Origin: Arthrobacter sp. ATA002
GTDB taxonomy: Bacteria > Actinomycetota > Actinomycetes > Actinomycetales > Micrococcaceae
Length of the DNA: 64,000 nucleotides
Direction: 5' to 3'
Assembly (NCBI RefSeq): GCF_026898095.1
Contig: NZ_CP114015.1
Location: 1-64,000 of the forward strand
Both the position numbers and the translations under genes were made by a program. The number at the start of each line of letters is the position of its first letter. The stretch's first letter is position 1. This document shows positions 1 to 64,000 of the stretch, in pieces. Under the pieces are notes generated by a model, which made no database searches, was not told where the DNA came from, and worked only from the letters and a program-made list of their open reading frames with translations.

Positions 1-28
1 GTAAGGCCCCGCAACCATGCGGGGCCCT
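1..28 (-). terminator. Terminator-like hairpin after the rRNA operon
   Basis: The 9-bp arms GGCCCCGCA (5-13) and TGCGGGGCC (18-26) form a short-loop hairpin just beyond the 3' end of the 5S gene on the minus strand. Any T tract lies outside the window, so only the stem supports a terminator. Confidence 0.6.
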
Positions 29-67
29 ACTCTCTGAACAACCGGTCAATGTTTCAACCGTAAATAT

Positions 68-185
68 TGTCCGGCGGTGACCTACTCTCCCACACCCTCC
101 CGGATGCAGTACCATCGGCGCTGTGGGTCTTAGCTTCCGGGTTCGGAATGGGACCGGGCGTTTCCCCACGCTATGACCGCCGTAA
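68..185 (-). rRNA. rrf: 5S ribosomal RNA
   Basis: Read on the minus strand, this is a typical actinobacterial 5S rRNA of about 118 nt: it starts TTACGGCGG, carries the conserved CCCATTCCGAACCCGGAAG core and ends with the pairing CACCGCCGG. It is the last gene of the operon 16S-23S-5S. The ends are set by complementarity and may be off by a few bases. Confidence 0.93.
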
Positions 186-494
186 CCCTTCCACCCACAC
201 CACCCCGGCAAACAAACCCCGGGGCGAGGGGAAAACAATGGTCACAACAAGAAACACACACCCCCGGCAACCAGGAAACCCCAGCCACCTCAGCGCGTAT
301 TCCCCATAGGTGAATACAACAATAATAATTCTAAACCATCACACCGCCGGTAAAGACAGTCTGATGACCTGTTCACGGGTGACAAACCACACGGGTTTGT
401 TATCCGGGAACCACATAGTGGACGCAAGCAGCACATGATCTAACATGATCCTTCTCTGGCCGGAACGTTTGAAGTCGTTTCCCGCCCAGATCAT
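186..494 (-). other. 23S-5S intergenic spacer
   Basis: This spacer of about 310 bases is unusually rich in A and C compared with the rest of the window. I see no tRNA fold and no credible coding region in it. It is part of the primary rRNA transcript and should hold the processing stems for the 23S 3' end and the 5S 5' end. Confidence 0.6.
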
Positions 495-5712
<5,218 letters not shown>

Positions 5713-6000
5713 GTGTTACAGACACAGGGCCGGAGCCAAGGAAAATTGGCTGCACAGTCCTGCACTAAATTCGAAACCAGCTAAAAAGCTGCTCCCAGCC
5801 CACGGGGTGGGCGGAAACAGCCAGTTCAACCAATCAAAATAATTGGTATCAATAAACTTGGCACACTATTGAGTTCTCAAACAACAGATGCATGCGAAAT
5901 ACTCGGAGAAACAATCCGTGAAGCGGACGTGTATTTTCTTTTTCTCTTCGCTGCAGTGTTTCTTTATTCTATTTCATCCGGACCGTTTTTGGCAATTCGG
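5713..6000 (-). promoter_or_regulatory. rRNA operon promoter and leader
   Basis: On the minus strand a promoter is visible with -35 TTGCCA (5990-5995) and -10 TAGAAT (5966-5971), spaced 18 bp. Downstream, at 5860-5885, lies TTGAGAACTCAATAGTGTGCC minus its first base, a motif conserved in actinobacterial rRNA leaders and associated with antitermination and processing. The leader is AT-richer than its surroundings. The reading frames crossing it do not look coding. The promoter is seen in sequence; its use is inferred. Confidence 0.75.
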
Positions 6001-6428
6001 GATAATTCCCGAAGACTGCTTTCCTTGATCCGGACGGACCCGCACGAAAATCCCCGGCTTTCCGCTCCGCTGCCCGTGGGCGCGGGATGGATCACCAGGA
6101 TGTTTTTGGTGGGGTTGGCCGCCATGCTCAGGATGTTTTCCAACTCCCGGCCGCGGCGACTTAGAAGACTCTACACGGGGTGGCCGGGCGGTGCAAATCG
6201 GCATTCAGAGCCGGCTCCCGGGCCCGTAGGGGACCCACACCGGGCCCACACCGGGCCCGAAAAATGGGCGCGGCAAACGGCGTCGTTCCCGTTCCCCGTT
6301 CCCCGTTCCCCGTTCCCCGTTCCCCGTTCCCCGAGAATCTCATCCCTGCGGCGGAGCTGCCTGCGTTCGCCCTTTGGCAGGCTTACTGAGCATGTCGGGG
6401 ACCTGCCGCGGCGGAAAGGAACGGACCG
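6001..6428. other. Non-coding interval between rRNA promoter and beta-lactamase-like gene
   Basis: Apart from the tandem repeat at 6285-6332 and an 11-bp duplication (CACACCGGGCC, about 6234-6258), I see no gene. The open frames here shift to low-complexity peptides over the repeats and lack ribosome binding sites. Further rRNA promoters could lie in the first half. Confidence 0.5.
6285..6332. repeat. Tandem repeat of GTTCCCC, six full copies
   Basis: Six exact copies of the 7-mer GTTCCCC run from 6291 to 6332, preceded by a partial GTTCCC at 6285. The array ends about 95 bases upstream of the next gene's start, outside coding sequence. A 7-bp unit is frame-shifting, so it is a likely variable-number locus between strains. 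Confidence 0.9.
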
Positions 6429-7525
6429 GTGGCTGACTCGCACCTTTACTCTTTGCTGGCGGACGTCGTCGATGCGGGGATTTACGGAGTGAACGTTTCC
6501 GTCCGGACACCCGACAGGAACGTCGAGCATTTCGCGGCCGGGGTTGCGGACGCCGAAACCAGAAGGCCTATGGCGCCGAACAGCTACCTCCGGATTGCAA
6601 GCGTGACCAAGTTGTTTACCGCGACCGCTGTTCTCCAGCTGGTAATAGCCGGCCGGCTTGGCCTCGAAACACCTGCAGCGCAGTTTCTGCCCGCAGAGTT
6701 CACTGCAGCCTTAGACGGTGTCAGCATCCGGCAGCTACTGAACCACACGAGCGGTCTCAGCGAGCCGGAACTTCTCCTCTTCCCCTCCATCCGCAGGGGT
6801 TCACTGGAATCGGTGATCCACCATGCCGGCAGGACACTCGAGCCGCTGGCGCTTGCCCGGCTGGGCCTCGAAAACCCGCCGCTGTTCCCGCCCGGCAACC
6901 AGTACTGGTACTCCAACACGAACTATCACCTCCTTGGCCTGGTCCTTGAGTCCGTAACCGGACGCACGGCCTATGACGTCATCGCCTCGGAAGTGCTCGC
7001 ACCGGCCGGTCTGGCGTCGACATATTTTCCCCGGGGAAAGCCCGCCTGCCCAATCCATCGAGTGCCGGATATGACAGCCTGTACCAGCTGGAAGATCCCG
7101 CCGCGGAAATCACCGCATACGACCTGTCCTTCCTCTATACGGCAGGAGCTCTGGTCTCCACTCCCGGCGACCTAAACCGCTTCATGGCCGCCCTGCTCGG
7201 CGGGCGGCTGCTGTCGCCGGAGGCGCTTGGCCAGATGACCACAATGCTCCCGGTCGGTGAGGGGGTCGAGGTGGGTCTGGGGCTGCAGCGGACGATACTG
7301 GAAACTGGAACGTATCTGGCGTCCGAAGGAACCTTTTTCGGCAGCCAAACGGTGGTGATGGCAACTCCCGACGGAACCGGCAGCTGGGTCATGGGCCTGA
7401 ACACCACGAAGTATCAGGAACTGGGTCCCGACGGCTGGCCCCTGCCCCATCCGGCCGATGCCGCTGTTACCGCGCTCGGACGACACCTTAGCGGGAAGAT
7501 AGCCACCAACTACCTCGCCCGGTGA
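6429..7525 (+). CDS. Serine hydrolase of the beta-lactamase / penicillin-binding fold, frameshifted
   Basis: The N-terminal part, from a GTG start behind GGAAAGGAACG, has the family signature S-x-x-K (SVTK, about residues 58-61) followed by a hydrophobic helix, and the second motif Y-x-N (YSNTNY, about 160). After about 7030-7080 the homology moves to another frame (YDSLYQLED, then STPGDLNRF), which continues to 7525. Restoring one base gives about 365 aa, a normal length for class C-like esterases or D-aminopeptidases. The third motif (HxG or KTG) is not obvious; GTFFGSQ occupies that region. The substrate cannot be told. The break resembles other single-base losses in the window. Confidence 0.75.
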
Positions 7526-7561
7526 ACGGCATCCGGTAGCGGAACGACGAAAGGAAACACC

Positions 7562-8209
7562 ATGGCTGCGGCACCGGGGATTCCGCGGGCTCCGCGGGGA
7601 ACGCCCCTCGAGCTTCCCATCCTGCGCGGCTCCCGGGTAACACTGCGCGCCTTCACAGCCGCCGACGTCGTACTTATACAGTCGGCCTCGCAGGATCCGC
7701 TGATACCGCTGATCACCTCAGTCGCCGCCACGGCCGGACAGCCCGAGGCACTGGCCTTCATTGAACGCCAGCATCAGCGGCTGCGCAGCGGAGCAGGCTG
7801 GTCCTTCGCCGTCGCCGATGCGGCCACCAACACCGCCGTCGGGCAAATCGGGCTCTGGCCGGGCCAATCCTCGCGCCGCACCGGCAACCCCAACACGATT
7901 GGCTACTGGATCGGCCCCGAACACCGGAAACGGGGATACGCGGGTGCGGCACTGGAGCTGCTGACCGAGTGGGGCCTGGCTTCTGCGCAGCTGCCCCGGA
8001 TCGATCTGTATATAGAGCCATGGAATGAGGGCTCCTGGCGCACCGCCGAGCGGGCCGGCTACACCCGGGACCGACTGCTGCCCTCCTGGCAGAAGATCGG
8101 CACCCAGTGGAAGGACATGTACCGCTATATCAAGGTCCCGCCCGCCGGCTCCCGGCCGCTCAAAGCCGCTGAAACCGGCCCCAGCAAAAGCACTCCAAAA
8201 ATCGGGTAG
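7562..8209 (+). CDS. GNAT-family N-acetyltransferase
   Basis: The 215-aa protein starts at an ATG behind AAAGGAAACACC. It has the GNAT order: an N-terminal strand (LRGSRVTLRAFTAADV), a central IGYWIGPEHRKRGYAGAAL block matching the acetyl-CoA pyrophosphate-binding motif (R/Q-x-x-G-x-G/A), and a C-terminal PWNEGSWRTAERAGY motif. This arrangement fits the RimJ/RimL subgroup, which acetylates protein N-termini or small amines; the acceptor is unknown. It follows the beta-lactamase-like gene by 36 bases and may be co-transcribed with it. The last 25 residues are a basic, low-complexity tail. Confidence 0.85.
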   Translation: MAAAPGIPRAPRGTPLELPILRGSRVTLRAFTAADVVLIQSASQDPLIPLITSVAATAGQPEALAFIERQHQRLRSGAGWSFAVADAATNTAVGQIGLWPGQSSRRTGNPNTIGYWIGPEHRKRGYAGAALELLTEWGLASAQLPRIDLYIEPWNEGSWRTAERAGYTRDRLLPSWQKIGTQWKDMYRYIKVPPAGSRPLKAAETGPSKSTPKIG

Positions 8210-8216
8210 ACTGGTT

Positions 8217-8313
8217 CGTGGCCCCTCATGTGGTGTCATCCTGTGAACTCCCCCAGGACCGGAAGGTAGCAAGGGTAAGCGGGCTCTGGCAGGTGCATGA
8301 GGGGTCTTTAATT
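8217..8313 (+). ncRNA. ffs: Signal recognition particle RNA, small bacterial type
   Basis: The outer stem pairs GCCCCTCATG (8221-8230) with CATGAGGGG (8296-8304). The apical part contains the conserved Ffh-binding internal loops around CCAGGACCGGAAGGTAGCA and GGGTAAGCGGG, including the GGAA tetraloop. It binds Ffh and takes part in co-translational targeting to the membrane. Its place directly upstream of dnaX is typical for Actinobacteria. A T-rich stretch (TCTTTAATTTTTT) after the stem may end transcription. Confidence 0.93.
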
Positions 8314-8390
8314 TTTTCAGGACCAACCGGTTTTCCCCGCCCCAGATGCCGGGATGCGAACCGTCAGTGCCAACCGATAGGGTTCTATCT

Positions 8391-11300
8391 GTGAGTACAG
8401 CCCTTTACCGCCGCTACCGTCCCGAGAGCTTCGCGGACGTGATCGGGCAGGAGCACGTCACGGAGCCGCTGATGGCGGCCCTCTCCAAAAACCGCGTGAA
8501 TCACGCCTATCTCTTCTCCGGGCCCCGCGGCTGCGGCAAAACCACATCCGCCCGCATTTTGGCCCGCTGCCTGAACTGCGCCGAGGGCCCGACGCCGGTC
8601 CCGTGCGGCAAGTGCGACAGCTGCGTTGAACTGGCCCGCAACGGCTCCGGAAGCCTCGACGTCATCGAAATTGACGCGGCCAGCCACGGTGGCGTGGACG
8701 ATGCCCGCGACCTGCGTGAACGGGCCACCTTCGCCCCGGTTCGCGACCGCTACAAAATCTTCATCATTGACGAAGCCCACATGGTGACATCCGCCGGCTT
8801 CAACGCGCTGCTCAAGATCGTCGAAGAGCCGCCGGAGCACATCAAGTTCATCTTCGCCACCACCGAGCCGGACAAGGTGATCGGCACCATCCGGTCCCGC
8901 ACCCACCACTATCCGTTCCGGTTGGTTCCCCGGAACCGCTGCTGGCGTACCTGGACCGGCTCTGTGCGCAGGAAAACGTTCCGGTGGCGCCCGGAGTCCT
9001 GTCCCTGGTGATCCGCGCCGGCGGCGGCTCGGTCCGGGATTCGCTGTCCGTGCTGGACCAGCTGATGGCCGGGGCCGGCGAGTCGGGTCTGGACTATGAG
9101 CTGGCCGTCAACCTTTTGGGCTACACCCCCATCTCACTGCTCGACGACGTCGTCGACGCCTTTGCAGCCGGCGATTCCGCCACCGTTTTCCGCGCCGTCG
9201 ACCGCGTCATCCAAACCGGCCAGGACCCCCGGCGCTTCGTCGAGGACCTGCTGGAACGCTTCCGCGACCTGATCATCGTGCACGCGATGCCGGACAGCGC
9301 AGCCGCCGTGCTGCGGGGCATGCCCGAAGACCAGATCAGCCGGATGAGCACCCAGGCAACCCAGCTGGGCGGCGCCGAGCTCTCCCGCGCCGCCGACATC
9401 ACCAACACGGCGCTGACGGAAATGACCGGCGCCACCTCCCGCGGCTGCACCTGGAACTGCTCTGCGCCCGCATCCTGCTGCCCGCGGCCGACCAAACCGA
9501 ACGCGGCACAGCAGCGCGCGTGGACCGAATTGAACGGCGCCTGAGCTATGCCGGCGACAGCACCGAGGCCGTGGGCCGCGCGGCTGCCGCATCCTCGCCC
9601 GTTGAGTCCATTCCCGCAGCCCGCCCGACGACGGCGCCGGAGACGCCCGCCGTGGTGGCCGACGCGCCGGCTGACGTGCCGTCGGAACGGACTGCACCCG
9701 CCGTTGCGGAGACCCCGGCTGCGGCCGCCGTCCAGGACAGCTCCCCGTTGGACTGGGGCGGCACCTGGGCCACGGCTCCCGAACCGCAGGCACCGGCACC
9801 GGCACCGACCAACGGTTCCGCTGCTGCTACCACTCAGGACCAGGCACCGGCTACCGCGGGACGCCCCGCAGCCAATGCTTCCCCGGCCGGACAAGGCTGG
9901 CCCGCCGCCAACCCGGACGACCGCACGGCCGTTGCAGCGGAACCCCAGAACCAGGGACATGCTGGCTCCGGACCGTCCGACCAACCTGCTGCCGGCCAGT
10001 GGGGCCAGCAGGCCTCATCTGCTCCTGCTCCCGCACAGGGTGCAGGGTCCGGGGCTGCTCCAGCCCCGGCGGCTGCTGCCGGCGGAGGACAGGTCGAAAT
10101 GATCCGTCGCGCCTGGCCTGAGATCATGGATGCCCTGACCGGAATCCGGCGTGCCACCTGGCTCAACGTGAGCAAGAACGCCAGCCCGAAGTCGTTCGAC
10201 GGGCGAATCCTGGAGCTGGCGTTCAGCAACCAGGGCGCCGCCACCAACTTCAACCGTCCCGACCATCTGGAGAACCTCCGCAAGGCGGTCAGCCAGGTCC
10301 TCGGTGTCGACTGCCAGGTCAATGTGGTGCACGACAGTTCCGCGGCAGCGGGTGAGTCGGGCCCAAAAGCAGGTAGCCGGCTAACCCCGGCGCCGGCTTC
10401 CGCTCAGGTCCAGGCTCCGTCCCAGCACCAGTCCGCACCCGCACCCGCACCCCAGCAGCAGCCTGCGCGCGCACCCCAGCACCAGTTCGCGCCCGAACCC
10501 CAGCAGCCTGCGCGGCAGCAGCAACCTGCACCCGCAACGGCCCAGCCGGCCACGCCGTCCGTTCCCGAGCGGTCCGCGCCCCAGCAGTCCGCGCCACCAG
10601 CGTCAGCGCCGTCGGTTCCTGCCGCCGCTGCACCCTCTCCGGCTCCCGCAACTGCGCCGGCTCCGGCTCCCGCAGCTCCTGCTGCCCCCGAAGCACATGG
10701 TGCTTCGCCTGTGGTTTCAGGACCGGCAGCAGCCGCGGCACTGAACCGGCGGCGCAGCCAAAGTCCCCAGCCCGCGACACGTCAGCCGTCAGCACCGAGC
10801 CCCACCGGCCGGAGCCGCGGGGCAGCACCGGTCGGCGGACCGCTGCCCGAAGACTGGCAGCAGGAACCGCCCGAGGATCCTTATGCCGGCGGTCCGGAAA
10901 GCAACGCCTGGGAACAGGCCGAACCGCCGGCGGACGTTTATTCGGCCGGACACCTTTCAGACACCGAGTGGGCAGCAACCAACTGGGCCGGCACCGGCTC
11001 GTCTCCGGCACGCAACGGCGGCAACGGCGACAGCGGTGAGAGCGGCAACCAGGGCAGCTCCGGTCAGGGCAGCGCCGGCTACCGGACGGCAGCGGGTCCC
11101 GCAGGACCCGGAGCACCCCGAGCACCCGGAGCCGCGGCTTCGCCTCAGGTGGTGCCGCAACCGCAGCAGAATCAGCCATCGACGGCGCCCTCCGGGCAGG
11201 CGTCCGCGCCGGCGGCGCCCTCCGGGCAGGCGTCCGCGCCGTCGTCCGCATCAGGGTCCGCGCCGTCGTCGCTGTCAGGGTCTACGCCCGCGTCCGCACC

Positions 11301-11553
11301 GACATCGTCCGCTCCCCCGGCGGCCGGCAACGGCAACCGTCCGCTGAGCCGCTACCAAAAACTGCTCAATGAAGCCGCCCAGCGCGGCGGCCCGGCAAAC
11401 CCGTCAAGCGGACGCGGCAACGTAAACTTAATCGAAGACATCCCCAGCGCCGACGACATCAGGCTTGAAGATTCAGGACTGGTGGGACGAAAAGCCATTG
11501 AACGGATCCTGGGCGGCCGGCTAATTGAGGAACGCAGCCTCGACGGCCGCTGA
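8391..11553 (+). CDS. dnaX: DNA polymerase III subunits gamma and tau, two frameshifts
   Basis: This is the clamp-loader ATPase of the replicative polymerase. From the GTG start, [13 protein letters not shown] begins the AAA+ module, with Walker [13 protein letters not shown] (about residues 45-56), a zinc site C-x9-C-x2-C-x2-C-like (CLNCAEG..CGKCDSC), and Walker B FIIDEAHM. Single-base losses near 8927 (CCCC before GG) and 9436 (CCC before GCGG) shift the frame; all three pieces align end to end, giving about 1054 aa. The second half is a very long Ala/Pro/Gln/Ser-rich linker enclosing a folded tau-like domain (about residues 570-650) and ends in a conserved tail ([32 protein letters not shown]). 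As the gene is essential, sequencing error is the likely cause. Confidence 0.93.
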
Positions 11554-11624
11554 CCCGGGCCGCCCGGTGCATCCGGCCGCCACAGCGCAGACACAGCGCA
11601 CATCTATCCAGCAGAGAAGGTCAC

Positions 11625-12221
11625 GTGTACGAAGGCGCCGTTCAGGAACTCATTGACGAGCTCGGCAGGCTTCCGGGCATCGGCCCCAAGTCTGCCCAGC
11701 GCATTGCCTTTCACATCCTGGAAGCTGACCCGGACGATATGCGGAAACTGGCGTCCTCCATTGTCACGGTGAAGGACAAGGTCAAGTTCTGCAGTATCTG
11801 CGGCAACGTCACGGAGCAGGAAACGTGCGCCATCTGCCGCGATACGCGCCGGGACCCGACCATGATTTGTGTGGTCGAGGAGTCCAAGGACGTGATTGCG
11901 GTGGAACGCACCCGGTCCTTCCGCGGCCGCTACCACGTGCTGGGCGGAGCCATTAATCCCATTGCCGGGATCGGCCCGGACCAGCTGCGCATCCGGGAGC
12001 TGCTAAGCCGGCTCTCCGACGAGCAAATCTCCGAAATCATCATTGCCACCGATCCGAACCTCGAGGGCGAAGCCACCGCCACATACCTCTCGCGGATGCT
12101 GAAGACCCTGGGCATCAGCGTCACCCGCCTGGCGTCCGGGCTGCCCGTCGGCGGAGACCTGGAATACGCCGACGAAATCACCCTGGGCCGCGCCTTCGAG
12201 GGCCGCCGCAGCATGTCCTAG
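11625..12221 (+). CDS. recR: Recombination mediator protein RecR
   Basis: The 198-aa protein has the full RecR layout: an N-terminal helix-hairpin-helix ([17 protein letters not shown]), a four-cysteine zinc finger ([16 protein letters not shown], residues about 57-72), a Toprim domain ([14 protein letters not shown]) and a Walker-like C-terminal segment. It works with RecF and RecO in loading RecA at gaps. The GTG start follows GCAGAGAAGGTCAC. It lies 71 bases after dnaX, the usual operon partner. Confidence 0.97.
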
Positions 12222-12450
12222 CCAACCGGCTTCCCGGCATGGGAGCAGCCCCGGCGGATCCGTGAACGTGACATTAGGTGCATATGTCCCTTCTATTTCG
12301 GCCCGTTCAGACCGCAGGGATAGACTTTTGCTGATCGGCCGCAGCATTTGCGGCCCGGCTTCCCGGGGGCTCCCGGGGAAGAGACCAGATGCACCGCGCC
12401 GAGGACGTCGCCGGGCAGCAAACCGGAAGTGATGCAGAGAGCGTGGACGC

Positions 12451-13736
12451 ATGAGCCTGATAGTGCAGAAATTCGGCGGTTCCTCCGTATCGGACGCCGA
12501 AGGCATCAAGCGCGTCGCCAAGCGGGTCGTGGACACCCACGCCGCCGGTAACGAGGTGGTGGTGGTGGTGTCCGCCATGGGCGATTCCACCGACGAACTG
12601 CTGGACCTGGCCGGACAGATCACCACCGGCGGCAATGCCCGCGAAATGGACATGCTCCTGAGCGCCGGCGAACGCATTTCGATGGCGCTGCTGGCCATGG
12701 CCATCAATGAACGCGGCGGGTCCGCGCAGTCCTTCACCGGCAGCCAGGCCGGCATGATCACCGACGCCATTCACGGCAAGGCACGCATCATCGACGTATC
12801 GCCGCACCGGATCAAGACAGCCATCGAAAAGGGCGACGTCGCCATCGTCGCCGGGTTCCAGGGCATGAGCCAGGAAAGCCACGACATCACCACCCTGGGC
12901 CGCGGCGGATCGGACACCACCGCCGTCGCCCTCGCCGCCGCCCTGGGCGCCGACGTCTGCGAGATTTACACGGATGTGGACGGCATTTACACCGCCGATC
13001 CGCGCGTCGCGCCGTCAGCGCAGAAGATCGACACGATTTCCAGCGAGGAAATGCTGGAAATGGCCGCCTCGGGCGCCAAAATCCTGCATCTGCGCTGCGT
13101 GGAGTACGCCCGCCGCTTCGGCGTCCCGCTGCATGTGCGGTCCTCCTTCAGCCAGCATGAGGGAACCTGGGTGCTGCCCAGCCCCGATGACAAGATCAAG
13201 ATTCAAGAGGAGAACCCTTGGAACAGCCCATCATTTCCGGCGTTGCGCACGACCGTTCCGAAGCCAAGGTCACGGTAATCGGCGTTCCCGACATTCCCGG
13301 CAAGGCCGCGGAGATCTTCGGCATCGTGGCCGGCGCCAACTCCAACATCGACATGATCGTCCAAAACGTGTCCACCCAGGGCTCGGGAAAGACCGACATT
13401 TCCTTCACGCTGCCGATCATTGACGGCAAGGACGCCATCGACGCCCTCAACGCCGCCAAGGCGGAGGTGGGCTTCGACAGCATCGACTACGACGAGCAGA
13501 TCGGCAAGCTCTCCCTGATCGGCGCCGGCATGCGCTCCAACCCGGGCGTTTCGCACCGCTTCTTTGAAGCGCTGCACCACGCCGGCGTAAACATCGACAT
13601 GATCTCCACGTCGGAAATCCGCATCTCGGTCGTCACCGACGCCGCGCTGCTGGATACGGCAGTGCGTGCCGTCCACGCAGCGTTCGGGCTCGACGGCGAC
13701 GCCGAGGCCACCGTGTACGGCGGCACCGGCCGCTAA
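12451..13736 (+). CDS. lysC: Aspartate kinase, frameshifted
   Basis: The enzyme phosphorylates aspartate, the first step toward lysine, threonine, methionine and diaminopimelate. The start [13 protein letters not shown] is the kinase signature; the catalytic domain runs to about residue 250 and two ACT domains follow ([38 protein letters not shown]). At about 13216 the frame breaks at AACCCTTGG; one extra C restores the usual [14 protein letters not shown] junction and a protein of about 428 aa. In related bacteria an internal start near 13218 makes a separate beta subunit, so the second half may still be translated alone. The deletion looks like the other homopolymer losses here. Confidence 0.93.
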
Positions 13737-13777
13737 GGCTCTGCGGGCGCCCGCCGGCGGGGTTCCGGCTGGCGAGG

Positions 13778-13993
13778 TTACTCCGGCTTGCGCGAAACGA
13801 TGTAACTGCTGCCGTCGGCGCGCGTGACGGTTTCCCACAGCGCCTTTTCCTGCGCCTGCTGCTCCTTGAGCAGCTGCTGGTTTTCGTCGGTCATGGGATG
13901 GTCCAGGGAACTGGTCTGTGCCGGACCGAAAATCATCCGGACCCTCCCGGTGGTCCGCATGAACTTCGAGGTAAAGCTCTCTTTGTTCTCCAT
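13778..13993 (-). CDS. Conserved small hypothetical protein, 71 aa
   Basis: I do not recognise a family. The start MENKESFTSKFMRTTGRVRMIFGPAQ is chosen because a GGAAAGG ribosome binding site lies just upstream; an upstream methionine would run through the operator palindrome. The protein is polar, with a basic N-terminal half and a Gln/Glu-rich middle (ENQQLLKEQQAQEKALWE) likely to be helical, and ends in SSYIVSRKPE. It is divergent from the OhrR-like gene and shares its palindromic operator, so it may be under that repressor's control. Confidence 0.6.
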   Translation of the reverse strand: MENKESFTSKFMRTTGRVRMIFGPAQTSSLDHPMTDENQQLLKEQQAQEKALWETVTRADGSSYIVSRKPE

Positions 13994-14041
13994 GTCCTGC
14001 ACCTTTCCGCGACATCTTCCGCCTGCAGCCCATAGTACGCT

Positions 14042-14063
14042 AACCATTAGTGCACTAATGGTT
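14042..14063. promoter_or_regulatory. Perfect 22-bp palindrome, probable OhrR/MarR operator
   Basis: The core ACCATTAGTGCACTAATGGT (14043-14062) is its own reverse complement, extended by one further A/T pair. It sits between two divergent genes, 19 bases before the MarR-type start and about 50 before the small protein's start. MarR-family dimers bind palindromes of this size, so it should repress both directions. The symmetry is seen; binding is inferred. Confidence 0.8.
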
Positions 14064-14081
14064 TTACGAAGGGATAAGGAC

Positions 14082-14537
14082 ATGAGCCGGGCCGATGAGG
14101 ACCTCCTGCTGGAACATCAGCTGTGCTTTGCCCTCTCTGTAGCCTCCCGAAGCGTCGTCGGCGCCTATAAGCCGGTGCTGGAGCAACTGGGTCTGACCCA
14201 TCCGCAGTATCTGGTCATGCTTGCCCTTTGGGAGCAGAGCCCGCGCCGGGTCCGCGATCTCAGCGACACCCTCCTGATGGAGCCTGCCACCCTCTCCCCC
14301 ATGCTGAAGCGGCTCGAGGCAGCAGGCCTGGTGACCCGAAACCGGGCACCCGGCGATGACCGCGCCCTCGCCGTCGAACTCACCGAGGCCGGCCGGGCCC
14401 TCCGCTCCCGGGCCCTGGCGGTGCCCGGAACCATGATGGACCGTCTGGGCCTTGACCGCACCGAAGTGGAGGAGCTCAACAGCATCATGCGCCGCCTGAT
14501 TTCCGCCGCACAATCCGCCCCTGGAACCGAGCGGTAA
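14082..14537 (+). CDS. OhrR-type MarR-family repressor (peroxide sensing)
   Basis: The 151-aa protein starts MSRADEDLLLEHQLCFALSVASR behind AAGGGATAAGGAC. The cysteine at residue 15 in LCFAL is at the position of the peroxide-sensing Cys of OhrR proteins. A winged helix follows (LGLTHPQYLVMLALWEQ, LMEPATLSPMLKRLEAAGLVTR, with the wing at DDRALAVELT). OhrR dimers leave DNA when the cysteine is oxidised by organic hydroperoxide. No ohr peroxidase gene is adjacent, which is unusual; the divergent 71-aa gene is the nearest target. The start is set 19 bases downstream of a perfect palindrome. Confidence 0.85.
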   Translation: MSRADEDLLLEHQLCFALSVASRSVVGAYKPVLEQLGLTHPQYLVMLALWEQSPRRVRDLSDTLLMEPATLSPMLKRLEAAGLVTRNRAPGDDRALAVELTEAGRALRSRALAVPGTMMDRLGLDRTEVEELNSIMRRLISAAQSAPGTER

Positions 14538-14736
14538 CAGCAGGAAGGCGGGTTTCAAAATGCCCGAAACTTTGTCCTGAAAATGGCAACGGACTGATAA
14601 CAATTGCGTGTGCTATGGCAGCCCCGGATTCTCCGCTTTATGGAAAAGCAGGTGGAATTGCCTCCGAACCGCGACTATCCTCCCTAAGGTCCTGTTTACC
14701 CAAGGGCACCCACAGCGCCCCGAGGAGAAGAGTTAC

Positions 14737-16740
14737 GTGGCAACGCGTCCAGCACACCAGCAGCCGGAATCAGGCGGCAGTACCCCGTCACGGAAACCCA
14801 CGGCCCGGGAGCGTGCTGCCAAGGTCCTGCGCCGCGAAACGCAGTATCCGCACGACATGCATCCGGGGCTGGTCCCCGGCATCGGCGTTGATGAGCAACG
14901 GGTGCGCTACGGCACCGACCGCCTGGTCTTCGGCGTTGCAGCCGTCCTGATCCTTGGTTTTGTGGGCTGGGGCGTCTTCTCCACCGAAAGCCTCAAGACT
15001 GTCTCGGATGTGGCCCTGGCCTGGGTGGTGGAAAACACCGGCTGGTTCTTCAGCTCGCTCATCGCGGTGGTGCTCATCTTTATGCTGTTTGTGGGCTTCA
15101 GCCGCTTCGGGAAGATCCCCCTGGGGGTGGACGGTGAGAAGCCGGAATACTCCAAGTTTTCCTGGATCGCCATGATGTTCTCGGCAGGGGTGGGCATCGG
15201 CCTGTTCTTCTTCGGCCCGTACGAGCCGCTGGCTTTCTATCTCTCCCCGGCGCCGGGAACTGCAGACCCGGAGACAGCCGAGGCGATGCACAAAGCGATG
15301 GCGCAGACCTACTTCCATTGGGGCCTGAACGCGTGGGCGATCTACGCGCTCGTCGGTGCAGCGGTGGCCTATGGCACCCATCGCCGCGGCCGGGTGCCGC
15401 TGATGAGCTCCATCTTTGCGCCCCTGCTAGGCCGCTCCCGCACCGCCGGACTGGCGGGCCGGGCCATCGACATGTTCGCCATTGTTGCCACCCTGTTCGG
15501 CACAGCGGCGTCCCTGGGCATCGGCGCACTGCAGATCGGGCGCGGAGTCGAGATCGTCTCCGGCATCGGCAAACTGCCCAACGCAGCATTGATCGGCATC
15601 ATCGCCATCCTGACTGCTGCCTTCATTGCCTCCGCCGTCTCCGGCGTCAGCCGCGGGATCCGCTGGCTTTCCAGTATCAACATGTCTCTGGCGCTGGCGC
15701 TGGTCATCTTTGTGTTCCTCGCCGGGCCCACCCTGTTCCTGCTGAACCTCATTCCTTCCTCCGTGAGCGAATACTTCTCCGATCTCCTGCAGATGATGGG
15801 CAAGGGTCCGTCATGGGGCGAGGACGCCGCGGCGTTCTCCGCCTCGTGGACCGTCTTCTACTGGGCCTGGTGGATCTCCTGGTCGCCCTTCGTGGGCATG
15901 TTCCTGGCGCGCATCTCCCGCGGCCGCACGCTACGCGAGTATGTCCAGTACGTCCTGGTGGTGCCTACCCTGGTCTCTATCGTCTTTTTCGGGATCTTCG
16001 GCGGCACCGCCATCTGGATGCGCACGCAGGGCCAGCCCGGCATCGACATTGACACCTCTCCGCAGGATCTCTTCTTCCAGGTCCTGGACGGGCTGCCGCT
16101 CAGCGGGATCACGACGTTCCTGGCGATGTTCTGCGTCGCGATTTTCTTCATCACATCGGCGGACTCCGCATCAGTGGTGATGGGCACACTCTCCCAGCGC
16201 GGCAAGCCGGTACCGGACCGCAAGGTCATCACCTTCTGGGGCCTGGCCATGATGGGCATCGCTGTGGTGATGCTGCTGGTTGGCGGGAACAGTGCCCTCG
16301 AAGGGCTGCAGAACCTGATCACCGTCTCCGCCCTGCCCTTCGCCGTGATCCTGTTGCTGATGATGGTGGCATTCGTACGCGATCTGTCGACCGATCCGTT
16401 GACCATCCGGAGCGAGTACGCAGCCCACGCGCTGGAAAACGCGGTGCGGGCAGGTATTGACGAGCACGGGGACAACTTCGCCATCACCATCGAAAAGACG
16501 CCCGACGGCGAGGGTGCGGGCGCCGGTTTCGATTCTTATGACGCCACTGTCACAGACTGGTACCAGCGCACCGACGAGGAAGGCCGCCCGGTGGACTACA
16601 ACTACGAATCCGGCGAGTACGCCGACGGCTGGACCGCTGAAGATGCCTCCGAGGAACCGGGCACCGGTACCCCGGCCTCCGGCGGCGGGGATCTTGCGGA
16701 TGAAGGTGAGGCCGGCCGCCGGCCCGCCCCGGCTCGCTAA
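14737..16740 (+). CDS. BCCT-family betaine/carnitine/choline transporter
   Basis: The 667-aa membrane protein belongs to the betaine-choline-carnitine transporter family, which imports quaternary ammonium osmolytes, often with sodium. Twelve membrane helices can be picked out, with family landmarks GVGIGLFFFGPYEPL in TM3 and the aromatic box WAWWISWSPFVGMFLARISRGRT in TM8. A GTG start behind GAGGAGAAG is preferred. The long hydrophilic N-terminus (about 60 aa) and acidic C-terminus of about 120 residues (EDASEEPGTGT..) resemble osmosensing tails in BetP-like carriers. It stands alone; glycine betaine is a likely but unproven substrate. Confidence 0.9.
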   Translation: MATRPAHQQPESGGSTPSRKPTARERAAKVLRRETQYPHDMHPGLVPGIGVDEQRVRYGTDRLVFGVAAVLILGFVGWGVFSTESLKTVSDVALAWVVENTGWFFSSLIAVVLIFMLFVGFSRFGKIPLGVDGEKPEYSKFSWIAMMFSAGVGIGLFFFGPYEPLAFYLSPAPGTADPETAEAMHKAMAQTYFHWGLNAWAIYALVGAAVAYGTHRRGRVPLMSSIFAPLLGRSRTAGLAGRAIDMFAIVATLFGTAASLGIGALQIGRGVEIVSGIGKLPNAALIGIIAILTAAFIASAVSGVSRGIRWLSSINMSLALALVIFVFLAGPTLFLLNLIPSSVSEYFSDLLQMMGKGPSWGEDAAAFSASWTVFYWAWWISWSPFVGMFLARISRGRTLREYVQYVLVVPTLVSIVFFGIFGGTAIWMRTQGQPGIDIDTSPQDLFFQVLDGLPLSGITTFLAMFCVAIFFITSADSASVVMGTLSQRGKPVPDRKVITFWGLAMMGIAVVMLLVGGNSALEGLQNLITVSALPFAVILLLMMVAFVRDLSTDPLTIRSEYAAHALENAVRAGIDEHGDNFAITIEKTPDGEGAGAGFDSYDATVTDWYQRTDEEGRPVDYNYESGEYADGWTAEDASEEPGTGTPASGGGDLADEGEAGRRPAPAR

Positions 16741-16794
16741 CCCGGGATGGAACGGGGGCGTCGGAAACCGGATCGGACGCGGGATAATGGTGCA

Positions 16795-17787
16795 GTGACC
16801 GATTTCCCCTCCCCCGCCGTCGTCTCCTCCGTCCTCACCGAGGATCAATGGCTGCCGCTGGCCCGGAAACACCGCGAACGCGTGCAGCCGTTCGTGGACG
16901 GTTTCCTGGACCGCCGCTCCGCGGGACGCAAGCATCCGGTGGAGGACTTCCTCTTTACCTACTACTCCCAGAAGCCCGGCCAGCTGCTGCGCTGGCACCC
17001 CGGTGCCGGCGTCGTCCTCACCGGCCCGGCGGCGGCGGAGCGGGCCGGCTGGAAGTTTTACCGCTCCCTGACCGGCGCCGAACTGGCCAGGGAAGGAATC
17101 GACGCCGCCATGCCGGCGGTCACCGTGGACCTGGACTCTTTCAGCGCCGCACGGGGCAGCGCCGTCGACTTCACCCGCACCCTGCTCTCGCGGACGGCAG
17201 CGCGGAAAGCGTCCCTGGGCTGCTTCGGCATGCACGAGTGGGCCATGGCCTACAAGTCCGAAGTCAACGGTGTCCGGCATGACTACCTGCAGCTGCGACT
17301 GGGGGCGGAGGGAACGGACCAGCTCGTGGAGAAGAGCCGGATCCGGTGCACACACATCGATGCCTTCCGCTTTTACACGCCCCAGGCCGTTCCGCTCAAT
17401 GAGCTCACGCCCACGCGGGAAAACCAGCAGGACCTTGAACAACCGGGATGCCTGCATGCCAACATGGATCTGTACAAGTGGACCTACAAGCTGGCTCCCC
17501 TGCTGCCAAGCGACTTGGTGATGGACTGCTTTGAGTTGTCCTGGCGGATCCGCGTCATGGACATGCGGGCCTCCCCCTATGACCTGCAGGACTGGGGGTA
17601 CACCCCGATCCCGGTGGAAACGCCCGCCGGGCGGGGAACCTACGTTGCCGCCCAGCGCGGTTTCAGCGAGGAATCCCAGCTGCTGCGGGCCCGTATCCTT
17701 GACCTGCTGGAACCCCTTCAGGAGCAGCTATGCAACTCGAACCCACCGGCCGCGTCGCGCGCACCGGACCGCAGTCCTACGACCTGA
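16795..17787 (+). CDS. Conserved protein annotated in relatives as 3-methyladenine DNA glycosylase
   Basis: The product is about 330 aa from a GTG (MTDFPSPAVVSSVLTEDQW). From memory of related actinobacterial genomes, homologues carry the name 3-methyladenine DNA glycosylase, but I see no helix-hairpin-helix or catalytic motif that proves it. Features are conserved aromatic and His residues (FLFTYYSQKPGQLLRWHPG, CFGMHEWAMAY, CTHIDAFRFY, LHANMDLYKWTYKL). It overlaps the next gene by 58 bases, which is long; the last 15 to 20 codons may be out of frame. Enzyme function is uncertain. Confidence 0.6.
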   Translation: MTDFPSPAVVSSVLTEDQWLPLARKHRERVQPFVDGFLDRRSAGRKHPVEDFLFTYYSQKPGQLLRWHPGAGVVLTGPAAAERAGWKFYRSLTGAELAREGIDAAMPAVTVDLDSFSAARGSAVDFTRTLLSRTAARKASLGCFGMHEWAMAYKSEVNGVRHDYLQLRLGAEGTDQLVEKSRIRCTHIDAFRFYTPQAVPLNELTPTRENQQDLEQPGCLHANMDLYKWTYKLAPLLPSDLVMDCFELSWRIRVMDMRASPYDLQDWGYTPIPVETPAGRGTYVAAQRGFSEESQLLRARILDLLEPLQEQLCNSNPPAASRAPDRSPTT

Positions 17788-18267
17788 CCGTTCCCCGGAA
17801 CTTCACCGCACCGCCGTCGGCGCTTTGGCGCAGCTTCACGGATCCGGAGGAGGCTGCCCGGTGGTTCGGCCGCTGGGACGGCACCCCCGGCCCGGGTGGA
17901 ACCGTTGACCTGCAGATGCTGTACGAGGAAGGCCTCCTGGAGCCGGGTGCAGGTTGCCGAATGCACCGCGCCGGAAGTGCTCCGCCTGCTGGTCGAGGAC
18001 GAATACGGCAGCTGGGACCTGGAGGTGCGGTTCCGGGACAGCTCCGGCGGAACCGGACTGGAGTTCATCCACCACCTGGATGACCCGCTGGCGGCGGAGA
18101 GCGTCGGCCCGGGCTGGGAGTACTACCTTGACCGGCTGACGGCGTCGCTTACTGGAGGCACCACCCCCGAATTCGAGGACTACTATCCCGGGCAGGGCCC
18201 CTATTACCTGGCCCAGGCCCGGGCAGCAGCCGACTCCGGGGAGGGTTCGGAAGGAACTTCCGGCTGA
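17730..18267 (+). CDS. SRPBCC (START-like / AHSA1) domain protein, frameshifted
   Basis: The N-terminal half (FTAPPSALWRSFTDPEEAARWFGRWDGTPGPGGTVDLQM) is the start of an SRPBCC lipid- or ligand-binding fold; the C-terminal half, in another frame from about 17945, continues it (VAECTAPEVLRLLVEDEYGSWDLEVRF..HHLDDPLAAESVGPGWEYYLDRL). An extra base, or two missing ones, near 17935-17950 joins them into about 178 aa. This indel has the opposite sign from most others in the window. The ligand is unknown. It is in operon with the preceding glycosylase-like gene. Confidence 0.75.
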
Positions 18268-18331
18268 ACTTCCGGCGGGACGCCGGGGGTGTCCGGTTAG
18301 GCTGGGACCACCCTAGCTGGAGGTCTCACTC

Positions 18332-18844
18332 ATGTTCCGTCCGCTCCGCACCATACTCATCCCACTTGCGGCCGCCCTGCTGCTGACCGGCTGCGGCAGT
18401 TCGGCCGGCAGCGGACCGGACGAAGATGCGTCGCCGCCGCCGTCCAGCTCCGCCTCCCCGAGTCCCGCCGCCGCTCCCACATCGCCGTCGTCGCCGTCGT
18501 CGCCGGCGGCCACGTCCCTGACCATCGAGTTCCGCGCGGAAGGCACCGACGTCACCGACACGTATTCCCTGGAGTGCGACGGCGCCGCCCCGGTTGGCAC
18601 CTCCGGCACCCCTGATCCGGCGGCCGCCTGCGCTGCCCTGGCCGGGCAGGGGGCCGAAGCCTTCGCGCCGGCGGATCCGAACATTATGTGCACGCAGATC
18701 ACCAAGGGCCCGCAGCGGGCGCAGGTCAGCGGCACCATCCAGGGCGTGGCCGTGGACCGCGAGTTCTCCGTCAACAACGGCTGCGAGATCAGCCGCTGGG
18801 AAAGCCTTACCGGGCTGCTCGCCCCCGCCGGAGCCGCGGGGTAG
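18332..18844 (+). CDS. Lipoprotein with subtilisin-inhibitor-like domain
   Basis: The 170-aa protein starts MFRPLRTILIPLAAALLLTGCGSS, a lipoprotein signal with lipobox LTGC. A Ser/Pro-rich linker of about 40 residues follows. The C-terminal domain carries the cysteine spacing and residues of the SSI protease-inhibitor family: a Cys in YSLECDG, then AAACAAL, the reactive-region segment MCTQITKGPQRAQVSGTIQGVAVDREF and the ending NNGCEISRW. Family knowledge suggests inhibition of secreted subtilisin-like proteases, here at the membrane surface. Inhibitory activity is inference. Confidence 0.75.
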   Translation: MFRPLRTILIPLAAALLLTGCGSSAGSGPDEDASPPPSSSASPSPAAAPTSPSSPSSPAATSLTIEFRAEGTDVTDTYSLECDGAAPVGTSGTPDPAAACAALAGQGAEAFAPADPNIMCTQITKGPQRAQVSGTIQGVAVDREFSVNNGCEISRWESLTGLLAPAGAAG

Positions 18845-18944
18845 ACGGCGCTGCCGGACCGGCGGGGGTTCTCACGCCTGCGGCGGACATAAACCTGTCT
18901 GCGCACCGGGCCACCACGTCCCCGCCGGAGAACCGTTTCGAGAC

Positions 18945-18974
18945 TTGTCACCGCGGGAACGCCTTGCGTACACT
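18945..18974 (+). promoter_or_regulatory. Promoter of the zinc-ribbon protein gene
   Basis: A -35 element TTGTCA (18945-18950) and a -10 element TACACT (18969-18974) are spaced by 18 bp. A 12-bp palindrome TAAGCATGCTTA follows at about 18978-18989, near the expected transcription start, and could be an operator. The gene starts at 19045. Confidence 0.6.
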
Positions 18975-19044
18975 CAGTAAGCATGCTTATAACTCGTTCT
19001 GGGCGATGGAGTTCTCCGTCCGGACCTGAAATGGAGGAACGATT

Positions 19045-19455
19045 ATGTCAACGCAGGCAAGACCCGAAGGCGCGGCCGATCCCGCCCCGGAACCCAACGT
19101 CCCGTGGTGCACCCACTGCGGGACGGATGAATACCTGATTATCGAATCCGTGGAACCGGCAGTCGGCGAAGATGCCGCGGAGTTCCTGGAAATTAACTAC
19201 ACCTGCGCGGAGTGCGACCGGTTTTACGGGCATCCCGTACAGCACTCCCCGGTATGGGCCCGCCGGATTAATGTGCCCGGCACAGCCGCCGAATACCTGC
19301 ACTGCGGCGAGCCGATGCAGCCGAAGGACACCGGCTCCGTGTCGATTTTTGAGCCTCTTCACACCGGACCGGACGCCGTCGCGGTACCCGAGGTCCAGCT
19401 CGACACCACCCTGCTGCGGTGCCGCTGCGGCTTCCAAATGAGCGTTCCGGCCTGA
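19045..19455 (+). CDS. Zinc-ribbon-type conserved hypothetical protein
   Basis: The 136-aa protein starts at an ATG behind TGGAGGAACGATT. Cysteine pairs at CTHCG (about 22-25), CAEC (about 53-56), a single C in LHCGEPM and CRC near the C-terminus suggest one or two structural zinc sites. I do not recognise a named family. It has its own promoter and a strong terminator, so it is a single-gene unit between the lipoprotein and the purine genes. Confidence 0.7.
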   Translation: MSTQARPEGAADPAPEPNVPWCTHCGTDEYLIIESVEPAVGEDAAEFLEINYTCAECDRFYGHPVQHSPVWARRINVPGTAAEYLHCGEPMQPKDTGSVSIFEPLHTGPDAVAVPEVQLDTTLLRCRCGFQMSVPA

Positions 19456-19495
19456 TTCCCGCCGGGGCAGCGGACCAGCACACCACTGCACCACC

Positions 19496-19537
19496 GCCTC
19501 CGGGCCGCCATCCAGGGTTGGATGGCGGCCCGGAGGC
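19496..19537 (+). terminator. Strong hairpin terminator before purS
   Basis: Perfect 19-bp arms (19496-19514 and 19519-19537) enclose a 4-base loop GGGT. The stem includes CCGGGCCGCCATCC and its complement. There is no long T tract after it, as is common in high-GC Actinobacteria. It separates the zinc-ribbon gene from the purine operon. Confidence 0.75.
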
Positions 19538-19674
19538 GTTACGGCTGGTCCCGCGACACGAAAGGACGGCCGGGACAAACGCCGCTAGAATGGCAGTGCA
19601 AGCTCGCGGAGCGCTGAATCAGCGTGAGACGGCAGGGTCCGCGGCCACCCATTTCTCTCACAGGAGTTGCCCGG

Positions 19675-19929
19675 ATGCCCCGGATCGTTGTTGACGTCAT
19701 GCCCAAACCCGAAATCCTCGATCCGCAGGGCAAGGCTATCGCCGGCGCCCTGCCGCGGCTGGGCCTGACCGGTTTCACCGGCGTCCGCCAGGGCAAGCGG
19801 TTCGAGCTGACCGTGGACGGCGACGTGACGCCGGAGGTCCTGGAGCAGGCCCGCACCGCGGCCGCCACACTGCTCTCCAACCCGGTGATCGAAGACGTCA
19901 CCCGCGTCGAAGTTCTCCCGGAGGCCTGA
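19675..19929 (+). CDS. purS: Phosphoribosylformylglycinamidine synthase subunit PurS
   Basis: The 84-aa protein matches PurS in length and sequence: MPRIVVDVMPKPEILDPQGKAIAGALPRLGL, then the FTGVRQGKRFELTVDG strand. It bridges the PurL and PurQ subunits in the FGAM synthase complex, passing ammonia from glutaminase to synthetase. A possible -10 TAGAAT lies at 19586-19591. The ATG is preceded by CAGGAG. It is followed by purQ after two bases. Confidence 0.95.
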   Translation: MPRIVVDVMPKPEILDPQGKAIAGALPRLGLTGFTGVRQGKRFELTVDGDVTPEVLEQARTAAATLLSNPVIEDVTRVEVLPEA

Positions 19930-19931
19930 TT

Positions 19932-20707
19932 TTGAGCACTCCCTGATCGGCGACTTCTCGGTCGTCCCCGACAATGACGCCCTGCGGGCCGTCCGGGTCG
20001 GCATCATCACCTTCCCCGGCACGCTGGATGACCGCGACGCCGCCCGCGCCGTGACCATCGCCGGCGGCACCGCCGTCGGACTCTGGCATGCCGAAGCCAA
20101 CCTGCAGGACGTGGACGCCGTCATCATTCCCGGCGGTTTTTCCTACGGCGACTATCTGCGCGCCGGAGCCATTGCCCGCTTCGCGCCGCTGATGGACAAG
20201 GTCGTGGACGCGTCCAAGGCCGGCATGCCCGTGCTGGGCATCTGCAACGGCTTCCAGATCCTCACCGAGGCGCACCTGCTGCCCGGCTCCATGATCAAGA
20301 ACAACCACCTGAAGTTCTCCTGCGCGGACCAGCTGCTGCGCGTGGAAAACAACACCACGGCCTGGACCTCCGCGTACGCCAAGGACTCCGGCATGGTGAT
20401 TCCGCTGAAGAACCAGGACGGCCAGTACGTCGCCGATGAGAAGACGCTGGACGAGCTCGAGGGCGAGGGCCGCGTGGTGTTCCGCTACGACGGCGTCAAC
20501 CCCAACGGCTCGCGCCGGAACATTGCCGGCATATCCAACGCGGCCGGCAACGTGGTGGGGCTCATGCCCCACCCGGAGCACGCCGTGGAGGCGGGCTTCG
20601 GCCCGGACGCCTCCGCCTACGGCGAGGTCGGGCTGGGCTACGGCACCGACGGCCTGGGCATCTTCACCTCAGTACTCACCTCGCTTGTTGCCGGAGGCAA
20701 ATCACGA
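19932..20707 (+). CDS. purQ: FGAM synthase glutaminase subunit PurQ, damaged at both ends
   Basis: PurQ releases ammonia from glutamine for PurL in step four of purine synthesis. The class I amidotransferase landmarks are intact: [29 protein letters not shown], the nucleophile loop GICNGFQ, and the His-Glu pair in MPHPEHA. The TTG start (19932) reads LSTP then hits TGA; one extra C at 19941-19943 restores SDP-like continuity with LIGDFSVVP. At the other end position 20705 is C where a T would give the TGA stop, so the frame as given runs on to 20815. With both corrected the protein is about 258 aa. Confidence 0.9.
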
Positions 20708-23013
20708 CCGTTTCCGCAGATTCCGCCACCGGCGCGAAGAAGTTCCGCATCGACACGGTCGAGCACGCCGCCGCCACACCGGACACCGACCTTCCCTGGG
20801 CTGAACTGGGCCTGAAGGAAGACGAATTTAACCGCGTCGTGGAAATCCTGGGCCGCCGCCCCACCGCGGCGGAACTGGCCATGTACTCGGTCATGTGGTC
20901 CGAGCACTGCTCCTACAAGTCCTCCAAGGTGCACCTGTCGCAGTTCGGCGAGAAGGTCACCGACAAGATGAAGGAACACCTGCTGGTCGGCATCGGCGAG
21001 AACGCCGGCGTCGTCGACATCGGCGAGGGCTGGGCCGTGACCTTCAAGGTCGAGTCCCACAACCACCCCTCCTTCGTGGAGCCCTACCAGGGCGCCGCGA
21101 CCGGCGTCGGCGGCATTGTCCGCGACATCATCTCCATGGGCGCCCGCCCGGTGGCGGTCATGGATCCGCTGCGCTTTGGCGCCATCGACCACCCCGACAC
21201 CGCCCGGCTGGTGCACGGCATCGTGTCCGGCATCGGCGGCTACGGCAACTCCCTGGGCCTGCCGAACATCGGCGGCGAGCTGGTCTTCGACTCCGTCTAC
21301 CAGGGCAACCCGCTGGTGAACGCGCTGGCCGTGGGCGTCATGCGGCACGAGGACATCCGCCTGGCCAACGCCTCCGGCACCGGCAACAAGGTGGTGCTCT
21401 TCGGCGCCCGCACCGGCGGCGACGGCATCGGCGGCGCCTCCGTGCTGGCCTCCGAATCCTTCGACGCGGACAAGCCCTCCAAGCGCCCCGCCGTCCAGGT
21501 CGGCGACCCGTTCGCCGAAAAGGTGCTCATCGAGTGCTGCCTGGAACTGTTCAAGGCCTCCGTGGTGGAAGGCATCCAGGACCTCGGTGCGGCCGGCATT
21601 TCCTGCGCGACGTCGGAGCTGGCCTCCAACGGCGACGGCGGCATGCACGTGGAACTGACCAATGTGCTGCTGCGCGATCCCACCCTGACCCCGGGCGAAA
21701 TCCTGATGTCGGAATCGCAGGAACGCATGATGGCCGTGGTAACGCCGGAAAACGTCGAGGCGTTTGAAGCGATCATGGCCAAGTGGAACGTGGAATACTC
21801 CTGGCTCGGCGAGGTCACCGGCACCGGCCGGCTGGTCATTGACTGGGCCGGCGAAACGATCGTGGACGTGGATCCCAAGACTGTCGCGCACGAGGGGCCT
21901 GTTTACCACCGCCCGTTCCACCGTCCCGAATGGCAGGATCAGCTGCAGGCGGATTCCTTCGCCGAAACCCGGCCCTTCGGCTCCGATGCGGTCAAGAAGG
22001 CCATGCTGGAACTGATGGCTTCACCGAACATGTGTGACAAGTCCTGGGTCACCAACCAGTTTGACCGCTACGTGCAGGGCAACACCGCACTGGCGATGCC
22101 CGACGACGCCGGCGTCATCCGCGTGGACGAAACCACCGGCCTGGGCGTGGCCATCTCCACCGATGCGAACGGACGCTACGCCTACCTGGACCCGTACGAG
22201 GGTGCCCGCCTGGCCCTGGCCGAGTCCTACCGCAACGTCGCCACCTCCGGCGCCACCCCGCTGGCCGTCTCGGACTGCCTGAACTTCGGCTCCCCCGAGG
22301 ATCCCGAAGTCATGTGGCAGTTCGCCGAAGCCGTCCGCGGCCTGGCCGACGGCTGCCGGGAACTGGGCATTCCGGTCACCGGCGGCAACGTCTCGCTGTA
22401 CAACCAGACCGGCGGCGTCGCCATCCATCCCACCCCCGTGGTGGGCGTGCTGGGAGTGTTCGACGACGTCGCGCGGCGTACGCCGTCGGGCTGGCGCGAG
22501 GACGGCCAGGCGATTTATCTGATGGGCGTCACGAGGGACGAGCTGGACGGCTCCGAATTCGCGAACCTCCACGGGCACCTGGGCGGACGGCCGCCGGCCG
22601 TGGACCTGAAAACGGAAAAGCTGCTGGGCGAGCTGCTGGTCAACGCTTCCCGTGACGGCATGATCGACGCCGCGCACGACCTGTCCGAGGGCGGCCTGGC
22701 CGCAGCACTGTCCGAAATGGCGCTGCGCTTCGGCGTGGGCGCCCGGATCGGACTGGATGAAGCCTGCGAGCGGGACGGCGTGGACCTGTTCACCATGCTG
22801 TTCTCCGAGTCGCAGTCCCGTGCCGTGGTGGCCGTGGCCCGCAGCGAAGAGGTCCGGTTCAAGGACATGTGCGGCGCCCGCGGCTACGCGCACATGCGCA
22901 TCGGCGTGGTGGACACCGAGATCGAGGCGCTGGACTTCCAGGGCCACTTCTCGCTGCCGCTGTCCGAACTAAAGGAAGCGTACGAGGGGACCCTGCCGAA
23001 GCACTTCGGCTGA
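20704..23013 (+). CDS. purL: FGAM synthase large subunit PurL (start codon altered)
   Basis: PurL makes FGAM from FGAR, ATP and the ammonia supplied by PurQ. The sequence carries the small-type PurL signatures: [14 protein letters not shown], the substrate block [27 protein letters not shown], and the AIR-synthase-like repeat ([25 protein letters not shown]). The expected start at 20704 is ACG; the frame from there reads [14 protein letters not shown], which is normal N-terminal sequence, about 769 aa in all. The first standard start, GTG at 20839, would lose about 45 residues just ahead of the conserved core. Confidence 0.93.
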
Positions 23014-23038
23014 CCCTTCCCCACCCGTGAAAACAGTT

Positions 23039-23074
23039 GAAGGTGCGTTTCCCCGCCCCGGGAAGCGCACCTTC
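23039..23074 (+). terminator. Terminator of the purine operon
   Basis: GAAGGTGCG..TTTCCCC pairs with the later GGGAAGCGCACCTTC, a stem of about 16 bp with one mismatch, beginning 26 bases after the purL stop. Confidence 0.65.
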
Positions 23075-23098
23075 GCCCGTCCCGGGGCAGGGGTAGGG

Positions 23099-23126
23099 CA
23101 CGGCAGGGCAGGGCAGGGCAGGGCAC
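23099..23126. repeat. Short GGCAG tandem repeat
   Basis: A 5-bp unit GGCAG is repeated about five times, following related GGGGCAG and TAGGGCACG words. It lies in the gap between purL and the next GNAT gene, roughly 60 bases before its start. Confidence 0.75.
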
Positions 23127-23184
23127 GAAAAGATATTGCTCACCAAATGAGGGCAAACTGGAAGCGGGCAGGCAGAATGAGCCA

Positions 23185-23739
23185 GTGACTTTGACCCCTG
23201 ACCACACAGCATCGACCGCGGAACCTTCCGTCCCGGCCAACGGTCTTTCCACTGAACGACTGCACCTTGCGCCCATTTCCACCGCCGAGCTGGATGCCCT
23301 GATCGTCCAGACCCGGCTGGATGACTGGGCCCCTGATTTTCCCCAGCCCACCGACCACGACGCCGCCCGGCAGTTCTTCGAAGCCGGCCTGAATTCCGTG
23401 GAACAGCCCCTGACCACCCGGCTTATCCGCGAACGTTCAACCGCCGAGGTGGTGGGCACCATTGGCTTCCTGCTCCTGCCCGAAGAAGGCGACGTTGAGG
23501 TGAGCTACAGCGTGGTCCCGTCCCGGCGCGGCCACGGCTACGCCACCGAAGCACTCACCCTGCTGGCACGGCATGCCCTGGCGGAGGCCGCGGTGTCACG
23601 GGTCCTGGCTCACACCGAACCGGAAAACGCCGCGTCCCAGTCCCTGCTGCTCTCAGCCGGCTTCCTTCCGGTGGAAACCCCGGGCCTGGGCGTGAGCTTC
23701 ATCCTGGACGCAGCTCAGCGGCCCGACGCCAGCGTGTAG
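23185..23739 (+). CDS. GNAT-family N-acetyltransferase (RimJ/RimL type)
   Basis: The 184-aa protein starts at GTG. Landmarks are the N-terminal LSTERLHLAPISTAELDAL strand, VSYSVVPSRRGHGYATEALTLLARHAL, which contains the acetyl-CoA-binding R-x-x-G-x-A-like loop, and the C-terminal AHTEPENAASQSLLLSAGFLPVE. The acceptor is unknown; relatives acetylate ribosomal proteins, amino acids or drugs. It converges with the DUF1990 gene, overlapping it by 25 bases. Confidence 0.85.
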   Translation: MTLTPDHTASTAEPSVPANGLSTERLHLAPISTAELDALIVQTRLDDWAPDFPQPTDHDAARQFFEAGLNSVEQPLTTRLIRERSTAEVVGTIGFLLLPEEGDVEVSYSVVPSRRGHGYATEALTLLARHALAEAAVSRVLAHTEPENAASQSLLLSAGFLPVETPGLGVSFILDAAQRPDASV

Positions 23740-24284
23740 GCCGCAGCGAGATACCGCCGGGTGATGAGCTGCTGGACCGCCCGGTTGGCGAAGTCACCCG
23801 CGGCGATCAGCCGGTTGGCGGGCCGGCTGTAGGCAGCCACCCGGAACACCAGGGTGGAAGCTTCGTCCAACTCGGCGTAAAACCCTTCCTCCCCCTGCTC
23901 CGGGTGCCCTTTTAGGGTCCCGTAGCCGAACCCGGCGCGCTGCCCCGGAACCGGCGCCCCGCCGTCGTCGAGCGCGGGTTCCTCCGCCCACAGCACCCGG
24001 CACGGCGCGTAGTACCGCAGCGGCCCCAGCCCGACCCCGGAGGCCATTTCCACACCGCTCGCAGCTCGGGGAGTCGCCGCAGCCACCCGCAGTCCCGAGA
24101 GCCGGTGCAGCTCCCAGTTCAGGATGCCGTTGGCCAGCCGAAGGAATCCTGCCGCCGGATCCGGCACGCCCAGCTTCTCCCGGCGCAGCACCAGCCGGTA
24201 GCCCCCGGGCCAGCGCTGGGTCAGCGGCTGGGGATAGGGCCGGCGGGTATAGCCGGGGTCCGGATAGCTCAGGGCCCTGCTCAC
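23715..24284 (-). CDS. DUF1990 family protein
   Basis: The product is 189 aa from a GTG that overlaps the stop of the upstream gene (GTGA). The sequence shows the DUF1990 pattern: YPDPGYTRRPYP near the start, ILNWELHRLSGLRV in the middle, PCRVLWAEEP, then FGYGTLKGHPEQGEEGFYAEL and VAAYSRPANRLIAAGDFANRAVQ. The function of the family is not established. The overlap suggests translational coupling with the MmcQ/YjbR gene. Confidence 0.85.
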   Translation of the reverse strand: MSRALSYPDPGYTRRPYPQPLTQRWPGGYRLVLRREKLGVPDPAAGFLRLANGILNWELHRLSGLRVAAATPRAASGVEMASGVGLGPLRYYAPCRVLWAEEPALDDGGAPVPGQRAGFGYGTLKGHPEQGEEGFYAELDEASTLVFRVAAYSRPANRLIAAGDFANRAVQQLITRRYLAAAYTLASGR

Positions 24285-24667
24285 CCGCCGGCCAGTCCCT
24301 TCCACGCCAGCGACTCACGGTCCCGCCGCGGCAGCGACGCCACCACCAGGTCGTACGAATCTTCCACGAGGTCATGCACCAGGTCCGCGCCCAGCCCGCC
24401 GTCGAGCCGGACGGAGTTCCAGTGCTTCTTGTTCATGTGCCATGCCCCGGTGATCTGGGAATGAGCGGCACGCAACTGCAGCGCCAGCTCCGGCTCGCAT
24501 TTGAGGCTGACGGTCAGCGGTGAGCTGCCCAGCCAGCACAGGGCGAACATCTTGGCCTTTCCACCGGCGGCCTGGACCTTGAACACGGATGCCTCCGGTC
24601 CGAACGGAAAATCCTCGTATGTCCCCGGGAACTGCAGGCACACCCGTTTCACCTCTGCCGCGTCCAT
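24281..24667 (-). CDS. MmcQ/YjbR family protein
   Basis: The 128-aa protein starts MDAAEVKRVCLQFPGTYEDFPFGPEASVFKV, with the family's LPGxxExxPFG-like opening, then KMFALCWLGSSPLTVSLKCEPELALQLR and the HMNKKHWNSVRLDG block. The fold resembles the CyaY/phosphotransferase-like double-wing and is sometimes called DNA-binding; no clear role is known. It is the first gene of a two-gene minus-strand unit with the DUF1990 gene. Confidence 0.88.
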   Translation of the reverse strand: MDAAEVKRVCLQFPGTYEDFPFGPEASVFKVQAAGGKAKMFALCWLGSSPLTVSLKCEPELALQLRAAHSQITGAWHMNKKHWNSVRLDGGLGADLVHDLVEDSYDLVVASLPRRDRESLAWKGLAGG

Positions 24668-24777
24668 CCTCCGAGCGTAGTCCGCGGCGCCGCGGCGGCG
24701 CCATAAGTGACAGGATGGAAGAAACCACATTCATCCGGTGCGCCCCTGCGGAGGCGCCCGTACCCATGGAGGACACG

Positions 24778-25604
24778 TTGGCTCGTACAGGACACGGGGG
24801 CAAGCTGGCCTCAGCCGCGGAAAGGGCTGCCGATTCGAAGGGGTTCGAACGCGCAGCGCGGATGGGGTACGCCGCAAGCGGGCTGCTGCACGTGCTGATC
24901 GGCGTGATCGCGCTGCAGATAGCCTCCGGCGGCAGCGGCGACGCGGATTCGTCCGGCGCGGTGGCCACTCTCGCCGGGCAGCCGGGCGGACTCGTCCTGC
25001 TCTGGATCTGCTTCCTGGGATGCCTGGCCCTGGCACTGTTCCAGGTCTCCCGGATTTGGCTGGGGGGCGGTGCGCTGAAGGACAAGGACCTGTGGAAGAT
25101 GCGCGGTTCGGCGGCAAGCCAGGCCGCCGCCTACGGTGCCATCGGCGTGACCTTCGGATCGTTTGCCCTGGGCGGCGGAACGGACAGCGGCGAGAGTTCC
25201 GCCAGCTGGAGTGCCCGGCTTATGGCCCAGCCCGCCGGGGCACTGCTGCTGGGCCTGGTGGGGCTGGGAACCTTGCCGTCGGCGGCTACTTCGTGTTCAA
25301 GGGTGTCAGCCGCCGGTTCCGCAGGGATCTGGGCGCCGTGCCGCCCGGAGCGTGGGACCGCGCGGTCACGGTCACCGGTGTTCTCGGCTTTATTGCCAAG
25401 GGCATTTCGCTGGCCGTCCTCGGCGTCCTGGTGATGGTTGCCGCCGCCACGGCCGATCCCGAGCGTTCCAGCGGGCTCGACGGCGCCCTGCACGCCCTGC
25501 GCGAGCAGCCGTTCGGCTGGCTGGTGCTGGGGGCGGTGGGCGCGGGCCTCATTTGCTACGGGCTCTACACCGGGATCCTGCGGGCCCGCTTCGGCAAGCT
25601 GTAG
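24778..25604 (+). CDS. DUF1206 membrane protein, frameshifted
   Basis: The TTG start (MARTGHGGKLASAAERAADSKGFERAARMGYAASGLLHVLIG) is preferred because GGAGGACACG lies just before it. DUF1206 proteins have six membrane segments in three repeated pairs; here each repeat begins with a pattern like R-x-G-Y/F-x-A-x-G (RMGYAASGLLHV; QAAAYGAIGV; FIAKGISLAV). At about 25270 the frame breaks at CTGGGAACC; one extra G restores GLGNLAVGGYFVFKG and gives about 275 aa. The function of the family is unknown. Confidence 0.83.
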
Positions 25605-25637
25605 GCCCGGCCGTCCCGGCCACTGCAGGGACTGTCT

Positions 25638-26066
25638 TTACAGTCCGTAGTGCGGAGCCTCGATGACGGGGCAGGTGTTCATCACGACGTCGAGGCCCGC
25701 CTCCGCCGCCCGGCGGGCGGCCGCTTCGTCGATGACGCCCAGCTGCAGCCACACCGCTTTGGCGCCGGCTTCGATGGCCTGATCCACCACGTCGCCCACC
25801 CGGGCGGAGTTTACAAAGCAGTCGACGACGTCGATCGGCCCCGGAATGTCGCCGAGCCGGCGGTACCCCTTGTTGCCGTGGACGTCGTCGCCCTTGAGGC
25901 TCACCGGGATGATCTCCATGCCCAGGTGGTCCTGCAGGTACTTCGACACGCCCAGCGCCGTCCGCCTGGGGTTGTTGGAGAGCCCGACCACGGCCCACCG
26001 GCCTTTGTGCCGCAGCAGGCGCTCCACTACCGCCGGGTCATTTACCTGTGCGCCGTCAACTGCCAT
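25638..26066 (-). CDS. CoA-binding domain protein (YccU-like)
   Basis: The 142-aa protein is a single Rossmann-type CoA-binding domain: WAVVGLSNNPRRTALGVSKYLQDHLGMEIIPVSLKG is the nucleotide-binding start, followed by VDCFVNSARVGDVVDQAIEAGAKAVWLQLGVIDEAAARRAAEAGLDVVMNTCPVIE. Such proteins resemble the N-terminal part of succinyl-CoA synthetase alpha but lack the catalytic domain. The start behind AAAGGACGGCAC excludes longer readings. A paralogue lies at 35396-35902, so a pair brackets the sulfur locus. Confidence 0.88.
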   Translation of the reverse strand: MAVDGAQVNDPAVVERLLRHKGRWAVVGLSNNPRRTALGVSKYLQDHLGMEIIPVSLKGDDVHGNKGYRRLGDIPGPIDVVDCFVNSARVGDVVDQAIEAGAKAVWLQLGVIDEAAARRAAEAGLDVVMNTCPVIEAPHYGL

Positions 26067-26133
26067 GTGCCGTCCTTTGCTGGAATGGAAACCGAGAAGG
26101 GGCACCAGCTTACGCCCGTGCTGCCGGGAACGC

Positions 26134-26750
26134 TCAGCGCAGGAAGGATTTGATGGCATCGGCGAGCGCGGCATCGGGGACGCTGGCCGTGTCGCCTTCC
26201 AGCAGCTGGAACTCCCCTTCATCCAGGGCATCCGCGGCGCGGCGGGCCAAGTCCTGGGCCTCGTCGCCGCTGGTGCTGCCGGCCAGAACGAGAACCGGAA
26301 CCCGGACACCGCCCAGGCCCTCAAGTTCGGTCTGCAGGAGCAGCAGTTCGTCCTCGCCCTCGTCCAGGGTCAATGTCGGTTCCAGCGCCACCACCCGGGT
26401 GATTACCGCAGACTCCTCGGCGGCGCGCAGCGCCAGGAAAGCTCCGGAGGCAAACCCGTAGAGGCTGGCGGAACCGCCCGCCACCTGCACCACGGCCAGC
26501 AGATCGTCGACGTCGGACTCGGCGGTGTATTCCTCCCCCGTATCACTCTCCCTGTTCCCCGCCGGTCATAGGTGAACACGGTGTGGTTCTCCGACAGCAG
26601 GTCGGCCAGGACCCGGGTGCTGGAGCTGCTGCGGTTGGCCAGGAGAGGATCGACAATCACCAGCGGCGGCCCGCTGCCCTGGCGGGACCAAGCGATGCGG
26701 GTTCCGTCCGCGGAGAGAGCGAATCCGGTGGCGCTGGATGGGTGTTCCAT
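26134..26750 (-). CDS. Small alpha/beta hydrolase, frameshifted
   Basis: The start MEHPSSATGFALSADGTRIAWSRQGSGPPLVIVDPLL and the block VFTYDRRGTG are typical of alpha/beta hydrolases. After about 26548 the match moves frame to DDLLAVVQVAGGSASLYGFASGAFLALRAA, where the nucleophile elbow is GFASG, alanine flanking the serine. One extra G (ACAGG before GAGAG) joins the parts into about 205 aa, followed by the aspartate segment VPVLVLAGSTSGDEA. The C-terminus is short and no catalytic His is evident, so it may be non-hydrolytic. It is downstream of the monooxygenase on the same strand. Confidence 0.78.
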
Positions 26751-26832
26751 GGCTGGCTCCTGCTCAGGTGGGAAAGACGCTCGGGAAGGGGATGCGCCGC
26801 CTTTCCAACCTAGGAGCCGCTTCGATGAACGG

Positions 26833-28268
26833 TCAACGCCCCGGCACGGAAGCCGGGCCGGGAGCAGCGTACTCGCCGGTCTTCAACCGGTAGGAGGCTC
26901 CGCGGTGCTCCGCGGGCAGCCGGCTCCCCCGGCCGAACAGCTTGGAGCGCAGGGTTCCGGGTTCATACCCGGTGCGGTAGGCACCGCGCCGCTGCAGCTC
27001 GGGCACCACAAACTCGACGATGTCCTCAAACGTCCCCGGCGTGATGGCGTAGGCCAGGTTGAAGCCGTCGACGTCGGTTTCCTCCTGCCAGCGGATCATC
27101 TCCTCCGCGATTTCCGCGCCGGATCCGACCATGCGCGGGCCGAGGCCGCCGATGCCCGCGGAGTCGGCGATGTCGCGCACGGTCCACGGTTCGCCGTCGT
27201 CCGCGGGTTTTGGAAGTTCGCCGCCGCGGACTGGATGGCGTTGGACTTCACGTTGCCCAGCGGCTCGTCCAGGTTGTAGGTGGACAGGTCCACCCCCATC
27301 CAGCCGGACATCAGGGCCAGCGCCCCCTCGTGGCTGGCATACTGCCGGTATTCCTCGTGTTTGGCCGCGGCTTCTTCGGCGGTCGCGGCGGTGATCACGG
27401 TCATCAGCGTGTAGATGCGGATGGAGTGCCGGTCCCGTCCCGCGGCCTCGGCGGCGTCCCGGATCCGGGTGACCGTGGCCTTGAGCTTTTCCTTGGTGGG
27501 CGCTCCGACGAAAACCGCCTCCGCGTTGGCGGCCGCAAATGCGATCCCGCGCGGAGAGGCGCCGGCCTGGTAGATCACCGGCGTGCGCTGCGGCGACGGT
27601 TCACTGATGTGGATGCCGGGGACGGTGAAGTACTTGCCCTCGTGATTGATGTCGTGGACCTTGGCCGGGTCGGTGAAGATGCCTCGCTCCTTGTCGCGGA
27701 CGACGGCGTCGTCCTCCCAGGAGCCTTCGAGCAGTTTGTAGATCACTTCGAGGTATTCGTCGGCGTGGTTGTAGCGCTCATCGTGTTCGAGCTGGTCCCG
27801 GGCGCCCAGGTTCCGGGCGGCGGAGGGCAGATACCCGGTAACGACGTTCCAGCCCACCCGGCCGTTGGTGAGGTGGTCCAGGGTGGAGAGCCGGCGGGCA
27901 AACGGGTACGGATGCTCGTAGGCGGTTCCGGCGGTGACGCCGAAGCCGAGGTGCTCGGTCACCAGTGCCATCGCGGACACGAGCAGCAGCGGATCGTTCA
28001 CGGGCACCTGGGTTCCCTGGCGCAGCGTGGCGTCATTGGAATTTCCGTACACGTCGTAGGTGCCCAGGACGTCGGCCAGGAAAATGCCGTCGAACAGTCC
28101 ACGCTCGCAGGTTTTCGCCAAATGGGTCCAGTAGTTGAGGTCCGTGTAGTTGGCTGACCGGTCCTGCGGGTGGCGCCACAGCCCGGGCGACTGGTGGCCG
28201 ACGCAGTTCATGTCGAAGGCGTTGAAACGGATCTGGCGCAGGCTGTCCGGGTCTTGGTGCTCGGTCAT
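26833..28268 (-). CDS. LLM-class FMN monooxygenase of the NtaA/SnaA/DszA family, frameshifted
   Basis: These flavin-dependent enzymes open C-S or C-N bonds using reduced FMN and oxygen. The N-terminus has the signature family order: FNAFDMNCVGHQSPGLWRHPQDRS, YWTHLAKTCERGLFDGIFLADVLG, GWNVVTGYLPSAARNLG, YLEVIYKLLEGSWEDDAVV and QAGASPRGIAFAAANAEAVF. At about 27205 a base is lost near CCAAAACCCGCGG; the rest (RDIADSAGIGGLGPRMVGSGAEIAEEM..DGFNLAYAITPGTFEDIVEFVVPELQRRG) follows in another frame, total about 478 aa. It lies behind a SAM-IV-type riboswitch, so organosulfur compounds are the likely substrate. The exact substrate is unknown. Confidence 0.88.
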
Positions 28269-28269
28269 G

Positions 28270-28294
28270 GGAGCCTTTCGGAACGGGACGCTCC
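28270..28294 (-). promoter_or_regulatory. Hairpin over the monooxygenase ribosome binding site
   Basis: On the minus strand GGAGC (28294-28290) can pair with GCTCC (28274-28270), placing the AAAGG ribosome binding site between or at the edge of the arms. It could be the expression platform of the SAM-IV-type riboswitch, blocking translation when SAM is bound. The pairing is seen; the mechanism is inferred. Confidence 0.4.
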
Positions 28295-28329
28295 ATGGCG
28301 GAACGCCGTACTTGCCGTCCGCGGACGCG

Positions 28330-28422
28330 GCACGGCCGGATCCTCATCTGGGGCACCCCGCTACGGAGAAGAGGGTTGCCGCCCAACCAGCCAGAGCTTC
28401 GCGTTGGGACTCATGATCCTTC
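28330..28422 (-). ncRNA. SAM-IV-type riboswitch upstream of the monooxygenase
   Basis: On the minus strand the segment reads GGATCATGAGTCCCAACGCG, AAGC, CTGGCTGGTTGGGCGGCAACCC, then CGGGGTGCCCCAGATGAGGATCC when read in pieces. GGATC/GATCC (28415-28419 with 28338-28342) closes P1; the kink AUGAG, the GGCAACCC core and the GGGGUGCC segment match the SAM-IV (or SAM-I/IV) consensus of Actinobacteria. It should turn off the downstream monooxygenase gene when SAM is plentiful. The class was judged by eye, not by covariance search. Confidence 0.8.
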
Positions 28423-28463
28423 GGCTCCAGTATCTGCACAGTCCGGCCGCCCGAGGGAAGCCT

Positions 28464-28514
28464 GTGACCTTTTATTAACCGCCGGGGCTGAGCCGGCGGT
28501 TAATAAAAGGTCAC
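28464..28514. repeat. Perfect 22-bp inverted repeat with 7-base loop
   Basis: The left arm (28464-28485, beginning GTGACCTTTTATTAACC) and the right arm (28493-28514, ending GGTTAATAAAAGGTCAC) are exact reverse complements around GGCTGAG. It lies between two divergent riboswitch-controlled transcripts. It could be an operator for a dimer or tetramer, a back-to-back terminator, or a cruciform-forming site. AT-rich arms next to GC-rich tips are unusual here. Confidence 0.9.
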
Positions 28515-28579
28515 GGGCTGCCGGCAGGTACCTATCCACATTCCCCCGGGCCGGTCCGCCGAAATATTACGCGGGGGAC

Positions 28580-28608
28580 TTGCCGGTTTCCGCAATGACG
28601 CGTTTAGT
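28580..28608 (+). promoter_or_regulatory. Promoter of the sulfonate-transport operon
   Basis: The -35 TTGCCG (28580-28585) and -10 TTTAGT (28603-28608) are spaced by 17 bp. The expected transcription start, near 28615, falls right at the 5' edge of the SAM-I riboswitch, which supports the call. Confidence 0.6.
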
Positions 28609-28615
28609 AGCACTT

Positions 28616-28776
28616 GACCATCCCGAGCGGCTGAGAGACCTGGATCAGTGAAGCCGCAGCAACCCTGGTTGCCGTACCTCCTCCTTGAGGAACGGCAATA
28701 ACGAGGACAACACCGCAGGAGGCCCTCACCGGCCCAAGGTGCTTTCCGTAGGGTGCTACTGCCAGGACCGATGGAG
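28616..28776 (+). ncRNA. SAM-I (S-box) riboswitch upstream of the sulfonate ABC operon
   Basis: P1 pairs CCATC (28618-28622) with GATGG (28770-28774). The S-box core follows: GAGCGGCTGAGAGAC (kink-turn), then GTGAAGCCGCAGCAACC, an extended variable arm, and AAGGTGC..GGGTGCTACTGCCAGGACC. The ribosome binding site GGAGAG (28773-28778) overlaps the 3' strand of P1, eight bases from the ATG, so SAM binding would hide it and block translation directly. Regulation at the translation level is inference from this overlap. Confidence 0.85.
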
Positions 28777-28783
28777 AGTTAAC

Positions 28784-29615
28784 ATGACAGCCTTGGCTTC
28801 ACAGTCCCCTGCCGCTCCGCCGGCCGGCACCCCGGTGCACGCGCCCGCCGGCCCCGCCCTTCCCGTCACGTTTTCCCGCCTGGGCCGCAGCTTCGGCACC
28901 GGGCCGACGTCCCACCAGGTCTTACGCGACATCAATTTCGAGGTGTCCCCGGGAGAGGTCCTGGCCATCCTGGGCTCCAGCGGCTGCGGGAAATCGACCC
29001 TGCTGCGCGCCGCCGCCGGGCTGGATGCCGCCAGCACCGGGGAAGTGCTGATCAACGGCACTGCAGTGCGCGGGATCGACGACCGCTGCGCCGTCGCATT
29101 CCAGGAACCCCGGCTGCTGCCCTGGCAAACCCTGCAGGCCAACATCGCGATGGGGCTGCCCAAGGGCACCAGCGCCAAACACGGCAAGGCCAAAGTGGCC
29201 GAACTGCTGGAGCTCGTGGAGCTGGCGGACTTCGCCAAGCACCGTCCGCGGGCTGTCTCCGGAGGCATGGCGCAGCGCGCTTCCCTCGCCCGGGCGCTGG
29301 CCCGCACCCCGGAGTGCTCCTGCTCGATGAACCCTTCGGCGCCCTGGACGCGCTGACCCGGCTCAAAATGCAGGACCTGCTGCTCGCGGTCCACAAGGCC
29401 ACCCCCACCACGGTGCTGCTGGTAACCCACGACGTGGATGAAGCCCTTCAACTGGCGGACCGCATCATCATCCTCGGCAAGGAACCCGGCGCCCCGGAGC
29501 CACCATCACCGACGTCATCACCGTACCGGGCAGCCGGCCGCGGAACCGCGCCTCGGCGGAGCTGGCCCGAATGCGCGGCGAGCTCCTGGCCCGCCTCGGC
29601 GTTGACCGCCACTAA
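28784..29615 (+). CDS. Sulfonate/nitrate-type ABC transporter ATPase, two frameshifts
   Basis: The ATPase powers an importer of the SsuABC/TauABC group. Walker A is GSSGCGKST, the Q-loop is [13 protein letters not shown], the signature is [15 protein letters not shown] and Walker B is [16 protein letters not shown], followed by the H-loop [11 protein letters not shown]. Two single-base losses interrupt it, both in CCCC before GGAG: near 29310 (between signature and Walker B) and near 29493. With two C restored the frame ends at TAA 29615 with [14 protein letters not shown], about 277 aa. It is the first gene behind the SAM-I riboswitch. Confidence 0.9.
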
Positions 29616-29725
29616 CAGCTCTTTCCCCGGGCAGCGCCCCTACCGGGCCGCTCCTCCCCAGCCGTTTTGCGCCCTGTTGCGCATGAACCGCGCCTTCCGC
29701 AGCCTTCCCACCAGAAAGAACTTCC

Positions 29726-30784
29726 ATGAACAGCCGTTCCCTTCCGTCCCGCCCCGCCGCCCGCACGACGCTCAAGACCCTGGCCGCAGCAGCCGCAGCC
29801 GCATCCCTGCTCCTGACCGGCTGCGTGGCAGGCGAGGATTCCGACGCCGCAGCCAACGCAAACGGAGCCGACGGCGGCACCCTCACCCTGGACTTCGCCA
29901 CCTACAATCCGCTGAGCCTGATCATCAAGGACCAGGGCTGGCTGGAGTCCACGCTGGCCGACGACGGCGTCAGCGTGGAATGGGTGCAGTCAGCCGGCTC
30001 CAACAAGGCCAACGAGAACCTGCGGTCCGGAGCGATCGATGTCGGTTCCACCGCCGGGTCCGCCGCCCTGCTCAACCGGGCCAACGGATCCCCGATCACG
30101 GCCATTGACGTTTTCTCCCAGCCCGAGTGGTCCGCACTGGTGGTGGGCGCCGATTCCGGCATCACCTCGGTGGCGGACCTGAAAGGCAAGTCGGTGGCCG
30201 CGACCAAGGGCACCGACCCCTACTTCTTCCTGGTGCAGGCGCTGGAGGAAGCCGGACTGAGCCTTGACGACGTCACCGTGGAGCAGCTGCAGCACGCGGA
30301 CGGACGCTCCGCACTGGAAAACGGTTCGGTGGACGCGTGGGCCGGACTGGATCCGATCATGGCCGGCGCCGAGCAGAACGGCGCCCGGCTGATCTACCGG
30401 AACCTGGACTTCAACACCTACGGCCTGCTGGCCGCCAACGAGGCTTTCCTCGACGAGGATCCCGAACTCGCGCAGGCCGTGGTGAACGCCTACGAGAAAG
30501 CCCGGGTCTGGGCCGCGGAGAACCCGGAGGAAACAGCAAGCATCCTCGCCGATGTTGCCGGCCTGGACCCGGCCGTGGCGCAGACGGTGATCCTGGAACG
30601 CAGCAACCTCGACGTCGATCCGGCTCCCGGCGCGGCGCAGCGCAGCGTGCTGGAGAAAATTGGTCCCACCCTCGTGGACACCGGAGACGTGGCGGACCAG
30701 GCCGGCATTGACTCCGCCCTGGACAGCCTCTTCGACGACTCCTACGTAAAGAACGCCGACCCGGATGCGGTGAAGGAATCCTGA
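29726..30784 (+). CDS. Sulfonate-type ABC transporter substrate-binding lipoprotein
   Basis: The 352-aa protein begins with a lipoprotein signal ([20 protein letters not shown]). The mature part follows the SsuA/TauA/NMT1 pattern: [46 protein letters not shown], the [27 protein letters not shown] block and [23 protein letters not shown]. It delivers the ligand to the permease from the outer face of the membrane. The ligand may be an alkanesulfonate or another organosulfur compound, judged from the riboswitch and neighbours. The ATG is behind AGAAAGAACTTCC. It overlaps the permease start by one base. Confidence 0.9.
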
Positions 30785-31647
30785 TGGCGCACCTCGAAAA
30801 TCCACAGCTGACCGGCAACAGCGCAGCGGCTGCGGTCCCGGCCGCGCCCGCTCCCTCCGCACCGGGGCGGAACTCCACCCCTGCCGGGCGCCTCTCCCGC
30901 CGCGGGGTACGGCTCGCCCTGGGCCTGGTGGTTCCCGCCGTGCTGCTCGCGGCCTGGCAGCTCAGCACGGCCGCCGGTGTGTTCACCGCCGTCCAACTGC
31001 CCTCCCCCGCCGCCGTCTACACCGCGGCGGCCAACCTCATCGACCGAGGCCAGCTCGGCCTGCACATCGCCATTTCCACCCAGCGGGTCCTCATCGGCTT
31101 TGCCGCGGGAGCCCTGCTGGGACTGGCATTGGGCGCCCTGCTGGGGCTGTCCCGGCTGGCGGAGGTCCTGCTGGGCCCGGCGATCGGCGCGCTGCGCGCC
31201 GTCCCGTCCCTGGCCTGGGTGCCGCTGCTGATCCTGTGGCTGAAGATCGGCGAAGATTCCAAGATCACGCTGATCGCCATCGGCGCGTTCTTCCCGGTGT
31301 TCACCACCGTGTCCCTGGCCCTGCGCCATGTGGACCGGAACCTGGTCGAAGCTGCCCGGGCCTTCGGCCTCAACGGCCTGAAACTGCTGACAACGGTGCA
31401 GCTGCCCGCCGTCGTGCCGGCGGTCTTCTCCGGCCTGCGGCTGGCGCTGGCGCAGGCCTGGCTGTTCCTGGTCGCCGCCGAACTCATCGCCTCCTCGATG
31501 GGCCTGGGCTTTTTGCTGATTGATTCGCAGAACAACGGGCGCACCGACCGCCTGTTGCTGGCCATCGTGCTGCTCGCCGTCATCGGCAAGCTCACCGATG
31601 CCCTGCTCGGTCTGGCCGAGAAATGGGCGGTGAAGAAATGGGCGTGA
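30784..31647 (+). CDS. Sulfonate-type ABC transporter permease
   Basis: The 287-aa inner-membrane permease belongs to the SsuC/TauC/NrtB group with about six helices. The EAA coupling loop is visible as RNLVEAARAFGLNGLKLLTTVQLPAVVPAVFSGLRLALAQAW; upstream lies LGALLGLSRLAEVLLGPAIGALRAVPSLAWVPLLILWLKIGE, typical for the family. The N-terminal 30 residues are Ala/Pro-rich and cytoplasmic. The gene overlaps the binding-protein gene and the following ligase gene, so the four genes should be one transcript. Confidence 0.92.
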   Translation: MAHLENPQLTGNSAAAAVPAAPAPSAPGRNSTPAGRLSRRGVRLALGLVVPAVLLAAWQLSTAAGVFTAVQLPSPAAVYTAAANLIDRGQLGLHIAISTQRVLIGFAAGALLGLALGALLGLSRLAEVLLGPAIGALRAVPSLAWVPLLILWLKIGEDSKITLIAIGAFFPVFTTVSLALRHVDRNLVEAARAFGLNGLKLLTTVQLPAVVPAVFSGLRLALAQAWLFLVAAELIASSMGLGFLLIDSQNNGRTDRLLLAIVLLAVIGKLTDALLGLAEKWAVKKWA

Positions 31648-33656
31648 CTCCAACCATCGAAGCCACCGCGGACCTAACCGCCGCCGACCCATCCACCGAA
31701 GCCGAACGAATCGCCTTCTGGGAAGCCGCCGCCGGGCGGCTCCAGTGGGAGCAGCCCTGGCACACCGCGCACACCTTCACTCCCCCGCAGCGCCTCAGCG
31801 GAGCGGAAATCCCCGAAGCCGACGCCGAGTACAGCGTTCCCGTGATTGAGTGGTTCGCCGGCGGCACGCTCAATGTCGCGGTGAACTGCGTGGACCGGCA
31901 TGTGGCCGCCGGGCGCGGCGGCAACGTGGCCCTGCACTTTGAGGGCGAGCCCGGCGACCGCCGGACCATCACCTATGCGCAGCTGCAGCGGGACGTCTCC
32001 CGCGCCGCCAATGCCCTGCTGGCCCTGGGCATCGGCCGCGGGGACCGGGTGGTCATTTACCTTCCGGTGCTGGTGGAGACCATCGTCATTACGCTGGCCT
32101 GCGCCCGGATCGGTGCCGTCCATTCGCTGGTCTTCGGCGGTTTCTCCGCCGAAGCCCTGAAGTTCCGGGTCGAGGACACCGGGGCGAAGCTGCTGGTCAC
32201 CACCGACGGCCAGTTCCGCCGCGGAGAGGCGGTGCCGGTCAAGGACAACGCCGATGCGGCCGTTGCCGGAACCAACGCCGTCGAGCACGTGCTGGTGATC
32301 CGGCGGACCGGATCCGAGATCGCCTGGGTCCAGGGACGCGATGTCTGGTGGCACGAAACCGTCGACACGGCGTCGGACGTCCACCAGCCGGAGGCCTTTG
32401 ATGCGGAAACACCGCTGTTCATCATGTACACCTCCGGCACCACCGGAAAACCCAAGGGCCTGGTCCACACCATGGGCGGCTACCTGACCCAGGCCTCCTG
32501 GAGCTACGAGTACCTGTTCGCCAACCCGGACCACTCCGCCCGCGGGCGCGACGTTCACTGGTGCACCGCGGACCTGGCCTGGGTCACCGCCCACACGTAC
32601 GAGATGTACGGGCCGCTCGCCAACGGCGCCACCCAAGTGATTTTCGAGGGCACCCCCAACACCCCGCATCCGGGCCGGCACTTCGAGATCATCGAGCGGT
32701 ACCAGGTAACCAGCTACTACACGGCGCCCACCCTGGTCCGGTCCCTGATGGGCTGGTTCCCCGACGGCATTCCGGACACATACGACCTCTCCTCCATCCG
32801 GCTGCTGGGCACGGTGGGGGAAGCGGTGAACCCCGAGGCCTGGCGCTGGATGCGCGACCAGCTCGGCCGCGGCGAAGTACCGGTCATCGACACCTGGTGG
32901 CAGTCAGAAACCGGCGCCACCATCCTTTCCCCGCGCCCCACGGACACAGCGTTCAAACCCGGCTGCGCCTCCCGTGCGCTGCCCGGCGTGAGCACCAGGA
33001 TCGTGGATGAGGCCGGAGCCGCGGTGCCGCCGAACACGCAGGGATTCATCGTGCTAGACCGGACCGGGCCGGCCATGGCCCGCACGGTCTGGGGCGACCC
33101 GCAGCGCTACCTGTCCTCCTACTGGCGGCAGTATGCGCGGCAGGGCTGGTTCCTGGCGGGCGACGGCGCCAAGTACGACGACGACGGCGACACCTGGATC
33201 CTCGGCCGCACCGACGATGTGCTCAACGTGTCCGGGCACCGCCTGTCCACCATCGAAATCGAATCGGCCCTGGTCTCCCATCCCTGGGTCACCGAGGCCG
33301 GGGTCTGCCCGGTCGCCGATCCGACCACCGGACATGCGGTGGCTGCCTTCGTGGTCCTCTCGGCGGCCGCGGCGGAGGCCCTGCCCGCACCGGGACCGGC
33401 GGACCCGGTGTTCACCCGCCGCGTCACCGCGGAGCTGCGGGCCCACGTTGCCCGGGAAATCGGGCCGATCGCCAAGCCGGCCGCCGTCGTCGTCGTTCCC
33501 GATGTGCCCAAGACCCGCTCCGGGAAAATCATGCGCCGGCTGCTGACCCAGCTGTATGAGGGCACCGGGCTGGGCGATACCACCAGCCTGCAGAACGAAC
33601 CGTGCATCCCCGACATTGCGCGCATCTGCGGTGCCCGGCGGGAAGCGGCTCAGTGA
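31623..33656 (+). CDS. Acetate-CoA ligase (acetyl-CoA synthetase family)
   Basis: The 677-aa enzyme has the adenylate-forming motifs: A3 YTSGTTGKPKG (about residues 272-282), A5 TWWQSETGATILSP, A7 WFLAGDGAKYDDDGDTWILGRTDDVLNVSGHRLST and A10 PKTRSGKIMRR with the acetylatable lysine. The tryptophan of WWQSETG is the residue that restricts Acs to short acids such as acetate. An ATG at 31638 is an alternative start. It overlaps the permease gene by 25 bases. In this locus it could reclaim the acetate set free by the downstream O-acetylhomoserine sulfhydrylase; activation of a sulfonated acid is another possibility. Confidence 0.9.
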   Translation: MGGEEMGVTPTIEATADLTAADPSTEAERIAFWEAAAGRLQWEQPWHTAHTFTPPQRLSGAEIPEADAEYSVPVIEWFAGGTLNVAVNCVDRHVAAGRGGNVALHFEGEPGDRRTITYAQLQRDVSRAANALLALGIGRGDRVVIYLPVLVETIVITLACARIGAVHSLVFGGFSAEALKFRVEDTGAKLLVTTDGQFRRGEAVPVKDNADAAVAGTNAVEHVLVIRRTGSEIAWVQGRDVWWHETVDTASDVHQPEAFDAETPLFIMYTSGTTGKPKGLVHTMGGYLTQASWSYEYLFANPDHSARGRDVHWCTADLAWVTAHTYEMYGPLANGATQVIFEGTPNTPHPGRHFEIIERYQVTSYYTAPTLVRSLMGWFPDGIPDTYDLSSIRLLGTVGEAVNPEAWRWMRDQLGRGEVPVIDTWWQSETGATILSPRPTDTAFKPGCASRALPGVSTRIVDEAGAAVPPNTQGFIVLDRTGPAMARTVWGDPQRYLSSYWRQYARQGWFLAGDGAKYDDDGDTWILGRTDDVLNVSGHRLSTIEIESALVSHPWVTEAGVCPVADPTTGHAVAAFVVLSAAAAEALPAPGPADPVFTRRVTAELRAHVAREIGPIAKPAAVVVVPDVPKTRSGKIMRRLLTQLYEGTGLGDTTSLQNEPCIPDIARICGARREAAQ

Positions 33657-33910
33657 ACGCGCGCCAGCGTCACCCGGTCCAGGACCGCCACGCCGCCCAT
33701 CAGGCGGTGGATGCGCATGAACTCCGTCGGCGAGACCTCCAGGTAGGTGGTGTCCGCCTTCGCGGGGAGCAGATCGGCGTGCATCCCGTCCAGCAGTTCC
33801 AGGAACAACCGGTTCGCCTCAGGGCGCGGCAGCGGGTCCGTGGCCGTGATCTTGTGCGTGGAGGCGGCCAGCTTGTAGCCGGTTTCAATGACAACGACAT
33901 ATTCATCCAT
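33650..33910 (-). CDS. Small hypothetical protein, 86 aa
   Basis: The frame starts MDEYVVVIETGYKLAASTHKITATDPLPRPEANRLFLELLDGMHADLLPAKADTTYLEVSPTEFMRIHRLMGGVAVLDRV. I do not recognise a family; codon use and amino-acid make-up look coding. It faces the operon on the opposite strand, overlapping the ligase stop by seven bases and leaving about 150 bases before the sulfhydrylase. Its upstream region holds no obvious operator. Confidence 0.6.
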   Translation of the reverse strand: MDEYVVVIETGYKLAASTHKITATDPLPRPEANRLFLELLDGMHADLLPAKADTTYLEVSPTEFMRIHRLMGGVAVLDRVTLARVH

Positions 33911-34064
33911 GGGAGTGCTGTCCTTCGCTGGTCCGTCCGGCGTCCTGCGCCGCTGCCCGTCCGCTGTATACCCGTCCCTGCTGAACATTCTTCGTCCGCC
34001 GACCCCAACTTGCAACGATCAACCAGCCGCTTTGCCGCGGTGACCAGAAAGGAGCACTCATTTC

Positions 34065-35406
34065 ATGAGTGATCGCCAGTTCGGCTTCCGGACCCGTGCC
34101 CTGCACGCCGGCGGAACGCCCGACGCCACACGGCGCCCGCGCCGTGCCCATCTACCAGAGCACATCGTTTGTCTTCAAAGACACCGACGACGCCGCCAAC
34201 CTCTTCTCGCTGCAGAAGTACGGCAACATCTACTCCCGCATCGGCAATCCGACCGTCGCTGCCTTCGAGGAACGCATCGCCTCACTCGAGGGCGGCATCG
34301 GGGCGGTGGCCACGGCGTCGGGCATGTCCGCGGAATTCGTGACCTTCGCCGCCCTGTGCGGGGCCGGCGACCATATTGTGGCCGCTGCCCAGCTGTACGG
34401 CGGCACGGTAACCCAGCTCGACGTCACCCTGCGCCGCTTCGGCATCGACACCACTTTCGTTCCCGGCACCGACCCGGCCGATTACGCCGCCGCCATCCGG
34501 GAGAACACCAAGGCCGTGTACGCCGAAGTGGTGGCCAACCCCAGCGGCGAAGTCACCGACATTGCCGGGCTGGCGAAGGTGGCGCACGACGCCGGCGTGC
34601 CGCTGATCCTCGATGCCACCCTGAGCACGCCGTACCTGGTGCGCCCGTTCGAGCACGGCGCGGACATCGTGATTCACTCCGCCACCAAGTTCCTCGGCGG
34701 GCACGGCACCACGCTGGGCGGCGTCGTCGTCGAATCCGGAAAGTTCAACTGGGGCAACGGCAAGTTCCCCGCCATGACCGAACCCGTGGCCAGCTACGGC
34801 AACATCTCCTGGTGGGGAAACTTCGGCGAGTACGGGTTCCTGACCAAACTGCGCTCCGAGCAGCTGCGCGACATTGGACCGACGCTGAGCGCAACATCGG
34901 CATTTGCCCTGCTGCAGGGCGTGGAAACCCTCCCGCAGCGCCTGGATGAACACCTGAAAAACGCGCAGGCCGTGGCCGAATGGCTGGAAGCCGACCCGCG
35001 CGTATCGTGGGTCAGCTACGCCGGCCTGCCGTCCCACCCGCACCATGAACGGGCCAAAAAGTACCTGCCCAAGGGGCCGGGATCGGTCTTCAGCTTTGGC
35101 GTCCGCGGCGGCCGCGAGGCCGGCAGAGCCTTTATCGAGGCCCTGCAGCTGGCCTCCCACCTGGCGAACGTGGGTGATTCACGGACCTTGGTCATCCATC
35201 CCGGATCCACCACGCACGGCCAGCTCTCCACCGAGCAGTTGTCCGCCGCCGGCGTCGCCGAGGACCTGATCCGCATTTCCGTGGGACTGGAGAACCTTGA
35301 GGACATCCTCTGGGACCTGGACCAAGCCCTTGACGCGGTAGTGTCCGCCGATGCCGCCGCCGTATCTGTTGTGCCGACCTTCGAGGAGCCCGCCCGTGTC
35401 AGCTGA
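34065..35406 (+). CDS. O-acetylhomoserine sulfhydrylase, frameshifted near the N-terminus
   Basis: This PLP enzyme makes homocysteine and acetate from O-acetylhomoserine and sulfide. The start MSDRQFGFRTRALHAGGTPDAT is normal for MetY. At about 34125, GCCACACGGCGCC lacks two bases compared with the expected ATTGARAVPIY; after that the frame is clean: YQSTSFVFKDTDDAANLF, YSRIGNPTVAAFEERIA, GASGMSAEF-like and the PLP-lysine region VIHSATKFLGGHGTTLGG. The corrected length is about 447 aa. The Shine-Dalgarno is GAAAGGAG. Context with the SAM riboswitch operon supports a role in methionine synthesis. Confidence 0.92.
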
Positions 35407-35902
35407 AATCGAATCCGAGCCGCGGACCTGGAGCGGGCCGGGCGCTCCCGAACGGCTCACGCTGCTGCGCCGGGCACGGTCGATCGCCATTGTCGGCGCC
35501 TCCGACAAGCCCTCCCGCGCGTCCTACTTCGTGGCCACGTATCTGCTCTCCTCCTCGCCGTACACGGTCTATTTCGTGAATCCGGTGGCCCGGGAGATCC
35601 TGGGCCGGCCGGTCTACGCCTCGCTGGCGGACCTGCCCGAGGTACCGGACATCGTGGATGTGTTCCGCCGCCACGATGACCTGCCGCAGGTGCTGGCGGA
35701 GTCCCTGGCCGTTGGCGCGAAAACGCTGTGGCTGCAGCTGGGGTCCTGGCATGAGGAAGTGGCCCGGGACGCGGAGGCAGCAGGAATGGACGTGGTGATG
35801 GACCGCTGCATCAAGATCGAGCACGCCCGGTTCCATGGCGGACTGAACCTGGCCGGGTTCAACACCGGCGTCATTTCCTCGAAGCGGCAGCTGACCGCCT
35901 GA
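35396..35902 (+). CDS. CoA-binding domain protein (second copy)
   Basis: The 168-aa protein starts at a GTG overlapping the end of the sulfhydrylase gene by 11 bases. It is a single CoA-binding Rossmann domain: SIAIVGASDKPSRASYFVATYLLSSSPYTVYFVNPVAREILGRPVYASLADLPEVPDIVDVFRRHDDLPQV and GMDVVMDRCIKIEHARF. Genes of this kind commonly follow O-acetylhomoserine sulfhydrylase genes in Actinobacteria, so a role connected to methionine synthesis is likely, though none is proven. A paralogue is at 25638-26066. Confidence 0.88.
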   Translation: MSAEIESEPRTWSGPGAPERLTLLRRARSIAIVGASDKPSRASYFVATYLLSSSPYTVYFVNPVAREILGRPVYASLADLPEVPDIVDVFRRHDDLPQVLAESLAVGAKTLWLQLGSWHEEVARDAEAAGMDVVMDRCIKIEHARFHGGLNLAGFNTGVISSKRQLTA

Positions 35903-35928
35903 GGACGGGCTGGAGCGGACCGGCCCGG

Positions 35929-36552
35929 TCAGCGGCCGCCCGGCCCAGCCCCGTTCGGAACAACGGGAGATTCCAGGGCGGCGCCCGGCGCGGGAAGGGG
36001 ATCTTCAACCGGCGGCGGAACTTCCGTTGCTGCGGGTGCCGCAGGGACTGCGGGTGCCGCGGGCACTCCGGCGGAAGGCGGCGGCAGGTATGCGCCGGGA
36101 TCGGCAGTTGCTTCGGCGGCGTCCCCGGGTTCGGTTTCCACCGGCGTTTCACCGGCGGTGAGCAGGGCTTCGTCCGGTGCCTCGGCCGGCAGCGGCTGCG
36201 TTTCCCCGTTGTCGTTACCGGGCAGCACCTGCTCGATGAGATCGGAGCAAAATGAATCGGTGGCTTGGCGCAGTTCATTGTTGGCGGCCACCCCGGTGGT
36301 GCCTGCCCCCATGGCTCCCGCGAGCGCAAAGCTCAGAATCAGCCCGCGGTGCCTCGGCGGCCCCTTGCGGGGCGGCACAGGTGTTTCGGTGAGCAGGGCG
36401 GCCAGCTCCCCCGTGGGCTCGGGGGCCGGAGCGGCCCGAAAGGACCGCAGGCGCCGCAGCCCCTCCAGGAGTTCCGGGGTTTCGTCAGTCCCACATTCGG
36501 CCAGGAGGTTCCGGATACACCGGTCATCACCGGGTTCAGGCGATTCGTTCAT
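35929..36552 (-). CDS. Probable anti-sigma factor, single-pass membrane protein
   Basis: The 207-aa protein has an acidic cytoplasmic N-terminus (RNLLAECGTDETPELLEGLRRLRSFRAAP), one membrane segment (GLILSFALAGAMGAGTTGVAA, about residues 68-88) and a long Pro/Ala/Glu-rich outer part. No HxxxCxxC zinc motif is present. It overlaps the sigma-factor gene by 17 bases, and such coupled pairs usually encode the cognate anti-sigma factor. The role is inferred from position and topology only. Confidence 0.65.
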   Translation of the reverse strand: MNESPEPGDDRCIRNLLAECGTDETPELLEGLRRLRSFRAAPAPEPTGELAALLTETPVPPRKGPPRHRGLILSFALAGAMGAGTTGVAANNELRQATDSFCSDLIEQVLPGNDNGETQPLPAEAPDEALLTAGETPVETEPGDAAEATADPGAYLPPPSAGVPAAPAVPAAPAATEVPPPVEDPLPAPGAALESPVVPNGAGPGGR

Positions 36553-37102
36553 GTGCCGGCGCCTCCTTTCGTTCCCGTTCCAACCGGTCCTTCAGTATTT
36601 TCAATGCCCTGCTTTGCAGCTGTTTGACGGCTCCTTCGCTGCAGCCCATGATTCTTGCGGTATCCCCGATGGACTGGTCGCCCACAACACGCAGCAACAG
36701 CACTTCCTGCTGCCGGGGCGTCAGGCCTTCCAAAAGCGCTGCAACCCCGGCCCCGGATTCGAGGACCGTCTGTTCGGCGGAAGCGCTGACGCGGACATCG
36801 TGGGCGTGTTGGAACTCGGCCAGCAGCGGTTGTCGCTCCCGCCGCCGGACGTCATCCACCATCCGTGCATGGGCCACCGAAAAAGCGAATGTCCGCATCC
36901 CGGACAGGCCTCCGGTGAGCGTGTCCAGTTTGCCGAACACCGTGAGGAAGACTTCCTGGGTTTGGGCCTCCGGGTCCTCACATCCTTTGCCCGTGAGGTA
37001 CGCGAGGATCGACGGGGCCAGCGCGTCGTAGATCCCGCGCAGCGCTTCGGGGTTCCCGCCGGCGGCGGCAGAGAGAACTTCCTCTCTCAGGGTTTTGGCC
37101 AA
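36536..37102 (-). CDS. ECF-type RNA polymerase sigma factor
   Basis: Region 2 is recognisable (LRGIYDALAPSILAYLTGKG..AQTQEVFLTVFGKLDTL..MRTFAFSVAHARMVDDVRRRER) and region 4 has the helix-turn-helix GLTPRQQEVLLLRVVGDQSIGDTARIMGCSEGAVKQLQSRALKIL. I prefer the TTG at 37102 (MAKTLREEV) behind GAGGAAAAG; the next upstream ATG at 37171 would lie in the tail of the preceding gene's terminator. The product is then 188 aa. It should direct transcription of an unknown stress regulon, with the overlapping membrane protein as its likely inhibitor. Confidence 0.82.
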   Translation of the reverse strand: MAKTLREEVLSAAAGGNPEALRGIYDALAPSILAYLTGKGCEDPEAQTQEVFLTVFGKLDTLTGGLSGMRTFAFSVAHARMVDDVRRRERQPLLAEFQHAHDVRVSASAEQTVLESGAGVAALLEGLTPRQQEVLLLRVVGDQSIGDTARIMGCSEGAVKQLQSRALKILKDRLERERKEAPAHERIA

Positions 37103-37174
37103 GATTCGGTCTTTTCCTCGCGTAAGGATGGGCGCCCCAAATACTACCCTGACGGTTTCGTCGCACTGCATGAA

Positions 37175-37228
37175 GAAACGACCGCACCGGGGCTCGTTGG
37201 GGGGATAAGCCTCGGTGCGGTCGTTCCA
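37175..37228 (-). terminator. Terminator of the nitrilase-family gene
   Basis: The 13-bp arms AACGACCGCACCG (37177-37189) and CGGTGCGGTCGTT (37213-37225) are exact complements; further pairs extend into the loop. Read on the minus strand the stem ends in GTTTCTTC. It lies between the nitrilase and the sigma factor on the same strand. Confidence 0.85.
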
Positions 37229-37280
37229 AAAGAGTAATCGTTACGGATCACCAAAAGGTTACGCGGTTACGAAAATAGTT

Positions 37281-38087
37281 TTATTGAGCGGAAACAATCC
37301 GGTCGTTGGCGGCAAAACGGCGGTTCCGGAGCACCGGCAGGAACTCCCGCACGTCGTCGATCCGCTTACGGGTCACATCGGCAGTGACCACTGCCTCGGC
37401 CTCATCGCCCAGGAAAGCCTGCGCCACACCCATGGGGTCCAGGATCGCCGAGTGGCCCACCGTGTGGCGGCTTGAGGTTCCCGCCGCGGCCACCCAAACG
37501 GTGTTCTCAATGGCGCGGGCCTTGAGCAGGGTTTCCCAGTGCTCAATCTTGTGCTCGCCCTTGAACCAGGCCGCCGGCACCGCCAGCAGGTCCGCGCCCT
37601 GGTCCGTGAGCGCACGTGCCAGTTCGGGGAACCGGATGTCGTAGCAGGTCATCAGCCCAACCTTGATGCCGTCAAGCTCAACAACCTTCACTCCGCCGTC
37701 GCCGGGTTTGATCCGCTCTGATTCGGCGTAGCTGAAGGCGTCGTACAGGTGCAGTTTGCGGTAGGTGTCGGCGATTCGCCCGGTAGCCTCGATCAGCACC
37801 AGCGTGTTGTAAGGCCGGTCCTCCCCGCTGGATTCATACCCGCCGGCAACGACGGCGATGCCCTGGTCAGCGGCGAGGAGGGACAGTTGCTGCACGAAGG
37901 TGGTCCAGCCGGCGTCGACCGCAGCGGCCAGGGGTCCCTCCACTTTGCCGACGCTGAACATGGATTCCTCCGGGAACACGATCAGCTCGGCACCCTCGGC
38001 CTTCGCCTTCGCCGCCAGGGAGCGCATCACCTCAAGGTTCGCTCCGACGTCACCCGTGGGACTGAACTGGCCTACGCTCACCAACAT
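37281..38087 (-). CDS. Carbon-nitrogen hydrolase (nitrilase superfamily)
   Basis: The 268-aa enzyme contains the Glu-Lys-Cys triad of the superfamily: E in LIVFPEESMFS (about residue 41), K in TYRKLHLYDAF (about 107) and the nucleophile C in GLMTCYDIRFPELARAL (about 141). Family members cleave small amides, for example omega-amidase acting on alpha-ketoglutaramate or deaminated glutathione amidase; HLYDAFSYAESERIKPG resembles those groups. The ATG at 38087 is preferred to the GTG 15 bases upstream, having AAGGCGG before it. It is a single-gene unit. Confidence 0.9.
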   Translation of the reverse strand: MLVSVGQFSPTGDVGANLEVMRSLAAKAKAEGAELIVFPEESMFSVGKVEGPLAAAVDAGWTTFVQQLSLLAADQGIAVVAGGYESSGEDRPYNTLVLIEATGRIADTYRKLHLYDAFSYAESERIKPGDGGVKVVELDGIKVGLMTCYDIRFPELARALTDQGADLLAVPAAWFKGEHKIEHWETLLKARAIENTVWVAAAGTSSRHTVGHSAILDPMGVAQAFLGDEAEAVVTADVTRKRIDDVREFLPVLRNRRFAANDRIVSAQ

Positions 38088-38201
38088 AACAACCGCCTTC
38101 ACCTGGATCCGAAGTTCTCCCCCAGCCTAAACCAGGACCCGGCAGGGCAGCAGGCCTTCCTGCCGCCGCCTAAATGAGAGTTACACCTAGACTGGGGCCG
38201 C

Positions 38202-39194
38202 ATGGACGAACTCACGTTGCCGACAGACCTGACCACTGCCCGCGGAACCCTCAACCCGGGCGCGGTGGGCTACTCCCGCACCCCGCTGCACCGCACCCCG
38301 CTGCCTGATGGACCTGCGGGCCGGCTGCGGACCAAGCGCTGGGAGTACTGGGGGATCCTGTCCCCCGAGCTGGCCGTGGGCATGACCATCGTGAACCTGG
38401 GATACGCGGCGAGCCTGCAGATCTACGTGCTGGTCCGGGCCACCGGGGAGGAAATCAGCATCGAGCCCCTGAAGCTCCTTCCATCCGCCGCCGATGTCCA
38501 GCTCCCCGATACCCTGCCCCCGCTGACCGCTCTTGCCGCCGCGGGCGATGTGTCGCTGCGCTTCCACGACGACGGCGCCGGCACCCACCTGCGGGCACGA
38601 TCACCGCGGGTGGCGGTGGACCTGTATGCCCCGGCCGGGGGCGATGTGCTGGGCGTGGTGGTGCCCTGGTCCGACCGGCGCTTCCAGTACACGCTCAAGG
38701 ACGTGGCCCGCAGCGTGTCCGGAACGGTGTCCGTGGACGGCAAAACCTACGAGCTGGGAACAGGCGCCTTTGCCGTCCTGGACCGCGGCCGCGGCCGCTG
38801 GCCGTACCGGACCACGTGGACCTGGGGCGCCGGATCGGGAACGGTGAACGGCACCCGGCTGGGCCTGCAGATCGGCGGGCAGTGGACCGCCGGAACGCCG
38901 GCCACCGAAAACGCGCTGATTGTGGACGGGCGGCTGCACCACTACGACGGCGAGCTGGACTTCGCGTACGACCTCACCGACCCGAACTCCACCTGGACAG
39001 TTCACGGACCGTGGATCGATGCCGTGCTGACGCCGTTCCACCGCCGAACCTCGGCGACCAAACTGGGCGTGATCTCCTCCGAGATCTGGCAGGCCTTTGG
39101 CGCCTGGACCGGAACGGCGCGCACTCCGGACGGCACCAGCTACTCGCTGGACGGGCTCGGCGGCTGGGTCGAGGAAGCACGGCACCGCTGGTAA
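38202..39194 (+). CDS. DUF2804 family protein
   Basis: The 330-aa protein shows the DUF2804 pattern: RTKRWEYWGILSPELAVGMTIVNLGYAASLQIYVL near the start, then DRRFQYTLKDVARSVSGTVSVDGKTYEL, GRGRWPYRTTWTWGAGSG and GLQIGGQWTAGTPATENALIVDGRLHH. The family resembles lipocalin-like hydroxysqualene or carotenoid-modifying barrels in repeats of W and G, but its activity is unknown. No signal peptide. It stands alone on the plus strand between two minus-strand units. Confidence 0.8.
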   Translation: MDELTLPTDLTTARGTLNPGAVGYSRTPLHRTPLPDGPAGRLRTKRWEYWGILSPELAVGMTIVNLGYAASLQIYVLVRATGEEISIEPLKLLPSAADVQLPDTLPPLTALAAAGDVSLRFHDDGAGTHLRARSPRVAVDLYAPAGGDVLGVVVPWSDRRFQYTLKDVARSVSGTVSVDGKTYELGTGAFAVLDRGRGRWPYRTTWTWGAGSGTVNGTRLGLQIGGQWTAGTPATENALIVDGRLHHYDGELDFAYDLTDPNSTWTVHGPWIDAVLTPFHRRTSATKLGVISSEIWQAFGAWTGTARTPDGTSYSLDGLGGWVEEARHRW

Positions 39195-39238
39195 TCAGGC
39201 ATCCCGAGCAGGCATGCAGCGCATCACCGGAGGAAGGA

Positions 39239-40720
39239 CTAGTCGGGCATGGCATTGGCAACCAGGATGCCTGCCCCGACGAAGAAGATGATCAGCGGAA
39301 CAACCGCGATGCGCACGGTGTAGACCATTGCTTCCCACGTGCCGCGCCGGCGGGCGGAGGATTCCCGTCCCGCCGGCCTTTGCAGCACCCTGCCCACCAC
39401 GAAGGGATTGTCGGCCCCGAGGGCAAGTTGCAGCCGGGCCAGGTACGCGGCGCGCGCCAGCCAGAGCAGGGCGGCCAGGCACGCGCCGGCGCCGGCGGCT
39501 GCCGGTGTGTCCGACTCGGAAAGCCCGGCCGCCGACAGCCCGGCGATGCCCGGGATCAGCCCTGCCCAGGCAATCCGCCGGGTCGACAGGTACATCTGCA
39601 CGCGGTTGTTCCAGTAGGCACGGCGGGCGTCGGTATCCGCCTTGTCCCAGGCGGCGAACAGCTCGGGGTACTGCCCCTGGCCCAGCAGGTGCTGGCTGGC
39701 AACCACCGGCAGGGCGGTCAGGGCCAGCGCAGCGGCTCCCAGCTGGTTTCCCCCGGACAGGGCAACCCAGAGCGCACTCGCGCTCACCCACACTTCCGCC
39801 GCTGCCGCCCACTTCATCGCCTTGAGCGCCCGGGGCGAAGACCTGATCTCATCCCTTAGATAACCCCGCGGCAGCCGCCGTTCGAGCCGACGGACGGAGA
39901 GGAAGAAGATTCCGCCAGCAGCGGCGGTGAGGCCCAGGGCCACGGCCGCTGCGATGAAGGGATTCGGCAGGACCAGCACGGAGATGATCCCAAAGAGGAT
40001 GCCCTGCAGCCACGGCAGATAGAGGAGGCGGCGCAGTCCCGTGAAGGCCAGTGCACGCAGGTCTTCGGCGCTTTCCTCATCAAACGGGTTGGCCGCCAGC
40101 GCAGAGGACAGCAGGGGTGCGCGGTCGCCCACCACCCGCTCACCGTCGTCGACAATGCCGGCGGCCTGCAGCAGCACAGCGCTGTTGGGGTGCGCGGCGA
40201 GCCCGGTCCGCAGAAGGTCATGGGCCTCGCTTTTACGGCCCAGCAGGTCCGCCGCCCGGGCGCCCAGGGCAAACGCGTCCTCGTGTTCCGGTGACAGGTT
40301 GATGGTATTCAGCGCGGCCTGCAACGCAACCTGCACATCCGTGCCATTGGAGCGGCGGTAAAAATGGGCGGATGCGACGGCGAGGTGAGCTGAGGGCTCC
40401 TGCGGGTGCTCCGCGGCGGCCTGCAGCGCAACGGACACCGACTCGTCGCTGCGCTTGGCACGGGTCAGGACGTAACTGAGCAGCGCCAGCGCCGGCAGCA
40501 TATCCGGCACCAGCTGCAGGGCTTCCCGAACGGCATGCTCGGATTCGGCCAGCTCCCCCAGGTTGGCCAGTCCACTGGCCAGGTAGAACCAGAGCCGCTC
40601 GTCATCAAGATGGTGGCCGATCTGGCCGCGGATCAGCGCCACGGCTTCCTCGTGCCGGCCCGCCTGCTCATACGCGGTGTAGCGGACGACTATCAGTTCC
40701 GGGTCGAGGACGTCGCTCAC
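39239..40720 (-). CDS. TPR-repeat membrane protein, partner of the AAA+ ATPase
   Basis: The 493-aa protein starts at GTG 40720, overlapping the stop of the AAA+ gene (GTGA). Residues 1-190 are tetratricopeptide repeats (AYEQAGRHEEAVALIRGQIGHHLDDERLWFYLASGLANLGELAESEHAVREALQLVPD and following). The second half holds about seven membrane segments, including LYLPWLQGILFGIISVLVLP, FIAAAVALGLTAAAGGIFFL and the last, VPLIIFFVGAGILVANA. I do not recognise a characterised family. The tight coupling suggests that the ATPase is recruited to the membrane by this protein. Confidence 0.78.
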   Translation of the reverse strand: MSDVLDPELIVVRYTAYEQAGRHEEAVALIRGQIGHHLDDERLWFYLASGLANLGELAESEHAVREALQLVPDMLPALALLSYVLTRAKRSDESVSVALQAAAEHPQEPSAHLAVASAHFYRRSNGTDVQVALQAALNTINLSPEHEDAFALGARAADLLGRKSEAHDLLRTGLAAHPNSAVLLQAAGIVDDGERVVGDRAPLLSSALAANPFDEESAEDLRALAFTGLRRLLYLPWLQGILFGIISVLVLPNPFIAAAVALGLTAAAGGIFFLSVRRLERRLPRGYLRDEIRSSPRALKAMKWAAAAEVWVSASALWVALSGGNQLGAAALALTALPVVASQHLLGQGQYPELFAAWDKADTDARRAYWNNRVQMYLSTRRIAWAGLIPGIAGLSAAGLSESDTPAAAGAGACLAALLWLARAAYLARLQLALGADNPFVVGRVLQRPAGRESSARRRGTWEAMVYTVRIAVVPLIIFFVGAGILVANAMPD

Positions 40721-42063
40721 AGCATGCTTCGCTGGCGCAGATACTCGGCCAGATCGTTGTAGCGGCCGTGCTCGTTGCTGAATTTCACCACGTTTCGCGA
40801 CGATTCCAGCCAAGCGAGGGTGGAGGGCCCGATCTCATCCAGCGCCGCGTTGATGTGCGTCATGGTGATGGGGCAGATCCGGTTGGCCTGGATGGATTCC
40901 GTCATGGCTTTCTCGGCGGCTGTCACACAGATGTGGGCCAGGTCCGCCCCGGAGAACATCTCGGTGCGGGAGGCGATGCCGGCCAGATCGATTCCGGCCA
41001 GCGGGCGGTCCCGGAGGTGATATTCCAGAATGGTCCGGCGCGCCTCGAAGTCCGGCGGTGTCACCAGCAGCGTGCGGTCCAGCCGGCCGGGACGCAGCAG
41101 TGCCTCGTCCAGGTCCCAGGGGTGGTTGGTGGCGGCCAGCAGATACAGGCCGTCATTGTTGCCCGCCATCGAGTCCATTTCAATCAACAGCTGGTTCACC
41201 ATCTGCCGGATCATCGCGTGGTGGCCCAGACCGCTGCGCTTCATCCCGATGGCGTCCACTTCGTCCAGGAACAGGACGGTCGGAGAGTGCGCGCGGGCGG
41301 AGTCGAAGACGGCCTTCATGTTCTTCTCGGTCACCCCGTGGTACGGATCGAGAATGTCCGTCATGGTCACGGACATGAACACGGCACCCAGCTCACCGGC
41401 CACCGCGCGGGCCAGGAAGGTCTTTCCGCAGCCGGGCGGCCCGTACAGCAGCAGCCCGCCGCGCAGCGACTTGCCGAAAGCCTTGGCCAGCTCGGCATTC
41501 TTCATGGGCTGCATAAAGGACTCGTTCAGCCGTTTCTTCACCGCATCCAGGCCACCCACATCCTTCAGGGTGACGGCGGGGGCCTCCGGCTCCAGCGGAG
41601 CTACTCCTTCGCCGCCCTCTCCGGCTGCCAGCTGGGGTTCCGGCAGGAAGGGCGGGGGAACGTCGGAGCCGACTTCGCTTTCGGCGCGGGTCCAGTCGAA
41701 AGCGGCGGCGGCCGGGTCCGCCGGTTCCACGGCGGGGTCAGGTTCCACAGGCTCCGGTTCCACGGCGGGGTCAGGTTCCACAGGCTCCGGTTCCACGGCG
41801 GGGTCAGATTCCACGGGTTCAGCGCTCCCGGTGCCGGAGGCTGCAGTGCCGGACGCCGACGTCAGCGCCGCCACGGTGCGGCCCAGGAGCTCCAGCGCCG
41901 CCGGATGGGCCGGTTCCCGCTGCAGCACAGCGTTTACTTCGCCGATTGTTTCGGTATGCCGGCCTGCGGCCAGCAGCATTTCCGCTACGTGAAGGCGAAG
42001 GGCTGCGTCCTCCGGGCTGGCTTCAACGGCCCGCCTCAGGCTGGCCAATACGTCGTCGTTCAT
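40717..42063 (-). CDS. AAA+ ATPase with N-terminal TPR (Cdc48/FtsH-like module)
   Basis: The 448-aa protein has one or two TPR units at residues 1-70, an acidic Pro/Glu-rich linker with three 11-residue repeats (PVEPDPAVEPE), and one classical AAA module: Walker A GPPGCGKTFLA, Walker B VLFLDEVDAIG, sensor 1 AATNHP, and the second region of homology WDLDEALLRPGRLDR with both arginine fingers. No protease or second AAA domain is present. It begins behind GGGGAA and is coupled to the membrane TPR gene by a GTGA overlap. Substrates are unknown; it may remodel membrane or protein complexes. Confidence 0.85.
   Translation of the reverse strand: MNDDVLASLRRAVEASPEDAALRLHVAEMLLAAGRHTETIGEVNAVLQREPAHPAALELLGRTVAALTSASGTAASGTGSAEPVESDPAVEPEPVEPDPAVEPEPVEPDPAVEPADPAAAAFDWTRAESEVGSDVPPPFLPEPQLAAGEGGEGVAPLEPEAPAVTLKDVGGLDAVKKRLNESFMQPMKNAELAKAFGKSLRGGLLLYGPPGCGKTFLARAVAGELGAVFMSVTMTDILDPYHGVTEKNMKAVFDSARAHSPTVLFLDEVDAIGMKRSGLGHHAMIRQMVNQLLIEMDSMAGNNDGLYLLAATNHPWDLDEALLRPGRLDRTLLVTPPDFEARRTILEYHLRDRPLAGIDLAGIASRTEMFSGADLAHICVTAAEKAMTESIQANRICPITMTHINAALDEIGPSTLAWLESSRNVVKFSNEHGRYNDLAEYLRQRSML
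41723..41821 (-). repeat. Three 33-bp coding repeats in the AAA+ linker
   Basis: Two exact 33-bp units (41723-41755, 41756-41788) and a degenerate third (41789-41821) encode the acidic repeat EPDPAVEPEPV. The unit length is a multiple of three, so copy-number change keeps the frame. Confidence 0.9.
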
Positions 42064-42207
42064 TTCCCCGTGGTCCTTCCCCGATATGCGTGACACCAAT
42101 TACTCTGCCACGGCGGCGGCGTTACCGCGGGGAACCACATCTGCCGGCGTCGGAAGCAGCGAGCGGGCGCAGCCGGGGCGGCGGCCGGAAATCGGTACGC
42201 TAACTGC

Positions 42208-42753
42208 ATGAAGTCTGCGCGCCTGCTCCTGTCCGGAATCGTCCTGCTCCTGGCCGCCGGGTGTTCCTCCGCTGCCGCCCCCGAGCCGCTGCTCAGCGAA
42301 TACGGGCTGGAGGACGCTGATGCCCGGCAGGTAATTGACCGGTTGGACCAGACCAACGAGGACCGCGGGTCCGGGCTGAACGCGTCGGTCACCTACGACG
42401 CCGTCACGGTGCAGGACAGCGGCCGGGAGTCCGTCCTCCCGATGCCCGGGGATGAGTTCTACCTGTCCGCGGCGCCATGGAACACCACCACCCATGACTG
42501 CTTCAACCACAGCCTGACCGGCTGCCAGGGCGAACTGGTGGACGCGCCGCTGCAGGTGCGGATCACCGACGACGACGGCGCCGTCCTGGTGGACGGCGCC
42601 GTGAGGACCTACGACAACGGTTTCGTGGGTTTCTGGCTTCCGAAGGACATCAGCGGGACGCTGGAAATCAGCGCACCGGAGGGCACCGCCACCGGAACTT
42701 TCAGCACGTTCCCGGACAGCCCAACCTGCATCACGACCCTGCAGCTGGTCTGA
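42208..42753 (+). CDS. CueP-like copper-binding lipoprotein
   Basis: The 181-aa protein begins with a lipoprotein signal (LLSGIVLLLAAGCSS). The mature part follows the CueP family: EYGLEDADARQVIDRLDQT, then the metal-ligand region HDCFNHSLTGCQGEL, the block TYDNGFVGFWLP and the end SPTCITTLQLV. CueP of Salmonella is a periplasmic copper store that supplies SodC; here the lipid anchor would hold the protein on the outer membrane face. The Cys and His residues seen agree with metal binding, but the metal is not shown. No copper regulator or exporter is adjacent. Confidence 0.85.
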   Translation: MKSARLLLSGIVLLLAAGCSSAAAPEPLLSEYGLEDADARQVIDRLDQTNEDRGSGLNASVTYDAVTVQDSGRESVLPMPGDEFYLSAAPWNTTTHDCFNHSLTGCQGELVDAPLQVRITDDDGAVLVDGAVRTYDNGFVGFWLPKDISGTLEISAPEGTATGTFSTFPDSPTCITTLQLV

Positions 42754-42864
42754 GCCCAGCTTTCTTCCGCCTGACAAGGGCCGAAGCGGCCTGCCCGCCC
42801 GTTGACGGGTGCGTTCTTCATGCTGTTAGCATCAGGAATCATTCCCGCCGGTCAGGAGCCCTCC

Positions 42865-43263
42865 ATGAGCAGTGTTATCGCATCCATCGCCCTCGACGCA
42901 GCCGATCCGCCGCGGCTGGCGGAATTCTGGACCCAGGCGCTGGGTTACCGGATCGAGGAGACCAACGACGCCGACGTCGTCTCACTGGTTCGGGCGGACG
43001 GCACCGGCCCGGACCTCGACATCATTCCGGTGCCCGAGGGAAAGACCGTCAAGAACCGGCTGCATTTGGACCTTCGGGCCACTGAGGGGGCCACGCAGCA
43101 GCAGGAGGTGGAGCGGCTGCTCGCGCTTGGCGCGACGCGGATCAACGTCGGGCAGGGACCGGACGTGACCTGGGTGGTGCTGGCGGATCCGGAAGGCAAC
43201 GAATTCTGCGTGCTCGGCCGGTCCACGGAGGACGCCGCACTGGATATGCCGTCTGCCCCGTAG
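42865..43263 (+). CDS. VOC superfamily (glyoxalase/bleomycin-resistance fold) protein
   Basis: The 132-aa protein starts MSSVIASIALDAADPPRLAEFWTQALGYRIEETND behind CAGGAG, the typical opening of single-domain VOC proteins, followed by KNRLHLDLRATEGATQQQEVERLLALGATRINVGQGPDVTWVVLADPEGNEFCVLG. The His in LHLDL and Glu in GNEFCVL are candidate metal ligands. The activity is unknown. It ends at a terminator shared with purA. Confidence 0.88.
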   Translation: MSSVIASIALDAADPPRLAEFWTQALGYRIEETNDADVVSLVRADGTGPDLDIIPVPEGKTVKNRLHLDLRATEGATQQQEVERLLALGATRINVGQGPDVTWVVLADPEGNEFCVLGRSTEDAALDMPSAP

Positions 43264-43269
43264 ACAGCG

Positions 43270-43304
43270 AAAGGCCCGGCAACCTAACCGGCTGCCGGGC
43301 CTTT
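43270..43304. terminator. Bidirectional terminator between the VOC gene and purA
   Basis: The arms AAAGGCCCGGCA (43270-43281) and TGCCGGGCCTTT (43293-43304) are exact complements with A and T runs on the two sides, so it can stop both convergent genes. Confidence 0.9.
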
Positions 43305-43316
43305 CATACGGGCAAG

Positions 43317-44606
43317 CTACTCGGTGATCAGGTCCCGCACCACGATGGTCTGGTCGCGGTCCGGGCCGACGCCGATCGCGGAGAACCGCGTCCCGGACAT
43401 CTTTTCCAGGGCCAGCACGTAGTCGCGGGCGTTTTTGGGCAGGTCATCCAGCGTCCGGGCGCCGGTGATGTCCTCGGTCCAGCCGTCGAAGTACTCGAAG
43501 ATCGGCTTCGCGTGGTGGAAGTCGGTCTGTGTCATCGGCATCTCGTCGAACTGCACGCCGTCGACGTCGTAGGCCACGCACACCGGAATCTGCTCGATGC
43601 CGGTGAGCACGTCCAGCTTCGTCACGAAGTAGTCGGTGAAGCCGTTCACACGCGAGGCGTGGCGGGCCAGCACGGCATCGTACCAGCCGCAGCGGCGCGG
43701 ACGGCCGGTGTTCACGCCGAACTCACCGCCGGTCTTCTGCAGGTACAGGCCCATCTCATCGAACAATTCGGTGGGGAACGGACCGGCACCGACACGGGTG
43801 GTGTAGGCCTTGATGATGCCCACCGACCGGGTGATGCGGGTCGGGCCGATGCCCGAGCCCACGGATGCGCCGCCGGCGGTGGGGTTGGAGGACGTCACGA
43901 ACGGGTAGGTGCCGTGGTCCACATCCAGGAACGTGGCCTGGCCGCCCTCCATGAGGACCACCTTGTTCTCGTCCAGGGCGCGGTTCAGTTCGTACGTGGA
44001 GTCAATGACCATCGGCCGCAGCCGGTCCGCGTAGGACAGGAAGTACTCGACAACCTCTTCGACGTCGACGTCGCGGCGGTTGTAGACCTTGACCAGGAGC
44101 TGGTTCTTCTGGCGCAGGGAGCCTTCGACCTTCTGGCGCAGGATCGACTCGTCGAAGATGTCCTGGACGCGGATGCCCAGGCGGGCGACCTTGTCCATAT
44201 AGGCGGGTCCGATGCCGCGGCCGGTGGTGCCGATGGCACGCTTGCCCAGGAAACGCTCGGTGACCTTGTCCATCACCTGGTGGAACGGGGCCACCAGGTG
44301 AGCGTTGGCGGAAATGCGCAGCTTGGAGGTGTCCGCGCCGCGGGCCTCCAGGCCGTCGATTTCGGCGAAGAGCGCTTCGAGGTTCACTACGCAGCCGTTG
44401 CCGATCACGGGAATGGCGTTGGGGCTCAGGATGCCGGCCGGCAAAAGCTTGAGTTCGTATTTTTCACCGCCGACGACGACGGTGTGGCCGGCGTTGTTTC
44501 CGCCGTTGGGCTTGACGACATAGTCGACACGGCCCCCCAGCAGGTCGGTGGCCTTGCCTTTACCTTCGTCGCCCCACTGGGCGCCGACGATGACAATTGC
44601 GGGCAT
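43317..44606 (-). CDS. purA: Adenylosuccinate synthetase
   Basis: PurA joins IMP and aspartate with GTP on the way to AMP. The 429-aa sequence shows [25 protein letters not shown] (the GTP loop), [71 protein letters not shown] and the C-terminal [26 protein letters not shown]. The ATG at 44606 behind GGGGAGGATCCC is preferred to a start five codons upstream. It works with purSQL elsewhere in the window. Confidence 0.97.
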
Positions 44607-44837
44607 GGGATCCTCCCCCATTAGTTACGAAAGGGAAGAAACGCCGACGGCGCGATCCGCTTCCGTGCATGAGAACGCCCCTGAACTCGCAGGCCAGACC
44701 GGAAATAGCCGTGGGCCGGGTCTGGCCGGAGTTGCGGGGCTCTTACCTGCCAAGTTTAGCCGATTGTAACGCCGCCGCCCTTTCCGCAGCGCCACACCGG
44801 GTATTCCCAGTGGAGAACTCTGGCGTACCGTAACCGG

Positions 44838-45431
44838 ATGGACCGTTTTCGCGGCTACATTGCAGGCATCGGCACCCGTTCCGGCACTCGTCTGGTGGTG
44901 GGCCACTGGCTCGAATCGCCGTTCGGCGCCTTCACCGACGTCATGATGGAGAACGCTGCCGGGTCCCGCCTGTTGCTGGCTCCGAATTCCGGCGTCGCGG
45001 AGTATGTCGGCGGAACCTACCGTTTTGACGCGGAGGACGTGGTCGACGTCGACGCCAAGCTGACGGCCGACCGCCTCCTGGTCAGTGCCGGCCCGCTGCG
45101 GCTGAACCTGGACCTGGGCCCGCGGACCTTCCTGGGGCACCTGCTGGAACGGGTGCCCCCGGCTGTGGCCGTGCATCCGCGCTGGCTGGCGGCGGTCAAT
45201 CCCGTTGCCGGGCTGCTGGTGCCCGGGGTTTCCACGGCGGGTTCCGCCGGCGGCGGGCGCCGCGAGTTCTACGGCGTGCGTTCCATCCGCTCGGTCGCCG
45301 GAGCAGCCGCCATGTGGAACGGCGACGATCTGGGGCGGCTTTCACCCATCAGGCCGCCCGTCCGCTTCGGTTTCAGCTCTTTTCCACCCAAACCCCAAAT
45401 TGTGGCCGTGACTACCAGCATCATGTCCTGA
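44838..45431 (+). CDS. Conserved hypothetical protein next to purA
   Basis: The 197-aa protein starts at an ATG (MDRFRGYIAGIGTRSGTRLVVGHWLESPFGAFTDVMMENAAGSRLLLAPN) and continues with VAEYVGGTYRFDAEDVVDVDAKLTADRLLVSAGPLRLNLDLGPRT. I do not recognise a domain; the pattern suggests a mainly beta structure without membrane segments. It is divergent from purA and marks the last normal-GC gene before the catabolic island. Confidence 0.7.
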   Translation: MDRFRGYIAGIGTRSGTRLVVGHWLESPFGAFTDVMMENAAGSRLLLAPNSGVAEYVGGTYRFDAEDVVDVDAKLTADRLLVSAGPLRLNLDLGPRTFLGHLLERVPPAVAVHPRWLAAVNPVAGLLVPGVSTAGSAGGGRREFYGVRSIRSVAGAAAMWNGDDLGRLSPIRPPVRFGFSSFPPKPQIVAVTTSIMS

Positions 45432-45441
45432 GCGCCGTTTT

Positions 45442-46508
45442 CTAGCCGACCCTAACCGGCGACTCCACCCTCATTTCCCGCGCCAAAGCGGTTACCGCCT
45501 CCAACGTCGATTCAGGAATTGGAAGCTCCCGAAGGTGACGGTTAGCCTGCTGATGCTCGGCATCGCCAGGGCTTAGAACAGCATTAACGCCTTGAGCAGG
45601 AGACACATTTCGGAGCTTTGCCTGGAAATCAGCCGTCCGGCGAACCGCCCTGTCATCTCCCTGCAGCCCCCCCGGATCCACAACCCATAGAAGATGTCCC
45701 GTGCCCATCTGCACCGAAGGGTCTGCCCACATATCAGTAGTTTCGGACGCCATATTGCCTCCGGCTAATGGTCCTGCAAGAAGCTCGATCATGACGGCCA
45801 AACCCGAACCCTTGTGCCCGCCGAACGGTAGGAGAGCCCCCGCGAGGGCGACGTCCGGGTCAGTGGTGGGGATTCCCTGAGAATCGACTGCCCAGCCCGG
45901 GGAATGGGATTGCCTTCGTTTCGGGCAGCCACTATGCGGCCGTAGGCTCCGTTGCTTGTCGCCATGTCGAGCACCACTGGCTCGTTACCTCCGGTTGGAA
46001 ATGCGATCGTGAGGGGATTGGTGCCGAGGATGGGTTCCGCGCCGCCGAAGGGTGCGACAGAGGCCCCGGTGGTGGAGACCAAGAATGCAACTAGCCCGTC
46101 ATATGCCAAGCGGGAAGCCCAAAAAGCACCGGCACCATAATGTGAGCTGCCTTGTATGGCTACGACGGCTGTCCCGTGGTCCCGGACAAGCTCTCGCGCC
46201 TTAACGGAGGCTCTGTCCACCGCTACCTGCCCGAACCCGCCGGCCGCATCCAGGACGGCGGTCGCACCGTGTTCATTTCGCCAACTCATCGCAGCGGTAG
46301 GCAGGATCCCGCCGGTACGCACCGCTTCCACATAAAGGGGCAGCCGCATAACTCCGTGGGAATGGGTTCCTCTGCGATCGGCTTCGACGAGTGACTCAGC
46401 GATCAGGTCGGCATCACCCGCCGGCACCTGCACAGCACGCAGGACATCGGAAGTCGTTCGGAAAAGGCTCTCTGAAGAAACAGTTGGCAAGGTAACGCGA
46501 ATGGTCAT
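45442..46508 (-). CDS. Ldh/YlbC-type NAD(P)-dependent 2-oxoacid dehydrogenase, frameshifted
   Basis: The family (malate/sulfolactate/2,3-diketogulonate dehydrogenases) has an unusual NADPH fold. Landmarks: LIAESLVEADRRGTHSHGVMRLPLYVEAVRTGG with the catalytic His in THSHGV, VAIQGSSHYGAGAFWASRLAYDGLVAFLVSTTGASVAPFGG, and EPILGTNPLTIAFPTGGNEPVVLDMATS. Near 45895 one base is missing; the C-terminal part (AGALLPFGGHKGSGLAVMIELLAGPLAGG) follows in another frame and completes about 355 aa. The ATG at 46508 behind AGGAGCTGACT is clear. It is divergent from the IclR gene, sharing its twin operator. Confidence 0.9.
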
Positions 46509-46611
46509 AGTCAGCTCCTGACAGTAGGTGAACGCTGTCGCATCGGTTCCCCCTTGCATTTGTCGGGGAATGTTGCCACTATCACATACTATTATTCGAT
46601 TTTGAACCTCG

Positions 46612-46661
46612 GTTTTGCAATGCAAAACAAATCGATTTGCATTTGTTTTGCATTGCAAAAC
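46612..46661. promoter_or_regulatory. Twin palindromic operator between the Ldh and IclR genes
   Basis: GTTTTGCAATGCAAAAC (46612-46628) and GTTTTGCATTGCAAAAC (46645-46661) are each near-perfect dyads and exact reverse complements of one another. Their centres are 33 bp apart, about three helical turns, so two dimers would sit on the same face of the DNA. IclR-type tetramers bind such sites. Symmetry and spacing are seen; the binding protein is inferred. Confidence 0.88.
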
Positions 46662-46693
46662 GAGCATTTAGTAGATGTCGAAAGGAATGCCTC

Positions 46694-47518
46694 TTGGAAA
46701 CTCCTCGCAACTCATCAACGTCGTTGCGGCGCGCCCTCCAGCTCCTTGAGGTCGTCGCCGGCGGTCACGCAAGCGGCGGCTACACGCTTACCGGCCTGGC
46801 GGAACAGTCGGGACTTTCTAAAAGCACCGCGCTCCGGTTACTGGCCCCGCTCATCGATTACGGGCACGTGGAAACGGACTCCACCAGCGGAAAATACCGA
46901 CTCGGCGCAGGGCTGGCTCGCCTCGGAACTAACTACTTAGAAGGGCTCGACCTCCGGTCCATCGCTTCAGACTCGCTTCGGGGCCTGTCTCAGGACTCTG
47001 GCGAAACGGTGCACTTGCTGGTTCCGCACGGTACGTCCATGGTTTACGTGGATAAGGTCGAGGCACCTCGCCCGGTGCAAATGGCATCACGTGTTGGGAT
47101 GCAGGTACCCATGTACAGCACGGCAAGTGGAGCAGCTTATCTATCGCTGGCTGGACCCGCAGCCTTTGAAGCCGTTGTAGCCCGCGGGATGCCTCCCCTG
47201 ACGCCTGCCACTCCATCCACGCGCCAGGAACTGCAGGCTGTAGTCGACCTAGCCCTAAACCGTGGTTATGCAATCGACGATATGGCAAATGAGGACCACA
47301 TCCGGGGCATCGCAGCGGCAATCGTTGATGCTTCCCACCAGCCCGTAGCCGCCCTGAGCATTGTGGGGCCCGAGTTCAATGTGACCCCGGCCAGATTCGA
47401 GCTGCTGGGCTCCCTGGCTGTTGCGGCAGCCCGCCGCATCTCTGCCCGCTTGGGGGCGCGCCACTCCATCACGCCGTCCGCGAGCATCAAGTCTTCTACA
47501 GAAAAGGAACGTATCTGA
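46694..47518 (+). CDS. IclR-family transcriptional regulator
   Basis: The 274-aa protein has the IclR layout: an N-terminal winged helix (SLRRALQLLEVVAGGHASGGYTLTGLAEQSGLSKSTALRLLAPLIDYGHVET) and a C-terminal effector-binding GAF-like domain (DSGETVHLLVPHGTSMVYVDKVEAPRPVQMASRVGMQVPMYSTASGAAYLS). The TTG at 46694 behind GAAAGGA is chosen because an upstream in-frame TTG would lie inside the operator. It probably represses both its own operon and the divergent dehydrogenase gene, released by a sugar-acid derivative. Confidence 0.9.
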   Translation: METPRNSSTSLRRALQLLEVVAGGHASGGYTLTGLAEQSGLSKSTALRLLAPLIDYGHVETDSTSGKYRLGAGLARLGTNYLEGLDLRSIASDSLRGLSQDSGETVHLLVPHGTSMVYVDKVEAPRPVQMASRVGMQVPMYSTASGAAYLSLAGPAAFEAVVARGMPPLTPATPSTRQELQAVVDLALNRGYAIDDMANEDHIRGIAAAIVDASHQPVAALSIVGPEFNVTPARFELLGSLAVAAARRISARLGARHSITPSASIKSSTEKERI

Positions 47519-48189
47519 TGACGTCACCTTCCGCTTCCGTCCGTCCCGAACGCGTAGGTATGAGCGCGGCACTCCTAGATACGCGCCTTATTGCCATTCT
47601 CCGTGCCGCGGATGCATCACGTGCCGAGGCTGTCGCGGAAACTCTGATAGAGAACGGAGTTCGCTCACTGGAACTCACCCTGACCACAGTGGGCGCTCTT
47701 GACGTTCTGGCACGCCTGGCGGCACGCCTCGGCACCGACATCGATCTGGGCATGGGCACAGTCCTAACTGTGGACGATGTCAACCGTGCGGCCGACGCGG
47801 GCGCCTGCTTCGTCGTTTCGCCTACCGTTGACACCGACGTCGTATCGGCAGCACAAGCCCGAGGTTTGGCAAGCTACCCCGGCGCGCTAACCCCCACGGA
47901 AATCGCCACCGCCTGGAGCGCAGGCGCCACCGCAGTCAAGCTCTTCCCCGGCGGCGCTTTGGGACCGAGCTATCTATCCGCAGTTCGCGCCCCACTTCCG
48001 AACATCCCCATTATCCCTACCGGTGGAGTGGCGCTTCAAGACATCCCGCTCTGGCTGAAGGCTGGTGCCCGGGCAGTTGGTTTGGGCAGCCCACTGATCG
48101 GCGATGCGATGTCGCCCGATGGGGACCTAACAGCACTCGCTCACCGCACCCGACAAGCCAGCGACGCTGCATTTGAAGGCCGCGAATGA
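47518..48189 (+). CDS. KDPG/KHG-type class I aldolase
   Basis: The 223-aa protein matches the bifunctional 4-hydroxy-2-oxoglutarate/2-dehydro-3-deoxyphosphogluconate aldolases. RLIAILRAADASRAEAVAETLIENGVRSLELTLTT contains the catalytic Glu, LGMGTVLTVDDVNRAADAGACFVVSPTVD the substrate site, and TAVKLFPGGALGPSYLSAVRAPLPNIPIIPTGGV the Schiff-base lysine. It yields pyruvate and an aldehyde. The ATG overlaps the regulator's stop; the next gene overlaps in turn (ATGA). The kinase neighbour suggests KDPG-like substrates. Confidence 0.93.
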   Translation: MTSPSASVRPERVGMSAALLDTRLIAILRAADASRAEAVAETLIENGVRSLELTLTTVGALDVLARLAARLGTDIDLGMGTVLTVDDVNRAADAGACFVVSPTVDTDVVSAAQARGLASYPGALTPTEIATAWSAGATAVKLFPGGALGPSYLSAVRAPLPNIPIIPTGGVALQDIPLWLKAGARAVGLGSPLIGDAMSPDGDLTALAHRTRQASDAAFEGRE

Positions 48190-49160
48190 ATACAACTACC
48201 CAGCCCCAAGGCCACGGACTGGTCACTCTCGGAGAAACACTGGGCCTCCTAGTCGCCGAAGAAGTAGGTTCGCTTAGCCTCATTCGCAATATGAAACTCA
48301 GCATGGGCGGTGCAGAGTCCAACGTGGCAATTGGCGTAGCCCGTCTCGGTCAGGCAGCAACTTGGATTGGCCGGTTGGGCATGGACCCTGTCGGCGATCT
48401 TGTCGAACGGGAACTTCGAGCCGAGGGGGTCCGGTGCCTGAGCCGCCGAACCGAAGCACCCACGGCCATGATGCTCCGGGAACGTCGGACCAACTCATCG
48501 ACAAGCGTTCTTTACTACCGGCACGGCAGCGCCGGCAGTCAGCTCAGTCCGGATGACCTTCCCGACCATGTCATCGAAGATGCCGGGATACTGCATCTTA
48601 CAGGTATCACTCCCGCACTGGGAGACGGTCCCGCCGCTGCTGTCCGGGAAGCCGTATGCAGAGCTCGGGCCGCCGGAGTACCTGTGTCAGTTGACCTTAA
48701 CTTTCGCTCGAAGCTATGGAGCGAGGCTTCGGCCGCCCCCGTGTTTCGAGAGCTCATTTCGTCGGCCGACATGCTATTCGCCGGAGATGACGAGATCCGG
48801 ATTGCCCTCGGTCCCGAACACAGAGAGTCGACCACTGTAGATCTGGCTCGGGCGGTGGGCGAAATGGGGCCTGGCGAAGTAGTGGTCAAGCTGGGCAGGC
48901 GGGGTGCTACGGCTCTCATAAACGGTCAGCTGATTGAAGTACCCCCGGTCCTGGTAACTTCCGTTGACAGCGTAGGGGCAGGGGACGCATTCGTCGCCGG
49001 TTACCTTGCCAGCCAATTGGCTGGGCACGACACAGCCGAACGTTTGCGCGTTGCGGCCATCACCGGAGCCTTTGCAGTAACGGCCCCAGGGGACTGGGAA
49101 GCGTCTCCACGCAGTCACGAACTCGGCTTACTCGGGTCCGACGGAGATGTGCTCCGATGA
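48186..49160 (+). CDS. PfkB-family sugar kinase, probable 2-keto-3-deoxygluconate kinase
   Basis: The 324-aa protein starts with LVTLGETLGLLVAEEVGSLSLIRNMKLSMGGAESNVAIGVARLGQAATWIGRLGMDPVGDLVERELRAEGV, PfkB signature 1, and ends with signature 2, VDSVGAGDAFVAGYLASQLAG, holding the catalytic Asp. The KDG-kinase assignment rests on the adjacent aldolase; other ketosugar acids or ribokinase-type substrates remain possible. It overlaps the aldolase gene by four bases. Confidence 0.9.
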   Translation: MNTTTQPQGHGLVTLGETLGLLVAEEVGSLSLIRNMKLSMGGAESNVAIGVARLGQAATWIGRLGMDPVGDLVERELRAEGVRCLSRRTEAPTAMMLRERRTNSSTSVLYYRHGSAGSQLSPDDLPDHVIEDAGILHLTGITPALGDGPAAAVREAVCRARAAGVPVSVDLNFRSKLWSEASAAPVFRELISSADMLFAGDDEIRIALGPEHRESTTVDLARAVGEMGPGEVVVKLGRRGATALINGQLIEVPPVLVTSVDSVGAGDAFVAGYLASQLAGHDTAERLRVAAITGAFAVTAPGDWEASPRSHELGLLGSDGDVLR

Positions 49161-49217
49161 TCACGGTCCAAGCCGTGTCGCTGTCCACCGAAACTCCAAC
49201 CATGAAAGGTGCAAGCC

Positions 49218-50678
49218 ATGGCGCTTGACGACCCAAGTGATCCCGTGATCTCCGAAGACCGCGGCGCATCTTCCACACGCGCGTTTCCCACCAAGTATTT
49301 GCCCGCCCCGAAACTGCGCGACCTACCCGCCCCTCCTGGGCGGAAACAGCAGTGGAGATACGTGGGACCCGGCATCATTGCCGCAGGCGTGGGTATGGCC
49401 AGCGGTGAATTCATACTTTTCCCCTATATCGCTTCCCAGGTCGGTCTGACATTCGTTTGGGCGGCATTGGTAGGGCTGGTCACCCAGTACTTCGTTAACA
49501 TGGAAATCGAACGGTATACCTTAGCCACGGGAGAAACTGCCATCACCGGCTTCAGCCGGCTTTGGAAGCACTGGGGACTGGTATTCGCAATCGGCGCCTA
49601 CTTCGCAAACATTTGGCCTGCTTGGGCAACGAGCTCCGCAACCCTGATTACCTACACGTTCGGAGGAAGCGTCCCTGTCATTGCGGTAGCAATCCTCATC
49701 GTTGTCGGGTTAATACTCACTCTCGCACCCGTGGTGTATAACGCCCTCGAACGGGCGCAAATGGTCAAGGTAGCGGCTCTCCTACTCCTGATTGTTATCG
49801 GGGCCATCGTCGCTATCGGTCCGGCTTGGCAGGATGTACCGCAGGTTGTCACCCAGCCCCGATTCCCCGCAGAAGAACTTGGCTTTGCCCTCCTGATGGG
49901 AGCCTTGGCGTTTGCCGGCGCAGGCGGAGCGCAAAACCTTGTTCAAAGCAACTGGATCCGAGATAAGGGTTTCGGCATGGGCCGATATATTCCGAAACTC
50001 GCATCGCCGCTGACCGGACAGCCTGAAGCACGCGGCAGGGTCGGCTTCGTATTCGAGTCCACCAGTGCGAACCTGGAGAAGTGGCGCGAGTGGTGGCGCT
50101 TCGCGAATCGGGAGCAGTTGGTCACCTTCGTCCTGATCTCGTTCCTGTCCATCATGTTCATGTCCCTGCTCGCGTACGCCACCGTCTTCGGACGTGACAA
50201 CGTCAACGACATTTCCTTCATGCAGACCGAAGGAGAGGTGCTAATGGAGACTGTTGGCACCTGGTTCGGCTACTTTTTCTGGGTTGTTGGGGCGCTGGCA
50301 ATGTTCACCGCCGCTTTGGGAATCGTTGACTACACCAGCAGGCTAGCTGCTGACGTCCTGAAGACGTCCTATTTCCCATCGGCCTCTGAAAGCAAAATCT
50401 ATGCGGGTCTTGTGTGGGGCTTGGTCGTCATTGGAATCATTGTTATTTCGGTGGGCTTCTCCCAACCGCTCGCGCTGGCTGTCATATCCGCCTGTGTCGG
50501 TGGCACCATGATGTTCATTTACTCAGGACTGCTCATCATCGTCAACCGCAAGATGCTTCCAAAGGAAATCCGCGTTCGCGGAGTGCGCCTCGCCGCCCTC
50601 GTCTGGTCAATCCTTCTCTTCGGGACTTTGGCCATTCTCACCATTCAACAACAGCTCGCCAGGCTTTTTGGCCTATGA
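49218..50678 (+). CDS. Nramp-related transporter lacking the metal-binding motifs
   Basis: The 486-aa protein has about eleven membrane helices and the LeuT-type order of Nramp proteins. In TM1 the metal motif DPGN is absent; the sequence reads GPGIIAAGVGMASGEFILFPY. In TM6 the MPH motif is replaced by GALAFAGAGGAQNLVQSNWIRDKG. Metal transport is therefore unlikely. It is embedded in a sugar-acid operon, so it may import the substrate. The ATG at 49218 follows GAAAGGTG. The long loop between TM6 and TM7 (SPLTGQPEARGRVGFVFE..WREWWRFANRE) is a further difference from classical Nramp. Confidence 0.85.
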   Translation: MALDDPSDPVISEDRGASSTRAFPTKYLPAPKLRDLPAPPGRKQQWRYVGPGIIAAGVGMASGEFILFPYIASQVGLTFVWAALVGLVTQYFVNMEIERYTLATGETAITGFSRLWKHWGLVFAIGAYFANIWPAWATSSATLITYTFGGSVPVIAVAILIVVGLILTLAPVVYNALERAQMVKVAALLLLIVIGAIVAIGPAWQDVPQVVTQPRFPAEELGFALLMGALAFAGAGGAQNLVQSNWIRDKGFGMGRYIPKLASPLTGQPEARGRVGFVFESTSANLEKWREWWRFANREQLVTFVLISFLSIMFMSLLAYATVFGRDNVNDISFMQTEGEVLMETVGTWFGYFFWVVGALAMFTAALGIVDYTSRLAADVLKTSYFPSASESKIYAGLVWGLVVIGIIVISVGFSQPLALAVISACVGGTMMFIYSGLLIIVNRKMLPKEIRVRGVRLAALVWSILLFGTLAILTIQQQLARLFGL

Positions 50679-50690
50679 CAGGAGTAATTA

Positions 50691-51616
50691 ATGCGCATTG
50701 TCATCACGGATTGTGATCATAAAGACATAGCCATAGAGGAACAGGTTGCGGCTGAGGCCGGCTTGATGATTCGACTCGAGAACTGCCGAACTGAGGATGA
50801 AGTGATAGCGCAGTGCGCCGATGCCGACGCTCTACTGGTGCAGTATGCCCCGGTCACAGCACGGGTCCTCGCTGCTCTGCCGAACCTACGTGTTATTAGC
50901 CGTTATGGTGTCGGCGTGGACACCATAGATGTGGCGACCGCGGAGCAAAGCGGCGTAGCGGTCATGAACGTGCCACACTATTGCACGGATGAAGTCAGTG
51001 ACCATGCAATTGCACTCCTCCTTACCTTGGCCCGCGGAACGTCGAAATACGACCGCTTGGTCCGAGAAGGTGTCTGGGACGCAGCCGCAGCAAGACCCCT
51101 TTACAGGATTCGTGGGAGGGTTCTCGGCATCATAGGTTACGGAGCCATCGGCCAAGCAGTTGCCCGCAAGGCCACCGCTTTGGGATATGAAGTCGTAGCC
51201 CACGACGTGGCATTTGAGCCCGGCTCCATAGCCGCGGACGGAACGCCGATGCTGGCTCTGGAGGATCTACTCGTGCATGCCCATGCGGTGACGCTGCACG
51301 CGCCGCATGTTCCCTCCACTCATCACCTGCTGAACACCGCGCGCATGCGTCTGATGCGCCCCGACGCCATCTTGGTCAATACTGCGCGGGGCGCGCTCAT
51401 CGATTCGGAGGCTTTAGCGGACGTTCTCGAAGAAGGGCACCTCGCCGGCGTGGCGCTGGATGTCTTGGAAGCAGAGCCTCCGGTTGCAGGGGACCGTCTT
51501 CTACGCCATCCGCGAGTGGTGCTCACCCTCACATCGGCTGGTACTCAGAAGAAGCTGAGAAGGAGCTAAAGGAAACCTGTATCCGCAATGTCATAAATGT
51601 GCTCCTAACCGGTTAG
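50691..51616 (+). CDS. D-isomer-specific 2-hydroxyacid dehydrogenase (CtBP-like), frameshifted at the C-terminus
   Basis: The protein has the family's NAD-binding core GRVLGIIGYGAIGQAVARKATALGYEVVAHDV, the catalytic Arg region ILVNTARGALIDSEALADVLEEGHLAGVALDVLEAEPP and the Glu. At about 51533 ACCCTCACATC lacks one C; with it the catalytic-His segment reads TPHIGWYSEEAEKELKETC and the protein ends at 51616 with about 308 aa. As given it ends 15 codons early in another frame. GWYSEEA resembles CtBP-like reductases of 2-keto acids. It is the last gene of the catabolic operon. Confidence 0.88.
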
Positions 51617-51650
51617 GTAGCACGCGCTGATGCGACACGGTTAGTCCAGC

Positions 51651-51686
51651 ACCGGGGGCCTTTCCTGCTCATGACGGGAGGCCCCC
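51651..51686 (+). terminator. Hairpin after the catabolic operon
   Basis: GGGGGCCT and AGGCCCCC, about 35 bases downstream of the dehydrogenase stop, can form a GC-rich stem. The loop is about 18 bases. It probably helps to end transcription. Confidence 0.55.
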
Positions 51687-51710
51687 ACAGGAGGCGTGGG
51701 GTTATGTACT

Positions 51711-51755
51711 GTGCAAAGGTGCTGTCGGGAATACTGCCCGACAGCACCTTTGCAC
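51711..51755. terminator. Perfect 19-bp inverted repeat, terminator-like
   Basis: The arms 51711-51729 (starting GTGCAAAGGTGCTG) and 51737-51755 are exact reverse complements around the 7-base loop AATACTG, followed by GTTTCTG. It lies in the 346-base gap after the catabolic operon; nothing else in that gap looks coding. The geometry (long perfect arms, 7-base loop) matches the repeat at 28464-28514. Confidence 0.8.
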
Positions 51756-51962
51756 GTTTCTGTTGGTCCCCGATACAACCGAGGACAACTACGTGGTCTA
51801 TGCCCGCCTTGCCCCGTAGGTGGCGGCCCGGCAATCTCTTGGCGCAGTAATTTGCGCCCGGTACCCATCCCGCGGCCCGGCCAGCCCGAAGCACCCTTAA
51901 CCCCGGGCCACACCGAGCGCCCGGGCGGCGCCGGCTGCGGCCGGCTGCGGAAAGGGCTGGCC

Positions 51963-52463
51963 ATGGAACATCACCCCCGGCGTCCCGAACAGGAGCACAC
52001 CGTGGAATCGGTCTGGGACTATCCCCGGCCGCCGCGCATCGAACCAACCGAAGAACACATCCAGGTGTTCCTCGGCGGGCAGCTGATCGCAGACACCACA
52101 TCCGCCGTCCGCGTCCTCGAAACCAGCCATCCGCCGGTGTACTACATTCCGCTGGAGGACTTCGCCCCGGACTGCCTCATTCCTGCCAGCGGGTCCAGCT
52201 GGTGCGAGTACAAGGGGCAGGACTCCTACTTCGACGTCGTAGCCGGAAACACCCGGGCCGGCCGGGCGGCGTGGACCTATCCCGACCCGGTTCCGGGATA
52301 GGGCCTCCTGGCGAGCCGGGCCGCCGTGTACCCGGGGAAAATGGACCGCTGCACCGTGGACGGCGAGGAGGTCCAGGCGCAGGAGGGCGACTTCTACGGC
52401 GGCTGGATCACCGGACGCATCACCGGACCGTTCAAGGGAGCGCCGGGCACCGGCGGCTGGTGA
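51963..52463 (+). pseudogene. DUF427 family gene with an in-frame stop codon
   Basis: The frame from ATG 51963 shows DUF427 sequence: VESVWDYPRPPRIEPTEEHIQVFLGGQLIADTTSAVRVLETSHPPVYYIPLEDF, then SWCEYKGQDSYFDVVAGNTRAGRAAWTYPDPVPG. A TAG at 52299-52301 stops it, but the same frame then continues with GLLASRAAVYPGKMDRCTVDGEEVQAQEGDFYGGWITGRITGPFKGAPGTGGW to 52463, matching the second half of the domain. The codon was probably TAC (Tyr). Unlike most breaks here it is a substitution. Real decay or a base error cannot be separated. Confidence 0.8.
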
Positions 52464-52478
52464 CACCCGGATACGGCA

Positions 52479-52517
52479 AAAGCCGGCAACCCCCCAGGTG
52501 CGGGGCGCCGGCTTTCG
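52479..52517. terminator. Terminator between the DUF427 and DUF3151 genes
   Basis: AAAAGCCGGC pairs with GCCGGCTTT across a loop containing CCCCCCAGGTGCGGGGC, itself partly paired. It serves two convergent genes. Confidence 0.75.
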
Positions 52518-52525
52518 CCGCTTAG

Positions 52526-52953
52526 TTAGGACTCGCGGCCCTCGATGGCGATCTTCGCCTGCGGGTCCGACTCATTCAGGAACTTGGTGATCCGGTCCAC
52601 TTCCTCGGCTTCGCCGATGGCCGCTGCGGCCCGGCCCAGCGCATAGAGCGACCGCAGGAATCCCTGGTTCGGCACGTGCTCCCAGGGGATGGGGCCGGCG
52701 CCGCGCCAGCCGGAGCGGCGCAGCGCGTCGAGCCCGCGGTGGTAGCCGACGCGGGCGTAGGCATAGGACTCGATGGTGCGGCCTTCGTCGAAGGCTTCAT
52801 CGGCAAGGATCGCCCACACCTGCGAGGAGGTGGGGTGCTTCGCTGCCAGGTCCACGGCTTCGTCTCCGGCTTCCAGGCGTGCGACGACGTCGGACTCCTC
52901 AGGCAGGTACGTGGGCTCGGGGCCGAGGAGGTTCTTGCGGAATTCATCTGACA

Positions 52954-52954
<1 letters not shown>
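52526..52954 (-). CDS. DUF3151 family protein
   Basis: The 142-aa protein starts MSDEFRKNLLGPEPTYLPEESDVVARLEAGDEAVDLAAKHPTSSQVWAILADEAF and continues with ESYAYARVGYHRGLDALRRSGWRGAGPIPWEHVPNQGFLRSLYALGRAA, the full DUF3151 pattern. The function is unknown, but the gene commonly follows fba in Actinobacteria, as here, where the fba stop and this start overlap (TAATG). Confidence 0.92.
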
Positions 52955-53972
<1,018 letters not shown>

Positions 53973-54116
53973 GCTGACTCCTCGTGAAAGGTTGATCTAC
54001 GGCAGGGCCAGGGCCCTCATTGGCTTCCTCCATCCTAGCCACAAGACGGCTTCAGGCATCAGGTCATGTCACCGGATAACGGCCGCCGGGCCAGGACCGC
54101 GCTGCGGAAGGGCAGT

Positions 54117-54809
54117 TCAGTTCACGCGCTGGCCAAAAACATGGCGCCGCACCCACCCGTGCATGGCAATCGCCGCGGCCGCCGAGGCGTTCATGGACCG
54201 GGTGGATCCGAACTGGGCAATGGAAAGCGTCGCATCCGCCGCGGCATGCACTTCCGGGGTCAGGCCCGGGCCCTCCTGCCCGAACACCAGCACGCAGTTT
54301 TCCGGCAGTTCGTAGGTCTCCAGCGGCACCGAGTCGGGGAAATTGTCGATCCCGATGATGTGCAGCCCCTCGCCCTGCGCCCACTCGACGAACTCCTCCA
54401 CCGTGGGGTGGTGGCGCACATGCTGGTAGCGGTCGGTGACCATCGCGCCGCGCCGGTTCCACCGCCGTCGTCCGATGATGTGCACTTCCCGAGCCATGAA
54501 GGCATTGGCGGTGCGGACCACGGAGCCGATGTTCAGGTCATGCTGCCAGTTTTCGATCGCCACGTGGAACGGATGCCGCTTTGCATCCAGGTCGGCCACG
54601 ATGGAGTCGTGTTTCCAGTACCGGTACTGGTCCACCACGTTGCGGGTATCCCCGGTGGCCAGCAGTTCCGGGTCCCAGTGTTCACCTTCGGGCAGCGGGC
54701 CTTCCCATGGCCCGACGCCGATCCGGGGGCCGGCTGCCGCGTCGGGCAGTTCCACTGTGTCGGTTGTTAGCCCGGGGTTCTCCGGCAATTGTTCAACGCT
54801 GTCTATCAC
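54117..54809 (-). CDS. SpoU/TrmH-family RNA 2'-O-methyltransferase
   Basis: The 230-aa protein contains the SPOUT knot motifs: HVAIENWQHDLNIGSVVRTANAFMAREVHIIGRRRWNRRGAMVTDRYQH (motif 1 with N and R), LVFGQEGPGLTPEVHAAADATLSIAQFGSTRSMNASAAAAIAMHGWVRR (motifs 2 and 3 in the SAM-binding knot). It methylates a ribose in tRNA or rRNA; the target position is not evident. The GTG start is used. It is upstream of fba on the same strand, with 144 bases between. Confidence 0.88.
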   Translation of the reverse strand: MIDSVEQLPENPGLTTDTVELPDAAAGPRIGVGPWEGPLPEGEHWDPELLATGDTRNVVDQYRYWKHDSIVADLDAKRHPFHVAIENWQHDLNIGSVVRTANAFMAREVHIIGRRRWNRRGAMVTDRYQHVRHHPTVEEFVEWAQGEGLHIIGIDNFPDSVPLETYELPENCVLVFGQEGPGLTPEVHAAADATLSIAQFGSTRSMNASAAAAIAMHGWVRRHVFGQRVN

Positions 54810-54899
54810 CCTTCAAGCCTAAGGTGAAAGACTGGGACGCAGAATCACAGGCAACAGCGGCCCGGGGAAAGCCCGGCGCAGGTTAGGAAAAGGAACAGC

Positions 54900-55691
54900 G
54901 TGGGCGAAAACGAGAACATTGAATGCTGGCTGACGGACATGGACGGAGTCCTGGTCCACGAAAACCATCCCATTCCGGGAGCAGCCGAACTCATTGAACG
55001 CTGGGTGTCCACCTCCAAGCGGTTCCTGGTGCTGACCAACAACTCGATCTACACCCCGCGCGACCTCGCCGCCCGGCTCCGCGCCTCCGGCCTGGAGGTG
55101 CCCGAGGAAAACCTGTGGACCTCCGCCCTGGCGACCGCTGAGTTCCTCAAGGACCAGGTCAAGAACACCGGCTCGCCCGGCCGCTGCTTCGTGGTCGGCG
55201 AGGCCGGCCTGACGACGGCGCTGCATGAGGCCGGCATGATCCTGACCGACACGGCACCGGACTATGTGGTGCTGGGCGAGACCCGCACCTATTCCTTCGG
55301 CACCATCACCAAGGCCATCCGGCTGATCCTGGACGGCGCCCGCTTCATCGCGACGAACCCCGACGTCACCGGGCCGTCACAGGAGGGGCCGCTGCCGGCC
55401 ACCGGCGCCATAGCCGCCCTGATCACTGCAGCCACCAACATGGAGCCCTATATTGTGGGCAAGCCGAATCCCATGATGTTCCGTTCCGCCATGCGCAAGA
55501 TCGACGCGCATTCGGAGACCACCGCCATGATCGGGGACCGGATGGACACCGACATCGTGGCCGGCATCGAAGCCGGGCTGCACACGGTGCTGGTCCTCAC
55601 CGGCATCACGCAGCGCGAAGACATCAACCGCTATCCCTTCCGGCCCACCCAGATCATGAATTCGGTGGCCGACCTCATCGAGACCGTCTAG
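54900..55691 (+). CDS. HAD-IIA phosphatase (NagD/PGP-like)
   Basis: The 263-aa protein starts at GTG (MGENENIECWLTDMDGVLVHENHPIPGAAELIERW). Motif I is DMDGVL, motif II is FLVLTNNS, the cap lies between, and motif IV is GKPNPMMFRSA with MIGDRMDTDIVAGIEAGLHTVLVLTGI. NagD-type enzymes dephosphorylate nucleotides or damaged metabolites such as 2-phosphoglycolate. The substrate is unknown. It converges with an alpha/beta hydrolase; their stop codons interlock at TCTAGA. Confidence 0.9.
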   Translation: MGENENIECWLTDMDGVLVHENHPIPGAAELIERWVSTSKRFLVLTNNSIYTPRDLAARLRASGLEVPEENLWTSALATAEFLKDQVKNTGSPGRCFVVGEAGLTTALHEAGMILTDTAPDYVVLGETRTYSFGTITKAIRLILDGARFIATNPDVTGPSQEGPLPATGAIAALITAATNMEPYIVGKPNPMMFRSAMRKIDAHSETTAMIGDRMDTDIVAGIEAGLHTVLVLTGITQREDINRYPFRPTQIMNSVADLIETV

Positions 55692-56688
55692 AACACGGAC
55701 TTCAGCCCGCCGCCCAGCTCCGGCGGGGAGTGCAGCCGCAGCACCTCGCGCACCACGTCCTGGTAGACGCCGGGGTTCCACTGCGGGCTGGCGTGGGCGG
55801 GCCGGGCGCCCTGGTGACCAGGGACGTGGAGACCATGTTGCCGGGGAAGGCCGCCGCCCACTCGTACTTCGCGCCGAAGTAATTGACCGTCCGGTCCTCC
55901 GGGTTGCCAATGAACGCCAGCGACGTGTTGCCCAGGGCGCCGGAGTACAGCCGCACGTCGTAATGGTAGATATAGGACGCCTCGGCCTGGATCAGGGTGG
56001 TCGACGGCGCCAGCGGGGAGAGCTGCTCGAGCGTCTGGTCCATCACGGTTTCCCAGGTCCGCTCATCCTTGTGCAGGACCCGCTCCCCCAGCTCATAGCC
56101 TCCGCGCAGCACGCTGGGAATGCGGTAGCCGGCGTCGTACAGGGCCGCCACGCCCGTGAACATGGCCCGGTCCAGAACATCCTGGGCACCGGCCGGGCTG
56201 GAGTCCAGGATGATGAGTTCGACGGCGACGCCCCGCTCGAGCAGCCGGGCCGCCACTTCCACGGCGAGCATTCCGCCGAAGCTGTGCCCGTAGAAGTACA
56301 CGCGGCGCAGCTGGTGGTTGCGGATGTAGCGGAACACGGCGGCGACGATGTCATCGACGTCCAGGCCAAGGTTGGAGTACCCGACGCCGGCCAGCTGCCC
56401 GCGCGACGCCAGCACCGGGCGCAGCGAATTCAGGATCCAGACCGTTTCCTCCCAGCTGGTCTTATACCCGGGAAAGAGGAACCAGGACGCGGACGGAAAG
56501 CGCCGCTCGGCGTCGTCGTCGCGCACGCGCAGAATCTCCAGGTCCTCGCGGTACCGCTGGATTTGGCGCGTGACAAAGAGATCCGCGGCCAGGGTCAGGC
56601 CCAGCACGCTGCCGGCCAGGAAACGGCGGCGGGAAAACCGTTTCAGGTTCTCCGCGGAGCGCAGGAAGTCGGCCGGGTCCATACTCAT
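55688..56688 (-). CDS. Membrane-anchored or exported alpha/beta hydrolase, frameshifted at the C-terminus
   Basis: The protein has a signal-anchor near the start (RRRFLAGSVLGLTLAADLFV) with an arginine pair reminiscent of a Tat signal. The hydrolase core has FLFPGYKTSWEETVWIL, YFYGHSFGGMLAVEVAARLLERGVAVELIILDSSPAG, with the nucleophile in GHSFGG. At about 55812 one G is missing; the corrected end reads RPAHASPQWNPGVYQDVVREVLRLHSPPELGGG and stops at 55688, about 333 aa. The His of AHAS is a candidate for the catalytic triad and falls beyond the frameshift. The substrate is unknown. Confidence 0.83.
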
Positions 56689-56739
56689 GCCTGACCGGTT
56701 CCGGGATCGGGCAGTGCGCGGGCCGCCTGGTGCCCGGCC

Positions 56740-57309
56740 TTAGTCCAGGCCCAGTTCATCCTTGCCAAAGGCGTACAGGTACGGGACGCCCGCTTCGGCC
56801 TCAATGCGCTCCTTGGACCCCGTGTCCCGGTCCACAATCACTGCCACGGCAACCACGTTGCCGCCGGCGCGCCGCACGCCTTCCACCGCGGCCAGCGCCG
56901 AGCCTCCGGTGGTGGAGGTGTCTTCCAGGACCACGACGTTGCGGCCGGCAACATCGGGCCCCTCGACCTGGCGCCCCATGCCGTAGGACTTCTGCGCCTT
57001 GCGCACGACAAAGGCGTCAACGGGCCGTCCGGCACGGGCTCCGGCGTGCATCAGGGCGGTGGCCACCGGGTCTGCGCCCATCGTCAGACCGCCGGCGCTT
57101 TCGAAGGAAATTCCGGCGCGGTCGATCAGGTCCAGCATCACCTCGCCCACCAGCTGTGACGCCTCATGGTGCAGTGTGACCCGGCGCAGGTCAATGTAGT
57201 AGTCGGCTTCCGCGCCGGAGGACAGGGTCACCTTGCCGCGGACCACGGCCAGTTCGCTGATCAGATCCAGGAGGCGGGCACGGGCGGCAGGCAGAACGGG
57301 CGCAGTCAT
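56740..57309 (-). CDS. pyrE: Orotate phosphoribosyltransferase
   Basis: The 189-aa enzyme adds the ribose phosphate of PRPP to orotate in pyrimidine synthesis. The sequence [74 protein letters not shown] and the PRPP loop [22 protein letters not shown] are all typical. The ATG at 57309 is preferred to longer readings. It follows the hydrolase upstream on the same strand and is divergent from nadE. Confidence 0.96.
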
Positions 57310-57376
57310 GGCCTCAATCCTAGCCGAGCCCGCCTTTCTCCACCGTGGATGTGACAGGAGATATAGGGTGGAGGGC

Positions 57377-58201
57377 ATGCGCCAACTACAAGCTGAAATC
57401 ATCGCGGAAATGGGCGTGCAGCCCGACATCGACGCCAAGGCCGAGATCCGTCGGCGGGTGGACTTCCTCAAGTCCTACGCCGTGGCCTCCCACACCGGCG
57501 GATTTGTGCTGGGTATCAGCGGCGGCCTGGATTCCACGCTCGCCGGGCGGCTGGCCCAGCTTGCCGTCGACGAGCTCACGGCCGAAGGCACCGAGTCGCA
57601 GTTCATTGCGCTGCGCCTGCCCTATCAGGTCCAGCACGACGAAGCGGACGCCCAGGCGGCCCTCGAATTCATCCGGCCCACTCAGGCCTGGGTCTACAAC
57701 GTTGCTCCGGCCGTGGACGGCTACGAGGACGAGTACGTCAAGATGAGCGGGGAACGGATCAGCGACTTCAACAAGGGCAACATCAAGGCCCGCGCCCGGA
57801 TGACCGCCCAGTACGCGGTCGCCGGCCAGCACAACCTGCTGGTCATCGGCACTGACCACGGCGCGGAATCCGTCACCGGGTTCTTCACCAAATACGGCGA
57901 CGGCGGGGCCGACATCCTGCCGCTCTTTGGGCTGAACAAGCGCCAGAACCGGCAGCTGCTGGCCGAGCTGGGCGCCCCGGAGAGCCTCGTGAAGAAGGCT
58001 CCCACCGCGGATCTGCTGGACGACGCCCCCGGCCAGACCGATGAAACGGAGCTGGGCATCAGCTACGACACCATCGACGACTACCTTGAGGGCCGCGACG
58101 TTCCGGCGGACGCCGCCGAGAAAATCGAACGCCGTTTCCTGATGACCCGGCACAAGCGCACGGTGCCGGTCAGCATCCTGGACACGTGGTGGAAGCCCTG
58201 A
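57377..58201 (+). CDS. nadE: Ammonia-dependent NAD synthetase
   Basis: The 274-aa protein has the ATP pyrophosphatase loop [15 protein letters not shown], then [76 protein letters not shown] and [22 protein letters not shown]. It lacks the glutaminase domain, so it uses free ammonia, as in the Bacillus/E. coli type. A GTG nine bases upstream is an alternative start. Confidence 0.96.
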
Positions 58202-58243
58202 GGCATGCCCTGATCAGACGGCTCATTCGGTAACGTAGCAAGG

Positions 58244-59047
58244 GTGAAGATTGCTACCTGGAATGTGAACTCCATCCGTGCCCGTGCCGACCGCGTGGAA
58301 GCGTGGCTGCAGCGCTCCGACGTCGACGTCCTGGCCATTCAGGAAACCAAGGCCAAGGACGAGAACTTCCCGTGGGAGGTCTTTGAGAACAATGGCTACG
58401 AGGTGGCGCACTTCGGCCTGAGCCAGTGGAACGGCGTCGCCATTGCGTCCCGGGTGGGGCTGGACGACGTCGAGCGCACCTTCCCGGGCCAGCCGCAGTT
58501 CGGCAAGACCGAGGCCACCACCGCGTCCGAGGCGCGCGCCATTGGTGCCACCTGCAACGGGATCCGGATCTGGAGCCTCTACGTGCCCAACGGCCGGGCC
58601 GTCGGGGACCCGCACATGCCCTACAAGCTGCAGTGGCTGGACGTGCTGAAGGACCAGGCCTCAGGCTGGATTAAAGATAACCCGGAGCTGCCGCTGGCCC
58701 TGATGGGCGACTGGAACATCGCGCCGCAGGACGAGGACGTGTGGGACATCGACTGGTTCCGGGCACAGAACGCCACCCATATCACCGAGCCGGAGCGGGC
58801 CGCGTTCCGCGCCTTCCTCGACGCCGGTTTCACCGACGTGGTGCGCCCCTTCACCCCGGGACCCGGGGTGTACACCTACTGGGACTACACCCAGCTGCGT
58901 TTCCCGAAGAAGGAAGGCATGCGCATCGACTTTGTCCTTGGCTCCCCGGCGCTTGCCGCCCGCGTCACCGGCGCCACCATTGACCGCGAAGAACGCAAGG
59001 GCAAGGGCGCCTCGGACCACGCACCCGTCATTGTGGAGCTGGACTGA
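58244..59047 (+). CDS. xth: Exodeoxyribonuclease III
   Basis: The 267-aa AP endonuclease/exonuclease starts MKIATWNVNSIRARADRVEAWLQRSDVDVLAIQETKAKDENFPWEVF, with the metal-binding Asn and Glu, then NGIRIWSLYVPNGR, LMGDWNIAPQDEDVWD and the end RIDFVLGSPALAA..KGKGASDHAPVIVEL with the catalytic Asp-His. It cuts DNA at abasic sites in base-excision repair. The GTG start follows GCAAGG. It is followed after two bases by an unknown gene. Confidence 0.95.
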   Translation: MKIATWNVNSIRARADRVEAWLQRSDVDVLAIQETKAKDENFPWEVFENNGYEVAHFGLSQWNGVAIASRVGLDDVERTFPGQPQFGKTEATTASEARAIGATCNGIRIWSLYVPNGRAVGDPHMPYKLQWLDVLKDQASGWIKDNPELPLALMGDWNIAPQDEDVWDIDWFRAQNATHITEPERAAFRAFLDAGFTDVVRPFTPGPGVYTYWDYTQLRFPKKEGMRIDFVLGSPALAARVTGATIDREERKGKGASDHAPVIVELD

Positions 59048-59049
59048 TT

Positions 59050-59904
59050 GTGAGCGGGAAGCCGCAGCGCTCCCTTTACCGCACGTTCCCGTACGTGTCG
59101 CACCTGCGCGTCTACGAACCGCTCGACGTGTTCGACGACGACCAGCAGCTGGCCATTATGGAGCAGCGGGCGCGCGGGCGCCACGAAACTGAGGTGCTGG
59201 ACCGCAGCGACGCCGTGCGCCGGCTGGTGCGCGCCGTCTCCGATCCCTTCCCGCACAGCACCACCGACCTGGTGCGCGTGCTGCATTATCCCGGCCACGA
59301 GGGAACCACGAGGCGGCTGTACTGCCCCAACCAGCTCGCCGTCCGGACATCGCTGGCCGCGGAGTCGCTCGGGGAGAGCATCCGCGGGCCGCTGGTGGAC
59401 GTCCTGGTACCGGAGGTGGCCCGCGAGGCGCACGCCGCGCGGATCGACCCCGATTCCTTCGCCGATTCCCTTGCCCACCTGCACACCCGGTCGGCGACCT
59501 GGGGCGTTCCGTTTGGCTGGTTCGTGCTGCTGCACGAGGATGACCATTCCGAAGTGGTGGAGGACGACGGCAAGGTCCAGACCGTGCGCCTGAGCGCTCC
59601 CGTTCCCCAGTGCCTGGACCGGGCGAGGCGGGCCACGGCGGCGTTGACGCTGGCCGCACCCGAACTGGACCTGGTCGATGAGCTGGATGAGCTCATCAAC
59701 TGGCTGGAAATCTTCTCCGAGGACGCGGTGCTGGAGCTGGACTACGGTCCGGTGGCGGATTTGGTCTTTCCCGACGACTCGCCCTCGGATGTCCGGCTCG
59801 GGATTGAGTCGCTGGCCGACGGCGACATGACCGGAGCCGCAGCCTCGTACCGCCGGCTGGCCAACCGCTGGATTCCGATCCGTCAGCTGGCCCGCGCCAG
59901 CTGA
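59050..59904 (+). CDS. Conserved hypothetical protein after xth
   Basis: The 284-aa protein starts at GTG (MSGKPQRSLYRTFPYVSHLRVYEPLDVFDDDQQLAIMEQRARGRHETEVLDRSDAVRRLVRAVSDPFPHSTTDLVRVLHYPG). It is acidic overall, has no membrane segment, and has a regular helical C-terminus (ESLADGDMTGAAASYRRLANRWIPIRQLARAS). I do not recognise a domain. It is co-directional with xth and two bases from it, so probably co-transcribed. Confidence 0.75.
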   Translation: MSGKPQRSLYRTFPYVSHLRVYEPLDVFDDDQQLAIMEQRARGRHETEVLDRSDAVRRLVRAVSDPFPHSTTDLVRVLHYPGHEGTTRRLYCPNQLAVRTSLAAESLGESIRGPLVDVLVPEVAREAHAARIDPDSFADSLAHLHTRSATWGVPFGWFVLLHEDDHSEVVEDDGKVQTVRLSAPVPQCLDRARRATAALTLAAPELDLVDELDELINWLEIFSEDAVLELDYGPVADLVFPDDSPSDVRLGIESLADGDMTGAAASYRRLANRWIPIRQLARAS

Positions 59905-59918
59905 TCCCCGGACGGGTC

Positions 59919-60528
59919 CTAGCGGACCCGGTCTTCGCGGTTGAAGCGCAGCCGGCGGCCGCCGTCGATACTGATCAGCACCGGAGTTTCCTGCCCCAGC
60001 GCGGCGTCGAGAGACTCCACCAGGGCGGTGGCGTCGGCGGCAATCAGGTGCGGCGCCGAACCCTGGCGGGGGGTGATGCGGATCCGCAGCGCGGAGCGGC
60101 CGTGCAAGTCGTAGGTACTGACAGCGGCGGACGCCACGTCCGGGTCATCCTGCAGCGCCGTCCGCAGCGCCTGTTCCGCCACGGCCCCGCTGATCGCCAC
60201 CCGCCCCGGGGCGCCGTCGTCGTCGTACTCCGACACCAGGGTGCCGGTCCGTCCGCGGCCCTGCGCCGCGGCCCACAGGATCAGCAGGACGATCGCCACG
60301 ATCATCGCCAGGGCCAGCAGCGGCCAGACCCAGCTCTGGGACTGGCCGGGAAGGGCGGTCTGCGCGCCGAAGTCGTGCATCCGGTCCAGCAGGCCGGGGG
60401 CAAAGACTGCCAGCGGCGGGCCGCTCCCCGTCAAGGCTGATCCACAGCAGTCCGCCGCCGAGGCCGATCAGGATCAGCCCCAGCAGACCGAGCAGCAGGC
60501 GGTTCAGCGACCGCGGAGTCCGGTTCAC
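59919..60528 (-). CDS. AmaP-like alkaline-shock membrane protein, frameshifted
   Basis: The N-terminus (RTPRSLNRLLLGLLGLILIGLGGGLLWI) is a membrane segment; a second one follows (WVWPLLALAMIVAIVLLILWAAAQGRG), then a soluble domain AISGAVAEQALRTALQDDPDVASAAVSTYDLHGRSALRIRITPRQG. Such two-helix proteins act as membrane anchors for Asp23 in Gram-positives. Near 60440 the frame shifts by one base in the sense of an insertion; after correction the length is about 202 aa. It is the last gene of the Asp23 cluster and overlaps the previous gene by four bases (GTGA). Confidence 0.72.
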
Positions 60529-61109
60529 TGCCCGATCACCCCCAAGGTGGAAACCTGCACCCGGACCTCGGGCTGCGGATCCAGTCCGGTCAGCTGCAGT
60601 TCGTCCTGCACAGCTTCCCGCACCACCTCGCCGTTGACGGGCACTCCCGACGTTGGCCGGATGCGCACATCCACGCGGGTCCGGCCGACAGTGACCAGCA
60701 CCTGCTCGGCCGTGACCCCGGCCGTGAGCCGGGCCCGTCGTGCCAGCGAGGAGGCCAGCACATCGGCGTCCACGACGACGGCGGCCCGCGGGTTGGGCAG
60801 GGCGTAGCGCGGGCGGCGGCCCGGCAGGACCGCCTGCAGGAAAAACACCAGCCCGGCCAGCAGGATCAGCACGCCAACAAGCCCCAGCACGGTGGTATCG
60901 GTGTCCGCCGGCAGCCGGGACAGCCAGGTGCCCAGGGCAGCCGGGTCGGTCAGCCAGGCGTCCTGGCCCAGGGCCTGCAGGGTTGCTTCCAGCAGGACAT
61001 AGAGGCAGAACAGGATCCCCAGGAAGGCGGCGACCATGGCTCCGGAGGTCCGGCTGGCGTGGGTTTCACGGCGTACGATCCGCCGGGTCAGCGGCTCGTT
61101 GCTGTTCAA
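60525..61109 (-). CDS. DUF6286-type membrane protein of the Asp23 cluster
   Basis: The 194-aa protein starts at TTG (LNSNEPLTRRIVRRETHASRTSGAMVAAFLGILFCLYVLLEATLQALG) and has two membrane segments (second: TTVLGLVGVLILLAGLVFFLQAVL), followed by a soluble beta-rich domain (ARLTAGVTAEQVLVTVGRTRVDVRIRPTSGVPVNG..VQVSTLGVIGQ). It overlaps both neighbours by four bases (TTGA, GTGA). The family name is from memory of actinobacterial genomes; the role is unknown, likely in envelope stress with Asp23. Confidence 0.75.
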   Translation of the reverse strand: MNSNEPLTRRIVRRETHASRTSGAMVAAFLGILFCLYVLLEATLQALGQDAWLTDPAALGTWLSRLPADTDTTVLGLVGVLILLAGLVFFLQAVLPGRRPRYALPNPRAAVVVDADVLASSLARRARLTAGVTAEQVLVTVGRTRVDVRIRPTSGVPVNGEVVREAVQDELQLTGLDPQPEVRVQVSTLGVIGQ

Positions 61110-61501
61110 CGGACCCTGCTTCCCTGGCTGAGCTGGACCCCGGTGACGCGGATGTCCACCCGGGACACCAGCGACCCGGTGAGTGCGGTGACCTTCTCCA
61201 GCAGGTACGGTTTCGCGGCGTGCGCGCGGTCCCACACGGAACCTCCGGAGCGGGTGACCAGTCCGGGATCAGCGGCTATGCGGGTCAGCGCAGGAAGGGA
61301 GACCGGCAGGGACAGGGCCATCGCCAGCATCCCCTGGTCATCGGACCAGCCGACACGGATGGAAGCCGGGGAAACATCAAAGAACTCCGCGGCCGCCGCC
61401 TTCGCTGTGGACGTCAGCGCCTGGGTGCTGATCCGGTTATGGCCGGCGAGGCCGGAGTTCCGGTCAGCGGCAGGGGCAGCGTCCTGGACTGCGGGGCTCA
61501 C
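61106..61501 (-). CDS. Small hypothetical protein of the Asp23 cluster
   Basis: The 131-aa protein starts at GTG (VSPAVQDAAPAADRNSGLAGHNRISTQALTSTAKAAAAEFFDVSPASIRVGWSDDQGMLAMALSLPVSLPAL) overlapping the stop of the preceding gene (GTGA). The middle resembles a short Asp23-like alpha-beta domain: ISTQALTSTAKAAAAEFFDV followed by strands and RVDIRVTGVQLSQGSRVR. I do not assign a named family. The tight packing says it belongs to the same unit. Confidence 0.7.
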   Translation of the reverse strand: MSPAVQDAAPAADRNSGLAGHNRISTQALTSTAKAAAAEFFDVSPASIRVGWSDDQGMLAMALSLPVSLPALTRIAADPGLVTRSGGSVWDRAHAAKPYLLEKVTALTGSLVSRVDIRVTGVQLSQGSRVR

Positions 61502-61689
61502 GAGGATGAACGGCGTCCGGTCAGCGCATCGCGGACGGTGCGGAAATCCACTTTGCCTTCTGCCGCGCGGCCGCACAGGGCACCCACGGCGATGAACAGC
61601 GCCATCAGGAGGAAGCCCCAAAAATCAAAGATCAGGGCGGTGAAGGCCAGAACAGCCCCGATCGCCATGCCCGTTACGGTTGGTTTCAT
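61498..61689 (-). CDS. DUF2273-like small membrane protein
   Basis: The 63-aa protein is nearly all membrane: MKPTVTGMAIGAVLAFTALIFDFWGFLLMALFIAVGALCGRAAEGKVDF followed by a basic tail RTVRDALTGRRSS. Two adjacent helices with a short turn and a basic end are typical of DUF2273 proteins, which sit beside Asp23 and AmaP genes. It overlaps the next gene by four bases. Confidence 0.82.
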   Translation of the reverse strand: MKPTVTGMAIGAVLAFTALIFDFWGFLLMALFIAVGALCGRAAEGKVDFRTVRDALTGRRSSS

Positions 61690-61778
61690 TGTTCCTGCCT
61701 CATAACGATGGTCTGCGAGCTATCTTCGACCCTATACTGCCTGCTGCCGTCCCACCGTGTTGGCTGGGACTGTCCCGG

Positions 61779-62285
61779 CTAGGAAGGTGCGGAGCCCGGC
61801 CGGGGCTTGTCCGGGCGGGGCTCCGGGGCGCCGGGAATCTGTACATCATTCACATCAACGTTCACCTCGACCACCCGCAGGCCAACCAGGGACTCCACCG
61901 CCGAGTAGACGGCTGCCCGAACGTCATTGGCGATCCGGGTGAGCGGAATCCCGTACACGGCCACCAGGGTGACATCCACCGCGACCTCGGTTTCCCCCAC
62001 CTCCACGTGGACGCCCTGGGTGGCGCTGGATCCGCCGACGGCGTCGCGTACCGCACCCAGTGCACGGCCGGACCCGGTGCCGAGGGCATACACCCCGTCC
62101 ACTGCGCGTGCGGCAATGGCAGCCACCTTGGCCACGGCCTGCTCGCTGATGGCGGTCTTCCCGCCGATATCCTCCGGGCGGACTCCTGACCCCGCCGGGG
62201 CAGCAGGTGCAGGCGCCTGCACGGGAACGGGCGCGTGCGCCGGCGTCCGGGCGGGAGGAACATTCTGGTTGTGGGCATCATCCAT
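61779..62285 (-). CDS. Asp23/Gls24 family envelope stress protein
   Basis: The 168-aa protein has a Pro/Ala-rich N-terminal 35 residues and then the Asp23 core: GGKTAISEQAVAKVAAIAARAVDGVYALG..GVHVEVGETEVAVDVTLVAVYGIPLTRIANDVRAAVYSAVESLVGLRVVEVNVDVNDVQIP. Asp23 forms a protein layer under the membrane in Staphylococcus, held by AmaP. It heads the five-gene cluster on the minus strand. The ATG at 62285 is preferred to one 20 codons upstream. Confidence 0.9.
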   Translation of the reverse strand: MDDAHNQNVPPARTPAHAPVPVQAPAPAAPAGSGVRPEDIGGKTAISEQAVAKVAAIAARAVDGVYALGTGSGRALGAVRDAVGGSSATQGVHVEVGETEVAVDVTLVAVYGIPLTRIANDVRAAVYSAVESLVGLRVVEVNVDVNDVQIPGAPEPRPDKPRPGSAPS

Positions 62286-62504
62286 GGTGCCCAGCGTATC
62301 CTGCGGCACTCCTCCTTGGGAGGCACGTCCGCGGGCGGTACTCACCGCTTACCGACCCGGCGCCCGGTCACCGCGGCGGGCTGGGTCCCGGTAGTCCAGT
62401 CCCCGCCAAGGACACCGCCGCGGGCGGTGCGGAAGCAGGCAGGCAGATTCCGGGAAGAGCAGCACGCGGCGTCCGGGGAAAGGACAAGGAAATGGCAGTC
62501 CGGG

Positions 62505-62539
62505 CAAAGAAAACCCCGGACTCGTAAGTCCGGGGTTTT
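62505..62539 (-). terminator. Terminator of the tRNA operon
   Basis: The 13-bp arms AAAACCCCGGACT (62510-62522) and AGTCCGGGGTTTT (62527-62539) surround CGTA; on the minus strand the stem is followed by CTTTG after TTTT. It lies just after tRNA-Phe. Confidence 0.92.
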
Positions 62540-62542
62540 AGC

Positions 62543-62618
62543 TGGTGGCTCCGACCGGCGTCGATCCGGTGACCTTTCGATTTTCAGTCGAACGCTCTAC
62601 CAACTGAGCTACAGAGCC
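62543..62618 (-). tRNA. tRNA-Phe (anticodon GAA)
   Basis: Read on the minus strand, GGCTCTG pairs with CGGAGCC, the D arm is AGCTCAGTTGGTAGAGC, the anticodon stem TTCGA/TCGAA holds loop CTGAAAA (GAA), and the T loop is GGATCGACGCC-like. CCA is encoded. The length is 76 nt. It is the third gene of a tRNA-Glu, tRNA-Asp, tRNA-Phe transcript. Confidence 0.96.
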
Positions 62619-62676
62619 GGGCATCATCGCAACCGATGATCACCGAGATCTTCCAAATCGCTTCAGAAAATCTGAG

Positions 62677-62750
62677 CGACCCTGACGGGACTCGAACCCG
62701 CGACCTCCGCCGTGACAGGGCGGCGCGCTAACCAACTGCGCTACAGGGCC
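62677..62750 (-). tRNA. tRNA-Asp (anticodon GTC)
   Basis: On the minus strand the acceptor is GGCCCTG with CAGGGTC (one G-T pair), the anticodon stem CCGCC/GGCGG holds loop CTGTCAC (GTC) and the T arm is GCGGGTTCGAGTCCCGT. CCA is not encoded. The length is 74 nt. Confidence 0.96.
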
Positions 62751-62809
62751 TTACTTTTCACGAGTGTAAACTCTACCAGCTTTTCACTGGCCCGATTACC
62801 ACTCATGAG

Positions 62810-62882
62810 TACCCCCAACGGGATTCGAACCCGTGCCGCCGCCGTGAAAGGGCGGTGTCCTAGGCCGCTAGACGATGGGGGC
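62810..62882 (-). tRNA. tRNA-Glu (anticodon TTC)
   Basis: On the minus strand the acceptor is GCCCCCA with TGGGGGT, the anticodon stem CCGCC/GGCGG holds loop CTTTCAC (TTC), and the T arm is ACGGGTTCGAATCCCGT. It is the first gene of the tRNA transcript. CCA is not encoded. Confidence 0.96.
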
Positions 62883-62950
62883 CAACAGAACACACGGGAA
62901 CGCTTGGAAGCGGAAATTTCCGTTCGTTTGCGCCCCTGTGGACTCATAAA

Positions 62951-62979
62951 ACTATAGGGCCTGTTGGAGCAAACAGCAA
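62951..62979 (-). promoter_or_regulatory. Promoter of the tRNA operon
   Basis: On the minus strand -35 TTGCTG (62979-62974) and -10 TATAGT (62956-62951) are spaced by 17 bp, about 70 bases upstream of tRNA-Glu. Confidence 0.65.
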
Positions 62980-63027
62980 AACGGCCGCGGCAGCACCCCC
63001 GGAGGCGGCCCCGGCTAGAGTGGCAGA

Positions 63028-63398
63028 GTGCCCATAGACATGCTGCCCGACGACTTCGAGACCGCCGTTGATGACGCGGTCGACTCCATCCCCGCAGACC
63101 TGGCGGCGGCCATGAACAACGTGGTGATCTTCATCGAGGACGAGTATGTTCCCGGACCCGGGGAGGATCCGGGAACCGAGCTCCTGGGGATCTACGACGG
63201 AACGCCGCTGACCGAACGGGACTCCTGGTGGGACGCAGGCTCACTGCCGGACCGCATCGTCATTTTCCGCGGGCCGCTGATGCGGATGTGCTCCTCGAGG
63301 ATGAGCTGGTCCGTGAAATCCGCATCACCGTCATTCACGAGGTTGCCCACCATTTCGGGATTGACGATGCCCGGCTGCATGAACTCGGCTGGGGCTAG
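63028..63398 (+). CDS. Zincin-like metallopeptidase of the DUF1025 type, frameshifted
   Basis: The N-terminus (DDFETAVDDAVDSIPADLAAAMNNVVIFIEDEY..LLGIYDGTPLTERDSWWDAGSLPDRIVIFRGPL) is typical of small bacterial metallopeptidase-family proteins. The zinc motif HExxH is visible as VIHEVAHHFGIDD, but in another frame from about 63285; one extra G (CGG before ATGTGCTC) restores it and ends at TAG 63398 with LHELGWG, about 123 aa. Members are small single-domain zincins without known substrate. The GTG at 63028 is the start. Confidence 0.87.
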
Positions 63399-63411
63399 CT
63401 AGCCTTAAGGC

Positions 63412-64000
63412 ATGGGAAATCATCACGGCCACACGCACGGCCTGCCGGCAGGCACCGCAACGGGACGCCACCGCCGCAAGCTGCTGATCGTTGTCATCAT
63501 CACCCTCAGCGTGGTTTTCCTTCAGGTGGCGGGCGCCCTGCTCTCCGGCTCGCTCGCGCTGCTGGCCGACGCCGGACACATGCTCTCCGACGCCGCGGGC
63601 GTGTCCATAGCCCTGCTGGCCTCATGGATCGCCACCCGCCCGGCCACGAAGCGGCGAACCTACGGATACCAGCGCGCCGAAGTCCTGGCCGCCCTGGCCA
63701 ACGCGGTGCTGCTGATTGTCATCGCAACCGTCATTTTCGTTGAGGCCATCCGCCGCTTCGGTACGGAACCCGAAGTACACACCGGCCTGATGCTCGGCGC
63801 GGCCATCATTGGCGGGCTGGCCAACCTCGCCTCCCTGCTGGTGCTGCACAGCGGCCGCCGGGAAAGCCTGAACGTGCGCGGCGCCTATCTGGAGGTCCTC
63901 GGCGACCTGCTGGGCTCGGCCGCCGTCGTCGTCTCCGCCGTCATCATCATGCTCACCGGCTACCAGCAGGCGGATACCTGGGCGTCGATCCTGATTGCCC
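63412..64000 (+). CDS. CDF-family cation exporter, partial at window edge
   Basis: The frame from ATG 63412 stays open to the end of the window (about 196 codons). The N-terminus is His-rich (MGNHHGHTHGLPAG), then the first membrane helices LLIVVIITLSVVFLQVAGALLSGSLALLADAGHMLSDAAGVSIALLASWIA contain the HxxxD metal site of TM2, typical for zinc/cobalt exporters like CzcD. Later, YGYQRAEVLAALANAVLLIVIATVIFVEAIRR and LEVLGDLLGSAAVVVSAVIIMLTGYQQADTWASILIA show TM3, TM4 and the second metal-site helix (LEVLGD). It probably exports zinc or a similar ion by proton exchange. The C-terminus is missing. Confidence 0.92.
   Translation, partial: MGNHHGHTHGLPAGTATGRHRRKLLIVVIITLSVVFLQVAGALLSGSLALLADAGHMLSDAAGVSIALLASWIATRPATKRRTYGYQRAEVLAALANAVLLIVIATVIFVEAIRRFGTEPEVHTGLMLGAAIIGGLANLASLLVLHSGRRESLNVRGAYLEVLGDLLGSAAVVVSAVIIMLTGYQQADTWASILIA

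Follow-up and report, generated by a model that had tools for sequence, protein, structure and literature searches.

An S-box subtype without P4 and with a covarying P3 domain, divergent from a SAM-IV aptamer, at a sulfur locus of Arthrobacter sp. ATA002

The DNA stretch of Arthrobacter sp. ATA002 analyzed here (contig NZ_CP114015.1, positions 1 to 64,000; 64,000 nucleotides, referred to as the window) includes a divergent sulfur locus whose two leaders carry SAM aptamers of different classes. The plus-strand leader includes an S-box (SAM-I) that lacks helix P4 and has a covarying domain inserted in P3. This subtype is the most notable feature of the locus. The minus-strand leader includes a SAM-IV aptamer, and the divergent SAM-I/SAM-IV pair recurs in about half of the genomes sampled from the genus. 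Both leaders are probably SAM-triggered OFF switches of translation, one for each half of the sulfur-acquisition locus, as judged from their anatomy. The features of the locus are the following.

27096-28268, minus: NtaA/DmoA-family FMN-dependent monooxygenase ORF (TIGR03860, 460.5 bits; profile positions 1-334 of 422)
28266-28310, minus: putative SAM-IV expression platform, a hairpin region with GGCG overlapping the pseudoknot strand (15-genome leader alignment and short folds)
28278-28274 and 28268-28266, minus: Shine-Dalgarno (SD)-like AAAGG and start codon ATG, within the SAM-IV expression platform
28303-28418, minus: SAM-IV aptamer (RF00634, 90.5 bits); P3 loop CCGUA (28366-28362) and UACGG (28310-28306) form the second pseudoknot
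28429-28434, minus: -10-like GATACT of the SAM-IV transcript, found by eye; ATACTG is conserved in all 15 leaders aligned
28456-28522, no strand assigned: inverted repeat between two probable promoters, 30-nt arms 93% complementary, 7-nt loop
28580-28608, plus: promoter-like TTGCCG (28580-28585), 17-base spacer and TTTAGT (28603-28608), found by eye; TTTAGT is kept in the genus alignment
28615-28777, plus: SAM-I (S-box) aptamer without P4 (RF00162, 41.8 bits, and alignment); P1 is 28618-28622/28770-28774
28639-28643 with 28762-28766, plus: P2-loop pseudoknot of five pairs, CCUGG with CCAGG, supported by pseudoknot variants
28667-28747, plus: inserted P3 domain, 81 nt, defined by covariation; hairpin H1 (28669-28698), stem H2 (28709-28714/28738-28743) and hairpin H3 (28721-28724/28731-28734)
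28773-28776, plus: SD-like GGAG, its first two bases shared with the P1 3′ strand, 7 bases before the ATG at 28784
28784-29356, plus: ssuB-like ABC ATPase ORF; homology runs on in another frame from about 29314, so that the frame is broken
29726-30784, plus: SsuA-family sulfonate substrate-binding protein (TIGR01728, 216.9 bits; cut-off, 163.5)
30784-31647, plus: SsuC-like ABC permease (NF008470, 183.7 bits, below the equivalog cut-off of 347)
31623-33656, plus: acetate--CoA ligase family protein (TIGR02188, 765.4 bits; cut-off, 724.95)
34069-35406, plus: O-acetylhomoserine sulfhydrylase family protein (TIGR01326, 576.3 bits; cut-off, 495.1), possibly co-transcribed

By homology, the locus is one of sulfur acquisition and methionine genes on both sides of the leaders, with the monooxygenase on one side and the ssu genes on the other. 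The monooxygenase of a relative (L025) spans TIGR03860 positions 1-422, which indicates that the window copy is out of frame near its end. The ssuB-like ORF is also frame-broken near its end, and both genes are full-length in relatives. The loss of frame is due to either sequencing errors or real mutations.

A search of the whole window with the Rfam covariance models revealed a full-length match to SAM-IV (RF00634) on the minus strand, nucleotides 28418 to 28303, that covers model positions 1-116 of 116 with a score of 90.5 bits, the gathering score being 38 (E 5.3e-15). A feature of SAM-IV is a second pseudoknot, formed by the P3 loop with bases 3′ of P1/P5. This pseudoknot is present as CCGUA/UACGG in the window and as CCGCG/CGCGG in a paralogue from the same genome (L049); it is shifted by one base in two other paralogues (L051 and L052), and four of its five pairs are kept in another (L050). 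The full-length match, the second pseudoknot, the sulfur gene downstream and the actinobacterial host are all shared with known SAM-IV elements, from which the aptamer shows no notable difference; it is unusual only in its back-to-back position with an S-box. The whole genome (3.9 Mb, one contig) contains five SAM-IV matches over the cut-off and three SAM-I matches, one of them above the cut-off; therefore neither class is exotic in this organism. Two divergent SAM-IV elements of this genome, L051:2833-2957 (minus) and L052:2940-3078 (minus), scored 66 and 38.8 bits and have ACC/GGU at the base of P3 in place of GGC/GCC; the ORF that follows the former appears by eye to code for a metal-ion transporter-like protein. 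A SAM-I/IV element, which the preliminary description had considered as an alternative for the minus leader, is not supported as the class of either aptamer, since RF01725 matched nowhere in the genome at E<=10. Nor are the two classes unrelated, as that description allowed: SAM-I and SAM-IV both belong to Rfam clan CL00012.

S-boxes are textbook RNAs, and the plus-strand element is like other members of RF00162 in its P1, P2 and P3 core and in the P2-loop pseudoknot. It differs from them in having no P4, in the covarying three-helix 81-nt insert in P3, and in a score just below the family cut-off. A 651-base scan (28200-28850) carried down to E 10 gave a full-length RF00162 match at 28615-28777 with E 4.2e-8 (5.9e-8 over the 3.9-Mb genome, at the same 41.8 bits), 2.6 bits short of the gathering score of 44.4. 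As a consequence, a gathering-score Rfam scan alone omits this S-box, and an E-value scan recovers it. The covariance search of both strands, set beforehand as the test that could refute the assignment of minus and plus leaders to SAM-IV and SAM-I, found a significant SAM-family match on each strand. Both assignments were confirmed, that of the plus leader at full length though below the cut-off, and the account of it as an S-box was correct as to class and did not mention the remodelled P3. SAM-I/IV belongs to the same clan and has a SAM-I-like core; the P2 internal loop is kept here by sequence, whereas it is reported as absent from SAM-I/IV (PMC2864571).

The core of the long S-box is almost invariant among 28 sequences of the genus. 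P1 does not vary among the 50 distinct long S-boxes, and in a 57-sequence alignment pairs are kept in 100% of cells for P1, 100% for lower P2 and 99% for P3; the value of 68-73% for upper P2 is explained by one pair that is G-A in most sequences. The P2-loop pseudoknot reads CCUGG/CCAGG in 95 of 100 distinct cores that match the pattern in the fetched loci. Three of the others keep all five pairs by double changes (one CCUGC/GCAGG and two UCUGG/CCAGA), and two have UCUGG/CCAGG with one U-G. There is no room for a P4 helix: 2 bases are found in the window as opposed to 18 hidden model positions. Among the 57 long-form elements, just 3 attain the Rfam cut-off (none of the 28 from the genus of the window, 3 of the 29 from other genera), so that a low score accompanies the presence of the insert and the absence of P4. 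It is thus hardly credible that the plus element is a decayed, non-working S-box, as a score below the cut-off could suggest, given also the invariant P1 and an insert that covaries over five genera. The folding energy of both leaders is unremarkable (plus, z -1.19, 22 of 200 shuffles as good; minus, z +0.90, 163 of 200); the evidence for the two elements comes from covariance models and conservation.

The inserted P3 domain is formed by three helices, with H3 capping H2 and H1 as a separate hairpin. The long-form alignment comprised 28 sequences of the genus and 29 from four other genera that could be aligned at full length (57 rows, 50 distinct); six intermediate matches of 135-146 nt (G037, G241, G191, G167, G256 and G146, corresponding to L107-L112) and shorter S-boxes were not included in the alignments used for covariation. 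The P3 pairs of the long-form models were taken from the Rfam match, i.e. they were imposed rather than predicted. In this alignment, which was fitted to the model and is hence not independent of it, 95.0% of the cells pair, and double changes are seen at 20 pairs, in 305 cells altogether. These 20 pairs are distributed as 10 in H1, 5 in H2, 4 in H3 and 1 in P2; therefore 19 are located in the insert. The covariation score was 0.341; shuffles gave 0.107 and slid versions 0.044-0.066. Of the five measures, one, the number of further pair types, was not above the shuffles (53 versus 50.1, reached by 94 of 500). A MAFFT alignment made independently from the 28 sequences of the genus (23 of them distinct) gave 11 pairs with double changes and a score of 0.209 versus 0.116, with further pair types again low (20 versus 24.0, fewer than in all 500 shuffles). 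Unconstrained RNAalifold on the MAFFT alignment recovered H1, H2 and H3; it did not find the SAM-I form of P3, pairing columns 50-55 with 151-156 and 92-93 with 136-137. The insert also includes conserved unpaired AURNCRAGG and CC/GG-rich stretches. In 74 of 76 distinct sequences the H1 loop could form at least three G-C-rich pairs with the segment that precedes H3, and when the partners were shuffled the observed mean was reached in 105 of 5000 trials with 43 distinct combinations and in 640 of 5000 with 24, results that are suggestive only of a pseudoknot between these regions.

A model of the P3 insert alone, run against 24 genomes, gave 15 strong matches, each within an S-box, and 5 weak ones (E 0.05-0.1) that were taken as chance. 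The domain was consequently rejected as a free-standing element. We think that it buttresses the S-box aptamer. It could instead be a second sensor nested in the S-box, which would allow the ssu leader to integrate SAM with a metabolite, protein or tRNA signal. The strong covariation and the conserved unpaired stretches would fit such a sensor, but a structural prop explains the same data and the insert was never found outside S-boxes in the 24 genomes. A published case in line with this idea is the SAM-I leader of Xanthomonas campestris, which is reported to exert mainly translational control and to sense initiator tRNA as well (PMC7270179). Both are SAM-I leaders with parts beyond the minimal; in Xanthomonas, however, the additional sensing takes place in the expression platform and not in P3, while the extra domain described here is inside P3 (PMC7270179). 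We regard a second sensor as unlikely. If it were real, the ssu leader would combine SAM with a further cue to methionine or sulfur status, and its SAM-IV neighbour would read SAM alone. No description of a P3-extended S-box was found in the part of the literature covered, which is weak evidence of novelty.

The long S-box was found in 28 of the 29 genomes returned by a search for the genus (covariance search, E<=1e-4; absent from G018). Among the matches listed for a long-form model in 245 genomes of the family, those longer than 155 nt and above 110 bits came from 40 genomes in 5 genera; 16 of these genomes belong to the genus of the window and the other 24 to g8, g10, g25 and g32. At the scale of the order, with stricter filters, 9 of 396 genomes drawn had a match at E<=1e-24, all of them from the same family. 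An exact pattern of the long form, which fits 54 of the 57 known examples, was run on a named collection of 84,980 species and returned 56 stretches, all but one titled Arthrobacter or Pseudarthrobacter, the exception being a 'Micrococcaceae bacterium' MAG. By similarity to seven references, the gene after the long S-box is ssuB in 75 of 81 distinct stretches and acetate--CoA ligase in 1; in 5 it resembles none of them. A 3-kb query of the locus matched 846 records of a plasmid collection, none covering 80% of it; the 20 matches listed correspond to the monooxygenase side, 41% of the query.

The two aptamers are located 196 bases apart with their 5′ ends facing, in agreement with the distance of about 200 bases and the divergent placement over a sulfur locus given in the preliminary description; its span of 28330-28776 was slightly off, the outer ends being at 28303 and 28777. 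When both families were searched (E<=1e-4), a SAM-IV divergent from the long S-box was found in 15 of the 29 genus genomes, at distances of 136-1114 bp. The arrangement had been called rare, and this comparison of synteny, with the pair present within 1.2 kb in those 15 genomes, does not bear that out. In 6 of the 15, about 1 kb with an ORF separates the leaders; by eye these ORFs are unrelated, alpha/beta hydrolase-like in three genomes and coding for a membrane protein in three (L031 and L032 versus L022, L023 and L026). Another genome (G012) has a SAM-IV in the divergent sense 8.6 kb from the long S-box and no monooxygenase in the stretch examined, which stops short of the SAM-IV. In the remaining 11 there is no SAM-IV near the S-box and no monooxygenase in the stretches of ~7 kb examined. 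Of the 56 named stretches with a long S-box, 9 also hold a SAM-IV, a lower bound because the stretches are at most 8 kb and unevenly placed. Genus g8 shows a related organization in four genomes, in which a SAM-IV and a second S-box, divergent from each other, lie together with a long S-box within ~2.5 kb. In one of these loci (L096) the long S-box is followed by ssuB, the SAM-IV by a DszC/SfnB-like gene below equivalog cut-offs, and the second S-box by a gene that we read as MetE-like (no NCBIfam match at E<=1e-30). One Arthrobacter-type genome has four SAM riboswitches, belonging to two classes, that lie within 6.6 kb (L088), at 4001-4173 (minus), 5485-5599 (minus), 6224-6337 (plus) and 10420-10586 (plus).

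The class of aptamer at the monooxygenase gene is not fixed: in G014 the orthologous enzyme, 84% identical over 344 amino acids, has an S-box in place of the SAM-IV. That locus (L019) thus has two divergent S-boxes, 4020-4112 (minus) and 4293-4458 (plus), at a gene that carries a SAM-IV in 15 relatives. These observations bear on the idea, a stronger form of the different SAM thresholds suggested in the preliminary description, that the two classes are kept for different SAM set-points, so that the two transcripts would respond in sequence. Retention of the mixed pair in 15 of 29 genomes and the SAM-I/SAM-IV divergent pairs of the four g8 genomes are consistent with it. On the other hand, the replacement in G014 argues that the class at that gene is exchangeable, and other members of the family (G092, G069 and G225) have divergent pairs of a single class (SAM-I/SAM-I); we consider distinct set-points possible but doubtful. 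Tandem mixed SAM riboswitches are known, SAM-II/SAM-V and SAM-II/SAM-I/IV (PMC9481103). They resemble the present pair in having two SAM classes close together, and differ from it in that they lie on the same strand of one transcript, whereas here the elements are divergent and belong to two transcripts (PMC9481103). The literature was compared in part (PMC3766115, PMC2864571, PMC7270179, PMC12452182, PMC9481103), and within that partial coverage divergent SAM-I/SAM-IV leaders were not found described, again weak evidence of novelty.

The inverted repeat between the leaders may be an operator or a local duplication. It was rejected as a genomic repeat, since there is no second full copy in the genome, where 11 further partial matches of 14-23 bases have E 0.065 or worse. 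It is not kept as a palindrome in the aligned relatives, several of which have a GTTCACA..GGTCAT-like stretch that resembles the left arm. Matches to miRNA families were far below their gathering scores (best, 23.5 bits versus 60).

From the sequence of the two leaders we infer SAM binding, the direction of control and a translational mechanism as follows. The minus transcript, coding for the FMN monooxygenase, would start just upstream of 28418 and carry the SAM-IV. Binding of SAM would favour the second pseudoknot, capturing UACGG; the hairpin further downstream that also depends on this GG would be broken, and nearby bases could then pair with the AAGG ribosome site. Across 15 aligned SAM-IV leaders the GG of UACGG is indeed able to form a hairpin alternatively. 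Folds from the pseudoknot GG to the SD have GGCG...CGUC in 14 of 15 leaders and GGCG/CGCC in the window; in 8 of the 15 folds neither G of the SD is paired, and in the other 7 they take part in helices of 2-3 pairs. When the pseudoknot strand is deleted and the piece is lengthened by 8 bases on its 3′ side, both SD G are paired in 14 leaders and one G in the remaining one, a rough comparison given that the pieces are short and the two sets cover different bases. These predicted folds favour an OFF switch of translation.

The plus transcript, including ssuB, ssuA, ssuC and following genes, would start near 28610 and carry the S-box, which begins 6 bases after the end of TTTAGT. A P1 stabilised by SAM would hide GGAG, the first two bases of which are part of its 3′ strand. 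GATGGAG followed by ATG within 3-9 bases is found in 28 of 28 genus sequences, and the 6 bases between the S-box and the ATG at 28784 leave no room for a terminator; therefore the ribosome site is most naturally taken to be hidden by P1. Terminators are commonly used by the SAM-I leaders of Firmicutes, which could suggest control of transcription, by termination or Rho, instead of translation. Such control is improbable in view of those 6 bases and of the about 35 that separate the SAM-IV aptamer from its ATG. The proposal of two translational OFF switches is thus based on the covariance matches on both strands, the divergent pair in 15 of 29 genomes, the sulfur and methionine genes on both sides, the invariant P1, the conserved GATGGAG near the ATG, the paired changes of the SAM-IV pseudoknot in paralogues and the short folds of SAM-IV leaders. 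Against it count the S-box score below the Rfam cut-off, the window hairpin that is GGCG/CGCC where 14 others have GGCG/CGUC, and the energy folding of the plus leader, in which the SD pairs with other bases whether the leader folds freely or its P1 5′ strand is blocked, so that release of the SD was obtained in neither case, and one of four SD bases is free with the aptamer imposed. The preliminary claims of a ribosome site masked by SAM-dependent pairing and of translational control thus hold in part: the overlap of GGAG with P1 and the anatomy of both leaders make them plausible, and folding of the S-box leader does not reproduce the release of the SD.

Under this proposal, high SAM would lead to less uptake of organosulfur compounds and less of the enzyme that attacks them. 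The family has a conserved S-box subtype ahead of ssu genes that lies mostly under the Rfam cut-off, and an S-box without P4 is a natural test of the role of P4 in SAM-I. The divergent SAM-I/SAM-IV pair, together with the replacement found in G014, constitutes a natural experiment on class interchangeability and set-points.
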